Assembly: GCA_025357945.1 (NCBI GenBank)
Contig: JANYLJ010000034.1
Span: 50,742 to 114,741 of the forward strand
Reading direction: 5' to 3'
DNA: 64,000 bases
Source: Gemmatimonadota bacterium
GTDB taxonomy: Bacteria > Gemmatimonadota > Gemmatimonadetes > Gemmatimonadales > GWC2-71-9
The translations under genes and the position numbers were made by a program. Of the stretch, positions 1 through 64,000 are shown piece after piece; the first letter of the stretch is position 1, and each line of letters begins with the position of its first letter. The notes beneath the pieces were generated by a model. That model was given only the letters and a program-made list of their open reading frames with translations, searched no databases and had not been told where the DNA came from.

Positions 1-289
1 GCCCCGGGGAGACGGTGACGATTCCACCGGTGGCGGAGACTGTGGCAACGGCACTGTTGGTCGATGTCCAGTTCACGGCGCTCGAAATGCCGGAGTCGGC
101 CACGACGGAAGCCACGAAGGTGACGCCGGTCTGACCCATGTTGATCGTGATGCTGGTCGGAACCACGGTCACCAAATGTACGAGCGGTGTCGGGGGCGGC
201 GGGGTCGTGACGGTGACTTTGTCGCCGCAGGCCGCGAGGCCAAGCGCAACAACACCAGCCGCCAGAACGTTTCGGTAGAACTTCAACAT
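1..289 (-). CDS. Partial lipoprotein with Ig-like (Big_2-type) repeat; C-terminus runs off the window edge
   Basis: Reverse translation MLKFYRNVLAAGVVALGLAACGDKVTVTTPPPPTPL...SITINMGQTGVTFVASVVADSGISSAVNWTSTNSAVATVS; lipobox LAAC; Big_2-like VNWTSTNSAVATV. Confidence 0.7.
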   Translation of the reverse strand, partial: MLKFYRNVLAAGVVALGLAACGDKVTVTTPPPPTPLVHLVTVVPTSITINMGQTGVTFVASVVADSGISSAVNWTSTNSAVATVSATGGIVTVSPG

Positions 290-589
290 TCCTGATCTCC
301 CTGAAAAGTGTTTGAGCATTCTGTGCTAACTGTATACTGGACAATGTTTTACAAATTCTGCGTCGTTCCGACATCGAAACACCGCCCGCCCGTGGCTCCG
401 ACAGGAGCTGGCAAACGTTGATCTGGCGCGCTTACCCCAGCGCTTGTAACTGGTCTAAAAACTTACGCCACAACAACTTGGACGGTGCTTCGGCGGTGCG
501 GCCCCAAGCCAGGTCCTGCCCCAGCAATGCTCGGCGGCACACCGATCCACGGTGGTGAATGGCAATCTCCGTGCTAGTCAGGACTTTCG

Positions 590-1426
590 CTACTTCTTCG
601 TTGCGACGTGAAACGTGAGCGTGGTGGTGCCGCCCGATACCTGGGGCCCGATTGCCCGCGCTGGCGAGGCCAGAAGTGCCTTTGCCAACGTATTCCGCCC
701 GGCTATCGACAAGTTGCCAACGATCAGCCGACTGCTCGCCGGGGCCGATTCGAGCTGGACTAGCCAGTTGGCACCCCTCGGTCGCCCGTATCCGAAAGAC
801 ACCGATTGTGTCGTTCCGACACTGGAGTCGGCGATGGTGTGGCCGGACCAGCTGATCACGGTCCCGGCGACGGTGATCGTCACGGCAGGGTCGCCCCCTT
901 CGACCCGGACCCGGGCGAGGTACTCGATCCCGCTCATATCCAAACCGATCTGATCGGCGGCACTCGCCAGGCTGCGGTTGTCGGTCATGAAGTCGAGAAG
1001 GTACGCCGTGGCACCGGCCACTCCGTGGGCGTTCTCGGCGGCGAGGGCGTTGGTGGCGACGATGATCGGGTGGCTGGCCTTGCCCTCGGCCAGGGTGTGG
1101 TCCCCCGAGCTGACGCGCTGGTAGAACCCGAGGCAGATCGAGCCGAGGATCCATTGGGCGAACCGGGGCTCTTCGCGTATCGTGCTGGCGAGGAGCAGGG
1201 GCAGCCCGGCCCCCGTACCAGCAGGCGTGAGCACGGTGGTCGCCGGCACCAGTTTGCGAGCAAGATCCGGATCCGCGAGGTACCAGACGCAGTAGCCCCC
1301 GCGTGCGCCCTCGAGCGTCCAGGTGGCATCCTGCCGCAGCTGCGCCTGAGCCGCCAGCGAGCCCACACCGCCGCGTACCACGATCAGCGCCAGCACGCCG
1401 AGTAACCGTGTTCCGGCGACACTCAT
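590..1426 (-). CDS. Hypothetical secreted protein
   Basis: ORF 590..1528; likely start MSVAGTRLLGVLALIVV with signal peptide. Confidence 0.5.
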   Translation of the reverse strand: MSVAGTRLLGVLALIVVRGGVGSLAAQAQLRQDATWTLEGARGGYCVWYLADPDLARKLVPATTVLTPAGTGAGLPLLLASTIREEPRFAQWILGSICLGFYQRVSSGDHTLAEGKASHPIIVATNALAAENAHGVAGATAYLLDFMTDNRSLASAADQIGLDMSGIEYLARVRVEGGDPAVTITVAGTVISWSGHTIADSSVGTTQSVSFGYGRPRGANWLVQLESAPASSRLIVGNLSIAGRNTLAKALLASPARAIGPQVSGGTTTLTFHVATKK

Positions 1427-1472
1427 CGCGTCTGCCAAGCCGTGTGGAACGCGGCCGTGCGCGGAAGCCGGA

Positions 1473-2021
1473 TCACTTGCCGACGAGCGTGGCGAGTTCG
1501 GCAGCGATCTTCTGGTCGGCGCCGTCACCGGTGTAGGCCACGCGGCCGTTCTTGTCGATAATCACCACATACGACGTTGCCAGTGCGCCGAAGGCGCGCA
1601 CCGCCACGCCGCGATCGTCGTAGAGGGTGACCCAGGGCGGGCGGTTTTCCGCCACGTATCGCCGCACCCGCTCCCGGCGATCGTTCACCGTCACATTGAC
1701 GCCGTAGAAGTCGACGCGATCGCCGTACTGCTTTTGTGCCGAGCGCATCTCCGGCAGCAGCGCCCGACAGACTTCGCACCAGGTCGCCCAGAACTCGACC
1801 ACGGCGGCGCGTTTGCCCACGCCGAGCCCGACCCGCACCGGCTTGCCGTCGAGGTCCGCGACCGTCACCACCGGTGCCACCTGTCCCACGCCAGGCGCCG
1901 CCTGCGCCGCGAGTCGTCCGCCGGAGAAGAGCAAGGCCGCGAGCAGCACGGCGTGGCGTAGCGCGACACGCCTCGTCTCTCGTCTCTCGTCTCTCGTCTC
2001 TCGTCTCTCGTCAGTTACCAC
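1473..2021 (-). CDS. TlpA/ResA-like thioredoxin-fold protein; probable GTG start upstream of a heptamer array
   Basis: AAVVEFWATWCEVCRALLPEM...YVVIIDKNGRVAYTGDG; WCxxC motif; GTG at 2021-2019 overlaps the ccdA stop. Confidence 0.7.
   Translation of the reverse strand: MVTDERRETRDERRETRRVALRHAVLLAALLFSGGRLAAQAAPGVGQVAPVVTVADLDGKPVRVGLGVGKRAAVVEFWATWCEVCRALLPEMRSAQKQYGDRVDFYGVNVTVNDRRERVRRYVAENRPPWVTLYDDRGVAVRAFGALATSYVVIIDKNGRVAYTGDGADQKIAAELATLVGK
1972..2012. repeat. Heptamer array family A, single arm (CTCGTCT)x5.9
   Basis: ctcgtctctcgtctctcgtctctcgtctctcgtctctcgtc read directly. Confidence 0.95.
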
Positions 2022-2716
2022 ACTTGCCCCGCTTTCACGAAGTAGTACTCCGCCATCACCAGTATCACAGCGCCGGCGGCCCGCTTGATCCAGAGCATCC
2101 AGGTGCCGCTTCGCGGCATCGCCGCGACGGTACCGGAGAGCAAGCCAACCAGCACGAGCACGGCCGTCATGCCCAGTGAGAATACGAACAGACAGATAAA
2201 ACCCCACACGGCACTTTGCGTCGCGGCAACCCATGTCAACACCGCAGCGAACGCGGGGGCGCCGCACGGTGCGGCGACCAGCCCAGACGTGGCCCCCATG
2301 AGGAAGGCGCCGCCGAGGGAATCGGCGCCGAGTCGCGCCGCCCACGCCACGATCCGGGTGGGCGCCCCGAGCGGAATCACGTCGAACATCGCGAGCGCCG
2401 CCAGCAACAGCAACTGGCCGAACGCCAGGTACGCCCAGCGGTTGGCGGAGATGGTGCCGAACAGCGTGCCGGTGAGTCCGGCCAGGAGCCCGAGCGACGC
2501 GTAGACGGTGGCCAGCCCCAATACATAGACGAGGGTGACGAGCACGGTGCGCCGGCGGGAGCGACCCACGGCACCGGCGCCACCGAGGACGCCGGCGGTG
2601 ATCGGAATCATCGGGTAAATGCAGGGCGTGAGCGACGTTGCCACGCCGGCCGCGAACAACAGCGGCAGGGCGCTCAGCGGGGCGCGTGCCAGCGTGGCTG
2701 CAACGTCCTGGATCAT
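2015..2716 (-). CDS. ccdA: Cytochrome c biogenesis / DsbD-family transmembrane protein (CcdA-like)
   Basis: MIQDVAATLARAPLSALPLLFAAGVATSLTPCIYPMIPITAGVLGG...ATSGLVAAPCGAPAFAAVL; conserved TPCIYPM and APCGAP cysteines. Confidence 0.8.
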   Translation of the reverse strand: MIQDVAATLARAPLSALPLLFAAGVATSLTPCIYPMIPITAGVLGGAGAVGRSRRRTVLVTLVYVLGLATVYASLGLLAGLTGTLFGTISANRWAYLAFGQLLLLAALAMFDVIPLGAPTRIVAWAARLGADSLGGAFLMGATSGLVAAPCGAPAFAAVLTWVAATQSAVWGFICLFVFSLGMTAVLVLVGLLSGTVAAMPRSGTWMLWIKRAAGAVILVMAEYYFVKAGQVW

Positions 2717-2720
2717 GGTG

Positions 2721-2842
2721 ACGAGAGACGAGAGACGAGAGACGAGAGACGGGAACTGCTCCGTCGCCCTGAGTGCAGCGATGGACCTGCAGGCTTCCTC
2801 ATACCGGCGCCCTCGTCTCTCGTCTCTCGTCTCTCGTCTCTC
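2721..2842. repeat. Family A element: inverted heptamer arms (29-bp perfect stem) around a ~62-nt loop
   Basis: (acgagag)n at 2721-2751 and (ctcgtct)n at 2812-2842; loop contains ccctgagtgcagcgatggacctgcagg. Confidence 0.95.
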
Positions 2843-4055
2843 CCGCAGTGTATCGCTCGGCGACGTACCTCTCCAGGATCGCCAGGAATTCCGACACGAT
2901 GTGATCCCCGCGAAGGGTGGTGACCAGTTGGCCATCGACGAACACCGGTGCCACCGGTTCCTCGAAGGTGCCCGGCAGCGAAATGCCGATGTTGGCGTGC
3001 TTCGATTCGCCGGGGCCGTTCACGACGCATCCCATCACGGCGACCTTCAGCTCTTCGACGCCGGGACGATCGACGCGCCACGCGGGCATCCGCTGCAGCA
3101 GGTGGCGCTGGATCTCCTGCGCCATCGACTGGAAGAACGTACTGGTGGTCCGGCCACAACCCGGGCAGGACGTGACTTGCGGCGTGAAGTGGCGGAGCGA
3201 CAACGACTGGAGGATCTGCTGCGCGACGCGCACCTCTTCGCTGCGATCGCCATCCGGTTCCGGGGTGAGCGAGACGCGAATGGTGTCGCCGATCCCTTCC
3301 TGCAGCAGGATCGCGAGCGCGGCGGCACTCGCCACGACACCCTTCATGCCCATGCCGGCTTCGGTGAGGCCCAGGTGCAGTGGGTAGTCGTCGCGCGCGG
3401 CGAGCAGGCGGTACACGTCCACCAGGTCCTGCACGTTCGACACCTTGGCACTGAGCACGATCCGGTCGTGAGCGAGGCCGATCTCTTCGGCGAACAGGGC
3501 GGAGCGGATCGCCGACTCGACCATGGCATCGAGCATCACGTCGCGCGACTCGCGCGGGACCATCGCCGCTGCGTTCGTGTCCATCAGGCTGGTAAGCAAT
3601 GCCTGGTCGAGCGATCCCCAGTTGACGCCAATGCGCACCGGCTTGTCGTGCTGCAGGGCGACGTCGATGATGGCGCGGAAGTGCTCGTCGTGGCGCTTGC
3701 CACCCACGTTGCCAGGATTGATGCGGTACTTGGCGAGCGCCTGGGCGCAGTCGGGATGGCGCGTCAGCAGCAGGTGCCCGTTGTAGTGGAAGTCGCCGAC
3801 GATCGGGACCGCCACACCGATACGGCCAAGTCCGGCGACGATCCCGGGCACCGCCGCCGCCGCCGCATCGTTGTTGACGGTGACGCGCACCAGCTCGCTG
3901 CCGGCGCGCGCGAGCAGGGCCACCTGTGCCACCGTTGCGGCGATATCGGCGGTGTCGGTGTTGGTCATCGACTGAACCACCACCGGGTGCGCCGCGCCCA
4001 CCGGAACGCCGCCCACCATGACCGTCGGCGTTGGGCGGCGGGAAACCGCGGTCAT
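2799..4055 (-). CDS. ispG: (E)-4-hydroxy-3-methylbut-2-enyl-diphosphate synthase
   Basis: [18 protein letters not shown]...VADFHYNGH-type [41 protein letters not shown] Fe-S motifs; C-terminal [15 protein letters not shown] is repeat-encoded. Confidence 0.95.
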
Positions 4056-4068
4056 CAGTACTCCAGGA

Positions 4069-4329
4069 TCAGGCGAGTCCAAGCTGCGAAACGAAGCGAT
4101 CCCACTCGGCGGGCGTGACGACGCCCTCGATCCGCAACGGCTCGAGCGCGGCGAGAATCTCGGCGCGGGTGCCGGAAATCCGGCGATCACGCAACTCGCC
4201 GATCATCCGGGCGAACTTGTGCTCGTATTCGTTGTGCTTCAGCTCGCCAGCCTTGAAGGCGGTACAGACCTTTCGCAGCTCCTCGGCGGCACGGGTTGGC
4301 GTGATCGAGGTCAGCGGGGTGTCGGGCAT
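4069..4329 (-). CDS. Small hypothetical protein
   Basis: 86 aa [46 protein letters not shown]. Confidence 0.5.
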
Positions 4330-4407
4330 TGCGGCTCCTTGGGAGAGCCGAAAGCTAACCGGGACCGGGGGGGGAGGAAGTGAGGAGGCGCGGCGCCCGG
4401 CTCACCG

Positions 4408-6441
4408 CTACTCCTCCCTCACCCGCACCGGCATGGTCATCATCGTCTTGCCGTCCCATTGCAGTCGCTTCTGGATCGCGAACGCGGTCTCGTTGTGCAG
4501 CACCCGGCGCCACCAGCTGTCCTTCTGGAAGATCAACTTGCCGGCGAAGAAGGTGGCCCGGGGGAATTCCTTCGCCACGAGCAGGCACACCGCCTCGGCC
4601 TCGGCCACCACGTCGGTACCGACCGACCAGCGTCCGGTGGCTGGCAGCCCAAGCCGGCGGGCCAAGGCCACGTACTGGTCCACCGTCTCGGCGGTCTGCT
4701 GCTTCAGGTCGGCCACGCCGTGTTCGCCCTTGAATCCGCCGGAATCAACGACGCCGACAACGACGAAGACGAAGTTCTGATAGTAGGAAGGAAAGGCGCG
4801 CATCACATTGAGCATCGTGTGAATGCCGATGCCGCCATACGACCCGGCCAGAACGACCGCAGTCGGCTGTTTCGGGTCGAGCGGTCGGGGCCCCGACCCG
4901 GAATCGTGTTTGCGCGGCAGGTCGCCGAGCTCGTCGAACAGTTGACGCGTTCGTGAATCGTTGGCGCGATAGTGCCGCTTGATGACCAGGCAGAGCGCGA
5001 TCAGGAGCAACGTCACCACCATGGTCACCCAGCCGCCCTCGGCGAATTTTTCGTACACCGTGATCACAAGCACCGTGCTGCACAGGGCCAGTCCGGCGCC
5101 GAAGAGCGTGACGCGGCGCTTCCAGACCCGTTGCTGTTCCATGCCCCAGGACCGGCCGGGCTTGTCCCCCGTCGGGGCACGGCCGCGACGGCCGCGCAAC
5201 CAGAAGCGGAGCATCGCGAACATCGACAGCGAGAAGGTCAGGAAGACGTTGATCGAATACATCACGATCAGGTGATCCACGCGGCCCCGGGTATAGAGCA
5301 GTGCGACGAGTGCGGCGAGTCCCATCAGCAGGATGCCGTTCTGGGTGGTGAGCCGCTCGGACAACGCGCTGAAACGGTGCGGCATCCAGCTATCGATCGC
5401 CATGTTGGACAGCACGCGCGGGCCGTCGATAAACCCGGCTTGCGCGGCGACCACGAGCAGCGCCCCTTCGGACACGAGTGTCACCACGAGGAACACGCCA
5501 CCGAGCGGCAGCCCGGCCACCATGCGTTCGACCAGGACCGCGTTCATGGTCTTCCCCGGCGTCGGCACGACGTGCCAGAGGAGGTAGCAGAGCAACAGTC
5601 CCGACGCGGTGATGGCGAGCGAGCCGGCCATGTAAAGCATGGTGCGCTTGCCGGTGCGGACGCGCGGCTCGCGCATGATCGGCAGGCCGTTCGACACGGC
5701 CTCGATGCCGGTGTAGGTGCCGCCGCCGAGCGAGTAGGCGCGCAGAAAGAGGAGGATCATTCCGCCGGTGCCGAGGGCGCTCAGGCCGCGGTGGTATCCG
5801 GTGGTGACTTCCGAGATGGTGGCGGCCGCCGTGCTCGCGTGGGCAAAGATTCCGCCGCCGATCACGATCGCGTGGGTCACCAGGAAAATGATGAAGATCG
5901 GTGTGAGGGCGAGCACCGACTCGCGCACGCCACGGATGTTGAGCACGCTGAGGCCGACGATCACCGCCGCTTCGAACGGCAGTTCCACCGAGTGCCACGC
6001 CGGCGGCAGAAAGGAGAAGATGGCATCGCCCGCGGCCGCAATTGACGTGGTGATCGTCAGGACGTAATCGACGAGCAGGGCGCATCCCGAGACCACCCCG
6101 GCCCGCGGCCCGAGCAGCTCGGTCGCGACGACGTAGCCGCCGCCGCCGGTGGGAAACGCCTCGATGATCCGGCTGTACGCCGCCGATATCAGAAGCACGG
6201 TGCCGGCCATCAGCACGACGAGTCCGAGGGCGAGGAACGTGTGTTCGCCAAGCGTCTCGAACACCGCCTGCGGGCCGTAGCTCGAACTGGAGAGGCCGTC
6301 GGCACCGAGGCCGACCCAGGCGAGGAACGGAATCAGGGCGAGGCGTTGAAAGAGGCCGGTATCGGCGAGATCCCGCGGCTTGCCGAGGATTCCCTGGCGC
6401 AGCCGGGTTCGCCATGACGGTGGACTGTTCGGGGGGTTCAT
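4408..6441 (-). CDS. APC-superfamily permease, KimA-like potassium/amino-acid transporter with cytosolic C-terminal domain
   Basis: WVGLGADGLSSSSYGPQAVFETLG...EAFPTGGGGYVVATELLGPRAGVVSG; multiple TM helices. Confidence 0.7.
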   Translation of the reverse strand: MNPPNSPPSWRTRLRQGILGKPRDLADTGLFQRLALIPFLAWVGLGADGLSSSSYGPQAVFETLGEHTFLALGLVVLMAGTVLLISAAYSRIIEAFPTGGGGYVVATELLGPRAGVVSGCALLVDYVLTITTSIAAAGDAIFSFLPPAWHSVELPFEAAVIVGLSVLNIRGVRESVLALTPIFIIFLVTHAIVIGGGIFAHASTAAATISEVTTGYHRGLSALGTGGMILLFLRAYSLGGGTYTGIEAVSNGLPIMREPRVRTGKRTMLYMAGSLAITASGLLLCYLLWHVVPTPGKTMNAVLVERMVAGLPLGGVFLVVTLVSEGALLVVAAQAGFIDGPRVLSNMAIDSWMPHRFSALSERLTTQNGILLMGLAALVALLYTRGRVDHLIVMYSINVFLTFSLSMFAMLRFWLRGRRGRAPTGDKPGRSWGMEQQRVWKRRVTLFGAGLALCSTVLVITVYEKFAEGGWVTMVVTLLLIALCLVIKRHYRANDSRTRQLFDELGDLPRKHDSGSGPRPLDPKQPTAVVLAGSYGGIGIHTMLNVMRAFPSYYQNFVFVVVGVVDSGGFKGEHGVADLKQQTAETVDQYVALARRLGLPATGRWSVGTDVVAEAEAVCLLVAKEFPRATFFAGKLIFQKDSWWRRVLHNETAFAIQKRLQWDGKTMMTMPVRVREE

Positions 6442-6525
6442 GGGGACAACCGTACCCGCGGTGCGATTAACTCCGCACAAAGAACCCGGTTGCCGGCGTT
6501 AAGATTTCGCGAAAGTGCCGGTACG

Positions 6526-7575
6526 TCAGCCATCGGCGTACTGGCCGGGCAAGTCGGCGGCGGGGAGCGACAGCACGAACAAGGAGCCGCCACCGGCTCG
6601 CGGCAGGTAGCGAAGCGTCCCGCCCTGCGCTTCGGCGAGGCCACGCGCGATCGCGAGTCCAAGACCGGTTCCGCCGACATCGGACGCAACATCTGGTCGC
6701 CGGTAGAACGCCTGGAAGATCCGCTCGCGTTCGGCCTCGGGCACGCCGGGACCGGCATCGCCGACGGTGAGCTCGATCCAGGCACCGCGCCGCACGGCGA
6801 GCAATTCGATCGGCGCGCCCGCCGGCGAATACTTGTGCGCGTTCTCGATCAGGTTGACCAGGATGCGCAGCGAGGCGGCCAGGTCGAATCGGCCGATCAG
6901 CAGGGTGCCTCCCTCGGCCAGTTCGACGCGGACGTTGCGTTCGGGCATCGCCCCCGACACGCGCTGCAACGCGGCACCGACGAGATCATCGACGGGAGTG
7001 ATCTCGATGGTGGACACCAGCGTGCCACTCTGGACCCGGGTCAGGTCCAGCAGGTCGGCGACCATGCGATTGAGGCGATCGGCCTCCTGTTCGATCACCA
7101 TCGCCCGATCATCGATGCCGGCGAGGTCGTGCGCCAGCGCCTTGATGGTGGTCAGTGGCGTGCGCAGGTCGTGCGACACCGACGCGAGCAGGGCGTTCTT
7201 GAGGCGGTTCGCCTCGCGCAACGATTCACGCTCACCGGCGGTGCGGGCCTCGCGTTGCGCCCGGTGCAGCAACTCAGCCGCCACGACGCTGACGATGAGG
7301 AACGCCGCGAGAACGAACCAGTCGAGCGGGTTGGTAATGGCGAGCGTGTTGTAGGGCGGGATGAAACCCCAGTCGAAGAGCAGGAACGACACGGCAGCGA
7401 GCGCCAGGCCGACGCGGTGGCCGGCACTCGCGCTCCCCGCCAGCACGAGGAGGAGATACGCCAGGGCGATGTGGGTCTTTTCGAGGTCGCGGCGAACGAG
7501 CAGCAGGACGGCGGTCACGCCGGCCGTGGCAATCACCCAGGTGAGCCAGTGGCGAGTGGCAGCTCGCGGCGTCAT
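6526..7575 (-). CDS. Sensor histidine kinase with DUF4118-type TM region (KdpD C-terminal-half-like)
   Basis: HIALAYLLLVLAGSASAGHRVGLALAAVSFLLFDWGFIPPYNTLAI...ASVSHDLRTPLTTIKA...GGTGLGLAIARGL. Confidence 0.8.
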   Translation of the reverse strand: MTPRAATRHWLTWVIATAGVTAVLLLVRRDLEKTHIALAYLLLVLAGSASAGHRVGLALAAVSFLLFDWGFIPPYNTLAITNPLDWFVLAAFLIVSVVAAELLHRAQREARTAGERESLREANRLKNALLASVSHDLRTPLTTIKALAHDLAGIDDRAMVIEQEADRLNRMVADLLDLTRVQSGTLVSTIEITPVDDLVGAALQRVSGAMPERNVRVELAEGGTLLIGRFDLAASLRILVNLIENAHKYSPAGAPIELLAVRRGAWIELTVGDAGPGVPEAERERIFQAFYRRPDVASDVGGTGLGLAIARGLAEAQGGTLRYLPRAGGGSLFVLSLPAADLPGQYADG

Positions 7576-8345
7576 GCGGGCGGGCGCGGGAATTCCGCGG
7601 CCGTGGCAAAGCGGTAGCCGACCCCGGGCTCGGTGTGGATGTAGCGCGGTCGCAGCGAGTCCGCCTCGATCTTGCGCCGGAGGTGCGCGACGTACACGCG
7701 CAGGTACTGCTGCGCATCGCCGAACTGCTTGTCGGCCCAGACCTCCCGAAAGAGCAACTGATGGGTCAGGGTTCGCCCGGCGTGCGTCATCAGCACGCGC
7801 AGCAGGTCCCATTCGATCGGCGTGAGGTGCAGCAGTTCGCCGGCGCGGGTCAACGCTCGCGCGGTGAGGTCGAGCACCAGGTCACCGATCACGATGCGCG
7901 CCTCGCCTTGCCCCGTGGTCGTCGCGGCGCGGCGCAACAGTGCCCGGGCACGGGCTTGCAGCTCGGACGTGCTGAACGGCTTGGTGAGATAGTCATCGGC
8001 GCCGGCGTCGAGCAGCTGGACCTTCTCCGCGTCGGCGTGCCGCGCCGAGAGGACGAGGATCGGCACGCTCGACCACGCCCGGATCTCGCGGCACACCTCG
8101 AGGCCGCTGGTGTCGGCGAGCCCGAGGTCGAGGATGATCAGGTCGGGGCGCTCGGCGGCCGCGCGGTCGATCCCCGCGGCACCGGTGCCGGCCTCGATCA
8201 CGCGGGCCGAGTCTTGAAAGGCGTTGCGCACGACGCGGCGGATCGCGAGTTCGTCGTCGATCACCAGTACCAGGTGCGCGGGCTTGGTCGTGGTCAATGG
8301 GCGAGTGACATGGGGAGCAATCCGATCGCGAGACGGTTGTATCAT
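7572..8345 (-). CDS. OmpR/KdpE-family response regulator
   Basis: LVLVIDDELAIRRVV...LIILDLGLADTSGLE...PILVLSARHADAEKVQLLDAGADDYLTKPF; winged helix to GVGYRF. Confidence 0.8.
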   Translation of the reverse strand: MIQPSRDRIAPHVTRPLTTTKPAHLVLVIDDELAIRRVVRNAFQDSARVIEAGTGAAGIDRAAAERPDLIILDLGLADTSGLEVCREIRAWSSVPILVLSARHADAEKVQLLDAGADDYLTKPFSTSELQARARALLRRAATTTGQGEARIVIGDLVLDLTARALTRAGELLHLTPIEWDLLRVLMTHAGRTLTHQLLFREVWADKQFGDAQQYLRVYVAHLRRKIEADSLRPRYIHTEPGVGYRFATAAEFPRPPA

Positions 8346-8360
8346 ACCCCGATTGGTATG
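8343..8360. promoter_or_regulatory. Candidate operator: inverted repeat CATACC-N6-GGTATG in the RR/mgtA divergent region
   Basis: cataccccgattggtatg read directly. Confidence 0.4.
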
Positions 8361-8378
8361 CCCCGCACCCGGATTGGA

Positions 8379-8408
8379 TTGACAGCCGGTCCGGCAACCC
8401 TCTACAAT
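8379..8408 (+). promoter_or_regulatory. Sigma70-like promoter for mgtA: TTGACA-18 bp-TACAAT
   Basis: ttgaca at 8379-8384, tacaat at 8403-8408, upstream of ATG 8451. Confidence 0.5.
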
Positions 8409-8450
8409 GGCAGCGCGCGCAACGGCAGGACTCATACCAGCGAGTGCACC

Positions 8451-11123
8451 ATGACCATTCCATCCAGCAGGGCTGCCGCGCCCGCCCGCGATCCACGCAC
8501 CGCAACCGATGCCACATCGGCGGCTGGCGAGGCGTTGCACCGCCTGGCCTGGCTCGATACCGACGCCGTGCTCCACGCGCTCGATGCGCGCCTGATCGGA
8601 CTGACCGACGCGGAGGTCGAGCGTCGCCGCGAACAGTTCGGGCGAAACGAAGTCGCCCATGAAAAACCACCGGCGTGGTATCGGCAGCTCGCGCACGCCT
8701 TCGCCAACCCGTTCAACGTCCTGCTGACGACCTTGGCGATCGTCTCCGGCCTCACCGGCGACGAGGAAGCCGTCATCGTCATTGGCCTCATGGTACTGCT
8801 GAGCACGATGCTCCGCTTCGCCCAGGAATATCGCTCGAGCAAGGCCGCCCAGGCACTGCGGGCGCTGGTGCGGACGAGCACAGCGGTCGAACGGGATGGT
8901 GACGAGTTTGTCGGCAACCTCCCGCCGATGCGGCGGCGGGAGATCCCGATGGACGAACTGGTGCCGGGCGACATCGTCTACCTGTCGGCGGGGGATATGG
9001 TGCCGGCCGACGTGCGCGTGGTCGCGGCAAAAGACCTGTTCGTCAGTCAGTCATCGCTCACCGGCGAGGCGCTCCCGGTCGAGAAAATGGACCGCGCCAC
9101 GCAACCCGCCGGACCCACCGCACTCACCGAGCTGCCGACCATCTGCTTCATGGGCACCAACGTGGTGAGTGGAACGGCGACTGCGGTGGTCGCCGCCACC
9201 GGCAGCAGCACGTCGTTCGGCGCGATGGCGAAGGGGCTGGTCGGCCAGCGCGTGACGACCGCCTTCGACGTGGGCGTGAGCAAGGTGAGCTGGCTCTTCA
9301 TCCGGTTCATCGTTGTCATGGTGCCGATCGTGTTTCTGATCAACGGACTGAGCAAGCACAACTGGCTGGAGGCGTTCCTGTTCGGCCTCGCGGTTGCCGT
9401 TGGGCTCACGCCCGAAATGCTGCCGATGATCGTCACCACCAACCTCGCCAAGGGCGCGGTCACGATGGCGCGGCACAAGACGATCGTCAAGCGGCTCAGC
9501 GCGATCCAGAACTTCGGCGCGATGGATGTTCTGTGCACCGACAAGACCGGCACGCTGACGCAGGACAAGATCGTGCTCGAGCGCTACATCAATGTCGTCG
9601 GCGAAGAGGATGACTGGGTCCTCGCCCTGGCGTACCTCAACAGTTTCTACCAGACCGGGCTCAAGAACCTGCTGGACGTGGCGGTGCTGGACCATGGCGA
9701 GTTGAAGGCTGAACTATCGCTCGACAACGCCTATGGCAAGGTCGACGAGATCCCCTTCGATTTCACCCGGCGCCGGATGTCGGTCGTCGTCGACCGCAAG
9801 CACGAGCGCCACCAACTCATCTGCAAGGGTGCCGTCGAGGAAGTCCTCGCGGTCTGCCAGTCGGTGCGGGACGAGGACCGGGTCATGGACCTCACCGCCG
9901 AGCGGGTTCAGGTCGCCAAGGACGTGGTTGCCGAACTCAACGAGGATGGCTTTCGCGTCGTCGCGGTCGCCTACCGCGACTTCGACCCGAGCCACGGGGC
10001 ATACGCCGTCACCGACGAGTCCGATCTCGTACTCGCCGGGTTCGTCTCCTTCCTCGACCCCCCGAAGGAAAGTGCCGCCCCGGCACTCAAGGCGCTCGCA
10101 TCCCACGGTGTCACGGTGAAGATCCTGACCGGGGACAACGACCTCGTCTCCCGGAAGGTGTGCCGCGACGTGGGTTTGGCCGTGGACCACATCGTCCTCG
10201 GAAGCGAACTCGTCGGGCTCGACGACAACCAACTCGGTGAGGTCGCCGATCGCGGCGTGGTGTTCGCCAAGCTGACGCCGGATGACAAGGTGCGGATCGT
10301 CCGGGCATTGCGCGCCCGCGGACACACCGTCGGCTTCATGGGGGACGGGATCAACGATGCTGGCGCACTGCGCGAGGCCGACGTCGGCATCTCGGTGGAT
10401 TCGGCCGTCGACATCGCCAAGGAGTCGGCCGACATCATCCTGCTCGAAAAGAGCCTGATGGTGCTGGAGGAAGGGGTGATCGAAGGGCGCAAGACCTTCG
10501 GGAACACGATCAAGTACATCAAGATGACGGCGAGCTCGAACTTCGGGAACGTGTTCAGTGTGTTGATCGCGAGTGCGTTCCTGCCGTTCCTGCCGATGCT
10601 GCCGATCCAGCTGCTGACGCTCAACCTGCTCTACGACTTCTCCCAGACGTCGATCCCCTGGGACGACATGGACCCCGAGTACCTCACGGTGCCGAGGAAG
10701 TGGCGGGCGGAGGACATCGGCCGGTTCATGCTCTTCATCGGTCCGACCAGTTCGGTCTTCGACATCGTGACGTTCCTCGTGATGTGGCATTTCTTCGGTG
10801 CCAACAACCCGGCACACCAATCCCTGTTCCAGTCGGGGTGGTTTATCGAATCGTTGCTCACCCAGACGCTAATCGTGCACATGATCCGCACCGCGAAGGT
10901 GCCGTTCCTGCAAAGCCGGGCGACGTGGCCGGTCCTGGCGCTCACGGCCGCCATCATGGTCTGCGGCATCGTCCTGCCGTTCCTGGCGCTCGGCCGGAAG
11001 CTGGGTCTGCAGGCGCTCCCAGCGAGCTACTTCGCGTGGTTATTCGTCATTCTCCTCAGTTACGTGGCGCTGACACAGGTCGTGAAGGGCTGGTACATCC
11101 GGCGGTTCGGGACCTGGCTCTGA
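8451..11123 (+). CDS. mgtA: Magnesium-translocating P-type ATPase
   Basis: CTDKTGTLTQDKIVLERY; VGLTPEMLPMIVTTNLAKGAV; GFMGDGINDAGALREADVGISVDSAVDIAKESADIILLEKSL. Confidence 0.92.
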   Translation: MTIPSSRAAAPARDPRTATDATSAAGEALHRLAWLDTDAVLHALDARLIGLTDAEVERRREQFGRNEVAHEKPPAWYRQLAHAFANPFNVLLTTLAIVSGLTGDEEAVIVIGLMVLLSTMLRFAQEYRSSKAAQALRALVRTSTAVERDGDEFVGNLPPMRRREIPMDELVPGDIVYLSAGDMVPADVRVVAAKDLFVSQSSLTGEALPVEKMDRATQPAGPTALTELPTICFMGTNVVSGTATAVVAATGSSTSFGAMAKGLVGQRVTTAFDVGVSKVSWLFIRFIVVMVPIVFLINGLSKHNWLEAFLFGLAVAVGLTPEMLPMIVTTNLAKGAVTMARHKTIVKRLSAIQNFGAMDVLCTDKTGTLTQDKIVLERYINVVGEEDDWVLALAYLNSFYQTGLKNLLDVAVLDHGELKAELSLDNAYGKVDEIPFDFTRRRMSVVVDRKHERHQLICKGAVEEVLAVCQSVRDEDRVMDLTAERVQVAKDVVAELNEDGFRVVAVAYRDFDPSHGAYAVTDESDLVLAGFVSFLDPPKESAAPALKALASHGVTVKILTGDNDLVSRKVCRDVGLAVDHIVLGSELVGLDDNQLGEVADRGVVFAKLTPDDKVRIVRALRARGHTVGFMGDGINDAGALREADVGISVDSAVDIAKESADIILLEKSLMVLEEGVIEGRKTFGNTIKYIKMTASSNFGNVFSVLIASAFLPFLPMLPIQLLTLNLLYDFSQTSIPWDDMDPEYLTVPRKWRAEDIGRFMLFIGPTSSVFDIVTFLVMWHFFGANNPAHQSLFQSGWFIESLLTQTLIVHMIRTAKVPFLQSRATWPVLALTAAIMVCGIVLPFLALGRKLGLQALPASYFAWLFVILLSYVALTQVVKGWYIRRFGTWL

Positions 11124-11134
11124 TCGCGCGCGTC

Positions 11135-12448
11135 ATGCTCATCACGGGGTTGGCGGCTGTCCCTGGCGCGGCGCGGGCGCAGGCACCGGCGTGCCGCTCC
11201 CACGTGCCAGCCCTGCTCGGCGCGCAAGCCACGTTCATCGGGCAGCATCTTTTGCCATTCCACAGTCCCTACGCCGGACCGATGAGTCTGCGCAGCGACG
11301 GCGACCAGCAGTTGAGCCAGAGTTACGGACTCTATGCCGGCGGCTGCCTGGGGCGTGGGTTCGATCTGTACGTCGACGCGGAAATGATCCGCGGTTCGGG
11401 AATCAGCCACGCCTCGGGGCTGGCGGGCGTCACCAACGGCGATGTGCTGCGCCAAGGCTCGGTTGACCTTGGCGACGCGCCCTATGTCGCTCGCGCGTTT
11501 GTCCGTTGGACCCATGCGTTCGGCAGCCGTGAACGGGACACCGTTGGCCGCGCGCCCGATGACCTGCCGCGGGTCGTCTCACGCCGACGCGTTGAACTCA
11601 CCTTCGGACGGCTGGCCGCGACCGACCTCTTCGACGTCAACCGGTACGCCAATGCCACCCGGACGCAGTTTCTCGACTGGGTCTTGTTTCAGAACGGCGC
11701 CTGGGACTATGCCGCGAACACGCGCGGCTACTCGAACGGCCTCGCGGCCGCGTGGATTACCGGCTCCTGGACCCTGCGCGCCGGCATTTTCCAGATGCCG
11801 ACGCAAGCGAACGGGAACCAGTTCGACGGCGACCTGCCACACGCGCGCGGCGAAAATGTGGAGCTGACAGTCGCGGCACCGCACGGTGCGGTCGTGCGGC
11901 TTCTTGCCTATCTCAACCATGCCCGGATGGGGCGATACGCCGTCGCCGACTCGATCGGCGTGAGCGAACATCGACCGCCAGACATCGTTGCCGACGATGC
12001 GCCGGCCCGGACCAAGTTTGGTCTCGGGCTGAATGCCGAACTGCCGTTGGCTGACGGCGGCGAAACTGGTGTCTTCGCGCGGCTCGGCTGGAGCGACGGG
12101 CACAATGAGAGTTTCGCGTTTACCGAGGTGGATACGCACGCGAGTGCGGGCCTCCAGGTCGCCGGTGCACGCTGGGGGCGCCGCCCGGATCGCCTCGGCA
12201 TCGCGATCGCCGCCGACGGCCTCTCCCGCACCCATCGCGAGTACCTGGCCGCCGGCGGGCAAGGCTTCTTGCTCGGCGACGGGCAGCTGCGATATGGGAC
12301 CGAGGCGGTGATCGAGCTCTACTATCGACTCCAACTCGGCTCGTATCTGCAGCTGTCCCCCGACGTGCAGTTCATCACCAACCCCGGTTATAACAGGGAC
12401 CGCGGTCCAGCTGCGGTCGTGAGCCTGCGCCTGAACGCCCGGTACTAA
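11135..12448 (+). CDS. Carbohydrate-selective porin, OprB-like outer-membrane protein
   Basis: Signal peptide; FDVNRYANATRTQFLDWVLFQNGAWDYAANTRGYSNGLAAAWI; LQLSPDVQFITNPGYNRDRGPAAVVSLRLNARY. Confidence 0.75.
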   Translation: MLITGLAAVPGAARAQAPACRSHVPALLGAQATFIGQHLLPFHSPYAGPMSLRSDGDQQLSQSYGLYAGGCLGRGFDLYVDAEMIRGSGISHASGLAGVTNGDVLRQGSVDLGDAPYVARAFVRWTHAFGSRERDTVGRAPDDLPRVVSRRRVELTFGRLAATDLFDVNRYANATRTQFLDWVLFQNGAWDYAANTRGYSNGLAAAWITGSWTLRAGIFQMPTQANGNQFDGDLPHARGENVELTVAAPHGAVVRLLAYLNHARMGRYAVADSIGVSEHRPPDIVADDAPARTKFGLGLNAELPLADGGETGVFARLGWSDGHNESFAFTEVDTHASAGLQVAGARWGRRPDRLGIAIAADGLSRTHREYLAAGGQGFLLGDGQLRYGTEAVIELYYRLQLGSYLQLSPDVQFITNPGYNRDRGPAAVVSLRLNARY

Positions 12449-13806
12449 CCGGTCCGCGTCGGCAGGCGGAGCCCGACCACATTTTCCCGGCCCACTCGCC
12501 GGATCACCAACTCGCCGCCGTGGATGCTGGCGATCCAGCGCATGATGGAGAGGCCGAGGCCACCGGTGCGGCCAGTATCGTCGGCGCGGTCGGTCAGGCG
12601 CGGTTCGGTGGGGATCGGCTCGCCCGTGCTGCGCACTTCGAGGAGGACGCTGGCGCCGTCGCGGCGTACGCTCACGGCGACCGGTGCCCCCGGCTCACCG
12701 TGACGGCAGGCGTTCTCGAGCAGTTCGAGGAGCGCCTCGCGCAGGAGCGCCTCATCACCGGTCACTTCGCACGGCATGATCTCGTGCAGTTCCAGTTGCT
12801 GACCCAGCGTCCGGGCGCGGGCGCGGAACATGTCGGTCGCCTCGAGCGCGAGCGCATCGAGCTCGACGTCGTCCCGAAGCGGCGGCCGCTCGCCCGCTTC
12901 CATCCGCGCCAGCAGCATCAGATCCTGCACGCGGTGCGTCATCTGCCCCGCGGCAGCGTGCACACGCCGCAACACGCGCACGTACTCCTCCGGTGTACGC
13001 TCGCGCTCGAGACCGAGTTCGGCTTCGCCGAGCACCAGGGTGAGCGGTGTGCGGATCTGATGCGCCACTTCGCGGAGAAAGCGGTGGGACTGCTCCTGCA
13101 GGCCCTGGATGCGATCGAGCAGGCGATTGAAGCGCAGCGCCAGGTGATCGAGTTCATCGCGCTGCCGGTGCAACGGCAGTCGGCCAGCGAGCTCGCCGGG
13201 GGCGATGGCATCGGCCGCACGGCCGAGCGCGTCGATCGGGGCGAGGGCGAACCGCGTTAGCGAATACCCGATCGCCAGCGCCAGGATCAGTACGATGGGG
13301 AACATCACGGCGAGCCGGATTCGGAACTTGTATTGTCGACGACGCAGCAGGTCCGTCGTGGCTGCCACGACGACGTGTGCGCCGCGCACGGTGTCGGCAG
13401 CGAAGCGCATGTCAAGCCCTTTGGGAAGGGAGCTGGTACCGATGTCGCCCACGTCGGGCAGGGCGTCGGCGCCGGGAATCGCCGCGATCATCGTGCTGTC
13501 GCCGCCCATGGTCAGGCGCGCGCCACTCGAGTCGTAGACGACGAAGGCGACTTTGGACGGTGCCAGGTCGCGCAGCGCCTGCTTCACGCCGTCAAACACG
13601 GTGCTGTCGACGTTGATGTGGCTGGCCTCGCGGCGGATCGCGATGCGCGATCCGGCCGCCGCCTCCTTGAGCCGCTCGTTGAAGTCGTAGCGGCTGCCGG
13701 TCCAGGTGACGTAGGCGTACCCGGCGCCTTCAAGGATCGCGGTTCCCACGAAGAAGGCGACGGCAAAGCCGGCCGTCAGCCGGAGGCGGAACCGGCTAAG
13801 GGCCAT
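12445..13806 (-). CDS. HAMP-containing sensor histidine kinase
   Basis: HAMP-like segment; EVAHQIRTPLTLVLGEAELGL; LLENACRHGEPG; GGLGLSIMRWIA. Confidence 0.85.
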   Translation of the reverse strand: MALSRFRLRLTAGFAVAFFVGTAILEGAGYAYVTWTGSRYDFNERLKEAAAGSRIAIRREASHINVDSTVFDGVKQALRDLAPSKVAFVVYDSSGARLTMGGDSTMIAAIPGADALPDVGDIGTSSLPKGLDMRFAADTVRGAHVVVAATTDLLRRRQYKFRIRLAVMFPIVLILALAIGYSLTRFALAPIDALGRAADAIAPGELAGRLPLHRQRDELDHLALRFNRLLDRIQGLQEQSHRFLREVAHQIRTPLTLVLGEAELGLERERTPEEYVRVLRRVHAAAGQMTHRVQDLMLLARMEAGERPPLRDDVELDALALEATDMFRARARTLGQQLELHEIMPCEVTGDEALLREALLELLENACRHGEPGAPVAVSVRRDGASVLLEVRSTGEPIPTEPRLTDRADDTGRTGGLGLSIMRWIASIHGGELVIRRVGRENVVGLRLPTRTG

Positions 13807-14485
13807 CAGCGGGTTCGGCCACCGAGAGGATGTAGCCGCGCGAGCGAACCGTGTGAATCAGCGGTGCCTGCCCTTCGGGGTGTATCCGGCGGCGCAACCG
13901 GCCGACGAGGACGTCGACGGCGTTGCCGACCGGATCGAAGTTGTCATCCCACACGTGCTCGAGAATCTGGCTGCGACTGACGACCCGCTCCGGGTTGCGC
14001 ATCAGGTACTCGAGCAGGGCGTACTCGCGCGCGGTCAGGCGGATGGTGAGGCCGCCCCGGCGCGCGGCGAGTGACCGCGTGTCGAGTTCCAGGTCAGCGA
14101 AGCGGAGCACCACGTCGAGCGTCGCCGTCGGGCGCCGCGCCAGCGCCCGCAACCGGGCGAGCAGCTCCTCGATCGCAAACGGCTTGGAAAGGTAGTCGTC
14201 AGCGCCCACGTCGAGGCCGCGCACGCGGTCGTCCAGGCCAGCGCGCGCCGTGAGCATGAGGATCGGCGTGCGGCCGCCCCGCTCGCGGTGGCGCCGGCAG
14301 ACCTCGAAGCCGTCCACGTCGGGAAGCCCGACGTCGAGCACGGCAAGATCGTAGTCGTTGACGGCGAGCGCGGTGAGCCCGTCGCTACCGGTCACGGCGA
14401 CATCGGCCGCCATCGCGGCTTCACGTAACGTGCGGCGGAGCAAGTCGGCCAGCGCCGGGTCGTCTTCGACGATGAGGATGCGCAT
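13796..14485 (-). CDS. OmpR-family response regulator
   Basis: MRILIVEDDPALADLLRR...LAVLDVGLPDVDGFE...GADDYLSKPF...RSRGYIL. Confidence 0.88.
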   Translation of the reverse strand: MRILIVEDDPALADLLRRTLREAAMAADVAVTGSDGLTALAVNDYDLAVLDVGLPDVDGFEVCRRHRERGGRTPILMLTARAGLDDRVRGLDVGADDYLSKPFAIEELLARLRALARRPTATLDVVLRFADLELDTRSLAARRGGLTIRLTAREYALLEYLMRNPERVVSRSQILEHVWDDNFDPVGNAVDVLVGRLRRRIHPEGQAPLIHTVRSRGYILSVAEPADGP

Positions 14486-14540
14486 GAAGGGTGTACGCCG
14501 GACCGTTGCAAAAGGATGATCGGAACGGCCAGGTGGCCGG

Positions 14541-14625
14541 GAGCCGTGAGCCGGGAGCCCCGGACGGTAAGCTAGCGTGTGAGGCGCGCACGCTAGCTCA
14601 ACCTGCGGCCTCACGGCTCACGGCT
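14541..14625. repeat. Family B element, copy B1: GTGAGCC-type arms around GCTAGCGTG...CACGCTAGC
   Basis: gagccgtgagccgggagccccggacggtaagctagcgtgtgaggcgcgcacgctagctcaacctgcggcctcacggctcacggct. Confidence 0.9.
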
Positions 14626-15940
14626 GGTGTTGTCGCCTCAATGTCAACCGTGCCTCACACCCCCTGCCCCCTGTGCGATTGATCAATGCCAGTCTACCGC
14701 CATGCGCTTCCGCGATCTGTCGTGACAGCACCAGTCCGATGCCAGTCCCACCAGGTTTGGTGGTGAAAAACGGTACGAACAGGTTGGCCGAATCGGGCAG
14801 GCCCGGGCCGTCGTCCTCCACCACGAGGGCGAAGCCACCGCCCGTGCTGCTCCACCGCACCCGCACACCGCCATCGGTGGCTGCGGCAGCGTCGACCGCA
14901 TTGGCGATCAGGTTGATGAGCAATTGATCGAGCTGATCGCCATCAGCGTGTAACGTGACATCCGGGCCGGGAATCACCTCGATCACCATGCGCGTCTCGA
15001 GCCGCACGGTGCGCTGGACCCATTCCGGCACGTTGACCGGTCCGAATCGGGGTGGCGGCAGGCGGGCCAGCCTCGTGTACGAGGCCAGGAACCGGCTCAG
15101 CCCTTCGGATCGTGATGCGATAACGCCCAGGCCGCGGTCCAAATCGTCGCGGAGTTCGCCCTCGGGCGGCGATCGGCCGAGGAGGTGTTGCAGGCGATCG
15201 GCGATCGAGCGGATCGGCGTGAGCGAGTTGTTGATTTCGTGCCCCAGCACCCGGATGAGGCGCTGCCACGCCAGCCGTTCCTCCTCGCGCAGCGCACGAC
15301 TGACGTCGGCGAGCAGGACGAACTGATGCGGGCGGCCACCCTGCCGGAACCCGCCGCGGCGAAGTTCCCAACGACCAGCCGTGCCACCCACGTGCAGCTC
15401 GATTAATCGCGGCGCATCACCAGACAGGCAGCCCGCCAACCCCAGTTCATCCGCACGCCGGCCGAGCAAGCGCCCGGCGGATTGGCCGAGCAGGCGCTCG
15501 CCGCTGGCGTTGACGAGGCGGAGCGCACCGGCGTCATCGAAGGCGAGCACCGCGACGTCAATCTCGCCCATCACCCGCTGCAACAGCGCTGTCGCCTCGA
15601 GTGCCCCGAGGCGGCGCTCGCGCAGTTCGTTCATCAGCGAATTGAGCTCGAGCATCGCCAGCCCCAGCGCGTCCTCGGGACTCGAGCGGCGAGCCCGCAG
15701 AGAATAGTCCTGTTCGCGAATCGCGGCGAGCATGTTGGACAGGGTCTGCAGCGGCCGAATCACCCGCTCGCGGAGCGCCATGGCACAACTGAGGGAGAAC
15801 ACGACCAGTGCGATCGCCAGTGTCCACTGCACGCGCGGCGCGAAGTCGCCGGTCCAGAGCAGGACGACCGCAACGACCAGCGCGGGGAGGCCGGCGACGA
15901 GCGCGAGGAGCGTGATCTGGCGTTCGTGGGAGGGGGGCAT
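14618..15940 (-). CDS. NtrY-like sensor histidine kinase (HAMP-PAS-HisKA-HATPase)
   Basis: LGHEINNSLTPIRSIADRL...LINLIANAVDAAA...FVPFFTTKPGGTGIGLVLSRQIAEAHGG; stop codon lies in repeat B1. Confidence 0.82.
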   Translation of the reverse strand: MPPSHERQITLLALVAGLPALVVAVVLLWTGDFAPRVQWTLAIALVVFSLSCAMALRERVIRPLQTLSNMLAAIREQDYSLRARRSSPEDALGLAMLELNSLMNELRERRLGALEATALLQRVMGEIDVAVLAFDDAGALRLVNASGERLLGQSAGRLLGRRADELGLAGCLSGDAPRLIELHVGGTAGRWELRRGGFRQGGRPHQFVLLADVSRALREEERLAWQRLIRVLGHEINNSLTPIRSIADRLQHLLGRSPPEGELRDDLDRGLGVIASRSEGLSRFLASYTRLARLPPPRFGPVNVPEWVQRTVRLETRMVIEVIPGPDVTLHADGDQLDQLLINLIANAVDAAAATDGGVRVRWSSTGGGFALVVEDDGPGLPDSANLFVPFFTTKPGGTGIGLVLSRQIAEAHGGRLALINRTGGRGCEARLTLRRQHQP

Positions 15941-15963
15941 TCTAGGAGATCATTTCAGTTTGG

Positions 15964-16050
15964 TGAGTCGTGAGCCGTGAGCCGTGAGCCCGGACGGTAA
16001 GCTAGCGTGTGAGACGCGCACGCTTGCTCAACGTGCGGGCTCACGGCTCA
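15964..16050. repeat. Family B element, copy B2
   Basis: tgagtcgtgagccgtgagccgtgagcccggacggtaagctagcgtgtgagacgcgcacgcttgctcaacgtgcgggctcacggctca. Confidence 0.9.
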
Positions 16051-16060
16051 TTGCCGTCTG

Positions 16061-17425
16061 TCACAGCCCATACCGCTGCAACCGCCGATACAGCGCGCTC
16101 CGCGACAACCCCAGCGCCTGCGCCGCCAGCGACACGTTGCCGCCGTAGCGCTCCAGCGCCTTGCTGATGAGCAATCGCTCGACATCCTCCAGGCTCATCT
16201 GGTCCAGCTGCGGTGCCGCACCACCGACCGGGCCGAAGGCGAGGTCCGCCGCGCGCACCAGCGCGCCTTCGGTGAGCAGCGTCGCGCGTTCGATGGCGTG
16301 GGCCAGTTCGCGCACGTTGCCGGGCCAGCCGTATTCGAGCAGGGCCCGCATGCCGTCGGCGGAGAAGCCGGTCACGCCGCGCCGGTAGCGCTGCGCGAAC
16401 TGCTGCAGGAAGTGCATCGCCAGCAACGGAATGTCTTCCCGTCGCGCGCGCAGCGGCGGCAGCACGATCTCGACGGTGTTGAGCCGAAAGAACAGGTCTT
16501 CGCGGAACCGGCCGGCGGCGACCTCGGCCCGAACGTCGGCGTTGGTGGCGGCAATGATGCGTACGTCCACTTTCCGCGTTCGCGACGCCCCGACCCGCTC
16601 GAACTCCCCGGTCTGCAGCACGCGCAAGAGCTTGGACTGTTGCGTCAACGACAGGTTGGCGATTTCGTCGAGAAAGAGCGTGCCGCCGTCGGCGAGTTCG
16701 AACCGCCCGACCCGATCGGTCTTGGCATCAGTGAAGGCGCCCTTGGCGTGACCGAACAGCTCGCTCTCGAACACGCCATCCGCAAGTCCGCCGAGGTTGA
16801 CCGTCACCATCGGGCGCCATGCCCGTGCGGACGCCGCGTGGAGCCACGCGGCGACGACCTCCTTGCCGGTGCCGTGTTCGCCGGTGATCAGCGCGTTCGC
16901 GTCCGAGGGCCCGATCCGTTCCATCAGCCGAAGCACCGGTTGCATCGCTGGGGATTCGGCGATCAGCTGCGGGGCGCCGATCGGACGGAGCGCTGCGTTT
17001 TCGCTTTCGAGGCGCTGGCTCCGGCGCAGTGCGCGACCGAGTTCGATCTGCGTGTGCAGCACATGGAGCAAGCGGGTGTTGTCGAATGGTTTCTCGACAT
17101 AGTCGCGGGCACCACGCCGGAGCGCGGCGACGGCTCCCTCGATGCTGCCCCAGGCGGTCATGACGACGACCGGCAGGGTCGCGTCGAGTTGCTGGAGCCG
17201 CTGCAGCAGATCGAGACCTTCGCTGCCGCTGGTGGTATCGCGGGTGTAGTTCATGTCGATGAGGGCGGCGGCGAAGTCGTGGCCAGCCACCGCTGCGAGG
17301 ATTCCGGCCGGCGACATGGCGGTCTCGAGGGTGTAGCCCTCGCTGCGCAATAACAGCCTCAATGCTTCGAGGACGTCGCGGTCGTCATCGGCGATGAGGA
17401 GGGTGGCGGAAGGGGAGTTCGTCAT
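16061..17425 (-). CDS. NtrC-family response regulator with AAA+ and Fis HTH domains
   Basis: [88 protein letters not shown]. Confidence 0.88.
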
Positions 17426-17442
17426 AACGGTAAGGTTAGCGT

Positions 17443-17972
17443 CGTGAGCCGTGAGCCGTGAGCCCGCAGTCGGCGTTAGCGCGTGCGTCGTTGAGCCCCG
17501 CGCGGCGGCAAATAATCCCGGAACGTTGTCCAGTCAATGGCATTCTCGACTCGCCGACAACAGGATTGAATGCTGGGCGATTTCAAGGGTCTCAAGGTCT
17601 GGCAGCGCGCCCACGCGCTTACGCTGGACGTGTACGCGTTCACGCGCCGTTTTCCATCGAGTGAAAAGTACGGACTTACCTCTCAGTTACGGCGTGCCGC
17701 GGCCTCAATTCCCGCCAACATTGCCGAGAGCCGGGGTCGCATCGGTCACCGCGATCAAGAGCGCTTTCTGCATATCGCCCAAGGATCCGCGAGAGAGCTT
17801 GAACCCCATCTGTTGCTTTCCCGTGACCTATTGTTGATGCGACGGGATACGGCGGACCTCGCCTTGGCTCGGGTCGCGGAGGTGCAGCGCATGCTCGCCG
17901 CCTTGATCTACAAGAAACTGTGACCCCGGCGGCCGGCAGGCTAACCTCGCGTCTGGGGCTCACGGCTCATGG
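17443..17972. mobile_element. Family B inverted pair (B3) enclosing a four-helix-bundle gene; candidate ORF-bearing form of the repeat
   Basis: Left arm gtgagccgtgagccgtgagcccgcagtcggcgttagcgcgtg (~17443-17485); right arm ggctaacctcgcgtctggggctcacggctcatggct (~17940-17975); only the S23-like ORF between. Confidence 0.5.
17570..17923 (+). CDS. Four-helix-bundle protein (S23 / 23S rRNA intervening-sequence type)
   Basis: FKGLKVWQRAHALTLDVYAFTRRFPSSEKYGLTSQLRRAAASIPANIAESRGR: signature of the family. Confidence 0.9.
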   Translation: MLGDFKGLKVWQRAHALTLDVYAFTRRFPSSEKYGLTSQLRRAAASIPANIAESRGRIGHRDQERFLHIAQGSARELEPHLLLSRDLLLMRRDTADLALARVAEVQRMLAALIYKKL

Positions 17973-18006
17973 CTTGTCGCACACGGCGATTCACCGGTCA
18001 ACTCGC

Positions 18007-20463
18007 CTACTCGTTTCGCAACGCCACCATCGGATCGACCTGTGCCGCGCGCCGCGCGGGGAGATAACACGCCAACAGCGCGACTACGGCCAGCACGAGC
18101 GTCATCACGCCGAACGTCGGCAGGTCGGTGGCTCTAACGCCGAACAGCTGGCTGGCAAGCAGTCGCGTCAACCCGAACGCGCCCGCCAGACCGACAACAA
18201 CACCGATCGCGACCAACTGCGCTCCGGCCCCAAGTACCAGCCGCCGCACATCGGCAGCGCGTGCACCGAGCGCCATGCGGATGCCCAGTTCCCGAGTGCG
18301 CTGCGCCACCACGTAGGCCATCAAGCCGGAGATACCGATGCTCGACAACAGCAGCGCGCAACCGGCGAATCCGCCGAGGAGCATCATGTTGAATCGCTCC
18401 GACGACACGCCGCCGTCACGGAGATCGTCGATTACAACGAATCCGCCGAAGACGCCGCCACTGACGATCGTCGATGGGTCGACGCTCAGGATCGCCCTGC
18501 GCATGGCCGGGATCAGCGCCTGGGCGCCGGCGCGCGCCCGCGCCACGACGACCATGTGCGACCACGGGTTACGGGTGTAGGGCACGTAAATCTCAGCCAC
18601 AGGCGGCGAACCAACGCCAAAGTGATGCACGTCGCCGATCACGCCCACGACGATCCCCGGCAGCGGTTCACCCAGGTCGGCGTATCCCTGCGCCGACTTG
18701 TGCAGCATCACCGGCCGGCCGATTGGGTCCTGACCCGGCAAGAACGCCCGGGCAAAGGTCTGGTTGACGAGGACTGCCGTGCCGCTGGTGAGGTCGGCTG
18801 CGTTGAAGTTGCGGCCGCTGCGCAACGGAATACCCAGGGTACCCAGGTATTCGGGCGACAGCGTGCGGAACAGCACCTGCGGGTCGTGCTGGGGATCGGC
18901 AACGCGCCCCGAAATCTCCACGTGAGTCGGCAACGCCGCGCCGTTGAGCGGCAGGTGATTGGTGAGCGCGGCCCGCTCGACGCCGGGATCGGCGCGTACC
19001 GCATCGAGTACCCGGCTGTAATACGCCCCCGCCTGCGCCGGCTCGGCGTATCGCTTGCCTGGGGGCGACAGGTCGATCGCCACCAGCCCGTGGGTGTTGA
19101 ATCCTGGATCCACGTGGCTCAACATCCAGTAGCTCTTGACCAGCAGACCAGCGGCGATCACCAGCGTCAGCGCCAATGCGATCTCGCCCACGACGAGAGC
19201 GGCGCGGACCCGGAGTTGCCGGGCGCTGCTGCCCACACCGCCGGAGCCTTCCGTGAGGGACTCGGTAAGGTTGATCCGCGCGGCGCGCAGCGCGGGAAGT
19301 GCGCCCACGGCGAGCGCCGAGATCGCGGCGATGGCGGCGGCGAACAGGAGCGAGCGTCCGTGGATGCCCACGGCGTCGGCGCCCGGTGCACCCGCGGCGA
19401 GGCCCCGCACGGCCGCGAGCACCCAGCTCGCGGCGAACGCGCCGAGCGCCCCGGCCGCGAGCGCAAGCAGCAGTTGTTCACCCAGCAACTGGCGGACGAT
19501 GCGCCCGCGCGATGCACCGAGACTGGTACGGATCGCGAGCTCGCGCGTGCGGCCCGTGGCGCGCACCAGGGCGAGGTTGGTCACGTTCACCCAGCCAATG
19601 ATCAATACCAGTGTCATGGCGATACCGAGCATCGTCAATTGCGACCCGGCACTCCCGAGCAACACCTGTCGCAGCGGAGTCAGGCTCGCCGACGTCCAGC
19701 CGGCGTTCTCGGCCGGATAGGCGGCGGCGAGCCGGCGGGCAATTGCGCTGAGTTCGGTCGTGCCGCGGTCGACGGTCGCGCCCGGCTTCAGACGGGCGAC
19801 GACGCGGCTGTCGGCCAGGAAGTCGCGGGCGGTGAGCACGCGCTCAGTCGCCGCAACAGCCGCAAGCGGAAGATAGATGTTGGCAAAGTCAGGGTACTCC
19901 GTCCCGCGCGGCAGCACGCCGATCACGGTGAACACGCCGTCGGTCAGCGTGAGCGCCCGTCCCAGCACCTGCGGGTCGCTGGCGAAGTGATCTCGCCAGA
20001 CGGTGTAGGTCAGCACGGTAACGTGATCAGCGCGCCGCTCTTCATCATCGCTGAACAGACGGCCGAACAGCGGGTGCGGCTGCATCACGCCGAAGAAATG
20101 CGGCGACACGAATGCCGCCAATATCGGCTGCGGCCCACTGGGCAGTTGCAGCACGATGCCGCGTCCGCGCGCGTAGGCCATCTGCGCGAACGCACCGGCA
20201 GAATCCTGACGCTGCCAGTCCTGAAAGTTGGGGTACGACACGCCGCTGAGATTGCCCTGAGCGTCGCGCTGCGCCAACATGACTATGCGGTCGGCGTCCG
20301 CGAATGGCAACGGCCGGACCAGCACACCGTCGATGAGGGAGAACGCTGCCGTCACGAGCGCGATTCCCAGCGCGAGCGTCAGGATGGACGTGACGGTGTA
20401 GAGCGGCGCCCGGCGGAGGGTGCGGGCGGCGAAGCGGAGGTCGGGGATCAGGGTGTCGATCAC
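18007..20463 (-). CDS. ABC transporter permease, MacB/ADOP type
   Basis: DLRFAARTLRRAPLYTVTSILTLALGIALVTAAFSLIDGVLVRPLPF...GVRATDLPTFGVMTLVLAVVALLACYLPARRAAQVDPMVALRNE. Confidence 0.88.
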   Translation of the reverse strand: MIDTLIPDLRFAARTLRRAPLYTVTSILTLALGIALVTAAFSLIDGVLVRPLPFADADRIVMLAQRDAQGNLSGVSYPNFQDWQRQDSAGAFAQMAYARGRGIVLQLPSGPQPILAAFVSPHFFGVMQPHPLFGRLFSDDEERRADHVTVLTYTVWRDHFASDPQVLGRALTLTDGVFTVIGVLPRGTEYPDFANIYLPLAAVAATERVLTARDFLADSRVVARLKPGATVDRGTTELSAIARRLAAAYPAENAGWTSASLTPLRQVLLGSAGSQLTMLGIAMTLVLIIGWVNVTNLALVRATGRTRELAIRTSLGASRGRIVRQLLGEQLLLALAAGALGAFAASWVLAAVRGLAAGAPGADAVGIHGRSLLFAAAIAAISALAVGALPALRAARINLTESLTEGSGGVGSSARQLRVRAALVVGEIALALTLVIAAGLLVKSYWMLSHVDPGFNTHGLVAIDLSPPGKRYAEPAQAGAYYSRVLDAVRADPGVERAALTNHLPLNGAALPTHVEISGRVADPQHDPQVLFRTLSPEYLGTLGIPLRSGRNFNAADLTSGTAVLVNQTFARAFLPGQDPIGRPVMLHKSAQGYADLGEPLPGIVVGVIGDVHHFGVGSPPVAEIYVPYTRNPWSHMVVVARARAGAQALIPAMRRAILSVDPSTIVSGGVFGGFVVIDDLRDGGVSSERFNMMLLGGFAGCALLLSSIGISGLMAYVVAQRTRELGIRMALGARAADVRRLVLGAGAQLVAIGVVVGLAGAFGLTRLLASQLFGVRATDLPTFGVMTLVLAVVALLACYLPARRAAQVDPMVALRNE

Positions 20464-21119
20464 ACGACCCAGCCGTCCTTGAGGTTGATGATTCGATCGC
20501 CGTACGCCGCGTTCGTTTCCGAGTGCGTCACCTGCACGATCGTCGTGCCGGCCTGATTGAGCGCCTTGAACAGTTCCATGATTTCGCGTCCCTGCGCCGA
20601 GTGCAGGTTGCCAGTCGGTTCGTCGGCGAGCAGCAGCGACGGCTTGTGAATCACCGCGCGGGCTACGGCGACGAGTTGTTGTTGCCCGCCAGAGAGCTGG
20701 GTCGGGTAGAGATCCTTCTTGGCCACAATGCCGAACCGATCAAGCGTGTCGGCCACCATTGCCTGCCGCTCGGATTTCTTGATATCCCGGTACGACAGCG
20801 GCATGTCGAGGTTTTCCGCAACCGTCAGGTCGTCCAGCAGGTGATACTGCTGGAACACGAAGCCGGCATACTGCTTGTGCAACGCCACGCGCTTCTTGGC
20901 GTCGAGTTGGTGCACAACATGATCGTGCAGCCGGTATTCGCCGGTCCAGGCGCCGTCGAGCATGCCGAGCACGGCGAGCAGCGTCGACTTGCCGGCGCCC
21001 GACGGACCCATGATGGTGACGAACTCCCCCTGCGTGATGTCGAGCGTAATGCGCCGGAGGACGTAGCTTCGGCCACCGGCGAGGGGATAGCTCTTTTCAA
21101 CGTCGTTGAGCGAAATCAT
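20460..21119 (-). CDS. ABC transporter ATP-binding protein (MacB/LolD type)
   Basis: MGPSGAGKSTLLAVLG; LSGGQQQLVAVARA; LLADEPTGNL. Confidence 0.9.
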   Translation of the reverse strand: MISLNDVEKSYPLAGGRSYVLRRITLDITQGEFVTIMGPSGAGKSTLLAVLGMLDGAWTGEYRLHDHVVHQLDAKKRVALHKQYAGFVFQQYHLLDDLTVAENLDMPLSYRDIKKSERQAMVADTLDRFGIVAKKDLYPTQLSGGQQQLVAVARAVIHKPSLLLADEPTGNLHSAQGREIMELFKALNQAGTTIVQVTHSETNAAYGDRIINLKDGWVV

Positions 21120-21140
21120 CGGGATTCCGGAGATCGAGCA

Positions 21141-23588
21141 TTACTCAGATTGTAGCGCAATCATCGGCGCGATGCGCGAGGCGCGACGGGCCGGAAAGAA
21201 CGCCGCCGCGAACACGACTGTCAGCAATACAACCACGACGCCGCCGAACACCAGCGGATCGGTGGCCGGTACCTGGTAGAGCAGCGACGCGATGGCGCGA
21301 CCCAGGGCGAGTGCGCCAATCGCGCCGAGTGCCGTGCCGACCAGGGCGGCACGGAGGCCCTGTCCCACGATCATCCTGACGACATGCGCCGATTGCGCGC
21401 CGAGCGCCACGCGTACGCCAATTTCCTTGGTCCGCTGGGACACGCCGTACGACAACACCGCAACGATCCCGCTCGCGGCAATCAGGAGCGCGAGCAGGCC
21501 GAACGCCGTGAATGCCGACGCGCCCAGGCGCCACGACCGCAGCTGGGGCGCGACCTGATCGGCGATCGACTGGATGTTGGCATACGGCAGGTTGCCGACC
21601 GACTGGACTTCCCGCATCAACGGACCGCCGATACCCCGGGTACCCGGCCGGATCCGCACGAAGACACCGTTGATCGTTGGATCCTTCGCCTGCGCGAATG
21701 GCACGTAATAGAGCAGGGTCTCGGTCTCGGTCACCGATCCTCGCTTCGCGTCGGCGGCCACGCCGATCACTCGCGTGCAGGTTGTCACGCTATCGTCGCC
21801 GCGATAGAGACACTTCCCGATCGCGGCCTGCCCCGGCCAAACGAGCCTGGCAAACGTCGCGCTGACGACCGTGACCGGGGGAGCGCCGGCGCGATCGGAC
21901 AGCGAGAAGTCGCGCCCCTGCACCATGCGGGTGCCCATCGTCGCCAGGTACTCTGGAGTGACTGCCTGATAGTATGGACCGCCCGCCTTGAGGCTTGGCA
22001 GCGAATCCACTCCTTCTGCCCGCATGGATTCCACGTAGGCGTTGCGGAATGGAGTTCCCATCGACGCCGCGACGCGTTCCACTCCTGGCAGCTGCCGGAA
22101 CCGATCGACCAGATGCAGGTACACGTCGTTGGCCTCGGCACTGCTCATTCCGATGGCGCCAAGCCGCATCGAAACGGCATACACGCGGTCGGCGTCGAAA
22201 CCGAGATCGATATCCTGTGCCTTGCGCAGCGATCTCACAAACAGTCCGGCGCCCACCAGCAGCACCAGCGTCAACGCAATCTGGACCACCAGGAGCGTCG
22301 CCCGGGTGGTGGCGCCGCGGCCGGTGCTGCCATGGCCGCCGCTCTTGAGCGCGCCCACCAGGTCGGTGCGGCTTGCATGCAACGCCGGCACCAGCCCTGT
22401 CAACGTGGTGGTAAGGATTACCGCAACACCGGTGAAGAGCAGGACGCGGCCCTGCACCAGTGGAATGTCTGGAGAGAAAGAGGGAAGCAGGAAGCCCCGC
22501 GCGATCCCGCCGGCCCACAGCGCCAGCACGATCGCGCTCGCGCCGCCGGCGATCGCGAGCACAAACGTTTCCGAGAGCAGCGTGCGAATCAGGCCGGCGC
22601 GACCGGCGCCGAGACTCGCGCGAACGGCCAATTCGCGGCGCCGGCTCACGCCGCGGGCTAACAGCAGGTTGGCCACATTCGCACAGGCAATCAGCAAGAC
22701 GACCGCGGCCACCATGCCGATCCAGAGTGCCACTTTCGCGTCGCTCGACACCTCCGGACGTCGCGCCTCCTCGATCGGGCCGAGCATGACCTGGGTGGTC
22801 GAGTCCTTCGTGGGCCCCTCCGACATCCCCCGCCGATACGCGACTGTGGCTTGTGCCGCCGCTGCGGCCACGGGAATTCCGGGTTTCACCCGCGCGACGA
22901 CCGTCATCCACCAGTATCCGCGACCGGTCATCGCTTCCGGCGGTGCGACGTCGCCCTCGGCAGCTGGATGAATTGGAAGGAACAGGTCGACGCTGGCGAG
23001 ATCAATTCCGGCGAATCCGTTGGGACCGACACCGATGACGGTGTAGGTCCCTTTGCCGATCGGCAGCGTCTTGCCGATGACGCTCCGATCGCCGCCAAAC
23101 TGCCGTTGCCAGAACTGATAGGTGAGCACGGCCACGCGATCACCGCCGGTGCGGTCCTCCGCATCGGTGAACAACCGGCCGAGCACCGGCGCCACGCCCA
23201 GCATGGGGAAGTACTGATACGAGACGACGCCAACCGTGACATTCTTTGCCTCGGCGCCGCGGCCCAGTCCGAGCGACGTGACCGACACCGCCGCGACCTC
23301 CTCGAATCCCGGCACGTGGTCGCGCAAGTCGACGTAGGACGGAAACGTGCTGCTCGGTCCGGTAAACGTGCCCATCGAGCCGAGAGTTCTCCGATAGTAC
23401 ACCCGGACGATTCCGTCCGGATTCTTCACGCCATCGGGTGCACGGAGGAAGAGGGTATCGACCACCGCGAACATCGTCGCGTTGATGCCGATCCCCAGCG
23501 CCAGCGTGACGATCACGCCGATGGTGAATGCCGGCGTCTTGATCAACCCACGAATGGCGTAGCGAAGGTCCTGGAGCAGGCGGGTCAT
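21141..23588 (-). CDS. ABC transporter permease, MacB/ADOP type
   Basis: MTRLLQDLRYAIRGLIKTPAFTIGVIVTLALGIGINATMFAVVDTLFLR...ARRASRIAPMIALQSE. Confidence 0.88.
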   Translation of the reverse strand: MTRLLQDLRYAIRGLIKTPAFTIGVIVTLALGIGINATMFAVVDTLFLRAPDGVKNPDGIVRVYYRRTLGSMGTFTGPSSTFPSYVDLRDHVPGFEEVAAVSVTSLGLGRGAEAKNVTVGVVSYQYFPMLGVAPVLGRLFTDAEDRTGGDRVAVLTYQFWQRQFGGDRSVIGKTLPIGKGTYTVIGVGPNGFAGIDLASVDLFLPIHPAAEGDVAPPEAMTGRGYWWMTVVARVKPGIPVAAAAAQATVAYRRGMSEGPTKDSTTQVMLGPIEEARRPEVSSDAKVALWIGMVAAVVLLIACANVANLLLARGVSRRRELAVRASLGAGRAGLIRTLLSETFVLAIAGGASAIVLALWAGGIARGFLLPSFSPDIPLVQGRVLLFTGVAVILTTTLTGLVPALHASRTDLVGALKSGGHGSTGRGATTRATLLVVQIALTLVLLVGAGLFVRSLRKAQDIDLGFDADRVYAVSMRLGAIGMSSAEANDVYLHLVDRFRQLPGVERVAASMGTPFRNAYVESMRAEGVDSLPSLKAGGPYYQAVTPEYLATMGTRMVQGRDFSLSDRAGAPPVTVVSATFARLVWPGQAAIGKCLYRGDDSVTTCTRVIGVAADAKRGSVTETETLLYYVPFAQAKDPTINGVFVRIRPGTRGIGGPLMREVQSVGNLPYANIQSIADQVAPQLRSWRLGASAFTAFGLLALLIAASGIVAVLSYGVSQRTKEIGVRVALGAQSAHVVRMIVGQGLRAALVGTALGAIGALALGRAIASLLYQVPATDPLVFGGVVVVLLTVVFAAAFFPARRASRIAPMIALQSE

Positions 23589-23616
23589 GGGGTTCCTTTC
23601 AGGCGAACAGCCATAA

Positions 23617-23732
23617 CAGCAGCCGTGAGCCATGAGCCCGTGGGTTGAGTTAGCGTGCACCCGCACGCGCTAGCGTACCGTCCGGGGCTCACGGCTCACG
23701 GCTGCTGTTCACGGGCTCGTGGCTCATGGCTG
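23617..23732. repeat. Family B element, copy B4
   Basis: cagcagccgtgagccatgagcccgtgggttgagttagcgtgcacccgcacgcgctagcgtaccgtccggggctcacggctcacggctgctg plus additional heptamers. Confidence 0.9.
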
Positions 23733-23735
23733 TCC

Positions 23736-24449
23736 CTACGGTACCTGCAACGCCGCGGCCGTCTGCTCATCAATCACCCGTCCATCAAACAAGTGAATCG
23801 ACCGGTCCGCATGGGCTTCGTAGCGCGGATCGTGGGTCACCATGCAGATGGTGGCGCCGTTGCGGTGCAACTCGCGCAGCAGGCCCATCACCGCTTCGCC
23901 ATTGACCGAGTCGAGGTTACCGGTCGGCTCGTCGGCCAGAAGAATCGCGGGGTCGCCGGCGACGGCCCGGGCCACCGCGACGCGCTGCTGCTGGCCGCCG
24001 GAAAGCTGCGCCGGGAAGTGGCGCACGCGATGCGCCATGCCGACGCGCTCGAGCGCCGCGTGGACCCGTTCCTTCCGCTCGGTGGTGCTGATGCCGCGGT
24101 AGGTCAGCGGCAGCTCGACGTTCTCGTACACCGTCAGGTCGCCGATCAGGTTGAATGCCTGGAAGATGAAGCCGATCTGGCGATTGCGGACGCGGGCGCG
24201 TTCCGCGGCATTGAGGCCGGCCACCGGGCGGCCATCGAGGACATACTCGCCATCGGTCGGCGTATCGAGCAGGCCCAAGATCGAGAGCAGCGTGGTCTTG
24301 CCGCAGCCCGATGGGCCACCGATCGCGACGTATTCGCCCTGCTGCACTTCGAGGTGGACGTCGGCGAGCGCGTGCGTCTCGACCTCGTCGGTATAGAAGA
24401 TCTTCTTGATGCCCTGCAGGCGGATCAGTGGTTCACCCGTGGTTGCCAT
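23736..24449 (-). CDS. ABC transporter ATP-binding protein (LolD/MacB type)
   Basis: GGPSGCGKTTLLSILGLLDTPTDGEY; LSGGQQQRVAVARAVAGDPAILLADEPTGNLDS. Confidence 0.92.
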   Translation of the reverse strand: MATTGEPLIRLQGIKKIFYTDEVETHALADVHLEVQQGEYVAIGGPSGCGKTTLLSILGLLDTPTDGEYVLDGRPVAGLNAAERARVRNRQIGFIFQAFNLIGDLTVYENVELPLTYRGISTTERKERVHAALERVGMAHRVRHFPAQLSGGQQQRVAVARAVAGDPAILLADEPTGNLDSVNGEAVMGLLRELHRNGATICMVTHDPRYEAHADRSIHLFDGRVIDEQTAAALQVP

Positions 24450-24458
24450 GCACTGCTC

Positions 24459-25709
24459 CTATTGCTTGAGTCGGACCCGCTCGACCGCGTCGAACTGGCT
24501 CATGTCGGACAGGATCACCTTGTCACCCTTGCTGAGTCCCTTCACGATCTCCACCGACGTCACCGAACTCCGGCCCAGCAACACCGGCACGCGCACCGCG
24601 GCATGACCGTTCTCGACGATCTTGAACAGGCCCACCGGACCCGTCGACCCACCGTATCCCGGCCGACCGGTGTAGAGCACGTTGGTGAGCTTCTCGATCT
24701 GGATCGTGCCGTCGACACTGAGGTCGGGCACCGCACCCTGCGGCAGCGCACCGTCGAGGGCCACGTCGATCGTCACCGTGCCGCTCACCGCCGACGGGTC
24801 CTTGCGGGAGACGTGGCCCGCGATCAGCCCGTTGCTACGGGTGTCGATGCTGGCCGATTGCCCAAGCGCGACATCCTTGGCCTGCGACTCGGGGATCTGC
24901 AACACCGCCTTGAGTTTGCCGGGCTGCACCACCTTGAGGAGCGTCGTTCCCTCGGTCTGGTATTGGCCCTGTTGCAGGCTCAGGCCCTGCACCACGCCGG
25001 CGGTCGGCGCCCGCACGGTCAACGCCTTCTGTTTGGTGTGGTAGAAGTCGGCGATCGCCTTGAGCTGATCGATGTTCGATTCCGCAGCGGCAATCTGTTC
25101 CGGGATCGACTTCTGCATGTCCGCCAGGCGCTGTTTCTCGAAGGCGTACTGGTCCGTCAACTGCTCGGCCAGGGTGCGCTTGTTCGTCGCATCGAACTCG
25201 GAAAGCATTCGCTGCTTGAACAACGTATCGGCGGCTTTCGCATCGAGGGCCGCGGCGACGAACTGGGTGTGCACGCTGGCCACGACGCCCTTTTCGGCGA
25301 GTTCGTTGCTGCGCAGTGTGGTGCGCAGCGACAGCAGGCTGGCGCGGGCCGCGTTGAGGTTCTGGTCCGCCGTCAGTGTCGCGATGACCGTCTCCGGGCT
25401 CGACATCTCCAGCAGCACGTCGCCGGCCGTGACGGTCTCGCCCGACTGCACGACGACGCGATCCACCCGGGCGGTCGCCGGCGCGGTGATGAACTGGATC
25501 TGTTCCGGGACGAGTGTTCCGGGGCCGCGCACCTCACGGATCATGTCGCCCTGCCGCACGGAGTCCTGGATCACCACGGCCATGTCGACGGTCGGTGCCG
25601 CCTGCTTGAGCGTGGCGAGCCAGGTGAAGATCCCGGCCACGGCAAGCACGCCGACCCCGATCATGACGTTGCGAACGGTCTTCTTCCGGGGTGGTCGAGC
25701 GACGTCCAC
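24459..25709 (-). CDS. HlyD/MacA-family periplasmic adaptor subunit
   Basis: N-terminal TM; GPGTLVPEQIQFITAPATARVDRVVVQSGETVTAGDVLLEM; ALTVRAPTAGVVQGLSLQQGQ. Confidence 0.85.
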   Translation of the reverse strand: MDVARPPRKKTVRNVMIGVGVLAVAGIFTWLATLKQAAPTVDMAVVIQDSVRQGDMIREVRGPGTLVPEQIQFITAPATARVDRVVVQSGETVTAGDVLLEMSSPETVIATLTADQNLNAARASLLSLRTTLRSNELAEKGVVASVHTQFVAAALDAKAADTLFKQRMLSEFDATNKRTLAEQLTDQYAFEKQRLADMQKSIPEQIAAAESNIDQLKAIADFYHTKQKALTVRAPTAGVVQGLSLQQGQYQTEGTTLLKVVQPGKLKAVLQIPESQAKDVALGQSASIDTRSNGLIAGHVSRKDPSAVSGTVTIDVALDGALPQGAVPDLSVDGTIQIEKLTNVLYTGRPGYGGSTGPVGLFKIVENGHAAVRVPVLLGRSSVTSVEIVKGLSKGDKVILSDMSQFDAVERVRLKQ

Positions 25710-25942
25710 GCGAATTCCTCAGCGACAGGTTACCAGGGCGAAACACGACATCAGCAGGGCGATAGTAGGCAAGCAGCGTGCCTTGGCCGACGTATCGCAA
25801 GTCACGACGCGGCAATGAGTTGGATGGTGGCTATCTGGCCGGTGTTGGTCCGCGGTGTACGGAGCCGCGATTCGGCGTCCCATAACCGGACGACGTTGCA
25901 GGGCTGGATGCGCTTCGGGCCGGCGCCGTTGCAGTGGAGGGC

Positions 25943-26038
25943 GGAGCCGAAAGCCGTGAGCCGAAAGCCCCACACGGTAGGTTAGAGCGCGCGCGCGTCA
26001 CGCGAACTCAACCGACGGACTCATGGCTCATGGCTTAT
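25943..26038. repeat. Family B element, copy B5 (diverged)
   Basis: gcggagccgaaagccgtgagccgaaagccccacacggtaggttagagcgcgcgcgcgtcacgcgaactcaaccgacggactcatggctcatggctt. Confidence 0.8.
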
Positions 26039-27208
26039 CGCTCCCTGCGACACGTCGTCCTGTTACTGCTTCTCGGCCTCTTCGCTCGATCTGCCCGCGG
26101 CCAGACCCCCGCCGACACCCTCCGCGCCGACGCCTGGCTCGAGATCCACATCGTGGACGTCGGCCAGGGTGACGGCATCTGGATTCACACCTTCGACGAT
26201 AGCATTCCCGGCAACGGTCGCTTCCAGGGCAAGAACATCGTGATCGACGGTGGTCCCGTGGGTGCCGACGCGAAGAATCCCTTCCTCGCCTACCTCCTGA
26301 ATGGGATACACGGGCCGGCTGTCATCGACGCCTTGATCGTCACCCACCCGCACGTGGATCACTTTCCCGGAGCGTCTGGCGTGGTGCGGCACTACGACGT
26401 GTGTGACTACTACGATCCGGCGTATCCGGACTTGGGGGTCGAGTATCAGCGCTTCCTCGACCTCGTGTCGCACGGCCACTGCGGTGACCATACCACCGCG
26501 ATGCACATGGGTCGCCCGAGCTTCGGGTCGCCCGATTGGGGCTCGGAGCTGAAGATCGAGTTCCTCTACGCCTGGCCGGGGTCGCCCGATGGGCTCGGCC
26601 ACGGCAACACGCTCATCAACAACGCGTCGATCGTGATGAAGCTGACCTACGGCACACAGAGCATCCTGTTCATGGGCGACGCGGAGGGAAAGGAGCGCAA
26701 TGACTCACCAGCGACGCCCAAGTACGTCGAGGCCCGGCTGCTGGCCTCCCTCACGCCGGAGCAGCTGAAATCGACCGTGCTCAAGGTGGCACACCACGGC
26801 AGTGAGACGTCGAGCACGCTGCCGTTCATTCGGGCGGTGGATCCGGCCATCATCGTCGTGTTATCGGGGCGGAAGTCATTCGGGGGAACCTATCTGCCGG
26901 ACGCGACCACGTTGCAGCGGTATTGCGACTTCAACCCGGCGATCCGGATCTACCGCACCGACCAGGACGATGAAGCAGAAGGCCGCACCAACGCGACGTC
27001 GGCCGACGGCGACGACATCGTGATCCGGATGAACGGGAAGCGGACAGAGGTGATCGCGTACGAAAATGGCAAGCCGTTTACACCGAAGGCTTGCAATAAC
27101 CAGGAGAGACGAGAGACGAGAGACGAGACAAACCCAGCTGGCATCGGTACAGCGACACCGCTGTTCTTTTATCGTCTCTCGTCTCTCGTCTCTCCTCACA
27201 TCACGTAA
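26030..27208 (+). CDS. Secreted ComEC/Rec2-like MBL-fold metallohydrolase with repeat-encoded C-terminal tail
   Basis: LEIHIVDVGQGDGIWIHT; VTHPHVDHFPGA; LFMGDAEGKERND; VLKVAHHGSETSS; tail [35 protein letters not shown]. Confidence 0.82.
   Translation: MAYRSLRHVVLLLLLGLFARSARGQTPADTLRADAWLEIHIVDVGQGDGIWIHTFDDSIPGNGRFQGKNIVIDGGPVGADAKNPFLAYLLNGIHGPAVIDALIVTHPHVDHFPGASGVVRHYDVCDYYDPAYPDLGVEYQRFLDLVSHGHCGDHTTAMHMGRPSFGSPDWGSELKIEFLYAWPGSPDGLGHGNTLINNASIVMKLTYGTQSILFMGDAEGKERNDSPATPKYVEARLLASLTPEQLKSTVLKVAHHGSETSSTLPFIRAVDPAIIVVLSGRKSFGGTYLPDATTLQRYCDFNPAIRIYRTDQDDEAEGRTNATSADGDDIVIRMNGKRTEVIAYENGKPFTPKACNNQERRETRDETNPAGIGTATPLFFYRLSSLVSPHIT
27104..27194. repeat. Family A element: 23-bp inverted heptamer arms, 45-nt loop
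   Basis: gagagacgagagacgagagacga at 27104 and tcgtctctcgtctctcgtctctc at 27172-27194. Confidence 0.95.
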
Positions 27209-29199
27209 CTCAGCCCGCCGTAAATCGATCGTGGCTGGCCCGGCGACACGAACCCTCCAGCGCGCACTTCGGGATACGTCGTGTCGAACAGGTTGCGGAC
27301 GCCCAGGCGGAGTGTGGTCCGCCCGCCGACCAGCAACCGGCCAGACAGATGGACGAGTGCGTAGCCAGGAAGTTCGGTGCCCAGCTCGGCGAACGGGGTG
27401 TACGGCCCGACGACATTGCTCGACACGCGGACGGACCACGGGGCAGAGGTCTTTCCCAGTACGATCGCTGCGGCGCCGACATACTTCGCCGTGTTGGCAA
27501 CGCGGGTGTTGGCGAGGTTGTCGCCAGCCGCGGTCACCTGATCGCGGTACCGCGCGCCAGTGAACGTCCAACTCGCGCTCAGCCGGGCAAACTCGCCGAA
27601 CGGGGCATTGAGCGAGAATTCGACACCCCGCCGGCGACTCCGACCGCCGTTGGTGGCGGTGAGACGCACCGGATCGAATGTCTGCTCGTTGCTGACGTCG
27701 GTCTGGAACAGGGCGGCGCTGCCGGTGACCCGATCCAGGTCAACATGAACGCCGGTCTCGTAAGCCCATTCGGTGATGAACGGGAGGGTCGGGTCTGCGA
27801 TCACGCCATTCGTGCTGCGAAAGCCACGCGAGACGTTGGCGTAGACATCGCCGAGCCGTGGCAGGTGCACCAGCGCACCGAACTTGGGCGAGAACACATC
27901 GTGGCTCGCCGACGTTGCCACCTCGCCCACCGGCGTCGACCGGGTGTCTACCGCGTCGTAGCGACCGCCCAAGGTGAAGCGCAGGTGATGGCCGACGTCG
28001 GCGGTGGATTGGAGGAAGAACGCCCCCGAGAGCTGGCGCGCACTGATCACCGCGTCCGAGGAATCCGGCGTCCGTTTGGTCGTGAACCAACGGCTGAAGT
28101 TTGAATTGTCCAGACGCCCCTCCGTGCCAACGGTGACTTCGACGCGGTCGGTCACCCAGGTGAGGGCGCTCGTCAGGCCCCCGCCATTCCGCTTGTCGAT
28201 TTCCTGGGTCTGGCGCCCCGACCCTTCACCAGCGCCCGGTTCCGGCGGTACGGTCAAGTAGAAGTTCCAGTTCCCCTGCGTCGCCCAGGTCGTCGTTCGC
28301 CAGGCGACGTTGGAGTTGAGTACCATGCGCAACGATGCGCGCTCGAGCGCGTGACGCTTGAACCCGCCGTCGGTCGCGTCGGACACGTTGTCGAACCGGT
28401 GGGCGTCGAACTGACTGGCGGTCAGGAACCCGGGCGAATCCCACCCGGCGGCGTATAGCTGGGTGCCGACGTCTAGCGTCGCCGCCGACGACAGCTGCTC
28501 GACCAAGCGGCCGTAGAACTGGCCGAGATGCTGGCCGCTGTTGGGGCGCCAACCACCGTCGCGCATGCCACGAATTCCCAGCACGAGCCCGGTGTTCCGC
28601 CGATCGAGACCGGTAAAGAACGTGCCATCGGCTCGGCCATTCGCACCGCCATCGACCGCGAATTCCTCCCCGCTCATCCGCTCACGCGTCACGACGTTGA
28701 CCACGCCCGCCATGGCGAAATTGCCGTACACCGCACTGGTCGGTCCCTTGAGTACTTCCAGGCTCGACACTGCCTGCGGCATCAACAGGCTCCAGTCGTT
28801 GTAGCCCTCGGCGTGTCCATTCACCGTTTCGTTGATCGGCACACCATCAATCCAGAGTGCCAGGTCGGTGGAATGATCCGACGAAAACCCGCGGATCGAG
28901 GCATCGGATGCAAAGCCCGGCCCCTGCCCTTGCTCATGCACTTCGATGCCGGCAACCTGACGCAGCAGGTCCCAGGGGTTCGTCGCCGGCGTCGCGGCGA
29001 TCACGGCGGGTGTCACTCGAATGCTGCTCACCGGCGCCTGACGGGGCGTGGCGCCCGCGGTGATCGTGATCGGCTGCAGGTGCGCCGGCGCGTGCGTCAA
29101 CGTATCGCGAGACGCGCGAGATGTATCGGGGGGTGTTTGCTGGGCCGACAACGCGGCTGGCGCAACGACGAGCGCCAGCAGTAATAGACGAAAAGACAA
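27196..29199 (-). CDS. TonB-dependent receptor
   Basis: Signal peptide; plug IRGFSSDHSTDLALWIDGVPINETVNGHAEGYNDWSLLMPQAVSSLEVLKGPTSAVYGNFAMAGVVNVVTR; likely TTG start preceded by GGAGGG. Confidence 0.87.
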   Translation of the reverse strand: MSFRLLLLALVVAPAALSAQQTPPDTSRASRDTLTHAPAHLQPITITAGATPRQAPVSSIRVTPAVIAATPATNPWDLLRQVAGIEVHEQGQGPGFASDASIRGFSSDHSTDLALWIDGVPINETVNGHAEGYNDWSLLMPQAVSSLEVLKGPTSAVYGNFAMAGVVNVVTRERMSGEEFAVDGGANGRADGTFFTGLDRRNTGLVLGIRGMRDGGWRPNSGQHLGQFYGRLVEQLSSAATLDVGTQLYAAGWDSPGFLTASQFDAHRFDNVSDATDGGFKRHALERASLRMVLNSNVAWRTTTWATQGNWNFYLTVPPEPGAGEGSGRQTQEIDKRNGGGLTSALTWVTDRVEVTVGTEGRLDNSNFSRWFTTKRTPDSSDAVISARQLSGAFFLQSTADVGHHLRFTLGGRYDAVDTRSTPVGEVATSASHDVFSPKFGALVHLPRLGDVYANVSRGFRSTNGVIADPTLPFITEWAYETGVHVDLDRVTGSAALFQTDVSNEQTFDPVRLTATNGGRSRRRGVEFSLNAPFGEFARLSASWTFTGARYRDQVTAAGDNLANTRVANTAKYVGAAAIVLGKTSAPWSVRVSSNVVGPYTPFAELGTELPGYALVHLSGRLLVGGRTTLRLGVRNLFDTTYPEVRAGGFVSPGQPRSIYGGLSYVM

Positions 29200-29266
29200 T
29201 CTTCCCTCCGTGAGCGGTGGTCCGGTACGATGGACGAATTGGCATTCCGGCGACGCCGGAACGAGC

Positions 29267-29647
29267 TCAAGCGGTGGGGAGGGGCGGTGCCAACGAGAAC
29301 GGTAGAACGTGGAGTAGGCGTGGAATGGGGGTGCTGCGAGCCGGCACGCCGGTAACGACGGAATCGCGGGCGACGGGTGTCGTGACCGTTGCACCACCGG
29401 CGGGCAACGGGATCGCGGTCGCACATCCTGTAGCGCAGAAATCACAGCAGGCGCCACCGTGCTGGTGCTGCTGCGTGTGATGGGAGGGCGTCGTTGCCTG
29501 ATCATGCGACGACATCGGGTGCGCACACTCCGTTACCGCGTGCGTCATCGCCTGGGCGTGCGCCACCTGCGCGATCGGTGCGAACAGCACCGTCAGGGTC
29601 GCAAAGGCGGCGATACAACGACGAAGAGGCGGCGGCAGGCGGAGCAT
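29267..29647 (-). CDS. Small secreted Cys/His-rich protein (DUF2946-like, putative metal-related)
   Basis: Signal peptide FATLTVLFAPIAQVAHAQA; SHHTQQHQHGGACCDFCATGCATAI. Confidence 0.5.
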   Translation of the reverse strand: MLRLPPPLRRCIAAFATLTVLFAPIAQVAHAQAMTHAVTECAHPMSSHDQATTPSHHTQQHQHGGACCDFCATGCATAIPLPAGGATVTTPVARDSVVTGVPARSTPIPRLLHVLPFSLAPPLPTA

Positions 29648-29711
29648 CAGCCGACAAAGCTGCGCCGAACCGCTACCGTTATCAAGGCGGGTCGTAATCC
29701 GCGGTAACGGG

Positions 29712-30794
29712 CTACCCCTCAATCAGGGCCCCGAGCGCGGCGAGCTTCCCGCCCTGCCGCTCGCACACGATGCGCACAAGCGCCAGGATCGGCACGGCGA
29801 GGAACGCGCCGAGCACGCCCCAGATCAGCCACCAGACCATGACACTCACGAGGATGGCGGGCGGGCTCAGTTTGAGGTAGCGCCCGTACGTGACCGGGCT
29901 CACCACGCTGTTCTGGACGGTGGTCACTCCCATGTAGATGAGCGGCGCAAGCAGCACGTGGCCCGCCCCACCTGGCGTGGCGAGCCCGACGAGCGTCAAC
30001 AGGATGACCATGGTGGCGCTCCCCAGGTAGGGAAAGAACTCCGCCACGAACGCCATCGCGCCCCACACCAGCGGCGCGCGCATGCCGATAAGCGCCATCG
30101 CGACGGCGATCGCAACGCCCTGCGCCAGGTTGATCAGCGAGAGTAGCGACAGATAGCGGGACACGACGGACTGCAATTCGTCGGTGACCTCGACGATCGA
30201 CCGCGCCAGCGGGGACGCGGTCGCGCGCTTCATCATCCGTTGACGCACCTGGTCGCCGGACGCGAGGAAAAAGAGCACGAGCAGCAGCGTCGCGAGGAAG
30301 CCGCTCACCATCCCGGCGGCCCGACCGAAGACCTGGCCGATGACCGGCACGGCGCTGGAGAGGCCGCTCGACACGGGCGCCACCGGCGAGGCCTGATTAC
30401 GGGCCGTCGCGGCTTTCCGCGCGATGGCGCTCGAGTCCGCAGCGTCGGACGGTTTTTCCATCTCCGTGGCCGCCGACGAGATCATCACGCCGAGTCGGTC
30501 GAGCGGACGCGGAAGGGTGCGGAGCTTGGCGCCGGCGGACACGACGACGTCGGGCAGCGTCTTCACAAAGCCAGTCAGGGCTGGTGTGAGTTGGTAGCCA
30601 ACCAGCCAGAGGAGAGCCAAACCGGAGAGGACCACGACGCCGGCACCCGCGGGCGTCGGGATCTTCCATCGTTCCAGGCGGTGCACCACGGGTCGGAGCA
30701 CGGTAGTGAGCACGAAGGCGATCGCGATCGGGAGGAAGATGTCCGCGCCGACGTAGAGCAACGCGATGGCAGCGGTGAGGTTGGCGAATATCAT
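29712..30794 (-). CDS. AI-2E family transporter / PerM-like permease
   Basis: ALLYVGADIFLPIAIAFVLTTVLRPVVHRLER...FFPYLGSATMVILLTLVGL...VVSPVTYGRYLKLSPPAILVSVMVWWLIWGVLGAFLAVPILALVRIVCE. Confidence 0.88.
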   Translation of the reverse strand: MIFANLTAAIALLYVGADIFLPIAIAFVLTTVLRPVVHRLERWKIPTPAGAGVVVLSGLALLWLVGYQLTPALTGFVKTLPDVVVSAGAKLRTLPRPLDRLGVMISSAATEMEKPSDAADSSAIARKAATARNQASPVAPVSSGLSSAVPVIGQVFGRAAGMVSGFLATLLLVLFFLASGDQVRQRMMKRATASPLARSIVEVTDELQSVVSRYLSLLSLINLAQGVAIAVAMALIGMRAPLVWGAMAFVAEFFPYLGSATMVILLTLVGLATPGGAGHVLLAPLIYMGVTTVQNSVVSPVTYGRYLKLSPPAILVSVMVWWLIWGVLGAFLAVPILALVRIVCERQGGKLAALGALIEG

Positions 30795-30841
30795 CGGTGT
30801 CCGTCCGGATCAGGGATGAACTGCGAACTCCTCACCGAAGG

Positions 30842-32323
30842 TCAGCCCGCGGTGTCACAATTCGACGGCAGTGGTTCGCCCAGCCAGTGGAGCACGTGCG
30901 CGAACACGTCAACGCTCCGATGGGGACCCGGTGGAAGCGGCATGTTGCTCCATAACGGAATCAGCATGTGCGCCCGGTGAAGCGACCCGTGCCCGCTACG
31001 GTGTTCGGGAACCTCGAATGCATCCCGAAAATCCCAGCCCTCGCGGGCGATCACCACCAGATCGCCGGTGCGTTCCGACCGAAACTGATCCCAGAGCTGC
31101 ACGGCGGCGTCGGGCCAGTCGCTGTCGTGCGTCCGCCGGAGCCACTCCGCAGCGTTCCCGACGACGGTTCCGCCGAGCCCGAGCGGATCGGACGTCAGCG
31201 GCTGATAGGCGAGCGTCGCCCCCGTCAAGGAGAGGCGCGCCTCGCCATCGCGATCGACCACGACCAGCGCACCTTGGCCGTCCGCCGCCACGACGAAGGC
31301 AACGGCGTCCTCCCGCACGAGCGCCGCAACGAGGTCCTCATCGGTGCCGAACGCGCCGGGCGAGCGCAGCGTCGGCAACGGCCAGCGCTCGAGCCGGGCC
31401 TCGTCCGGCCGGGCGTACAACATCGCCGAGCCATTCCCCGCCACCATCACGGCAACCGCCGGGTTGCGCGTCCACAGCGTGGGATGCGCGAGTGGGCGAA
31501 CGTCACGGGCGCGAAACCAGTCCGCGAGATCGAGGTGCGTGTGCACCGGCGACGCGCCGTGATCACTCACCAGCAGGATCAACGTCGACTCGGCCTCGCC
31601 GCGCGCGGTGAGTCGCGCGCGCAGTTGCCCGATCGTCGCATCGACGCGGGCGAGCGCGCGCAACACCCGCGGCGCCGACGGATGCTTCTGGTGCGTGTAG
31701 CCATCGACCGCGGGAAATTGGGCGAAGATGAAGCGCCAGGGTTGGTCAATCGATTCGACCAGCCGGCGACTCACCAGGTCGTCACCGGGCTGGTGCCATT
31801 GCAGGTAGTGGCCCATCGCGCCCCAGAACCTGCGGGCGCGCTGGGTGGGGTCGCGCACGGCGCTCAGCCCGCGCGTGATGGGCGTGAACAGGGCAAGACT
31901 CTCGGGAATCAACTCGAACAGCGTTCGGGCCCCCGGCGCGATGTCGGTATCGATGTGGCCAGCCTGCCAACCGCAGTAACTGCGCAGGTGATTCCGCTCG
32001 CGCCACCACTTGCCGCCATAGCGCTTCCGATCGAGCCACCGAATCGAGGGCACGTTGCAGCGGCCAGGAAGGCAGCCGGTGAGAAACGGCAGGTACGCCA
32101 CACCGGTCGTGCTCGGAAACGCGGTGGTGGCACGGCCCACAGCGCCACCGGAGGTCATCGCCGCGAGATGCGGCAGGCGTCCGGCCGCGAGTTCCGCTTC
32201 AGCGACGTCCGGCCGAAGACCATCAACCAGAAGCAGGATCGCTCGTTTCAGGCGGCCGAACCTGCCGCGTTCATCCGCTCGGCCTGCGACCCGGTCAGGG
32301 CATCTTCTCGGCGGTGTGCTCAT
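30842..32323 (-). CDS. Alkaline phosphatase family protein (type I phosphodiesterase/nucleotide pyrophosphatase)
   Basis: AILLLVDGLRPDVAEAELAAGRLPHLAAM...TTAFPSTTGVAYLPFLTGCLPGRC...LVSDHGASPVHTHLDL. Confidence 0.8.
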   Translation of the reverse strand: MSTPPRRCPDRVAGRADERGRFGRLKRAILLLVDGLRPDVAEAELAAGRLPHLAAMTSGGAVGRATTAFPSTTGVAYLPFLTGCLPGRCNVPSIRWLDRKRYGGKWWRERNHLRSYCGWQAGHIDTDIAPGARTLFELIPESLALFTPITRGLSAVRDPTQRARRFWGAMGHYLQWHQPGDDLVSRRLVESIDQPWRFIFAQFPAVDGYTHQKHPSAPRVLRALARVDATIGQLRARLTARGEAESTLILLVSDHGASPVHTHLDLADWFRARDVRPLAHPTLWTRNPAVAVMVAGNGSAMLYARPDEARLERWPLPTLRSPGAFGTDEDLVAALVREDAVAFVVAADGQGALVVVDRDGEARLSLTGATLAYQPLTSDPLGLGGTVVGNAAEWLRRTHDSDWPDAAVQLWDQFRSERTGDLVVIAREGWDFRDAFEVPEHRSGHGSLHRAHMLIPLWSNMPLPPGPHRSVDVFAHVLHWLGEPLPSNCDTAG

Positions 32324-33350
32324 GCGCCCGCATCGACCCGCCTTGCAGGTCGCGGATGTAGCCCGGGTCATTCTTGTTGACCGCCGGCCACTTGCGGATG
32401 TGATCGGGCGCGAAGATGCCGCCCATGACGCCCATCGCTGCCATGACCGCTGCGCCATTGGGATTGTCGTAGACGGCCACCAGGCGGTACTGCCTGCCGG
32501 GTACCAGCCGTGGGCCGCGGCCCCAGATGCCGAACAGCTGGTGGCCAACGCCGGTCACCGTCCCATCGGGGCGACGCTGCGCGCGAACTCGCGCGAGCAC
32601 CTTGCCGCTCGACACGTCCTCGAGCCGGAGTTCCTTGCCAAAATCGTGGAGGTGGCCGCCGACCCCAATGAGCCGGCCACTGACCGGAACGGTGAACTCG
32701 GTCGAACGCTCACCGCCACCCTTGGGGAGGTTGAACGCGTCGCCCAAGCCGGGATGAAGGTTGACGTCGACCTTGAACGGCAACACCAGGAGCGGACGCG
32801 GCGTCATGTTGGCCGGTGAGTAATGCATGCGCAACTGGAGCGTGACGCCGTCGATGTCGGTGTCCGTCTCGTTGTTCCACATGATATACAATCCCATGTG
32901 GGTACCGTTGTCCATCGGAATGCCGACGGACTTCGGCACCTTGGCGCCCGCGGTTTCCTCGCCGATGCCCAGGACACGCTCGGCGAGGTTGTAGAGCAGC
33001 TGACGCCGGTCAAAGTTGACCAACTCGAGATGATGCATGGTGTTCTGCGGCAGCACCTTGCCGGTTGAATCGAACAACGTCAGGGTGAAGCCGCGCATGT
33101 AGCTCGACACCGGCCACACGAAGTTCGTCTTGATATCGACGATGCCGGACGCTTCGTTGCCCATCATTCCCGGCATCGACATCGACACGTCCATGGGAGC
33201 GATACGACACGGCCCCACGGTCACCGTGATGTCGTGGCGCTTGGCATCGACATTCACCGTCATCGGGGCATCAGCGCCCTTGCATAGCGGCGCCGCGATG
33301 GCGGGCGTGGCGAACAGGATCGTGGCGGCCGCGGCCGTCCACCAGGTCAC
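32295..33350 (-). CDS. Hypothetical secreted protein, possibly copper type II monooxygenase-like fold
   Basis: Signal VTWWTAAAATILFATPAIA; VSMSMPGMMGNEASG; GTHMGLYIMWNNETDTDIDGVTLQLRMHYS; GVGGHLHDFGKELRLED. Confidence 0.45.
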   Translation of the reverse strand: MTWWTAAAATILFATPAIAAPLCKGADAPMTVNVDAKRHDITVTVGPCRIAPMDVSMSMPGMMGNEASGIVDIKTNFVWPVSSYMRGFTLTLFDSTGKVLPQNTMHHLELVNFDRRQLLYNLAERVLGIGEETAGAKVPKSVGIPMDNGTHMGLYIMWNNETDTDIDGVTLQLRMHYSPANMTPRPLLVLPFKVDVNLHPGLGDAFNLPKGGGERSTEFTVPVSGRLIGVGGHLHDFGKELRLEDVSSGKVLARVRAQRRPDGTVTGVGHQLFGIWGRGPRLVPGRQYRLVAVYDNPNGAAVMAAMGVMGGIFAPDHIRKWPAVNKNDPGYIRDLQGGSMRAHEHTAEKMP

Positions 33351-33358
33351 TCGGCACC

Positions 33359-35893
33359 TCACCCGCACTCGCTGAACCCGCACACGTGGCACTTCGCGCA
33401 CCCCTCGGCGTACTCGAGTTGCGACCCGCAATCGGGGCACGCCCCGGCGAATGTCTCGTTCATCCCGCCCATGATCAGCTGTTCACCCTCGTTGGTCACC
33501 ATCATCGGTGGTGCGATTGCATCGGCCGGCATGGGCGGCGCCTGCGCCAGCAGTTCCTGTTGCACGCCCTGCTTGTCCGCGGCGTACTTCTCGAGTGCGA
33601 TCCCCACGGCGTCGGGCACCGACATCACCTTGTTCGGGCCCAACCCGATGGCGCGATCCGACGAGATGCCGCGCAACTGGCGGTGAATCGCCTTGAGCGG
33701 GATACCCGAACGAAGGGCCAGCGAGATCAGCCGCCCGATCGCCTCCACGTCGGCCATCAATGCGCCACCAGCCTTGCCGAGGGACATGAAGACTTCGAAC
33801 GGCTGTCCCTTGTCGTCTTCGGTGATGGTAACGTAGAGGTCGCCGAGCGGCGTCGAGATGCGGCGCGTCGCACCCCGCAGGAGCTCGGGCCGCGAACGCT
33901 TCTGGCGGCGCTGCAGGTTCTCGCTCTCCACCTCGTGCAACGCCCGCTTCAGCTGCTCGATCTCGACATCCTTTTCCGCCAGCTGGGACACCAGATCCGC
34001 TGCCGCTTCGCGGGATCCGGCCGCCGGCTCGGCGCCGTCAGCCCCGGGCATGACCAGGTCGGCGCGCGCGGCCGACTTGCCACTCGCGGTCGCCTGATCG
34101 TGCACCTTCCGGGCGGTGGGGCCGGTCGAGAGCACCTGCATGTCACGCGAGCCATCGCGATACACGGTGACACCCTTGCAGCCGAGATCGTACGCGAGCC
34201 GGTAGATCTGCTCGACGTAGTCCTCAGTGGCGTCGTTGGCGAAGTTGCAGGTCTTGGAGATCGCGGAGTCGTTGTACTCCTGGAACGCCGCCTGCATGCG
34301 GATGTGCCACTCCGGTGCGATCTGGTTCGCGGTCACGAACGCGCGCTGCCACGGTACCGGGACCTCGTCGAAGTTGATGTGGCCGTGCTCGACGATCCGG
34401 CGGATCAGGTCGTCGCTGTACCACCCTTCCCGCTTGGCGATCGCCACGAAATCGTCGTTCACGTCCGGCATCAACACGCCGGCCTGGTTGCGCATGAACG
34501 CCACGGCGAAGAGTGGCTCGATCCCCGATGAGCAGCTGGCGATGATGGAAATGGTGCCGGTGGGCGCCACCGTGGTGACGTTGCAGTTGCGGAGCTTCCG
34601 CATCGGCCGGATGCGGTTCCCGTCGGCGTCGCGCGCACACGAGGCGTCGGGGCCCCAGATGCTCTTCTCCCACTCCGGGAACACACCGCGCAGGATGGCG
34701 AGCCGCTCGGACTCGTTCTTGGCTTCTTCGTCCACGAACTGCTGGAGCTCGCGGCCAAGGTTCACCGCTTCCTCCGAGTCGTACGGCACGCCGACGCGGA
34801 TGAAGAGGTCGGCGAGGCCCATGACGCCGAGCCCGATGCGCCGGATTCGCTGCGCGAGCGAGGTGATCTCGGGCAGCGGATAGTTGTTCGCGTCGATCAC
34901 GTTCTCGAGGAAATGCGTACTCAGCTGCACCGCCCGGCGCAGGTGCTCCCAATCGATGTCGCCTTCGCTGGAAACCATGGCACCGAGATTGATCGAGCCG
35001 AGGTTGCAGACATCGTAGGGCAAAAGCGGCTGCTCACCACAAGGGTTAGTCGCCTCGTACGCACCCAGGTGCGGCACCGGGTTGTAATGATTGGCGCGAT
35101 CGATGAAGAAGACACCGGGCTCACCGGTCTTCCAGGCGCCGTGCACGATCTTCCGCCAGATCACCGAGGCCAGCATGGTGCCGGTGACGCGGTGCGTGCG
35201 CGGGTCGACCAGGTCGTACTCACCGTCGGCGGCGAGTGCGGCCATGAAGGCATCGGTGATGGCGACCGAGATATTGAAGTTGGTGATCTTGGTGGTGTCG
35301 CTCTTGCAGTCGATAAAATCGAGGATGTCGGGGTGGTCGACCCGCAGGATCCCCATGTTCGCGCCCCGGCGGGTGCCACCCTGCTTGACCACATCGGTGG
35401 ACGAGTCGTACAACGACATGAACGAGACCGGGCCCGACGCCACGCCCATCGTCGAGCGGACGATGTCGTTGCGGGCGCGCAGGCGGGAAAAGGAGAACCC
35501 GGTGCCGCCGCCCGACTGGTGCACCAGCGCCATCGCCCGCAGCGTGTCGTAGATGCCGCTCTCGCCGTTGGAGAGGGTATCGTCGACCGGCAGGACGAAG
35601 CACGCCGACAACTGACCCAGCGGCCGCCCGGCGTTCATCAACGTGGGCGAGTTGGGCATGAACACCCGCTTCGCCATCATGTCGTAGAAGGCCCGCGCCA
35701 GCTCGGTCACCGCCGCCTTCGAGGCACCGTACTTCGCGTCCGGTGCGGCGACGGTCGTCGCCACGCGCCAGAAGAGATCTGCCGGCTTTTCGGCCGGTTG
35801 CCCCGACTCATCCTTGATCAGGTACCGCTTCTCAAGAACGGTGACCGCATTCGGCGACAGGTCGACTGCGCCTCGCGTCGGAGACGTGCTCAT
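33359..35893 (-). CDS. nrdJ: Adenosylcobalamin-dependent (class II) ribonucleotide reductase
   Basis: MPNSPTLMNAGRPLGQLSACFVLPVDD; NPCGEQPLLPYDVCNLGSINL; APTGTISIIASCSSGIEPLFA; C-terminal CPDCGSQLEYAEGCAKCHVCGFSECG. Confidence 0.93.
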   Translation of the reverse strand: MSTSPTRGAVDLSPNAVTVLEKRYLIKDESGQPAEKPADLFWRVATTVAAPDAKYGASKAAVTELARAFYDMMAKRVFMPNSPTLMNAGRPLGQLSACFVLPVDDTLSNGESGIYDTLRAMALVHQSGGGTGFSFSRLRARNDIVRSTMGVASGPVSFMSLYDSSTDVVKQGGTRRGANMGILRVDHPDILDFIDCKSDTTKITNFNISVAITDAFMAALAADGEYDLVDPRTHRVTGTMLASVIWRKIVHGAWKTGEPGVFFIDRANHYNPVPHLGAYEATNPCGEQPLLPYDVCNLGSINLGAMVSSEGDIDWEHLRRAVQLSTHFLENVIDANNYPLPEITSLAQRIRRIGLGVMGLADLFIRVGVPYDSEEAVNLGRELQQFVDEEAKNESERLAILRGVFPEWEKSIWGPDASCARDADGNRIRPMRKLRNCNVTTVAPTGTISIIASCSSGIEPLFAVAFMRNQAGVLMPDVNDDFVAIAKREGWYSDDLIRRIVEHGHINFDEVPVPWQRAFVTANQIAPEWHIRMQAAFQEYNDSAISKTCNFANDATEDYVEQIYRLAYDLGCKGVTVYRDGSRDMQVLSTGPTARKVHDQATASGKSAARADLVMPGADGAEPAAGSREAAADLVSQLAEKDVEIEQLKRALHEVESENLQRRQKRSRPELLRGATRRISTPLGDLYVTITEDDKGQPFEVFMSLGKAGGALMADVEAIGRLISLALRSGIPLKAIHRQLRGISSDRAIGLGPNKVMSVPDAVGIALEKYAADKQGVQQELLAQAPPMPADAIAPPMMVTNEGEQLIMGGMNETFAGACPDCGSQLEYAEGCAKCHVCGFSECG

Positions 35894-36045
35894 GATGCCT
35901 CGCACTCAATTGCCCAGTATGAATAGCAGGATGGGGTAACGGAGGTCCAAGCTAGGAAAAAAGAAGCGCCACGGCAATGCGACGAAATTGCCAGCAGCCA
36001 TCGGGATCGCGAGAATCAACATCACAAATCCATCACAACTGTAAG

Positions 36046-36054
36046 TTATCCACA
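36046..36054. promoter_or_regulatory. Perfect DnaA box TTATCCACA upstream of nrdJ
   Basis: ttatccaca read directly, about 155 bp upstream of the nrdJ start. Confidence 0.6.
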
Positions 36055-36112
36055 AGCGGGGTCGCTGAACCACGAGGAGCGGCCGATACGGTACGCCGGG
36101 CACGTGAACCCA

Positions 36113-38371
36113 TCACTTGACGACCGTGAACCCGCGCTGCCGAACGACTTTCCCGCCGGTCGGTGTGGCCACCGTGACCTGGAGCAGGTAGTCGCCACCA
36201 CCGAGGCGACCGATGTCGATCTCGCGATGTACCTGGTCGGGCCGTTGTGCGGCCACCGCATTGAAGCCGAGCTGCAGCAACGGATCGGTGCGCCCCACCT
36301 TCAGCACGGCGAGCTGCGCGCGATAGGCGGTTCCCGGCGCGAGGCCGCCGACCTCGAAATAGAGCTGCATCGGTTCGCTGGCGCGGAAGCGGTGCAATGG
36401 ATTGATCCACGCGGTGTCCGCCGGACCGGTCCGCCACGGCAGCGGCACCGTCCGGACGCCCAGTGCCAGATCCGAGAGCTCGATCGCGGTGGTGGCCAAC
36501 GCGGCGACGCGCACCTGCTGCGGTCTGGTCACCAACCCGCGACTTTCGGTTTCGAGCGCGACCCGTACGGTGTAAATCCCGGGTGGCAGGTACATCGGCA
36601 GGCGGCCGAGCAGGTTGTCGTTCTCGGCAATGGCGGCGCTCGCAGCAAAGTTGCGCAGCGTATCCAGGGACGTCACCACCGCACCCGCCGCGTTGCGCAC
36701 GGCCACCCGCATCCGGATCGGATACACCACCCTGCCGGTCGACGGCGGTGCGTAGAGCGACGATCCCGGAATCGCGAACACCACTTGCATCTGGGTACCC
36801 GCTGCATCGGAGCCGACCGCCACGACGTCCACGTCCGCGGTGAGCGGCAGCTCGTAACCGAACTTCCAGCTGTCGGTCTGCAAGCCGATCGCGATGCTCT
36901 TGCGCCCGGCGGCGCGTTCTGCCAGCTGCATCTCCCGGGAACCGCGCTCGCCGGCGGCGAGCATCCTCGCGACGATGGGGCTCAGCTTCTGGCGAGAGTA
37001 GAGCATCTCCTGGGCAGCCTGCGCCGTCCACGCCGCGCCGTACGTGGCCAGCGTGGTGCCACCTTCGAGCCGCGCGCGCACGTCGCCCTGGCCGGTGCGC
37101 CGCGCCGCAGTACCAAGCCCCACGATGTCGAGCAGGCTTTCGTACATCCGATAACCCTGCGCGGAATCCGGTTGGGCAAAGTTGAACAACAGGTCACCCG
37201 CCGGACGGTGATACAGCCACGATTCGTTCGGCGGCATGCCGGCCATCGTGAGCGAGGTGCGATCATCCGGCTCGCCGTGGCGCACGTAGATCCGGCCGCG
37301 ATCGTCGAACCGCGATCCGGTGGGGCCGAACGCCTTCAGGGTGTCGTAGCGATGCCCGGGCGGCACCAGAGGATAGCGGTGGTGGGCGTAGTCGATACGG
37401 CGATAGTGCTCGCGCAGGCGCTCGGCACTGCCGTTGAATGCATCCGGGTCGCGCGTGTCCCAGAATCGCCGCGCCACGGCGACGCGCGATTCACCGCGTG
37501 CAGCATCGAAGTGCCGCAACGCCGAATCCGGCATGACGAGCGAGAGATCGCGAGAGTACATCGCCGCCGTCTCGCCGTCGGCGAGGGAGAGGCCGAGATA
37601 CCACTGAGCGACGCCGCTGATACGGCCGGCTGCGAGCTTGGTGCGCGCCATTTCCAGGAGCGCCGTCGCGTTGAAGCGATTGTGATTGAGCAGCGCCTGA
37701 AACGCGGCGATCGCGGAGTCCACATCGCCCACGTCGCGCTCGATCCGGCCTCGCAGCATCAGCACTGAGGAGTCGCGTCCCGCGGGCGCCCGGGCGACTT
37801 CGCGCAGCGCGAACAGCGCGCCGGTCAGGTGCGCAGAAATCCCCAGGTGCAAGGCGTTATCGCCGAGCTCGAATACGCCGTAGACAAACGAGGAGTCCAC
37901 GATGGCGCTCCGCGCCAGGTCGTGCGCCGGCGCCTGGAACACATCGCGGCCGAGTACCGCGAAAACGCCGCGCATCGCCGGCGGATAGGCATCGGCCGCG
38001 GCAAGTTCTGCGTTGCCGAGACCGTACCAGCCCAACGGCCACCTGGGCTGTAACCCCGTCGCCCATTCGAACTCGCCTTCGGCATCGCGGAAATGGCCGG
38101 CCCCATTGGTGAGTTCGGCGAGACGGAGGCCGAGGAACCCGAGACGGAGGTGGATCAGCGGGTTGTCGCGGTTCTTGCGGGCGCTGTCGATCGTGCGCGA
38201 CTCGAGGGCGACTAATTGTGTCGTATCGGCGGAGGACCTCAGCGAATCCCGCAGCCGGAACATGGCGGCACGATCCGGCGGCCGCTGTGCCGCGACCAGC
38301 CCGGGCGCCAACACAATCAGCAGCGCCAATATCCGCCACAGCAGGGGCACGACGCGTCGACCGGCCGTCAT
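36113..38371 (-). CDS. GWxTD-domain-like protein with N-terminal TPR-like region, copy 1
   Basis: RRFWDTRDPDAFNGSAERLREHYRRIDYAHHRY...SRFDDRGRIYVRHGEPDDR. Confidence 0.65.
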   Translation of the reverse strand: MTAGRRVVPLLWRILALLIVLAPGLVAAQRPPDRAAMFRLRDSLRSSADTTQLVALESRTIDSARKNRDNPLIHLRLGFLGLRLAELTNGAGHFRDAEGEFEWATGLQPRWPLGWYGLGNAELAAADAYPPAMRGVFAVLGRDVFQAPAHDLARSAIVDSSFVYGVFELGDNALHLGISAHLTGALFALREVARAPAGRDSSVLMLRGRIERDVGDVDSAIAAFQALLNHNRFNATALLEMARTKLAAGRISGVAQWYLGLSLADGETAAMYSRDLSLVMPDSALRHFDAARGESRVAVARRFWDTRDPDAFNGSAERLREHYRRIDYAHHRYPLVPPGHRYDTLKAFGPTGSRFDDRGRIYVRHGEPDDRTSLTMAGMPPNESWLYHRPAGDLLFNFAQPDSAQGYRMYESLLDIVGLGTAARRTGQGDVRARLEGGTTLATYGAAWTAQAAQEMLYSRQKLSPIVARMLAAGERGSREMQLAERAAGRKSIAIGLQTDSWKFGYELPLTADVDVVAVGSDAAGTQMQVVFAIPGSSLYAPPSTGRVVYPIRMRVAVRNAAGAVVTSLDTLRNFAASAAIAENDNLLGRLPMYLPPGIYTVRVALETESRGLVTRPQQVRVAALATTAIELSDLALGVRTVPLPWRTGPADTAWINPLHRFRASEPMQLYFEVGGLAPGTAYRAQLAVLKVGRTDPLLQLGFNAVAAQRPDQVHREIDIGRLGGGDYLLQVTVATPTGGKVVRQRGFTVVK

Positions 38372-40740
38372 CGCACCACTGTGAATTCCTGGGTTCGCGT
38401 CACCTTGGCCTCGGACCGCCGGGAAACGGTCACCTCAAGAACGTACCTCCCCGCCTTCGGCTTTTGGAGGGTGATCTCTCGCTGCACCAGCATCCGGTGG
38501 CCCGTCGCCCGCTGGCTGGTGGTGGCCTGGAACGGATCGCGGCCGCCACCGAACAGCTTGGCCAGCCAACGGAAAGGCGACGCCCCCCCCGGTTGCTTGA
38601 CGACCATCTCGATCTTGAAGGAGGAGTCGGGTACCAGGCCGTCCACCTCGAACGAGAGCTCGACTGGTTCGGCGGCGCGAAATTCGGCGACCGGATTGAC
38701 CCGGATCGTGTCACCCCGGTCCGAGATCCACCAGAGGGGTACACTCGCCGCGCCGAGCGCCAGGTCAGAAAGCCCGAGCGCGGGTCCGACCGGTGCCGGA
38801 ACCGTGACGGTGTCGCGGCCGCTGACGGCGCCGGCGCGATCGACCTCCAGCCCGACCCGCACGGTGAAGCGGCCCGGCGGCACCGGGACAGAGATGATTC
38901 CGAGCCGGTAGTTACGGGTCGCGATCGGCACCGCGGTGAGCGCCGGGCCGAGCGTGTCGACTACTGCGACCGCGGTACCGTCGAGCTCGAGGACCGACAC
39001 CCGCACCCGCGGCGCGATCCCGCCGTCGCCACCTCGCGCGGTTCGGGGCGCGGCCTCCGCCGCAATGCTGTAGGCGACCTGGAGCATGGAACTGACCGAA
39101 TCGCGGCCGGTCGCCAGGACCTGAACCTGCGCCGGCAGGTCGACCGCGTATCGCCGCTCCCAGCCGTCCGTGGTGGTTCCGACGCGAATGCTGCGGTTGC
39201 CGATGGCGCGCTCCTCGGTCCAGAGGCCGGCCGCAGCTCCCTTTCCGGAAGTGAGCATCTTCTGGTAAATCGGATTCAGTTCCAGGCGCGAGCGGAGAAT
39301 CGCCGCGGTCGTTTGTGAGAGTGCGGCGTCGCTCAGCCGCTGGCGCAGTTTCGCGGCGCTGTCCGCACTGATCGGGGCGCCGCGCGATCCCGGCAACAGC
39401 AACGGCCCGTCGGTGCCCTGGATGTTGCCCGAGTTCTCGAGCCGGACCGTGTTGGCATAGCCAACGATGTCGAGAACGCTTTGGACCAGGCGATAGTCGC
39501 TCACGCCTTCACGGGCGACGAAGTGAAAAAGCAGGTCGGCCGCACCGCTGCGGCGGTAGGCCCACGATTCGTTGAAGGGTATCCCGGGTTGTTCAAGCGA
39601 CACCCGGGCATCCGGATTCCCCTGGCGAATGTAGACGACGCCACGGTCGTCGAACTCGGCCACCGGCGGACGATATCGCTCGATGATGTCGTAGTGGCGG
39701 TGCGTCGACGCGAGTCGATAGTTGTGCCGTGCGACGTCGAGCCGCCGATAGTGCTCCGCGAGGCGCTCGCCCGGCGCATGCAGCTCGTCGCGATCGCGCA
39801 GGTCCCAGAATCGTCGCATGACATCGGCCCGTGCCGCGCCCTCCGCCGCATCGAACCGGCGCAACGCACTGTCGGCGAGCACGAAGCGGAGGTCGGCCCG
39901 ATAGAGGGCGACCGTGGCCGGATCGGCGCCAGCGAGCCCCTGATACCACGGCCCGGCACCGTTGCGACGGCCGACCTTGAAGCGCACCCTCGCCTGCTCC
40001 AACAGCGCCGCCGCGTCGTTCGGGCTGTGGGCTACCAGCGCATCCACCGCCGCAAGGGCCGAATCCGGACTGCCAACCTCTCGCTCGATGCGCGCCCGGG
40101 CGAGCTGCACCTCGGGGTCCCGCGCGGCAGCGGTACGCGCCGAGCGCCGCAGTGCGGCCAGCGCGACATCCAGCCGCAGGTTGACGCGCTGCCGGAGGGC
40201 GGTGTTACTCAGCTCCACCAGCCCGCGAACGAAGCTCGGGTCGACCTCGGCGCTCCTGGCGAAGTCGTTCGCTGAACGCGTCAGCGCGTCCCGGCCGAGA
40301 GCGGTCTGCAAGCCGCGCAGCACGGCGGACTCCGCGTCACCCACGCCGAGCTCGGCCAAGCCGAGACCGAACCAGCCGTACGGCCACTTCGGTTGCAGAT
40401 CGACAACCCACTGGAATTCAGACGCCGCGTTGCCGTAGTGCTTGCGACCGTTCAGGTCGCCGAGGCGCATGGCCAGGAAGCCGAGCCGCAAGTGCGCCAG
40501 CGCGCTGTCGCGCATCTCACGGCTGGCGTGCGCGATCATCTCCTTCTCGGCGGCAAGGAGCGCCGTGGAATCGCTGACCGCACCGATCGAGTCGCGGAAA
40601 GCCTCGATCTGTATGCGCTGGGCGGGCGATTGTGCCGACAGCGGCATCACGCCGACGACGAGGAACACGCCGACGTACCGCGCGCGCGCGCCGGTCCGTC
40701 TGCCACGCTGCACACTGCCGGGGGAGGATTCTGGCATCAA
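38368..40740 (-). CDS. GWxTD-domain-like protein with N-terminal TPR-like region, copy 2
   Basis: MRRFWDLRDRDELHAPGERLAEHYRRLDVARHNYRL...AEFDDRGVVYIRQGNPDAR; 4-bp overlap with copy 1. Confidence 0.65.
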   Translation of the reverse strand: MMPESSPGSVQRGRRTGARARYVGVFLVVGVMPLSAQSPAQRIQIEAFRDSIGAVSDSTALLAAEKEMIAHASREMRDSALAHLRLGFLAMRLGDLNGRKHYGNAASEFQWVVDLQPKWPYGWFGLGLAELGVGDAESAVLRGLQTALGRDALTRSANDFARSAEVDPSFVRGLVELSNTALRQRVNLRLDVALAALRRSARTAAARDPEVQLARARIEREVGSPDSALAAVDALVAHSPNDAAALLEQARVRFKVGRRNGAGPWYQGLAGADPATVALYRADLRFVLADSALRRFDAAEGAARADVMRRFWDLRDRDELHAPGERLAEHYRRLDVARHNYRLASTHRHYDIIERYRPPVAEFDDRGVVYIRQGNPDARVSLEQPGIPFNESWAYRRSGAADLLFHFVAREGVSDYRLVQSVLDIVGYANTVRLENSGNIQGTDGPLLLPGSRGAPISADSAAKLRQRLSDAALSQTTAAILRSRLELNPIYQKMLTSGKGAAAGLWTEERAIGNRSIRVGTTTDGWERRYAVDLPAQVQVLATGRDSVSSMLQVAYSIAAEAAPRTARGGDGGIAPRVRVSVLELDGTAVAVVDTLGPALTAVPIATRNYRLGIISVPVPPGRFTVRVGLEVDRAGAVSGRDTVTVPAPVGPALGLSDLALGAASVPLWWISDRGDTIRVNPVAEFRAAEPVELSFEVDGLVPDSSFKIEMVVKQPGGASPFRWLAKLFGGGRDPFQATTSQRATGHRMLVQREITLQKPKAGRYVLEVTVSRRSEAKVTRTQEFTVVR

Positions 40741-40805
40741 TCCAATCTACGTCACTCGACATCCCGTGACCGATTGGCGGCACGGTGCCCTGCCTGCCCC
40801 GTCCG

Positions 40806-42716
40806 CTACGGTCGGCCCTGGTTCGAGCGCGCCACATCCCGCAGGAACGCCGCGATCCCCTCGACGACACCGGCCGCGTAGCGACGCTGCCCTGCCGGCG
40901 TTCGCAGTGCGGCCTCCTGCTCCGGCACCATCATGAAGAGACCCTCGGTGAGGATCGCGGGGTACCAGGTCGGCCGCGTCAAAGCGAGGTCGCCGCGGGC
41001 GACGCCGAGATCGCGCAGCCCGAGGTTGGCGACGAGACGTACCTGCACGGCGCGGGCAAGTGCAAGGGCCTGGGGATGGTTGAAGAAGGTGCTCGTGCCG
41101 CTGTTCAAGAATGGATTCACGCCGTCGGGGAGGGCGTTGTTGTGGATCGAGATCAGCAGTTCGGCGTCGACGGAATCGGCGAGGGCGGCGCGCGGCCAGA
41201 GCTCCACGTCGTGGGGGCCGCTCCGCGTCATGGTGACCGTCGCCCCGGCAGCGACCAGTCGCTCGCGCACGATGTGGGCGATATTCAGATTCGCTTCCGG
41301 TTCACAGAGCCCGGTCGGTCCGCAGGCACCGCCTGGCGGGTGGCCGGGGTCGATCACGATTCGCCGCCGACGCAGTGGATGAGCGGGATCCACCGCAGGC
41401 GGCGGGCGAAAGTCGAAGACGAGGTCGGTGCCGTCCACCCGTACGCGCCAACCCCAAAGTGGCCGATCAAAGGTCACCGCGACCACGACGCGGTCTGCCG
41501 CCTCTTGTTTCCAGGTCAGCGACCGCACGAAGCGCTGGTTCGCGCCGTACCTTGTCCAGTTGGCGTCGGACACGGCGTCGAAAATCGTGATCGTCACGCC
41601 GCGATCTGTTGCATCGACGCTGAGTGGGGCGGGGCGAGTGAGCGGAATGCGCAGGTTCACCCGGTCACTCTCGGCGGTGAGCGTGGGCGATCCCATGATC
41701 GCGTGCCGCGCATCGTCCGGGGCCGCGGCGCGATGCACGTCCGCCGCGGGCACCCAGGCGATGACGTCGTGCGACAACCGCAGGCGGACCTGGTCGCCCA
41801 AGCGCATGTCGGCGTGCGTTCGCGTCCCTTGCGGCAGGAACCAGGTGTAGGTGCCCGTCGGGAAGGTGCGCCCGATTGTGATGCGATCGGTACCGCCCTG
41901 CCGCTGCGGATCGTCGTCGAGTACGATTGCCGTTGGCGGTTCCGATAGCCGGGTGACCGCGAGCGGCCACGGAATCCGGGTCGTGTCACCACCGACCGCG
42001 ATCTCGAGGATCGGTCCGACGGCGACCGACCCGTTCGGCACAGCCGACTCCCATCCCCCGGCGACCGGATTGAGATCGGTACGCAACACGGCGACATACC
42101 GATCACCGGGCGTCGGGCGATGCAGGTTGCGCTCATCGCGGTCGAAGGCACGGACACCTTCGGGCGGTGCATCGGCGATCGAGTCGGCGGCGAAGCGCAA
42201 GACCTCGCCACCTGGAAGGAGCATCCGAATCGAGGCACCTGGCGCCGCCCGCACGGTGAGCGGCAATGGCTCACCGGTTGGCAGCCGGACATCGCCCACC
42301 GGAACCAGCGATCGCCGGTCGACCCAGGCGCCGCTCTGGCGGACCCAGCCGGCGCGGGTAAGGCGGAGCAGCGAGGCGGTGCTGTCCTGACCGCGACGCG
42401 CGGTGAGGACCACCACCAGGCTCGAGTCATGCGGCAGCGACACCCAAGCGAGCCAGGCGCCATTCGGGGCGACCGGGACGGCCTGACCGGCGATCGTCAA
42501 CGTGGCATCCCCGTCACCCACACTGCCGAAAATGAAGGTTGAATCGCCGAACTCGACGGTACTGCCGGGCGCCGGATACGCCACCACGATCTTCAGCGGC
42601 CCGTGCCTGAGCGGCACCCGCGGCAGTCCCGCACCAGTCCGCTGCGCCCGGGCGTTCGCCGTGAGGCCGGAGACCAGGACCACCGCGGCCACCGTAAGCC
42701 GCTTGATTGTCGTCAC
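40806..42716 (-). CDS. N-acetylmuramoyl-L-alanine amidase (Amidase_3)
   Basis: RRIVIDPGHPPGGACGPTGLCEPEANLNIAHIVRERL...VTMTRSG...ADSVDAELLISIHNNALPDGVNPF...AILTEGLFMMVPEQEAAL. Confidence 0.88.
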   Translation of the reverse strand: MTTIKRLTVAAVVLVSGLTANARAQRTGAGLPRVPLRHGPLKIVVAYPAPGSTVEFGDSTFIFGSVGDGDATLTIAGQAVPVAPNGAWLAWVSLPHDSSLVVVLTARRGQDSTASLLRLTRAGWVRQSGAWVDRRSLVPVGDVRLPTGEPLPLTVRAAPGASIRMLLPGGEVLRFAADSIADAPPEGVRAFDRDERNLHRPTPGDRYVAVLRTDLNPVAGGWESAVPNGSVAVGPILEIAVGGDTTRIPWPLAVTRLSEPPTAIVLDDDPQRQGGTDRITIGRTFPTGTYTWFLPQGTRTHADMRLGDQVRLRLSHDVIAWVPAADVHRAAAPDDARHAIMGSPTLTAESDRVNLRIPLTRPAPLSVDATDRGVTITIFDAVSDANWTRYGANQRFVRSLTWKQEAADRVVVAVTFDRPLWGWRVRVDGTDLVFDFRPPPAVDPAHPLRRRRIVIDPGHPPGGACGPTGLCEPEANLNIAHIVRERLVAAGATVTMTRSGPHDVELWPRAALADSVDAELLISIHNNALPDGVNPFLNSGTSTFFNHPQALALARAVQVRLVANLGLRDLGVARGDLALTRPTWYPAILTEGLFMMVPEQEAALRTPAGQRRYAAGVVEGIAAFLRDVARSNQGRP

Positions 42717-42767
42717 TTAGAGTCCATTCGAGTTGCCGCCCCCCGGCGGCGTTCCTATCTTCCCGTA

Positions 42768-43829
42768 TTGTCGGATGCCATCTCGATCCGGAGTCTGGCC
42801 ACGCCGCAGATCCACGCCACGTCCTATGCCCTGACCGATCGCGGTCGCATGCGGGACCATAATGAGGACACCTTCCTCGTCGGCGACCTGAGCGCCGGCG
42901 CCGCGGTGCGCGAGTCGCGGTCGCAAGACCTGACGCTCGGCGAGCGGGGCGCGCTCTATCTCGTGGCCGACGGCATGGGTGGTGCCGCCGCCGGTGAGGT
43001 GGCCAGCGAAATGGCGGCCACGGAGATCCACCGCTACCTGATCGACACCTGGCGCAGCGATGCCAGGATGTCCGAGTTCAAGTTCACCAACCGTCTCCGT
43101 GAATCGGTCGAACTCGCCAACCTCCAGATTCACAATTATGCCCGTGAACACCCGGAGGTGCGCGGGATGGGCACCACGGCCACCGTGGCCGCGATCTGGC
43201 GCGATCGCCTCTTCATCGCCCAGATCGGCGACTCGCGCGGTTACCTGGTGCGCGCCGGCGAGGCCCGCCAGCTCACCCGGGATCAATCCCTCACCCAACG
43301 GCTCGTCGATGTGGGTGAGCTCACGGAGGAGGAGGCCGAGACGAGCGAGCGGCGCAACATCATCCTGCAGGCGCTCGGTCCCGACCCGCTGGTCAAGGTG
43401 GACCTCAGCTGGCAACCGTTGCAACGGGGCGACGTGCTGATCATCTGCAGCGACGGCCTGTCGGGCCTCGTCCGTCGCGACGAGATCGCAAAGGCGGTGC
43501 TCGAAGAGCCGGATGTCGCGAGCGTTTGCAGCCGTCTCGTGGCGCTTGCCAATGAGCGCGGCGGACCGGACAATATCACGGTCGTTGCGGTGCGATTCGA
43601 CGGCGATGGCCTCCCCGCACTGGCGAGTGGCGAACCCGGCTATCACGAGCTGGTCTCCTCCGTCGAACGTCCGGGGCTGCAACCGACGGCGGAGATCCCC
43701 GCCGTCTACCGCGCGGTGCCGGTTCCGCCGGTGGCCGCCGCTCGCCGGGGTTCGCGCACCGGCGCGACCCTGATCGCGCTCGCCGTTGCGATGGGGATTC
43801 TCGCCCTCGCCTTCTTCCTCGCCCGCTAG
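42768..43829 (+). CDS. PP2C-family serine/threonine phosphatase with C-terminal TM helix
   Basis: LTDRGRMRDHNEDTFLV; LYLVADGMGGAAAGEVAS; GMGTTATVAAIW; IAQIGDSRGYLVR; LIICSDGLSGLV; GGPDNITVVAVR. Confidence 0.93.
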   Translation: MSDAISIRSLATPQIHATSYALTDRGRMRDHNEDTFLVGDLSAGAAVRESRSQDLTLGERGALYLVADGMGGAAAGEVASEMAATEIHRYLIDTWRSDARMSEFKFTNRLRESVELANLQIHNYAREHPEVRGMGTTATVAAIWRDRLFIAQIGDSRGYLVRAGEARQLTRDQSLTQRLVDVGELTEEEAETSERRNIILQALGPDPLVKVDLSWQPLQRGDVLIICSDGLSGLVRRDEIAKAVLEEPDVASVCSRLVALANERGGPDNITVVAVRFDGDGLPALASGEPGYHELVSSVERPGLQPTAEIPAVYRAVPVPPVAAARRGSRTGATLIALAVAMGILALAFFLAR

Positions 43830-44935
43830 GCCGGCGTCACCGACCCCAGGACGCGCGCGCCCGCAGCACCTGTCGCGCTCGGCACGTTCCCTGGCTGGCC
43901 GTGGAGCGTGAGCCAACCGAGCAGCGCGAACGCCACCGCTTCCTTGGCATCGGCCGCGAAAAACAGATCGTCGAAGAGCTTGAGCTGCATGCCGAGTGGC
44001 GCGAGTCGCTCCGCCAGGTCACTCATCAATACCGGGTGATGGGTGCCGCCGCCCGCCGCAACGATTTCTGGCGTGGGAGGAAGGCGCGCTTCGCAGAACT
44101 GCGCGATCGCCTCGACGGTGAGCGCAACCGCCGTCCGCACACCGTCGGGGCCGGGAACCCGATGGTGCAACGCTTCGGCGTACCGCTGGCCGAACGCCTC
44201 GCGCCCGGTGCTGCGAGGCGGCGGCGACGCGAAGAACTCGTGCTGCAGCAACTCACGAACCACGTCGTCGTGCACGACACCCTGTGCCGCCAGCCGCGCG
44301 TTCTCGTCGAACCTCAGGGCGGGATCGACCAGTCGCGCGATCGCGTCGACGATCGCCATCCCCGGGCCGGTGTCGGCCGCGATCACGGTGTCGAGATCGG
44401 CGCGACGGCGCACCCAGGTGACGTTCGCCATGCCGCCGACGTTGAGGAGAATCCGCGGATGATCGGTCGCCCCGAAGCAAAGTGCGTCGGCCACGGGCAC
44501 CAACGGGGCGCCCTGGCCGCCCGCCGCGACGTCGCGCGCCCGGAAGTTGTGGACCACGCGCACGCCGAATCGCTCGGCGAGAATCGCCGGCTCGCCAAGT
44601 TGCAGGCTCACCACCGGTGGTTGGTGCCACATGGTCTGCCCGGGAAACGCAATTCCGGCGAGGGCGTCAGCCCGCACATGCGACAGCTCGAGGGCCACCT
44701 CGACGGCATCGACCGCCCAACCGGCGAGGGCGGTGTGCAGTCGTGCCGCCTCCGCGATGCCCGCACCGGCAAGCACCGCCTCGATCTGCCGGCGTTCAGC
44801 GGTACTGTATGGCCGATGCGCGAAGCCAACGAGTTCGACGTTCGTCGGCCCGCGCACGTTCACGACCGCCGCATCCATGCCGTCGAGCGACGTGCCAGAC
44901 ATCAGTCCGACGATCACCATCGGTGCTTCACTCAC
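43826..44935 (-). CDS. anmK: Anhydro-N-acetylmuramic acid kinase
   Basis: VIVGLMSGTSLDGMDAAVV; PGQTMWHQPP; LLNVGGMANVTWV; DTGPGMAIVDAI. Confidence 0.93.
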   Translation of the reverse strand: MSEAPMVIVGLMSGTSLDGMDAAVVNVRGPTNVELVGFAHRPYSTAERRQIEAVLAGAGIAEAARLHTALAGWAVDAVEVALELSHVRADALAGIAFPGQTMWHQPPVVSLQLGEPAILAERFGVRVVHNFRARDVAAGGQGAPLVPVADALCFGATDHPRILLNVGGMANVTWVRRRADLDTVIAADTGPGMAIVDAIARLVDPALRFDENARLAAQGVVHDDVVRELLQHEFFASPPPRSTGREAFGQRYAEALHHRVPGPDGVRTAVALTVEAIAQFCEARLPPTPEIVAAGGGTHHPVLMSDLAERLAPLGMQLKLFDDLFFAADAKEAVAFALLGWLTLHGQPGNVPSATGAAGARVLGSVTPA

Positions 44936-45861
44936 GAGCCGTCCCCGACCGGCAATGGCGGTCCGACGATGGCGCGAAGCCGTCGATCGACCTCGGCCAG
45001 TCGCGCTTCAGCCGCCGCCAACCCGATCTCGTCGTGCAGCATCACGATCGCCGTGCGCACGCTGCCGCGAGCATCTGCCACCGCCGTGCGCGCGATCTCG
45101 CGCGTCACGCCGAGCACGTCCATCACAATGCGCTCGCCGCGATCGCGCAACTTTGCGTTGGTCGCCTGCAGATCCACCATCAGGTTGCCGTAGGTCTTGC
45201 CGAGCCGGATCATGGCGCCGGTCGTCAGGATGTTCAACACCAGCTTGGTCGCCGTGCCGGCCTTGAGGCGCGTCGACCCAGTCACCAGCTCCGGGCCAAC
45301 GTCGACATGAATCACGACATCGCACTGATCGCGGACAGTGTTCGCCGGCGGCGCGCAGGTGAGAAACACGGTGCCCGCGCCGACGTCGCGGGCCTGTTGC
45401 AACGCACCGTGCACAAACGGCGTCGCACCACTCGCCGCGATCCCCACGACGATGTCGGCCGCGTGGACACCGCGCTCGGAGAGCGCCATGGCACCAGCCG
45501 CCGCGCTGTCTTCGGCGCCCTCGATCGAACGAGTCAGCGCGGCGAGTCCGCCCGCGATGATCCCTTGCACCATCTCCGGTGCCGTGCCGAATGTGGGCGG
45601 GCACTCCGAGGCGTCGAGCACGCCGAGCCGACCGGAGGTGCCGGCGCCGACGTAGAAGAGCCGTCCGCGGTGCCGAAACGCGGCCTCGATCAGCGCGACC
45701 GCACTGGCGATCGCGTCGCGCGCGCGGCCAACGGCGGCCGGTACTGTGCTGTCTTCGGCGACGAACAGCTCGACCAGCTGGAGCGGGTCGTAGGCGTCGA
45801 TATCGACTGAGCGGGGATTCCGGCGTTCGGTGGCGCGAAGGGGATCTGCTGGCGATGTCAT
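44932..45861 (-). CDS. murQ: N-acetylmuramic acid 6-phosphate etherase
   Basis: RLFYVGAGTSGRLGVLDASECPPTFGT; MVQGIIAGG; LKAGTATKLVLNILTTGAMIRLGKTYGNLMVDLQATNAKL. Confidence 0.95.
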   Translation of the reverse strand: MTSPADPLRATERRNPRSVDIDAYDPLQLVELFVAEDSTVPAAVGRARDAIASAVALIEAAFRHRGRLFYVGAGTSGRLGVLDASECPPTFGTAPEMVQGIIAGGLAALTRSIEGAEDSAAAGAMALSERGVHAADIVVGIAASGATPFVHGALQQARDVGAGTVFLTCAPPANTVRDQCDVVIHVDVGPELVTGSTRLKAGTATKLVLNILTTGAMIRLGKTYGNLMVDLQATNAKLRDRGERIVMDVLGVTREIARTAVADARGSVRTAIVMLHDEIGLAAAEARLAEVDRRLRAIVGPPLPVGDGS

Positions 45862-45912
45862 GGGCGGGGATTAAGTTACCGTCTCTTCCCTCTCGCCGCA
45901 TCCGAGGTCGCC

Positions 45913-47649
45913 GTGTCGATCCATCACCGCTCCCGCGCCGCTCTGTCGCTGCTGGCTGTTGCGCTGTTCGTCCTGCCCGCCGCCCGGCTTGCCGCGCAAA
46001 CAGCCGCCGCCTTCCCGTCGACGTGGCGGTACACCGGGCGTGCCCGGGTCGCCGAGGGAGCGCACGGGATGGTGACGTCGGGGAGTGCGGTGGCGAGTGT
46101 GGTCGGACGCGACATCCTCAAGGCGGGTGGCAACGCGGTGGACGCGGCCGTCGCGGTGGGCTTTGCCCTGGCCGTGACGCACGCCGAGGCGGGGAACATC
46201 GCTGGCGGCGGATACATGATGATCCGGATGCAGGACGGCAAGGCGTACGCGTTGGACTATCGCGAGACGGCGCCCGCGAAGGCGACGCGCGACATGTTCC
46301 TGGATGACAAGGGACAGCCCACCGACAAGAGCGTCTCCGGACACCTCGCTTCGGGCGTTCCGGGGGCGGTCGCCGGGCTGTTGGCGGCGCACCAGCGGTT
46401 CGGCAAGCTCTCGCGCGCCGCGGTCATGAACCCGGCGATTCAGCTCGCGCGCGACGGGTTCGTGGTCGACTCCTTTCATTACCGGTCGTTGGCATCAGTG
46501 CAGCAACGCCTGAAACTGTATTCGCCCGCCGCGGCCGCACAGTACAGCGTGAACGGGCAGGTACCGCTACCGGGTTCCCTGTTCAAGCAACCCGACCTCG
46601 CGCGCACGCTTGCGGCGATCCGTGACCAGGGACGCGACGGCTTCTACAAGGGATGGGTGGCCCGGGCGATCGTGGCTGAAATGCAGCGCGGCGGCGGGAT
46701 CATCAGCGCGGCTGACCTGGCGGGATATCAGCCGAAGTGGCGCGAGCCGCTGCGGATCACGTACCGCGGCTACACGATCTTTTCGATGTCGCCATCGTCA
46801 TCCGGTGGCGCGACGCTGGGGCTGATCCTCAACATCATGGAGGGGTTCGGCCCGTTGCCGCCGTTCGGCTCGACGGCACTGCTGCACCGCGAATCCGAAG
46901 CGATGCGCAGGGCGTTCACCGATCGCAATCGTTTTCTCGGCGATCCGGATTTCGAGACACTCACGATGCTGCCGAGCATGCTCTCCAAGGACTACGCCGC
47001 CAAGGCGAGAGCGGACATCAACCTCGCCCACGCGACCCCGACGCCACCATTCGATCCGTCAATCAAGGATGGGCCGAACACCACGCACTACTCGGTGGTC
47101 GATGCACGGGGTGACGCCGTGTCCACCACCACCACGCTCAACAACTCCTACGGATCAGCCGTGCTGGTGACTGGTGCCGGCTTCCTGTTGAACGACGAAA
47201 TGGACGACTTCGCTGCCGCGCCCGGCAAGCCGAACATGTATGGGCTGGTCCAAGGCGAGATCAATGCGATCAAGCCGGGAAAGCGGATGCTCTCGGCGAT
47301 GACGCCGAGCATCGTGCTCAATCCCAGGGGCGAGCTGACGATGGTGGTGGGCACACCCGGCGGCCCGACGATCATCACCCAGGTGTACCACGTCATCAGC
47401 AACGTTATCGATCACGGCATGTCGCTGCCGGACGCCGTGTCGGCACCGCGACAGCACCATCAGGCACTCCCCGACGAGATCAACCTGAACACCGGTGGAT
47501 TCCGGCAGGCGGTCGTGGATTCCCTGAAGGCGATGGGCCACACCGTCACGTTCAAAGGCGGCGGCGACGTGCAGGCGATCATCCGGATCGCCAAAGGGTG
47601 GCAGGGGGTCAGCGACCCGCGCGGCGGCGGCGCGGCGGCGGGGTACTGA
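45913..47649 (+). CDS. ggt: Gamma-glutamyltransferase
   Basis: GMVTSGSAVASVVGRDILKAGGNAVDAAVAVGFALAVTHAEAGNIAGGGYMMIRM; THYSVVDARGDAVSTTTTLNNSYGSAVLV; GTPGGPTIITQV. Confidence 0.94.
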   Translation: MSIHHRSRAALSLLAVALFVLPAARLAAQTAAAFPSTWRYTGRARVAEGAHGMVTSGSAVASVVGRDILKAGGNAVDAAVAVGFALAVTHAEAGNIAGGGYMMIRMQDGKAYALDYRETAPAKATRDMFLDDKGQPTDKSVSGHLASGVPGAVAGLLAAHQRFGKLSRAAVMNPAIQLARDGFVVDSFHYRSLASVQQRLKLYSPAAAAQYSVNGQVPLPGSLFKQPDLARTLAAIRDQGRDGFYKGWVARAIVAEMQRGGGIISAADLAGYQPKWREPLRITYRGYTIFSMSPSSSGGATLGLILNIMEGFGPLPPFGSTALLHRESEAMRRAFTDRNRFLGDPDFETLTMLPSMLSKDYAAKARADINLAHATPTPPFDPSIKDGPNTTHYSVVDARGDAVSTTTTLNNSYGSAVLVTGAGFLLNDEMDDFAAAPGKPNMYGLVQGEINAIKPGKRMLSAMTPSIVLNPRGELTMVVGTPGGPTIITQVYHVISNVIDHGMSLPDAVSAPRQHHQALPDEINLNTGGFRQAVVDSLKAMGHTVTFKGGGDVQAIIRIAKGWQGVSDPRGGGAAAGY

Positions 47650-47659
47650 TCCGGCTGGA

Positions 47660-48265
47660 TCAGTGTCGCACGAAGGCCTGCCGCAGGGTGAGCGTCACAC
47701 TGCTACCGGTGTGCACAATGAGGTCGCGGTCGAGGTCTTTCGCCGCGATGACCGCGCCGACCGCGCCCCCGCCGACCGCGCCGACCACCGTGCCGGTTTT
47801 CCCGGCGACCGCGTTGCCGACGACCGCGCCCACCACCGCGCCGACCCCCGTCTTCGCCACTTCATTCACGCCAATGGCGTGCGCCTTCATCTCGTACTGA
47901 TAGTTGGTGACCGCCGCGCCGAGTGGATACGTCTTCCCGCTGACGTCGATACTCTTCGCCGACATCACCAGCGTACCCTTTTCGCCCCGGGCGGGCGCAC
48001 CGGCGATCTGTGCGATGCCAAGTGTGATCACCGAGCCGGCCGGAATGACGACGGTCTTGCCGTCGGCAGCGATGACATCACGAACAACGCGCACCTGTGT
48101 CGCGTCACCCGGGCGGTTGCTCGCCGAAGAGATCTGACTCATTGCCGACGCGGCAATCGTCGTCCCGCTGGCAAGCCTCGGCGGATTGCCGAGGGCGCCG
48201 TTGCACGCCACGAGCGCCACGAGCGCCACGATCAGCAGACCTGCGATTCCCCTGTTGCCTCTCAT
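47660..48265 (-). CDS. Glycine-zipper-containing secreted protein, copy 1
   Basis: VAKTGVGAVVGAVVGNAVAGKTGTVVGAVGGGAVGAVIAAKDLDRDLIVHTGSSVTLTLRQAF. Confidence 0.65.
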   Translation of the reverse strand: MRGNRGIAGLLIVALVALVACNGALGNPPRLASGTTIAASAMSQISSASNRPGDATQVRVVRDVIAADGKTVVIPAGSVITLGIAQIAGAPARGEKGTLVMSAKSIDVSGKTYPLGAAVTNYQYEMKAHAIGVNEVAKTGVGAVVGAVVGNAVAGKTGTVVGAVGGGAVGAVIAAKDLDRDLIVHTGSSVTLTLRQAFVRH

Positions 48266-48267
48266 GA

Positions 48268-49026
48268 CTACCGCTCGAACGGCGCCAGCAACGCCAGCGT
48301 CAAGGGCGTGCCGGCGTGCACGATGATATCGCGATCGACGTTCTTGGCCGCCACCGCAGTGCCCACGGCACCACCGCCTACCGCACCGATGATGGTGCCG
48401 GTCTTCCCACCAATCACGTGACCAATGATTGCCCCGATTGCTGCACCGCCGGCCGCCGTGACGACATCGCCAACGTTGACGCTGCGCGCCTTCATTTCGA
48501 AATCGTAATCGGTGCCGACTCCGTCCACGGGAAATGAGCGGCCGTTGATCAGCACGCTTTCCGCCTTCATGTCGAGGGTACCCTTCGACCCACGAGCCCC
48601 CGCCGGCGCGATGGCGCTGATCCTGAAGGTCACCACCGACCCGGCCGGGATCACCACGCGGCCGTTGTCGGTCACATCGTTGGCGACCGTTGCGCGGATC
48701 GGATCACCGAGTCCGTTATACGCCGAGTGGATCGAGTCGATCAAGGTCGTCCTGATGTCCGTGCCTGATTCCAGTATGCCGCGAGCCCGTTGCGCTGGCG
48801 CCTGCCCTACCGCGCCCGCCGGCGGCGGTTGGGTCGGCCGCGGCGATCGGCGTGGAGCCGGCTGCCGGACCGTGGTGACGAATACCGTCTCGCTGGGAGC
48901 CGTTCGAGCGTTGTCGCCGAACTTGGTCGGGACCAGGCTGTCGCTGGACCCTGCCGTGGTCGGCTTGCTGCGACCGCAGGCGCTCAAGGCGAGAAGCGCA
49001 AGGATGCCCATCGAGATTCGTTTCAT
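48268..49026 (-). CDS. Glycine-zipper-containing lipoprotein, copy 2
   Basis: MKRISMGILALLALSACG lipobox; AAIGAIIGHVIGGKTGTIIGAVGGGAVGTAVAAKNVDRDIIVHAGTPLTL. Confidence 0.7.
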   Translation of the reverse strand: MKRISMGILALLALSACGRSKPTTAGSSDSLVPTKFGDNARTAPSETVFVTTVRQPAPRRSPRPTQPPPAGAVGQAPAQRARGILESGTDIRTTLIDSIHSAYNGLGDPIRATVANDVTDNGRVVIPAGSVVTFRISAIAPAGARGSKGTLDMKAESVLINGRSFPVDGVGTDYDFEMKARSVNVGDVVTAAGGAAIGAIIGHVIGGKTGTIIGAVGGGAVGTAVAAKNVDRDIIVHAGTPLTLALLAPFER

Positions 49027-49313
49027 GGCCCTTCTCCTACGTGAAGGTTGTCCAGGTCGAACGCGACATTCCGCCCGACGCGAGCGTTGCGACGATCTGC
49101 TTGCTGCGGCGCGGCGATGCCGCGACCGACCGGATCGCCGCCCTGTCTGGAGTGACGCCGGAGATCCGAAATCCCGCACAGCCCGTGATGCGCTGAGCGA
49201 CGTCGACGCCGGGACGGAAGCCGAGATCCTCGCCTCGCTGGCGGCCGGTAGGTCGAGTTGCGGATGCGCCAGGAGACCGAGGCAAGCTTGGAGCTGAAAT
49301 GAGACGACGGCGC

Positions 49314-49805
49314 CTACGTCGACCGCCCGGCCCGGCCGAGTGTCGCCGCGTCCGCGTCGCGGCACAATCGACAGAGCCCGCGAATCTCGACCTGATGCGC
49401 CTGGTGCTGAAAGTCATGCTCATCGGCCACGAGTGGAAGCAGCCGCTCGAACCGTTCGGTCGAAAACTCGGTCACCCGGCCACAGCGCGCGCAGATGAGG
49501 TGGCCGTGCCGACCGGGAGACAGCAACGGCTCGAAACGCTTGAATCCTTCGCCGAAATCGTGGGCGCGGACGAGTCCGCTCTCGAGGAGGAGGTCCAGCG
49601 CGCGGTACACGGTGGCGGTGCCGACGCGGTGCCCCTGCTCGCGGAGGCGGCGCTGCACGCCCTCGACCGAGCGGTACTCACCCCCCGCGAAGACCGCCCG
49701 GGATACCAGGTCGCGTTGGCGGGTGATCGGCAGGTGACGGTCGCGCAGCCAACGATGGAATCGCTCGAACAACTGCTCACCGGCGGCGGCGGCTTCAGCT
49801 GTCAT
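49314..49805 (-). CDS. Fur-family transcriptional regulator
   Basis: LPITRQRDLVSRAVFAGGEYRSVEGVQRRLREQGHRVGTATVYRALDLLLESGLVRAHDFGEGFKRFEP...HGHLICARCGRVTEF...GLCRLC. Confidence 0.9.
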   Translation of the reverse strand: MTAEAAAAGEQLFERFHRWLRDRHLPITRQRDLVSRAVFAGGEYRSVEGVQRRLREQGHRVGTATVYRALDLLLESGLVRAHDFGEGFKRFEPLLSPGRHGHLICARCGRVTEFSTERFERLLPLVADEHDFQHQAHQVEIRGLCRLCRDADAATLGRAGRST

Positions 49806-50196
49806 CGAGGGCAAGCTCGAGGACCTCAGGTGGGAACCAGTGCGCAAGCGCGACCGGCACGGGCGGTTCCTCGTCGTCAGCGCGCACCGGCACGAGTGCC
49901 AGCAACTCCTGCAACGCCTCGAGGGGCCCCCGGCCGACCTCCGCGAGTTGCGGCTCGAAGCCGCCGCGCTGCTTCCCCTTGATCGTCGCCGTGTAGCTCG
50001 CCGTGTAAATGCGGCGACGGTCACCCTCGACGCGACTCAGCACCGCCGTGCCGAACTCCTTCTGGTCGCGTCGCAGCACACGAAAGACCCAGACGCCGTC
50101 CACCTCGGACGCCGGGACTTGCTCGCGGACCCAGGCGGCCAGGCGCTCCCAGTGCGGGCCTTCACCCGGACCGGTCGGACGCTGTGACATCAGCAT
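49795..50196 (-). CDS. Hypothetical protein
   Basis: ORF overlapping fur and the TIGR00300 gene; SEVDGVWVFRVLRRDQKEFGTAVLSRVEGDRRRIYTASY. Confidence 0.6.
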   Translation of the reverse strand: MLMSQRPTGPGEGPHWERLAAWVREQVPASEVDGVWVFRVLRRDQKEFGTAVLSRVEGDRRRIYTASYTATIKGKQRGGFEPQLAEVGRGPLEALQELLALVPVRADDEEPPVPVALAHWFPPEVLELALDDS

Positions 50197-51260
50197 TTGT
50201 CGAGATACATCCGGAGAATGTGCATGAAGTCCTGCGCGTTGGTGACCACGCCGAATGCCTGGTGCGTGCCGCGATCCTTGAGCTTGTTCACCACGAACTC
50301 GGTCTGGTCCACGCAGATCGTCATCAGTGGCTCGGGGCGCCCGTCGTCGGTGTGGGTGTGAAAGGCGGGCAACATGTTGCCGACGGCGATCGCGTGCAAG
50401 GCCGTCGCCACGAACACCGCGCCGGTCGCCTGCACGGTGTGTTCGCGCATCGCGTCCTGGGCCAGCAGGGAGTCGGTGATGACTTCCGGCAACGGACCGT
50501 CGTCACGAATTGATCCGGCGAGCACGTACGGAATGTCTTCGGTCACCAGCGCGTACATGATCCCCGATGTTACCAGTCCCGCCCTGACCGCAGCATCGAT
50601 CGACCCGGCGCGCCGCACCGCGTTGATGGCCCGCATGTGGGTGCCGTGGCCGCCCGGCGTCGGGCGGCCGCTGTTGTCCATGCCGAGGGTGGTGCCGTAG
50701 ATCGCGGCTTCGATGTCGTGCACGGCCACCGCGTTACCAGCCAGCACCGCTTGCACGTATCCCTGCCGAATCAACCACTCGAAGTCGTTGCGGGCACGCG
50801 AGTGTACCAGGGCGGGGCCGGTGATCCAGAGTACGTAGCCGCCGCGATTCCTTTCGTCCTGCAGGCGCCGGGCGAGATCCTCATAGTTAACCGGCCGCTC
50901 GCGCGACACCTCGGTGCCCATGAACTGGAACTCGTTGGCCCCGCGGCTGCCACCCAGGAACCCGTCCGTCGAGACGACAACCCCTTCGTTGCCGTGTTCG
51001 TCGAGCGCGGTGAGCACGAGGTCACCACGTCGCACGCGGCGCGGCTCGGTGGTTTCGAGCTCCTGGTCACGGCGGATGATGGCACAGTCCATCCGTGGCC
51101 GAATCGGCGCCTGCCACCCCGACTCAAGGCGAACGTAGGTGGGGAGGTTAGAGGTCGAGAAAAATCCATCAGGCAGGACGCCGTCCGCCGGTGCCGGCAC
51201 GAACAGCGCCACGGGGGCGTCGGCGAACGGCGCCTGATGAACATCGGGGAGCCACGTCAT
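50190..51260 (-). CDS. TIGR00300-like protein (LOR/SDH region, putative ornithine cyclodeaminase-type)
   Basis: GGHGTHMRAINAVRRAGSIDAAVRAGLVTSGIMYALVTEDIPYVLAGSIRDDGPLPEVITDSLLAQDAMREH. Confidence 0.65.
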   Translation of the reverse strand: MTWLPDVHQAPFADAPVALFVPAPADGVLPDGFFSTSNLPTYVRLESGWQAPIRPRMDCAIIRRDQELETTEPRRVRRGDLVLTALDEHGNEGVVVSTDGFLGGSRGANEFQFMGTEVSRERPVNYEDLARRLQDERNRGGYVLWITGPALVHSRARNDFEWLIRQGYVQAVLAGNAVAVHDIEAAIYGTTLGMDNSGRPTPGGHGTHMRAINAVRRAGSIDAAVRAGLVTSGIMYALVTEDIPYVLAGSIRDDGPLPEVITDSLLAQDAMREHTVQATGAVFVATALHAIAVGNMLPAFHTHTDDGRPEPLMTICVDQTEFVVNKLKDRGTHQAFGVVTNAQDFMHILRMYLDKC

Positions 51261-51345
51261 TGCGGCGGAAAGCTAGGCCGCCACGAGGCCGCGGCAAAGG
51301 CGGCGCATTGCCCGCCGGGACCCACCGGTACCACGTTTCGGCCCA

Positions 51346-53427
51346 ATGCGCACCTCCATTGCACGTCTCGTCGGACTCTTCGCGCTGGCGGTGGTGCCGG
51401 TGGCCGCGCAGGTTCCCGACTCCGCCGCACGCATCCGCGAGCTTCGCGTCACGGTCATCCGAGCGCCAGCGACCCTGTCGCGCCTCGGCGCCGCCGTCAC
51501 CGTGATCGACTCGGACGCCATTCATCGTGGCCGGCTCGCCATGGGCCTGGACGAGTCGCTGGCGTTCGTGCCCGGGGTCGTGGTGGCGAACCGCTGGAAC
51601 TATGCCGTGGATCAACGCCTGTCGATTCGCGGCTTCGGTGCGCGCGCCAACTTCGGACTACGCGGCGTCAAGGTGTTGCTCGATGGCGTACCACAGACGC
51701 TTCCCGACGGCCAGAGCCAATTGAACAATATCGACCTGTCGCTCGTCAGCCGGATCGAGCTGCTTCGTGGCGGCGCTTCGGCGTTGTACGGCAATGCGTC
51801 CGGTGGCGTACTGTCGTTTACCACCAACTCGATCCCGGTGGCCCCGTGGCTAGTCAGCGCGCGGACCGAGGCAGGAACCTTCGGAACCTCAAAGGAAGAA
51901 CTGGTTACCGGGGGCCGGGTGGGCACCGCCGGGGGTACCCTCGCGGTATCACACTTCTCCACGGACGGATTCCGGCAGCAGAGTACTGCCGAGCAGCGCC
52001 GGCTGAGCCTCGGCCTCGCCTGGGCCGTGTCGTCCAACACCAGCATCACGCTCCGATTCGGCGCCGCCGATGACCCGCGGGCGAGGAACCCGGGCGCGCT
52101 GACGGCGGCCGAGTACGCGGCGAGGCCGGATTCCGCGTCGGCCAACAACATTCGACGCGGCGCGGACAAGGCGGTCACCCAGACGCAACTTGCGTTGGGG
52201 CTGCGACACGACGGCAGCCGATGGCACCTCGATTTCACGCTTTATGGCCTGACCAGAGACCTCCAGAACCCGCTGGCCACGCCACCGCCGCCGCCCACGT
52301 CGACGAGCGAAGGCACTTGGGTCGCGATCGATCGCCGGGTTGGCGGGGCGCGCGCCAGCGCGACGGTGGACCTGACCAGATCCTCGATCACGGGCGGTAT
52401 CGACCTGCAAGGTCTCCGCGACGACCGCACCAATCGGCGGAGCGTGAACGGAGCGGTCACCGACGCGCTACTGCTCGATCAGCAGGAAGGGGTGACCGAA
52501 GCGGCAGCGTTTGCACAGCTGTCGTGGCCGGTGACCGATCGCATCACCGTACGAGCCGGCGCGCGCCAGGACATCAATCGCTTCGCCGTGACCGATCACT
52601 TCCTCAGCGATGGCGATGCGAGCGCGAACCGGACGATGCCGGCGACGAGCGGCAACGGTGGCATCGCGGTGCACCTCGGTCGCGCGATCACCGTGTGGAC
52701 CGACGTCGCGACCGTGTTCGAAACGCCGACCACGACGGAACTGGCCAACCGGCCCGACGGTACCGGCGGATTCAACCCGGACCTCAACCCGCAGCGGAGC
52801 GTGACCACGGAGCTCGGTGCGCGCGGACGGATTGGCCGCCTGTCCTTCGACGTCGCGGCCTACAACACCACCACCCATGACGCGATCGTGCCATACAACG
52901 AAGTGGGCGGCCGCACCTACTTCCGCAACGCAGGTAGCACCCGCACGCGGGGCCTCGAAGCCGGTCTCATCTGGACCCTCCGGCCCGGACTCGTGTTGCT
53001 CGGCACGTGGACGTTGACCGACGCGGTATTTGGTGAGTACCGCATTCCCGGCCCGACATCGACCGATACACTGGACGGTCATCAGCTGGCGGGACTGCCG
53101 CGCAACATCGCGCGGATCGGCATCCAGGGGTCGCTCGGCCATGGCGTGTCGGTCGACATCGACCAGGCGTTCTCGTCGGCAATGTTCGGCGATGACGACA
53201 ACAAGATCCGGGTCGACGGTTGGTCCACCGGCGTGACCGGTGCGCGGCTCGGCTGGCGCGGTCGCGCAGGCGGACTCGCCTTGGCGCCGTTCGTCGCTGT
53301 GATGAATCTCTTTGATCGGCGCTTTGTCGGTTCGGTCACCACGAATGGCGCGGGCGGGCGCGTGTTCGAGCCGGCAGCAGGAAGAACGATCTACGTCGGG
53401 ATGTCCGTTACGGCGAGCGGGACGTAG
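51346..53427 (+). CDS. TonB-dependent receptor
   Basis: VVANRWNYAVDQRLSIRGFGARANFGLRGVKVLLDGVPQTLPDGQSQLNNIDLSLVSRIELLRGGASALYGNASGGVLSF; C-terminal beta strand IYVGMSVTASGT. Confidence 0.92.
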   Translation: MRTSIARLVGLFALAVVPVAAQVPDSAARIRELRVTVIRAPATLSRLGAAVTVIDSDAIHRGRLAMGLDESLAFVPGVVVANRWNYAVDQRLSIRGFGARANFGLRGVKVLLDGVPQTLPDGQSQLNNIDLSLVSRIELLRGGASALYGNASGGVLSFTTNSIPVAPWLVSARTEAGTFGTSKEELVTGGRVGTAGGTLAVSHFSTDGFRQQSTAEQRRLSLGLAWAVSSNTSITLRFGAADDPRARNPGALTAAEYAARPDSASANNIRRGADKAVTQTQLALGLRHDGSRWHLDFTLYGLTRDLQNPLATPPPPPTSTSEGTWVAIDRRVGGARASATVDLTRSSITGGIDLQGLRDDRTNRRSVNGAVTDALLLDQQEGVTEAAAFAQLSWPVTDRITVRAGARQDINRFAVTDHFLSDGDASANRTMPATSGNGGIAVHLGRAITVWTDVATVFETPTTTELANRPDGTGGFNPDLNPQRSVTTELGARGRIGRLSFDVAAYNTTTHDAIVPYNEVGGRTYFRNAGSTRTRGLEAGLIWTLRPGLVLLGTWTLTDAVFGEYRIPGPTSTDTLDGHQLAGLPRNIARIGIQGSLGHGVSVDIDQAFSSAMFGDDDNKIRVDGWSTGVTGARLGWRGRAGGLALAPFVAVMNLFDRRFVGSVTTNGAGGRVFEPAAGRTIYVGMSVTASGT

Positions 53428-53451
53428 GAGAGACGAGAGACGAGAGACGAG
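53428..53451. repeat. Family A heptamer arm, solo, followed by an ATCCTGAGCGAAGTGAAGGA-type motif (53461-53482)
   Basis: gagagacgagagacgagagacgagcggatttgtgatcctgagcgaagtgaaggaccg directly after the TonB receptor stop. Confidence 0.9.
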
Positions 53452-53807
53452 CGGATTTGTGATCCTGAGCGAAGTGAAGGACCGCCCGGCGCAAGCCGCC
53501 TGAATCGGTCATCCTTGGCGCGGTAGGAAGTGTTCGAAACTATGGACGGACAGTGTCGCCTCGTGCCGCCACACACACATGTATTGACGGTTACCGCGCC
53601 ACGATGGGCGCGCGCCATCCTCCCAATTGCGCAACAGGTCGCCCAGCAATTGCTCCACGACGCGCAAGCACAAAGCGAGGGTCAACCGACCGGCACTGTG
53701 CGTCGTGTTCGGCCGCAATTGCGAATGGCCCGTGATTTCACCCACGACTCGACAAGAAGGACGACCCTCGGTATCAAGGAACGTCAGTCGCTCAGCGCAA
53801 ACGCACC

Positions 53808-54029
53808 GTGGCACAAGTCCAGCGCGCCAACCAACGGTGGGAACGCGGCATGACGCCCGGCATGACGCGAGAGCGCTACGTCGACGCGGTCGTGCCAGCG
53901 CTCGCCAATGTGAAGCTCTCCGACCTCATGGCCGCGACCGGCCTCACGAACGCGTCGTGTAGCAAGATTCGGCGCGGACTCACGATACCGCATCCGAGGT
54001 ATTGGGAGACGCTCGCCCGGCTACGGTAA
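53808..54029 (+). CDS. Small HTH-like protein or fragment
   Basis: RYVDAVVPALANVKLSDLMAATGLTNASCSKIRRGLTIPHPRYWETLARLR. Confidence 0.45.
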   Translation: MAQVQRANQRWERGMTPGMTRERYVDAVVPALANVKLSDLMAATGLTNASCSKIRRGLTIPHPRYWETLARLR

Positions 54030-54318
54030 ACGGCCCGGCGGGCCGGGAGCGGTGGCCGTTCATGCGATGCCAACCGTAACGATCCCGTGATTCTGCGGCC
54101 ACAAGGGCTTGGTCGCCACCACCCACAAGTGGCTACTGCGTCGCAAGTTGAGCCCAACGCGAGGATGGCGTCCTCGGAATGTAACTGGCGGCGTATTCCC
54201 GTCGTACCACGTACCCTGTCGCATCCACCTCGGCTTCCTGCCGATACTTGGCTGATGGTCGTCCAGTACGGTCGCCTTGCAGGTCCTGTTCGTTCATCAT
54301 TCGCAACAGGGGTAGGCA

Positions 54319-54603
54319 ATGAAAGCGTACCGATGGCTACTTGGATTCGTTGGACGGCCGGAGTTGAGGCGGACCACCCATTCTGTCGACGCAATGGATC
54401 GCCTGATAGGCAGATCCGATCTGCGCTCCGAGACAAGTAGAACGGTGGGGCACGGCTCGGCTTGGCGAATCGTCCGGCCGGTTCTCGTCGCCTCCCTCGC
54501 GGCGGTTGCCGTGTTCAGTTGCAGTCGTGACCTCCCGGAACAGAGCGGTACCGTTGCTCAATCGCCGCCTGGCGTACAGCGGTACGACGACATCTGTTCG
54601 TAA
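54319..54603 (+). pseudogene. Putative lipoprotein gene truncated by an IS left end, which supplies the stop codon
   Basis: RIVRPVLVASLAAVAVFSCSRDLPEQ; TAA at 54601-54603 lies in the sequence shared with the IS end at 63882. Confidence 0.4.
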
Positions 54604-54679
54604 GCTTCCCCTCGTAGGACACATCGTCAATTAGACTTTGTCGCCCCTGAAGTTGGTCCCGTTTGGATACAGCCCAGAG

Positions 54680-55468
54680 TTAGAGTAACGCGGTTTCAGC
54701 GGTCCGTTCTTCCTGACGTTCGGTGATGAATTCGTTCGGGGTCAGGTGCCCGAGTGAGCTATGTGGTCGCACGTGATTGTAATCACATCGCCACGCTTCG
54801 ATCTTCTGCCGGGCATCCGCGAGCGACAGGAACTGCTGCACGTTCAGGCCCTCGTCCCGCAGCCGCCCGTTGAATGACTCGATGTGCCCGTTGTCCGTGG
54901 GTTTGCCGGGTTGCGTGAAGTCGAGCTGCACGCCGCGCCGATACGCCCAATCTTCCAACGCCCGCGACATGAACTCCGTGCCGTGATCCACGGTGATCGA
55001 CCGCGGCGGTGGGCTGTCGCCAATGGCCTGGTCGAGCGCGTCGGCGACGTCTTGACCACGAATCGAAAACGCCGGTTCTAATACCGGACAGTGGCGACTC
55101 CACTGATCGACCACCGTGAGGACCCGAAACGGTCGTGCGTCGGCCAACTGATCGTGTACAAAGTCCATGCTCCATCGCTCCTGTGCGGCGATCGGCACCG
55201 GTGCCGGCCCCCGGTGCAAGGCGATGTGTTTCCGCCGCCGCACGCGCATCCGCACCGGCAGGCCTTCGAGCCGGTACAGGCGCCGCACACGCTTCTTATT
55301 CACGAGCCAGCCCTCGCGACGGAGGAGCACCCAGATCCGCAAGAACCCGAATCGCGGCCGCGCGTGCGCCAGCTCGCGAATGCGCGACCGCAGCACCGCC
55401 TGGTCCTTCGCCTGGGGGCGGCGATACCACGCCGTCCGACTGAGCTGAGCCAGCCGACACGCCCGCAC
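54680..55468 (-). CDS. IS3-family transposase OrfB (DDE integrase); reading frame continues upstream to about 55535
   Basis: [95 protein letters not shown]. Confidence 0.93.
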
Positions 55469-55793
55469 GGTGCTGACCTGGTACGTGTCGCGGAACCACG
55501 TGGCCAGCTCCCGGCGGCGGGTCGGCCGCAGACTTTTTTCGGAGAGCCTCCGTCAGCATATGCTTGTCGAGGGTGCGGTCGGCGACGAGCTGCTTCAATC
55601 GCCGGTTTTCGTCCTCGACCTGCCGCAGGCGGCGGAGCTCACTGACGCCCAGGTGGGCGTACTTCTTCCTCCAGAGGTAAAACGTCGCCTCGCTGACGCC
55701 CAACTGGCGACTGACGTCCGCCACCGGCGTGCCGCTCTCGGCCTGGCGCAGCGCGAAGGCGATCTGCTCCTCGGAGAATTTCGAGCGCTTCAT
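55296..55793 (-). CDS. IS3-family OrfA (frame runs on into OrfB region; functional OrfA is about the first 88 aa)
   Basis: [88 protein letters not shown]. Confidence 0.88.
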
Positions 55794-55794
55794 G

Positions 55795-55956
55795 GGTCCC
55801 TCCCTTTCGTGTCTGGGGACCGCGGACTCGAAATTACTCTAGTTTAGGCTGCCCAACTTTTCGGGGGAGACGTCAGGTCCCTCCCTTTCGTGTCTGGGGA
55901 CCGCGGACTCGAAATTACTCTAGTTTAGGCTGCCCAACTTTTCGGGGGAGACGTCA
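55795..55956. repeat. Perfect 81-bp tandem duplication of the IS right end
   Basis: ggtccctccctttcgtgtctggggaccgcggactcgaaattactctagtttaggctgcccaacttttcgggggagacgtca at 55795-55875 and 55876-55956. Confidence 0.95.
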
Positions 55957-56285
55957 CCAAGGAGGGGGAATGAGGAAGTCGAAATTCACGGAAGCCCAGA
56001 TCGTGGCGGTGCTCCCCTCCTACCCCCCCCCAATGCATCCGACTGGACGAAATCAGTGGGGTGGCGCTTGAGCCCGAGACGAACTCGCGCATGACGTAGC
56101 GGGAAAGGCACCGACTGACAAGTTGGCCTCCTTATCTCTATACCCTCGTCCACAGCAAGCGCGGATTAGGGGGCGGCGACTCCGCCAGTTAGCGATCGCC
56201 TCGAACTCACCGATCATTGTCGCCTGGTGCCGCGACACTTGCGCCTCGATGGGTGCGAGGTACTCGAATGCTACTACGTACGCGG

Positions 56286-56816
56286 CTACGCCGTCGCCGA
56301 CCGTCGCCTGAGGACGAGATTGGCCATTCCACCAAGGACTCCGAGCGAGAGGGCGGCCCAGATCACCTTCGGCGTCCACGCCCACTGAAAGCCAAGGGCG
56401 GCGTCAAGCGAATAGCGGCCTGGTCCGGTCAGCGCGAACCGGACCGCAGCGATCGAGTACAAGAGTGGCAGCTCGATGCCATTCGTGGTCGCGAACAGGC
56501 CGTTCCGCCAGTGGACGCTGATGGCAGCGACGACCATCACCGCGAGCATCATAGCCGGGCCGACGGGCCCGAAGAGCCCGAGGGCGATCAGCAGACCGCT
56601 CGTCAACTCGCCCACCGCCGCCGCCATGGCAAAGAGCCGGGCGGGCTGGAACCCAAGCTGGCCGAAGAACTCGCCGGTCGCCTTGAGTCCGTGGCCGCCG
56701 AACCAGCCGAAGAGCTTCTGGGCGCCGTGCGCCGCCATCAGGAGCCCGATCATCCCACGGGCAATCAGGAAGGCGAGATCGAGAAACGGGGTGCTGCTGG
56801 GATCTTGGGCTTGCAT
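56286..56816 (-). CDS. DoxX family protein
   Basis: FLDLAFLIARGMIGLLMAAHGAQKLFGWFGGHGLKATGEFFGQLGFQPARLFAMAAAVGELTSGLLIALGLFGPVGPAMMLAVMVVA. Confidence 0.88.
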   Translation of the reverse strand: MQAQDPSSTPFLDLAFLIARGMIGLLMAAHGAQKLFGWFGGHGLKATGEFFGQLGFQPARLFAMAAAVGELTSGLLIALGLFGPVGPAMMLAVMVVAAISVHWRNGLFATTNGIELPLLYSIAAVRFALTGPGRYSLDAALGFQWAWTPKVIWAALSLGVLGGMANLVLRRRSATA

Positions 56817-57128
56817 GCGATTCCTCTGGTTGAAAGTCACGCGTTGAACCCAACGGGGGGCGATGGGAGTTGACCTTCCCCCCGAAAAGTAGGGCGGTGT
56901 AGCAGGGCTGTAGCGCCAGCCGGGACCTCTCAGTTGGATCGGCAAGTATAGCCCAGCGTAGTAGCCCCGTTTGAACTGTTACACTGGCGTGGGGATGCGG
57001 GACCGCCCTGCGGCCCCGGTCCCCTCAGACCAGAGGACCCTGCAGTATGTTCTGATTGGGCTGCGGGGCTACTCCGACGAACCCGGGCCCTGCAGTACAA
57101 TTACTCGTTGGGCGGACTCGGATCGAGC

Positions 57129-57881
57129 GTGCCTATTGAAATCGGCCAGGTAGAAGCGATCTTCCGGTATCCCGTGAAGTCCATGGGCGGCGAACGACTC
57201 GAGGTCGTCAAGCTGGGCTGGCACGGCCTCGATGGTGACAGGCGCCTGGCATTCCGGCGGATTGATGACCGCAGCGGGTTCCCGTGGCTATCCGCAAGCA
57301 AGCTTCCCGACCTGCTCCTGTTTGCTCCGCGCCGCCGCGAAGACGGTGCTCAGGGAGACCTTCCTACGCATGTTCGCACGCCGGATGGCGAAGAGATGCC
57401 TGTCTTCGGGGAGGAGTTGGCCACGGAGGTCGGACGTCGGTACGGAGCTCCCGTGCAGATGATGCAGTTGAATCATGGCATCTTCGATGAAGCGAACATC
57501 TCCGTGATCGCCTCCGATACGGTGCGCGAGATCGGACGACTCGCAGGGCGGAGCGCGGACGTGCGACGATTTCGCCCGAATGTTGTGGTTCGTTTACTGC
57601 GATCGGTTCCCTTCCAGGAGGATGAATGGGTGGGCGGCGTGCTCTCATTCGGCGAGGGGGACGACGCCCCTGCCATCACCGTGACGATGCGCGACGTTCG
57701 CTGCTCGATGGTGAACTTTGATCCCGACTCAGCAAGGCCTGCTCCAGAAGTGATGAAAGCCGTCGTTCGTGCGCACCAGAACACCGCGGGAATCTACGGC
57801 GCGGTCACTCGCATCGGTCAACTGGCGGTCGGACAGACCATGATCCTCCATGCGGCGGCCGAGAAAAGGAAACGTGGGTGA
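57129..57881 (+). CDS. MOSC domain-containing protein
   Basis: GQVEAIFRYPVKSMGGERLEVVKLGWHGLDGDRRLAFRR...FRPNVVV...ITVTMRDVRCSMVNFDPDSARPAPEVMKAV. Confidence 0.87.
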   Translation: MPIEIGQVEAIFRYPVKSMGGERLEVVKLGWHGLDGDRRLAFRRIDDRSGFPWLSASKLPDLLLFAPRRREDGAQGDLPTHVRTPDGEEMPVFGEELATEVGRRYGAPVQMMQLNHGIFDEANISVIASDTVREIGRLAGRSADVRRFRPNVVVRLLRSVPFQEDEWVGGVLSFGEGDDAPAITVTMRDVRCSMVNFDPDSARPAPEVMKAVVRAHQNTAGIYGAVTRIGQLAVGQTMILHAAAEKRKRG

Positions 57882-58094
57882 TCAAAACACAATGTCCCGG
57901 AACGCCAGGACCGTCAGGCACGATGGGAGGGATCCTTGCCGGATAAGCTCCGCGAACGGGGATATCTCGATCGATTTCTCGTGGCAGCGCCGCGCTGTCC
58001 GACCCAGACGACGAATGTGGAGCCAGACCCGATGCGAATCCTGCCAGGCGACGACGTTCCACTGGACGATGGTTAAGTAGCTACCGGTCTCGCA

Positions 58095-58460
58095 ATGCAA
58101 GAGCGCCCGCCCACCGAGATCACATTCCCCACCTTGAAGGCAATCAAGGCGGCGCACACGATCGTTTGGGCGCTTTTCGCTGGCTGCATCCTCGCGATCC
58201 CAGTTGCTTCTTGGCGTGGAGAGCACCGCGCTGCCGCCGGGCTTGCTGCCATCGTCGCTGGCGAGGTCGCCGTACTGGTTCTCAATAAGTGGCGCTGTCC
58301 GTTCACGTCAGTGGCAGCCCGGTACACGGACGATCGGCGCGAAAACTTCGATATCTATCTTCCAGAGTGGCTAGCCAAATACAACAAGCTCATCTTCGGT
58401 GCGCTCTACTTCGCTGGTGTCGTTTTCGCGCTGGCGCGGTGGGCGCGCGCCTCAAGCTAG
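58095..58460 (+). CDS. Small integral membrane hypothetical protein
   Basis: Three predicted hydrophobic stretches; KWRCPFTSVAARYTDDRRENFDIYLPEWLAKYNKLIFG. Confidence 0.6.
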   Translation: MQERPPTEITFPTLKAIKAAHTIVWALFAGCILAIPVASWRGEHRAAAGLAAIVAGEVAVLVLNKWRCPFTSVAARYTDDRRENFDIYLPEWLAKYNKLIFGALYFAGVVFALARWARASS

Positions 58461-58589
58461 CATCCCATTTGTGAGTGGTGCGCCAGTCAACAGAACGAAC
58501 GGCAACGGGGAAAAGCCGGACGACCATCGGCGTCTAGCGGGACACGAGCAGTTGGATGGCCCGTCCTTCCGCCATCAGTCGGATTCATT

Positions 58590-58695
58590 CCAACACCTTC
58601 CAATGCCTCGGATGCGGGATAGTAAGCCCCCGCCAAATCTTGCTACATGACGCGTTGGTGAGTCCGGTGACGGCCATGAGGTCCGATAACTTCAC
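58590..58695 (-). pseudogene. Second copy of the HTH-coding fragment, opposite orientation
   Basis: Reverse translation VKLSDLMAVTGLTNASCSKIWRGLTIPHPRHW; about 80% nucleotide identity by eye to 53910-54015. Confidence 0.75.
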
Positions 58696-58794
58696 CCCGG
58701 CCTCGATCTACCGACCGTCACCGCGTCCCTATCCGAGGTGCCTGCCACCGATCGAGTATCCGGGATATGATCTCCCCGGTTGCTTACGCACGCG

Positions 58795-59199
58795 TTACTC
58801 GTTGAGAAACTCCACCGGCGTCATCGCCCGCATTGGAAATGCCTTGAGCACCGCTCGGTCGGTCGTGACGAGTGGAACACCCAAGGCGTTTGCCAATGCG
58901 ACATACTCGCAATCATAGGTCGTGCAGTTCGAATGGGACGCCAAGGCGAGGACGTCTTGGGAGTCGACGTCGCCCTCCCGACCGCCGAGGACGTCATCCA
59001 CCTGCCCGAGCAATGCGACCGCCCGTGGGACCGTCAGGTCACCCCGCATGATGTACTTGTGAACGACGCTGCGGAGTTCGCTGCGCCAGAGGGCAGGAGC
59101 GACCCAGGTCGGGTCCTTTGCGAGCACCGCCTCAGCCTCCTCCGTGCGCTCGCCGGGCAGTACCAGGTACGCGAGGAGATTCGCGTCGGCCACGATCAT
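58795..59199 (-). CDS. PIN-domain toxin (VapC-like)
   Basis: MIVADANLLAYLVLPGERTEEAEAVLAKDPTWVAPALWRSELRSVVHKYI...TTYDCEYVALANALGVPLVTTDRAVLKAFP. Confidence 0.88.
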   Translation of the reverse strand: MIVADANLLAYLVLPGERTEEAEAVLAKDPTWVAPALWRSELRSVVHKYIMRGDLTVPRAVALLGQVDDVLGGREGDVDSQDVLALASHSNCTTYDCEYVALANALGVPLVTTDRAVLKAFPMRAMTPVEFLNE

Positions 59200-59441
59200 G
59201 CGCGGCCAGATTTCCGAGCGGTCCGGAGCTCCCGATCCGTCAAATAGACGCCCTTGAGGCGGGCCCGACTGCGCCGGAGTGCGGCGAGCAGATTCGCCGG
59301 GTCGCCCGCCCGAGCATCCGTCAGGGCGCGCTCGACAGCAAGAATGGCTTCGCTATTGATGCTTCGCCGATGCTCCGCGGCTCGGGCCTTGAGTTGGGCA
59401 TAGAGCGGGTCAGGAAGATTCTTGATCGTCAGGGTAGCCAC
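59196..59441 (-). CDS. FitA-like ribbon-helix-helix antitoxin (possible alternative ATG at 59489)
   Basis: VATLTIKNLPDPLYAQLKARAAEHRRSINSEAILAVERAL; ATGA overlap with PIN gene. Confidence 0.85.
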   Translation of the reverse strand: MATLTIKNLPDPLYAQLKARAAEHRRSINSEAILAVERALTDARAGDPANLLAALRRSRARLKGVYLTDRELRTARKSGRA

Positions 59442-59529
59442 GGGCGCCTCCGGGCATCCGTTATGGATGCAATATGGATGCACCGCCATGCATCGTCAAG
59501 GCCGGTGACCGGTCGCGCGCGGCTCGAGG

Positions 59530-60588
59530 TCACCGGCTGGAGCGCGGCCGGGTGGACCGCTGTGATCGCGAAGGCGGACCGACAGGCGCAGCCGCACGGG
59601 CCGCGTCGCGCGGTGACCCGCCCCATTGGCGACTCCAGGCACGGCGCAGTTGCAAGTCCGACCGGAAGCCGGCGACCTCCGCAGCGCGCGTGACACTCGC
59701 GCCATGTTCGATCGACTGTCGGGCCCGCTCGAGGCGAATGGACCGCAGATAGTGTAGCGGAGAGATGCCGGCGTGGTCGACAAAGAGCCGGAGCAGGTGG
59801 CGCTCGGCGGTGTGGCCGACCGCCGCCAGCGCGGCCATGTCCCAATCGCGTTCCGGCTTGCTGATGATGGCATCCTGCACCCGGTGCACCGCCGCATGCA
59901 GGTGGCGGCGATGCACAAGAAACGGCGACAGCTCGGCGTCGCGCGCCGAGCGCCTCAAGTACACCACCATGTCCTCCGCCACGCTGGCAGCCAGCGCCTC
60001 ACCGCATTCCCCGGCAATCAGGTGCAACGCGATATCGATGCCGGCGGTGATGCCGGCACTGGACGCGAGCGGCCCATCCACAACGAATACGCGGTTGTCG
60101 ATCACTTGCGCCTGCGGCGCCAAGGCACGCAGGGCGTTCAGTAGGTCATGGTGCGTGGTGCAACGCCGGGCGGCGAGCAGGCCGGCGCGCGCGGCCAGCA
60201 GCGTACCCGAGCAGATCGTGACCAGGCGGTGCGGCGTCTCCGTGGCAAGGAGCGGTTCGCGCAATTGCTGGTTCAGCCACATTGCGGTGGCGGTAATGGC
60301 AGGCGTGACCTGAATTACGTGCGCGCTCGGTTGGCCAACGACTACTACCCAGGTGGGCGTGCTCAGCCGCTGCGGCAAGGGCAAGAGGTCGACGAGTGCC
60401 AAGCCAACCGAGGTCGAAAGCGTTGGCACCGGGCCGGTGAATCGGAGGCGAAATCGCGGCGACAGACCACTCGCCTCGCGGTGCAGGTTGGCCAAGCGAA
60501 ATGCTTCCGCAGGCCCGGCAATGTCGAGCAGGAGTGCGTGCGGCACGATGACGAACAGGATGTCAATCAGTTGTGGACGTGTGATCAT
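59530..60588 (-). CDS. GlxA-type transcriptional regulator (DJ-1/PfpI domain plus AraC HTH)
   Basis: IDILFVIVPHALLLDIAGPAEAFRLAN; VTICSGTLLAARAGLLAARRCTTHHDLLNAL; AGISPLHYLRSIRLERARQSIEHGASVTRAAEVAGFRSDLQLRRAWSRQWGGSPRDAAR. Confidence 0.9.
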   Translation of the reverse strand: MITRPQLIDILFVIVPHALLLDIAGPAEAFRLANLHREASGLSPRFRLRFTGPVPTLSTSVGLALVDLLPLPQRLSTPTWVVVVGQPSAHVIQVTPAITATAMWLNQQLREPLLATETPHRLVTICSGTLLAARAGLLAARRCTTHHDLLNALRALAPQAQVIDNRVFVVDGPLASSAGITAGIDIALHLIAGECGEALAASVAEDMVVYLRRSARDAELSPFLVHRRHLHAAVHRVQDAIISKPERDWDMAALAAVGHTAERHLLRLFVDHAGISPLHYLRSIRLERARQSIEHGASVTRAAEVAGFRSDLQLRRAWSRQWGGSPRDAARAAAPVGPPSRSQRSTRPRSSR

Positions 60589-60796
60589 TTCAGGACATTC
60601 CCCGTGGGCAAAATGATACCACGAATACTGGGCCGGCTGGTGAAACACCAAGGTCAACGTCCGAAACTGATCGAAACTTGTCCTGCCACGCCGCGCCAGA
60701 GGATGGCCCGTCCTGTAGGCTTCGCCATGTCATCGCCGTGGACCGGACCACGAGTTCCCGTTTGCGACCCCCACCCGTGCCTCGAGAGGCCACGCC

Positions 60797-62875
60797 ATGT
60801 TCAGAAAAGCCCACCGCAACATTCGGCGGAGCGCGGCACTTCTGTTCGCTACACTCTCGTTCTGGCCGGTGTCTGCGGTTCGCGCCCAAGCCGTCGGCGA
60901 CCGGAGACCTTCGAGGCTCGAACGTAGCGTCGACGCGAGCATCAAGCCGGGCGACGACTTCTTTGCGTACGCCAACGGTAGTTGGCTCAAGGCCACCACG
61001 ATCCCGGCAGGGAAGGAGCGATGGGGTGCGCGCAACGAAATCGACGAACTGACCCGCCAACGCGTCGTGACGCTGCTCGATGCCGCCCGCATCGCGCCGG
61101 CAGGATCGGCCGCGCGCAGAGTGGCCGATTTCCATGCGGCGTACTTGAACGAGGCGGCCATCGAGGCACGCGGGCTGGCAGCACTAAAACCACTGCTCGA
61201 CAGCATCGATCGCGTCGATGACAAGGCGGCGCTGACCTGGCTGCTGGGCCGCGGCATGCGGGCAGATGTCGACCCGCTCAACTGGGGCGTCTACCGGTCG
61301 GGGCACCTGCTGGGTTTGTCGGTGGAACCGAGCATCCACGGCGAGAAGACCTACGTCGCCTTCCTGCTGCAGGGCGGGCTCGGCCTGCCGGACCGGGAGT
61401 ACTACCTCAGCACTGAACCCCGCATGCAGGCGCTCAGAACCAGTTACCTGGCGTACATCGGTCACCTGCTGGCACTCGCCGGCTTCGACCGGGCAAGTGA
61501 GCGGGCCGACGCGGTGATGGCACTTGAGACTGCCATCGCGCACAGCCACGTGGCGCGCGACGTGTCGGCCAACGACCACAACGCCGACATCGTGTGGACG
61601 CGCGCCGACTTCGCGCGCCAGGCCCCGGGGATCGAATGGTCGGCGTTCTTCGCGGCGGCGGGCTTGACGAAGCAAGAAGCGTTTGTCCCCTGGCAGCCGG
61701 GCGCCGTGAGAGGCGTGGCGGCGCTGGTCGCATCGCAACCACTGCAAGCGTGGCAGGACTACCTGCGGTTTCACGCTGTCGACGATCATGCCGACGTGCT
61801 GCCGCGGGCCTTCGCCGAGGCGGCGATGGCGCTGCATGGAGCCGCTTCGGCAGCAACCGGGCAGGCACAGCAGAGCCCGCGCGCCCAACGCGCGCTTGAC
61901 GCGACGCAGTTGGCGATGAGCGATGCGATCGGGAGGATGTATGCTGAACGCTATTTCCCGGCCGAGCATAAGGTGCGGGTGCAAGCGATCGTGGCGAATG
62001 TCGCCGCGGCCTTTGTGCGACGGGTCGAAGCGGCGACGTGGATGTCGCCCAGCACCAAGGCGCTGGCGCTGGCCAAGTTGAAGACGCTGTACGTCGGCAT
62101 CGGCTACCCCGAACATTGGCAGGACTATGCGGACCTGACCATGGACCCGCTCGACGCCGTCGGCAATCTTCGGCGCGCCGCCGATCGCACCTATCGCCAT
62201 GCCGTGGCCCGGCTGGGCAAGCCCGTGGACATGACCGAATGGTGGATTGCACCGCAGATGGTCGGCGCGATCCTTGTGTTCCAACAGAACGCCTACGATT
62301 TCTCGGCGGCACTGCTGCAGGCACCAAAATTCGACCCGGCGGCGTCGGACGCCGCGAACTACGGCGCCATCGGCGCCATCATCGGCCACGACATCAGTCA
62401 CTTCGTCGATGTGCTGGGTGCGGAATACGAGGTCGACGGCCGGATGCGCCACTGGTGGACCCCCGCGGACTCGTCGCGGTTCCGGGCATGGGCCGAGCCA
62501 CTGGTGCAACAGTTCTCCGGGTATCACCCATTTCCGGACGCGGCCGTCAACGGCAAGCTGACCGCGACGGAAAATATTGCCGACCTGGCAGGCCTCGCCG
62601 CGGCCTTCGATGCCTACCGCCGGACGCTCGGCAGCAGGCTCACCGACAAGGAGTACCTGCGGGCGAAGGACCGAGAGTTCTTCCTCGGTTTCGCGCAGAG
62701 CTGGCGGACCAGAATTGGCGAGGGGGCGATGCGAACGCAGCTCACCAGCGACCACGCCCCGGAGATGTATCGCGTTGCCACCGTTCGCAACCTCGATGCG
62801 TGGTACGCTGCGTTCGACGTGCTCCCGGGCGAGCGGCTGTACCTTGAGCCCAAGGCGCGGGTGCGGATCTGGTAG
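60797..62875 (+). CDS. M13-family (neprilysin/PepO-like) peptidase homologue with HDISH in place of HExxH
   Basis: SIKPGDDFFAYANGSWLKATTIPAGKERWGARNEIDEL; AIIGHDISHFVDVLGAEYEVDGRM; ENIADLAGLAAAFDAY. Confidence 0.88.
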   Translation: MFRKAHRNIRRSAALLFATLSFWPVSAVRAQAVGDRRPSRLERSVDASIKPGDDFFAYANGSWLKATTIPAGKERWGARNEIDELTRQRVVTLLDAARIAPAGSAARRVADFHAAYLNEAAIEARGLAALKPLLDSIDRVDDKAALTWLLGRGMRADVDPLNWGVYRSGHLLGLSVEPSIHGEKTYVAFLLQGGLGLPDREYYLSTEPRMQALRTSYLAYIGHLLALAGFDRASERADAVMALETAIAHSHVARDVSANDHNADIVWTRADFARQAPGIEWSAFFAAAGLTKQEAFVPWQPGAVRGVAALVASQPLQAWQDYLRFHAVDDHADVLPRAFAEAAMALHGAASAATGQAQQSPRAQRALDATQLAMSDAIGRMYAERYFPAEHKVRVQAIVANVAAAFVRRVEAATWMSPSTKALALAKLKTLYVGIGYPEHWQDYADLTMDPLDAVGNLRRAADRTYRHAVARLGKPVDMTEWWIAPQMVGAILVFQQNAYDFSAALLQAPKFDPAASDAANYGAIGAIIGHDISHFVDVLGAEYEVDGRMRHWWTPADSSRFRAWAEPLVQQFSGYHPFPDAAVNGKLTATENIADLAGLAAAFDAYRRTLGSRLTDKEYLRAKDREFFLGFAQSWRTRIGEGAMRTQLTSDHAPEMYRVATVRNLDAWYAAFDVLPGERLYLEPKARVRIW

Positions 62876-62881
62876 CGTAGA

Positions 62882-63655
62882 GTGCGCGTCACCGTCTGTG
62901 AGCTCCCGCATGAACCCGGAGCCCTGGCGGCCGCTTGGGCCGGACTGTGTGAACACACCTGGCGGCATGAATCCGAGCTGGTGCTGCTCCCCGAGTTCGC
63001 GATGGCGGAGCCGGTATGGGAGGACCCACGCTTCGACGCCGCGCGCTGGGCTCGGGTCGAGGCCGTGAGCGATGGCTGGCTTCAGCTCCTGCCCGAGTTG
63101 CATGCGGCGCACGTGGTGGGAACCCGGCCTGTCACCGTTGATGGCCGGCGGTTCAACCAGGGGTACATCCGCTCTCGTGCGGCCGGGCTGCTGCCGTTGC
63201 GTCGCAAGTTCCACCTGCCGAGCGAGCCGGGCGGCTGGGAAGCGCGCTGGTTTGACCGCGGCGACCGGGAGTTCCCGGTATTTCACGCGGGGTCGGTATC
63301 GTTCGGACTCAACATCTGCACTGAGCTGTGGGCGCTGGAGACCTACGCCGCCTACGCCGCGCAGGGCGTGCAGATGATCCTGTCGCCGCGCGCGACCGCG
63401 GCGGCAACGGCGGCGAAGTGGTTGTCGGTGGGTGTGGTAGCGGCGGTGCGTTCCGGGGCGTTCAGCGTGTCGTCGAACCGGGTGGACCCGGCGGGCGCGT
63501 ATGGGGGTGCCGGGTGGATCATCAGCCCCGATGGCGAAGTGCTGGCGACGACGGCGGCGGCGGCGCCATTTGCGACGGTTGATATCGACCTGACTGGTGC
63601 GACCGCGGACCGTGACGGTTACCCGCGGTATGTGTTCGGTGGGAACGTGAGCTAG
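62882..63655 (+). CDS. Carbon-nitrogen hydrolase (nitrilase superfamily)
   Basis: LVLLPEFAMAEPVW (E), LPLRRKFHLPSEPGGWEARWFDRGDREFPVFHAG (K), GLNICTELWALETYAAYAAQGVQMILSPRA (C). Confidence 0.87.
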   Translation: MRVTVCELPHEPGALAAAWAGLCEHTWRHESELVLLPEFAMAEPVWEDPRFDAARWARVEAVSDGWLQLLPELHAAHVVGTRPVTVDGRRFNQGYIRSRAAGLLPLRRKFHLPSEPGGWEARWFDRGDREFPVFHAGSVSFGLNICTELWALETYAAYAAQGVQMILSPRATAAATAAKWLSVGVVAAVRSGAFSVSSNRVDPAGAYGGAGWIISPDGEVLATTAAAAPFATVDIDLTGATADRDGYPRYVFGGNVS

Positions 63656-63692
63656 CGTCCGCCCGGTTTCCCCGGTAGATCGCGCACCGCCG

Positions 63693-63932
63693 TCAGCGAC
63701 CTCGAACGGAACGCCCCTGCTCCACCCGCCCCAGGTACTCGTCGAGCCAGGTGAGCCCTTCGCGCACTGAGCCGTACGCTCCCAAATACGTGATCGAACT
63801 CGTATATCGGGCCGCTTCAGGCTCCGATGACGAGCGCCGGTGTTGGCGCAAGACGCCGCGCTTCGCCTGGCCTCCACAGTGCGTAAGCTTCCCCTCGTCG
63901 GACACATCGTCAGTTAGACTTTCTCGCCCCAA
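63693..63932 (-). pseudogene. 3-prime remnant of an unidentified gene cut by the IS left end at about 63882
   Basis: RYTSSITYLGAYGSVREGLTWLDEYLGRVEQGRSVRGR; ORF N-terminus reads from the IS end (MGRESLTDDVSDEGKLTHC). Confidence 0.4.
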
Positions 63933-64000
63933 GGAGGGGGAATGAGGAAGTCGAAATTCACGGAAGCCCAGATCGTGGCGGTGCTCCAGGAAGGCGTGGC
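63882..64000 (+). mobile_element. Left end and OrfA start (63942) of an IS3-family element continuing past the window
   Basis: Same leader as 54599-54647; MRKSKFTEAQIVAVLQEGV. Confidence 0.85.

What the first reader, a model, noticed from the sequence alone, without database searches (positions are those of the whole stretch)
17443..17972. Four-helix-bundle (S23-type) gene enclosed by inverted family B heptamer arms: candidate parent form of the dispersed repeat
Seen: (gtgagcc)x3 plus a TTAGC-type core at 17443-17485 and the inverted counterpart (gctaacc...ggggctcacggctcatggct) at 17940-17975, with only a 117-aa S23-like ORF between. The other four family B copies (B1, B2, B4, B5) have similar arms and no ORF. 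Established: in 23S rRNA intervening sequences (e.g. Leptospira, Coxiella) imperfect inverted repeats flank an S23 four-helix-bundle ORF; Avd of DGRs has the same fold. Inference: the ORF-less copies could be non-autonomous (MITE/REP-like) derivatives of an S23-bearing element that spreads between genes rather than in rRNA.
Basis: partly seen in the sequence, partly recalled or inferred. Interest (0 to 1): 0.85.

Follow-up and report, generated by a model that had tools for sequence, protein, structure and literature searches.

The report
S23 gene bracketed by inverted heptamer arrays
A small ring-forming protein gene (S23), long known only from oddly split ribosomal RNA genes, turns out across many bacterial phyla to sit between mirror-image arrays of 7-10-letter repeats that also occur as dozens of gene-less hairpins in the same genome, which looks like an undescribed REP-like mobile repeat system with no recognised transposase.

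Summary
The window has a 117-aa S23/23S_rRNA_IVP gene (17570-17923) between (GTGAGCC)3 and its inverted counterpart. Of 171 S23 genes collected by protein similarity alone, 58% have strongly inverted flanks (1% when flanks are mis-paired). Tandem period 7 is the signature: 55% of flanks against 5% of control windows. Within one genome each S23 copy has its own unit: 75% of own arms pair, 1% of same-genome mis-pairs. Unit similarity follows S23 protein similarity even between phyla (Mantel r 0.47, P 0.0005). In two sister-species trios the S23 element is present in one genome and absent from an orthologous site in another, and gene-less hairpins with the same unit are scattered in the occupied genome. 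At some orthologous hairpin sites the unit is swapped in both arms while place and period (8 or 10) stay. No RT is present in the window's genome. Best reading: an S23-array system that works like REP/RAYT but is not a member, because it lacks the Y1 transposase. That S23 binds or moves the arrays is inferred.

The parts
17570..17923 (+). S23 / 23S_rRNA_IVP four-helix-bundle gene, 117 aa
   Evidence: PF05635 E=1.2e-33; AlphaFold2 pLDDT 94.7, best PDB match Xcc0516 TM 0.94, then Avd TM 0.8
17444..17464 (+). left array, (GTGAGCC)x3
17955..17974 (-). right array, GGCTCAC units, inverted complement of the left array
   Evidence: 19 nt, 95% complementary
17470..17485 (+). sub-terminal TTAGCG motif; the left end CCCGCAGTCGGCGTTAGCG closely resembles ORF-less copy L180 (CCCGCAGGCGACGTTAGCG)
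17939..17950 (+). inverted sub-terminal GGCTAACC
14539..14628 (+). B1, ORF-less copy
15963..16051 (+). B2, ORF-less copy; site empty in sister G006, occupied in G009
23618..23706 (-). B4, ORF-less copy (reverse orientation)
25949..26038 (+). B5, ORF-less copy

Best explanation
The S23 gene and the inverted arrays form one two-part repeat system that works like REP/RAYT. The S23 protein (a five-membered ring in its solved relative, fold of DGR Avd) is the cognate factor of a tandem unit of 7 (in some lineages 8, 9 or 10) nt. Arrays of about 4-5 units in inverted orientation bracket the S23 gene and are scattered through the genome as gene-less hairpins. Shown: the association across many phyla, the private pairing of arms per element, co-variation of unit and S23 protein, presence/absence at orthologous sites, same-unit hairpin families in the genomes with the S23 element, purifying selection on S23. 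Inferred: the ring reads about one unit per subunit on single-stranded DNA or RNA (conserved core plus a variable 2-nt stretch) and by this promotes spread, maintenance or correction of its cognate arrays, using host replication or repair enzymes because no transposase or RT is consistently present.
For: Period-7 arrays in 55% of S23 flanks vs 5% of control windows, other periods near 0-4%. Own-arm inverted score >=16 in 58% of 171 elements vs 1% mis-paired; in genomes with >=3 copies 75% vs 1% for same-genome mis-pairs. Unit similarity rises with S23 identity at different sites (38% share at >=60% identity, ~1.5% below 45%) and between phyla among named records (r=0.47, P=0.0005). Arrays median 32 nt = 4.6 units; the two most variable positions are adjacent in 62/108 (1/3 expected). 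Empty/occupied pairs: G072 vs G058 (33 bp left), G057 vs G071 (23 bp) and G034 (64 bp), window vs G006 (69 bp). ORF-less hairpins read in G072 (ten loci) and G057 (eight loci) carry the unit of the S23 element there, with different loops. At orthologous hairpin sites G072 has GATGGAAT where G036 has GGCGGTTG (unit of its S23 copy L216), and G057 has GGCGGTGGAG where G071 and G034 have GGGGGAGGTT (unit of L251/L243). S23 dN/dS 0.03-0.09. Moorena: 840 exact GGGAACAGGGAACAG, 1 reversed-control hit, and its S23 has AGGGAAC arms.
Against: No binding or movement was observed. S23 has no known catalytic motif. About a fifth of S23 genes show no clear arms and a few have direct instead of inverted arrays (L202). 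Array families exist without a detected S23 (GAGACGA in G000), and S23-rich G089 showed no ORF-less hairpins in 400 kb at the threshold used. Motif/protein co-variation could come from joint inheritance without recognition. Several S23 loci are old and vertically inherited (dS above 1), not recently mobile. Most of the dispersed-copy evidence is from MAGs.
Confidence: 0.55

Rival explanations
1. RNA-level (IVS-like) model: the arms pair in read-through transcripts into a long stem that RNase III or terminators act on, so the S23 message is cut out and the insertion is tolerated; S23 binds its own RNA stem. Spread is by ordinary recombination and horizontal transfer.
For: The Coxiella IVS stem is cut by RNase III and has heptamers upstream of S23 (PMC4990558). 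An S23 inside 23S rRNA has the same kind of arms. Avd, same fold, sits in the DGR RT-RNA particle. The right array spans the S23 stop codon in 69/112.
Against: Permuting the order of right-arm units does not lower arm pairing (only 7% of 41 elements at P<=0.1), so exact pairing is not selected. In relatives a promoter-like AATG[AG]T lies near -42, inside the left arm, so the S23 message would lack that arm. The model does not explain dispersed hairpins with the S23 unit.
Confidence: 0.22
2. Passenger model: inverted arrays are host or selfish repeats moved by an unrelated factor, and S23 genes merely insert into, or hitch-hike on, such hairpins.
For: Array families without S23 exist (GAGACGA); S23-poor G000 has many hairpins.
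Against: Neither Y1 transposase nor RT tracks S23 abundance; Y1 loci have inverted flanks but no period-7 arrays. Arms are private to each S23 gene and their unit follows S23 protein similarity across phyla.
Confidence: 0.15
3. Retroelement model: a non-autonomous element copied through RNA by a DGR-like RT acting in trans, S23 taking the role of Avd.
For: Avd fold; weak Avd HMM match.
Against: No RVT_1 gene in the window's genome (99.8% complete) nor in S23-rich G036, G089, G096; 6 of 61 relatives have any.
Confidence: 0.04
4. Chance or plain replication slippage with no link to S23.
For: Heptamer SSRs are common in some bacteria (PMC4692102, PMC4679880).
Against: 10-fold enrichment at S23 flanks, period specificity and own-arm pairing.
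Confidence: 0.02

Closest known systems
REP/RAYT (REPIN) system
   Same: Gene flanked by two inverted repeat units; cognate units dispersed as hairpins; genome-specific; repeat and gene co-vary (PMC2817692).
   Different: Gene is S23, not a Y1 (HUH) transposase; arms are tandem arrays with a 7-10 nt period; loops of dispersed copies are unrelated in two families; no cleavage activity known.
23S rRNA intervening sequences (IVS) with S23 ORF (Leptospira, Coxiella)
   Same: Same protein family; S23 in the loop of an inverted repeat; heptamers noted in Coxiella (PMC4990558).
   Different: Here intergenic, between protein-coding genes, and with ORF-less relatives.
DGR accessory protein Avd
   Same: Same fold and pentamer family (TM about 0.8).
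   Different: No RT found in this genome; TR/VR not searched for.
Heptamer SSRs: GGGAATC of Xanthomonas, TAACTGA of Beggiatoaceae, cyanobacterial repeats
   Same: Dispersed heptamer arrays, in Xanthomonas mostly of four units with 70-75 convergent pairs (PMC4692102); the solved S23 structure, Xcc0516, is from the same genus.
   Different: No link to S23 in the passages read; not tested here whether XCC0516 has GGGAATC arms.
MITEs
   Same: Short, ORF-less, inverted ends shared with a longer element.
   Different: No parental transposase; loops not shared in two families.

Membership tests
REP/RAYT | Y1/HUH tyrosine transposase between the repeats | tested here: not met
   Enclosed ORF is PF05635 only; Y1 loci lack period-7 arms
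REP/RAYT | Gene flanked by inverted cognate repeats that are dispersed in the genome | tested here: met
REP/RAYT | Repeat and gene co-evolve | tested here: met
   Unit similarity follows S23 similarity
23S rRNA IVS | Located in a 23S rRNA helix | tested here: not met
   No Rfam hit in the window; met by one relative, L201
23S rRNA IVS | S23 ORF between inverted repeats | tested here: met
23S rRNA IVS | RNase III excision from the transcript | not testable with these tools
   needs RNA data
DGR | Reverse transcriptase | tested here: not met
   No RVT_1 in the genome
DGR | Template and variable repeat pair | not tested
   no RT, so not pursued
DGR | Avd protein | tested here: inconclusive
   Avd model 24.9 bits, cut-off 80; same fold
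MITE | Internal deletion derivative of a transposon with shared sub-terminal sequence | tested here: inconclusive
   B copies share core and L180 resembles the S23 copy's ends; G072/G057 hairpins share arms only
MITE | Target site duplication | tested here: inconclusive
   Empty sites seen at about 80-84% flank identity; no clear duplication read
PF05635 S23 family | Profile score above cut-off and four-helix fold | tested here: met
   115.9 vs 33.8 bits; TM 0.94 to 2GSC

The most novel reading that the evidence does not exclude
A new class of bacterial mobile repeat: a ring protein without a transposase reads tandem 7-10-nt units, seeds inverted arrays around genes and, when its unit changes, its cognate hairpins across the genome are rewritten to the new unit at the same sites. 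rRNA intervening sequences, and possibly the DGR accessory protein Avd, would be side branches of this class.
Probability: 0.3. Interest if true: 0.95.

Novelty: new variant of a known kind. Interest (0 to 1): 0.86.

Why it matters
S23/IVP proteins are widespread, structurally solved and without a function; heptamer arrays in cyanobacteria, Xanthomonas and Beggiatoa have been described without a maker. This links the two and makes both testable with one protein and one oligonucleotide. It would also place the rRNA intervening sequences, and possibly DGR Avd, within a wider element class, and offers a case of concerted change of dispersed repeats in bacteria.

Tried and rejected
RAYT/IS200 as mover: period-7 arrays around only 4% of 27 Y1 loci, and S23-rich G089 and G096 have no Y1. 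RT in trans: absent from G000. Exact palindrome / quasi-palindrome correction: unit order is not matched between arms. Heptamer as a stop-codon device: stops are clearly enriched only on the strand read outward from the element (0.58 vs 0.27 per 7 nt), which fits S23 termination but not a general rule. S23 in phages: none. Plasmid copies: cyanobacterial ones in conserved operons, little help for mobility. Rfam: no RNA family in the window. An early inter-phylum test used an unverified phylum for the window's relatives; it was repeated with named records only.

Full report
WHAT IS IN THE WINDOW. The window lies in contig C73 of a 3.01-Mb, 99.8% complete draft genome. Between a sigma-54-type regulator gene and an ABC-permease-like gene, both on the - strand (my reading of the translations), lies a 117-aa gene on the + strand (17570-17923). 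It is a PF05635 / TIGR02436 'four helix bundle protein', predicted with pLDDT 94.7, best fold match Xcc0516 of Xanthomonas (TM 0.94), then BT_0352, then DGR Avd and the DGR RT-RNA particle (TM about 0.8). It is bracketed by (GTGAGCC)3 at 17444-17464 and the inverted GGCTCAC units at 17955-17974. It is the only PF05635 gene of the genome.

THE ORF-LESS COPIES. B1, B2, B4 and B5 in the window and at least 12 more places in the genome carry the same arms around a short core without S23. Consensus: AGCCGTGAGCCGTGAGCCCCGGACGGTACGCTAGCGTGCG..CACGCTAGCTCAACCCACGGGCTCACGGCTCACGGCT. One copy (L180) has the left core CCCGCAGGCGACGTTAGCG, against CCCGCAGTCGGCGTTAGCG in the S23 copy, so the S23 copy belongs to the family. 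A second hairpin family, (GAGACGA)n with loops that differ, accounts for the nine inverted pairs detected in 444 kb of the same genome and has no S23 there.

IS S23 GENERALLY BRACKETED? S23 loci were collected by protein similarity only: 80 from genome contigs in many phyla, others from the window's relatives, of which 102 of 121 have S23, up to 14 per genome, and 10 plasmid loci. Within 300 bp of S23, 55% of flanks have a period-7 array (>=20 of 28 matches) against 5% of windows further out in the same loci; other periods except 14 stay at 0-4%; 79 of 106 loci have it on at least one side. The two flanks are inverted repeats of each other in 58% of 171 elements (score >=16) and in 1% when flanks of different genomes are combined; in genomes with three or more copies, 75% of own pairs and 1% of same-genome mis-pairs. 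So arms are private to each element. The left array ends a median 72 nt before the start codon; the right array starts at the stop codon. Control genes: Y1 transposases have inverted flanks but period-7 arrays in 4%; RT loci 0%.

WHAT IS CONSERVED IN THE ARMS. Arrays have a median length of 32 nt, 4.6 units; the two most variable positions of a unit are adjacent in 62 of 108 arrays (36 expected), i.e. a conserved core plus a 2-nt spacer such as TCAGCNN. Shuffling the order of units in one arm does not reduce pairing, so the shared unit, not an exact palindrome, is kept. Units are more alike the more alike the S23 proteins are, also at different sites and between phyla (named records: r=0.468, maximum of 2000 permutations 0.271; 43% of pairs with >=60% identity share the unit, 0.7% below 45%). 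This fits co-transfer of gene and arms, recognition of the unit by the protein, or both.

VERTICAL PERSISTENCE WITH CHANGING ARMS. Some S23 elements sit at the same place in several genera, e.g. next to what I read as the mnmG start, where the S23 proteins are mostly among each other's best matches (59-88% identity) but several left arms no longer pair with a neighbour's right arm (cross score about 8-10, own 11-35). Site-mates at the presumed ychF/H+-PPase site fall into two S23 groups, so re-insertion at favoured sites also occurs or cannot be excluded. S23 is under strong purifying selection (dN/dS 0.03-0.09, dS often above 1).

EMPTY AND OCCUPIED SITES. Window vs sister G006: the genes on either side of the S23 element are 69 bp apart in G006, and B2 is also missing there (24 bp) but present in G009. 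G072 vs G058: S23 element L207 sits between the stop codons of two convergent genes; G058 has 33 bp there at 84% flank identity, while G036 has at the same site another S23 with different arms. G057 vs G071: 23 bp (GATTAG|TCCCTGCTAGCGAAGCGTCATGC|CCAGGTT) where G057 has the S23 element L249; in G034 the flanking matches lie 64 bp apart. In both occupied genomes many short matches show the unit of that S23 element dispersed; ten in G072 and eight in G057 were read, most as inverted pairs with loops of about 5-45 nt that differ in every copy. The sister genomes show few or none.

SWAPPED UNITS AT ORTHOLOGOUS HAIRPINS. In about 13 kb of synteny, the G072 hairpin (GATGGAAT, period 8) corresponds to a (GGCGGTTG) hairpin, period 8, in G036; that is the unit of G036's own S23 element L216. 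A second site shows ATTCCGTC against GGCGGATC. In G057 two hairpins (GGCGGTGGAG, period 10) correspond to GGGGGAGGTT-type hairpins, period 10, in G071 (and G034 for one), the unit of their S23 elements L251 and L243. One hairpin (GAACGCG) is the same in G057 and G071, and one (GTCGGACG) is absent from G071. Four swaps of six comparable sites is a small sample, and units such as GGAGGGCGGT and GGAGGTTGGG could be linked by gradual concerted drift; one G071 site looks intermediate. I did not show how swapping happens.

rRNA AND OTHER CONTEXTS. S23 on Azospirillum plasmid AZO_p2 lies inside 23S rRNA (RF02541) and has arms of the same type; Coxiella's IVS has GACAGAT heptamers upstream of S23 (PMC4990558). 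Moorena bouillonii, whose S23 has AGGGAAC arms, has 840 exact GGGAACAGGGAACAG against 1 reversed-control match; other cyanobacteria have 0-210, and the Alphaproteobacterium tested and two relatives 0. Xanthomonas has 183-186 GGGAATC arrays, mostly of four units, 70-75 in convergent pairs (PMC4692102), and S23 Xcc0516; the link is a lead, not tested.

MECHANISM. The pattern matches what defines REP/RAYT functionally (gene between inverted cognate repeats, dispersed copies, co-variation, genome specificity; PMC2817692), but the gene is S23 and no Y1 or RT tracks it. I propose that the S23 ring reads about one unit per subunit and promotes spread or maintenance of its arrays with host enzymes. 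The ring (five subunits, solved in Xcc0516), the 4-5 units per array and the core-plus-spacer unit fit together, but binding is inferred.

LIMITS. Many genomes are MAGs; arms below threshold are missed; the paper library lacks most subscription journals, so a prior description cannot be excluded. The window's taxonomy was not determined.

Noticed in passing
window 1967-2012, 2715-2846, 27098-27202: A second inverted-array hairpin family, (GAGACGA)n/(TCGTCTC)n with differing loops; accounts for the nine inverted pairs found in 444 kb of the genome, without an S23 of its own.
   Followed up: partly
L202:1501-1860: Pseudanabaena plasmid: S23 gene between cas6 and cas4, with long AAAAGCT/AAAAGCC arrays that are direct rather than inverted.
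   Followed up: no
L201:1522-1857: Azospirillum lipoferum plasmid AZO_p2: S23 inside a 23S rRNA gene with GAGGACG-type inverted arms, no feature listed in the PLSDB table.
   Followed up: partly
L424:1445-1635: Inverted GCGGATT arrays in G071 enclose about 120 nt that align with sequence lacking arrays in G057, so the loop is old host DNA.
   Followed up: no
L174:3750-7160: Sister G009 has about 3.4 kb of other genes where the window has the S23 element.
   Followed up: partly
S23 leaders of relatives, e.g. L208, L214, L243: Promoter-like AATG[AG]T about 42 nt before the S23 start codon, inside the left arm.
   Followed up: partly
G121 (genome of L115, Moorena bouillonii): 840 exact copies of GGGAACAGGGAACAG in one genome, the unit of its S23 arms.
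   Followed up: partly
L207:1850-2400 and L249:1880-2420: Array units supply the stop codon or C-terminus of a neighbouring gene at the insertion point (read by eye).
   Followed up: no
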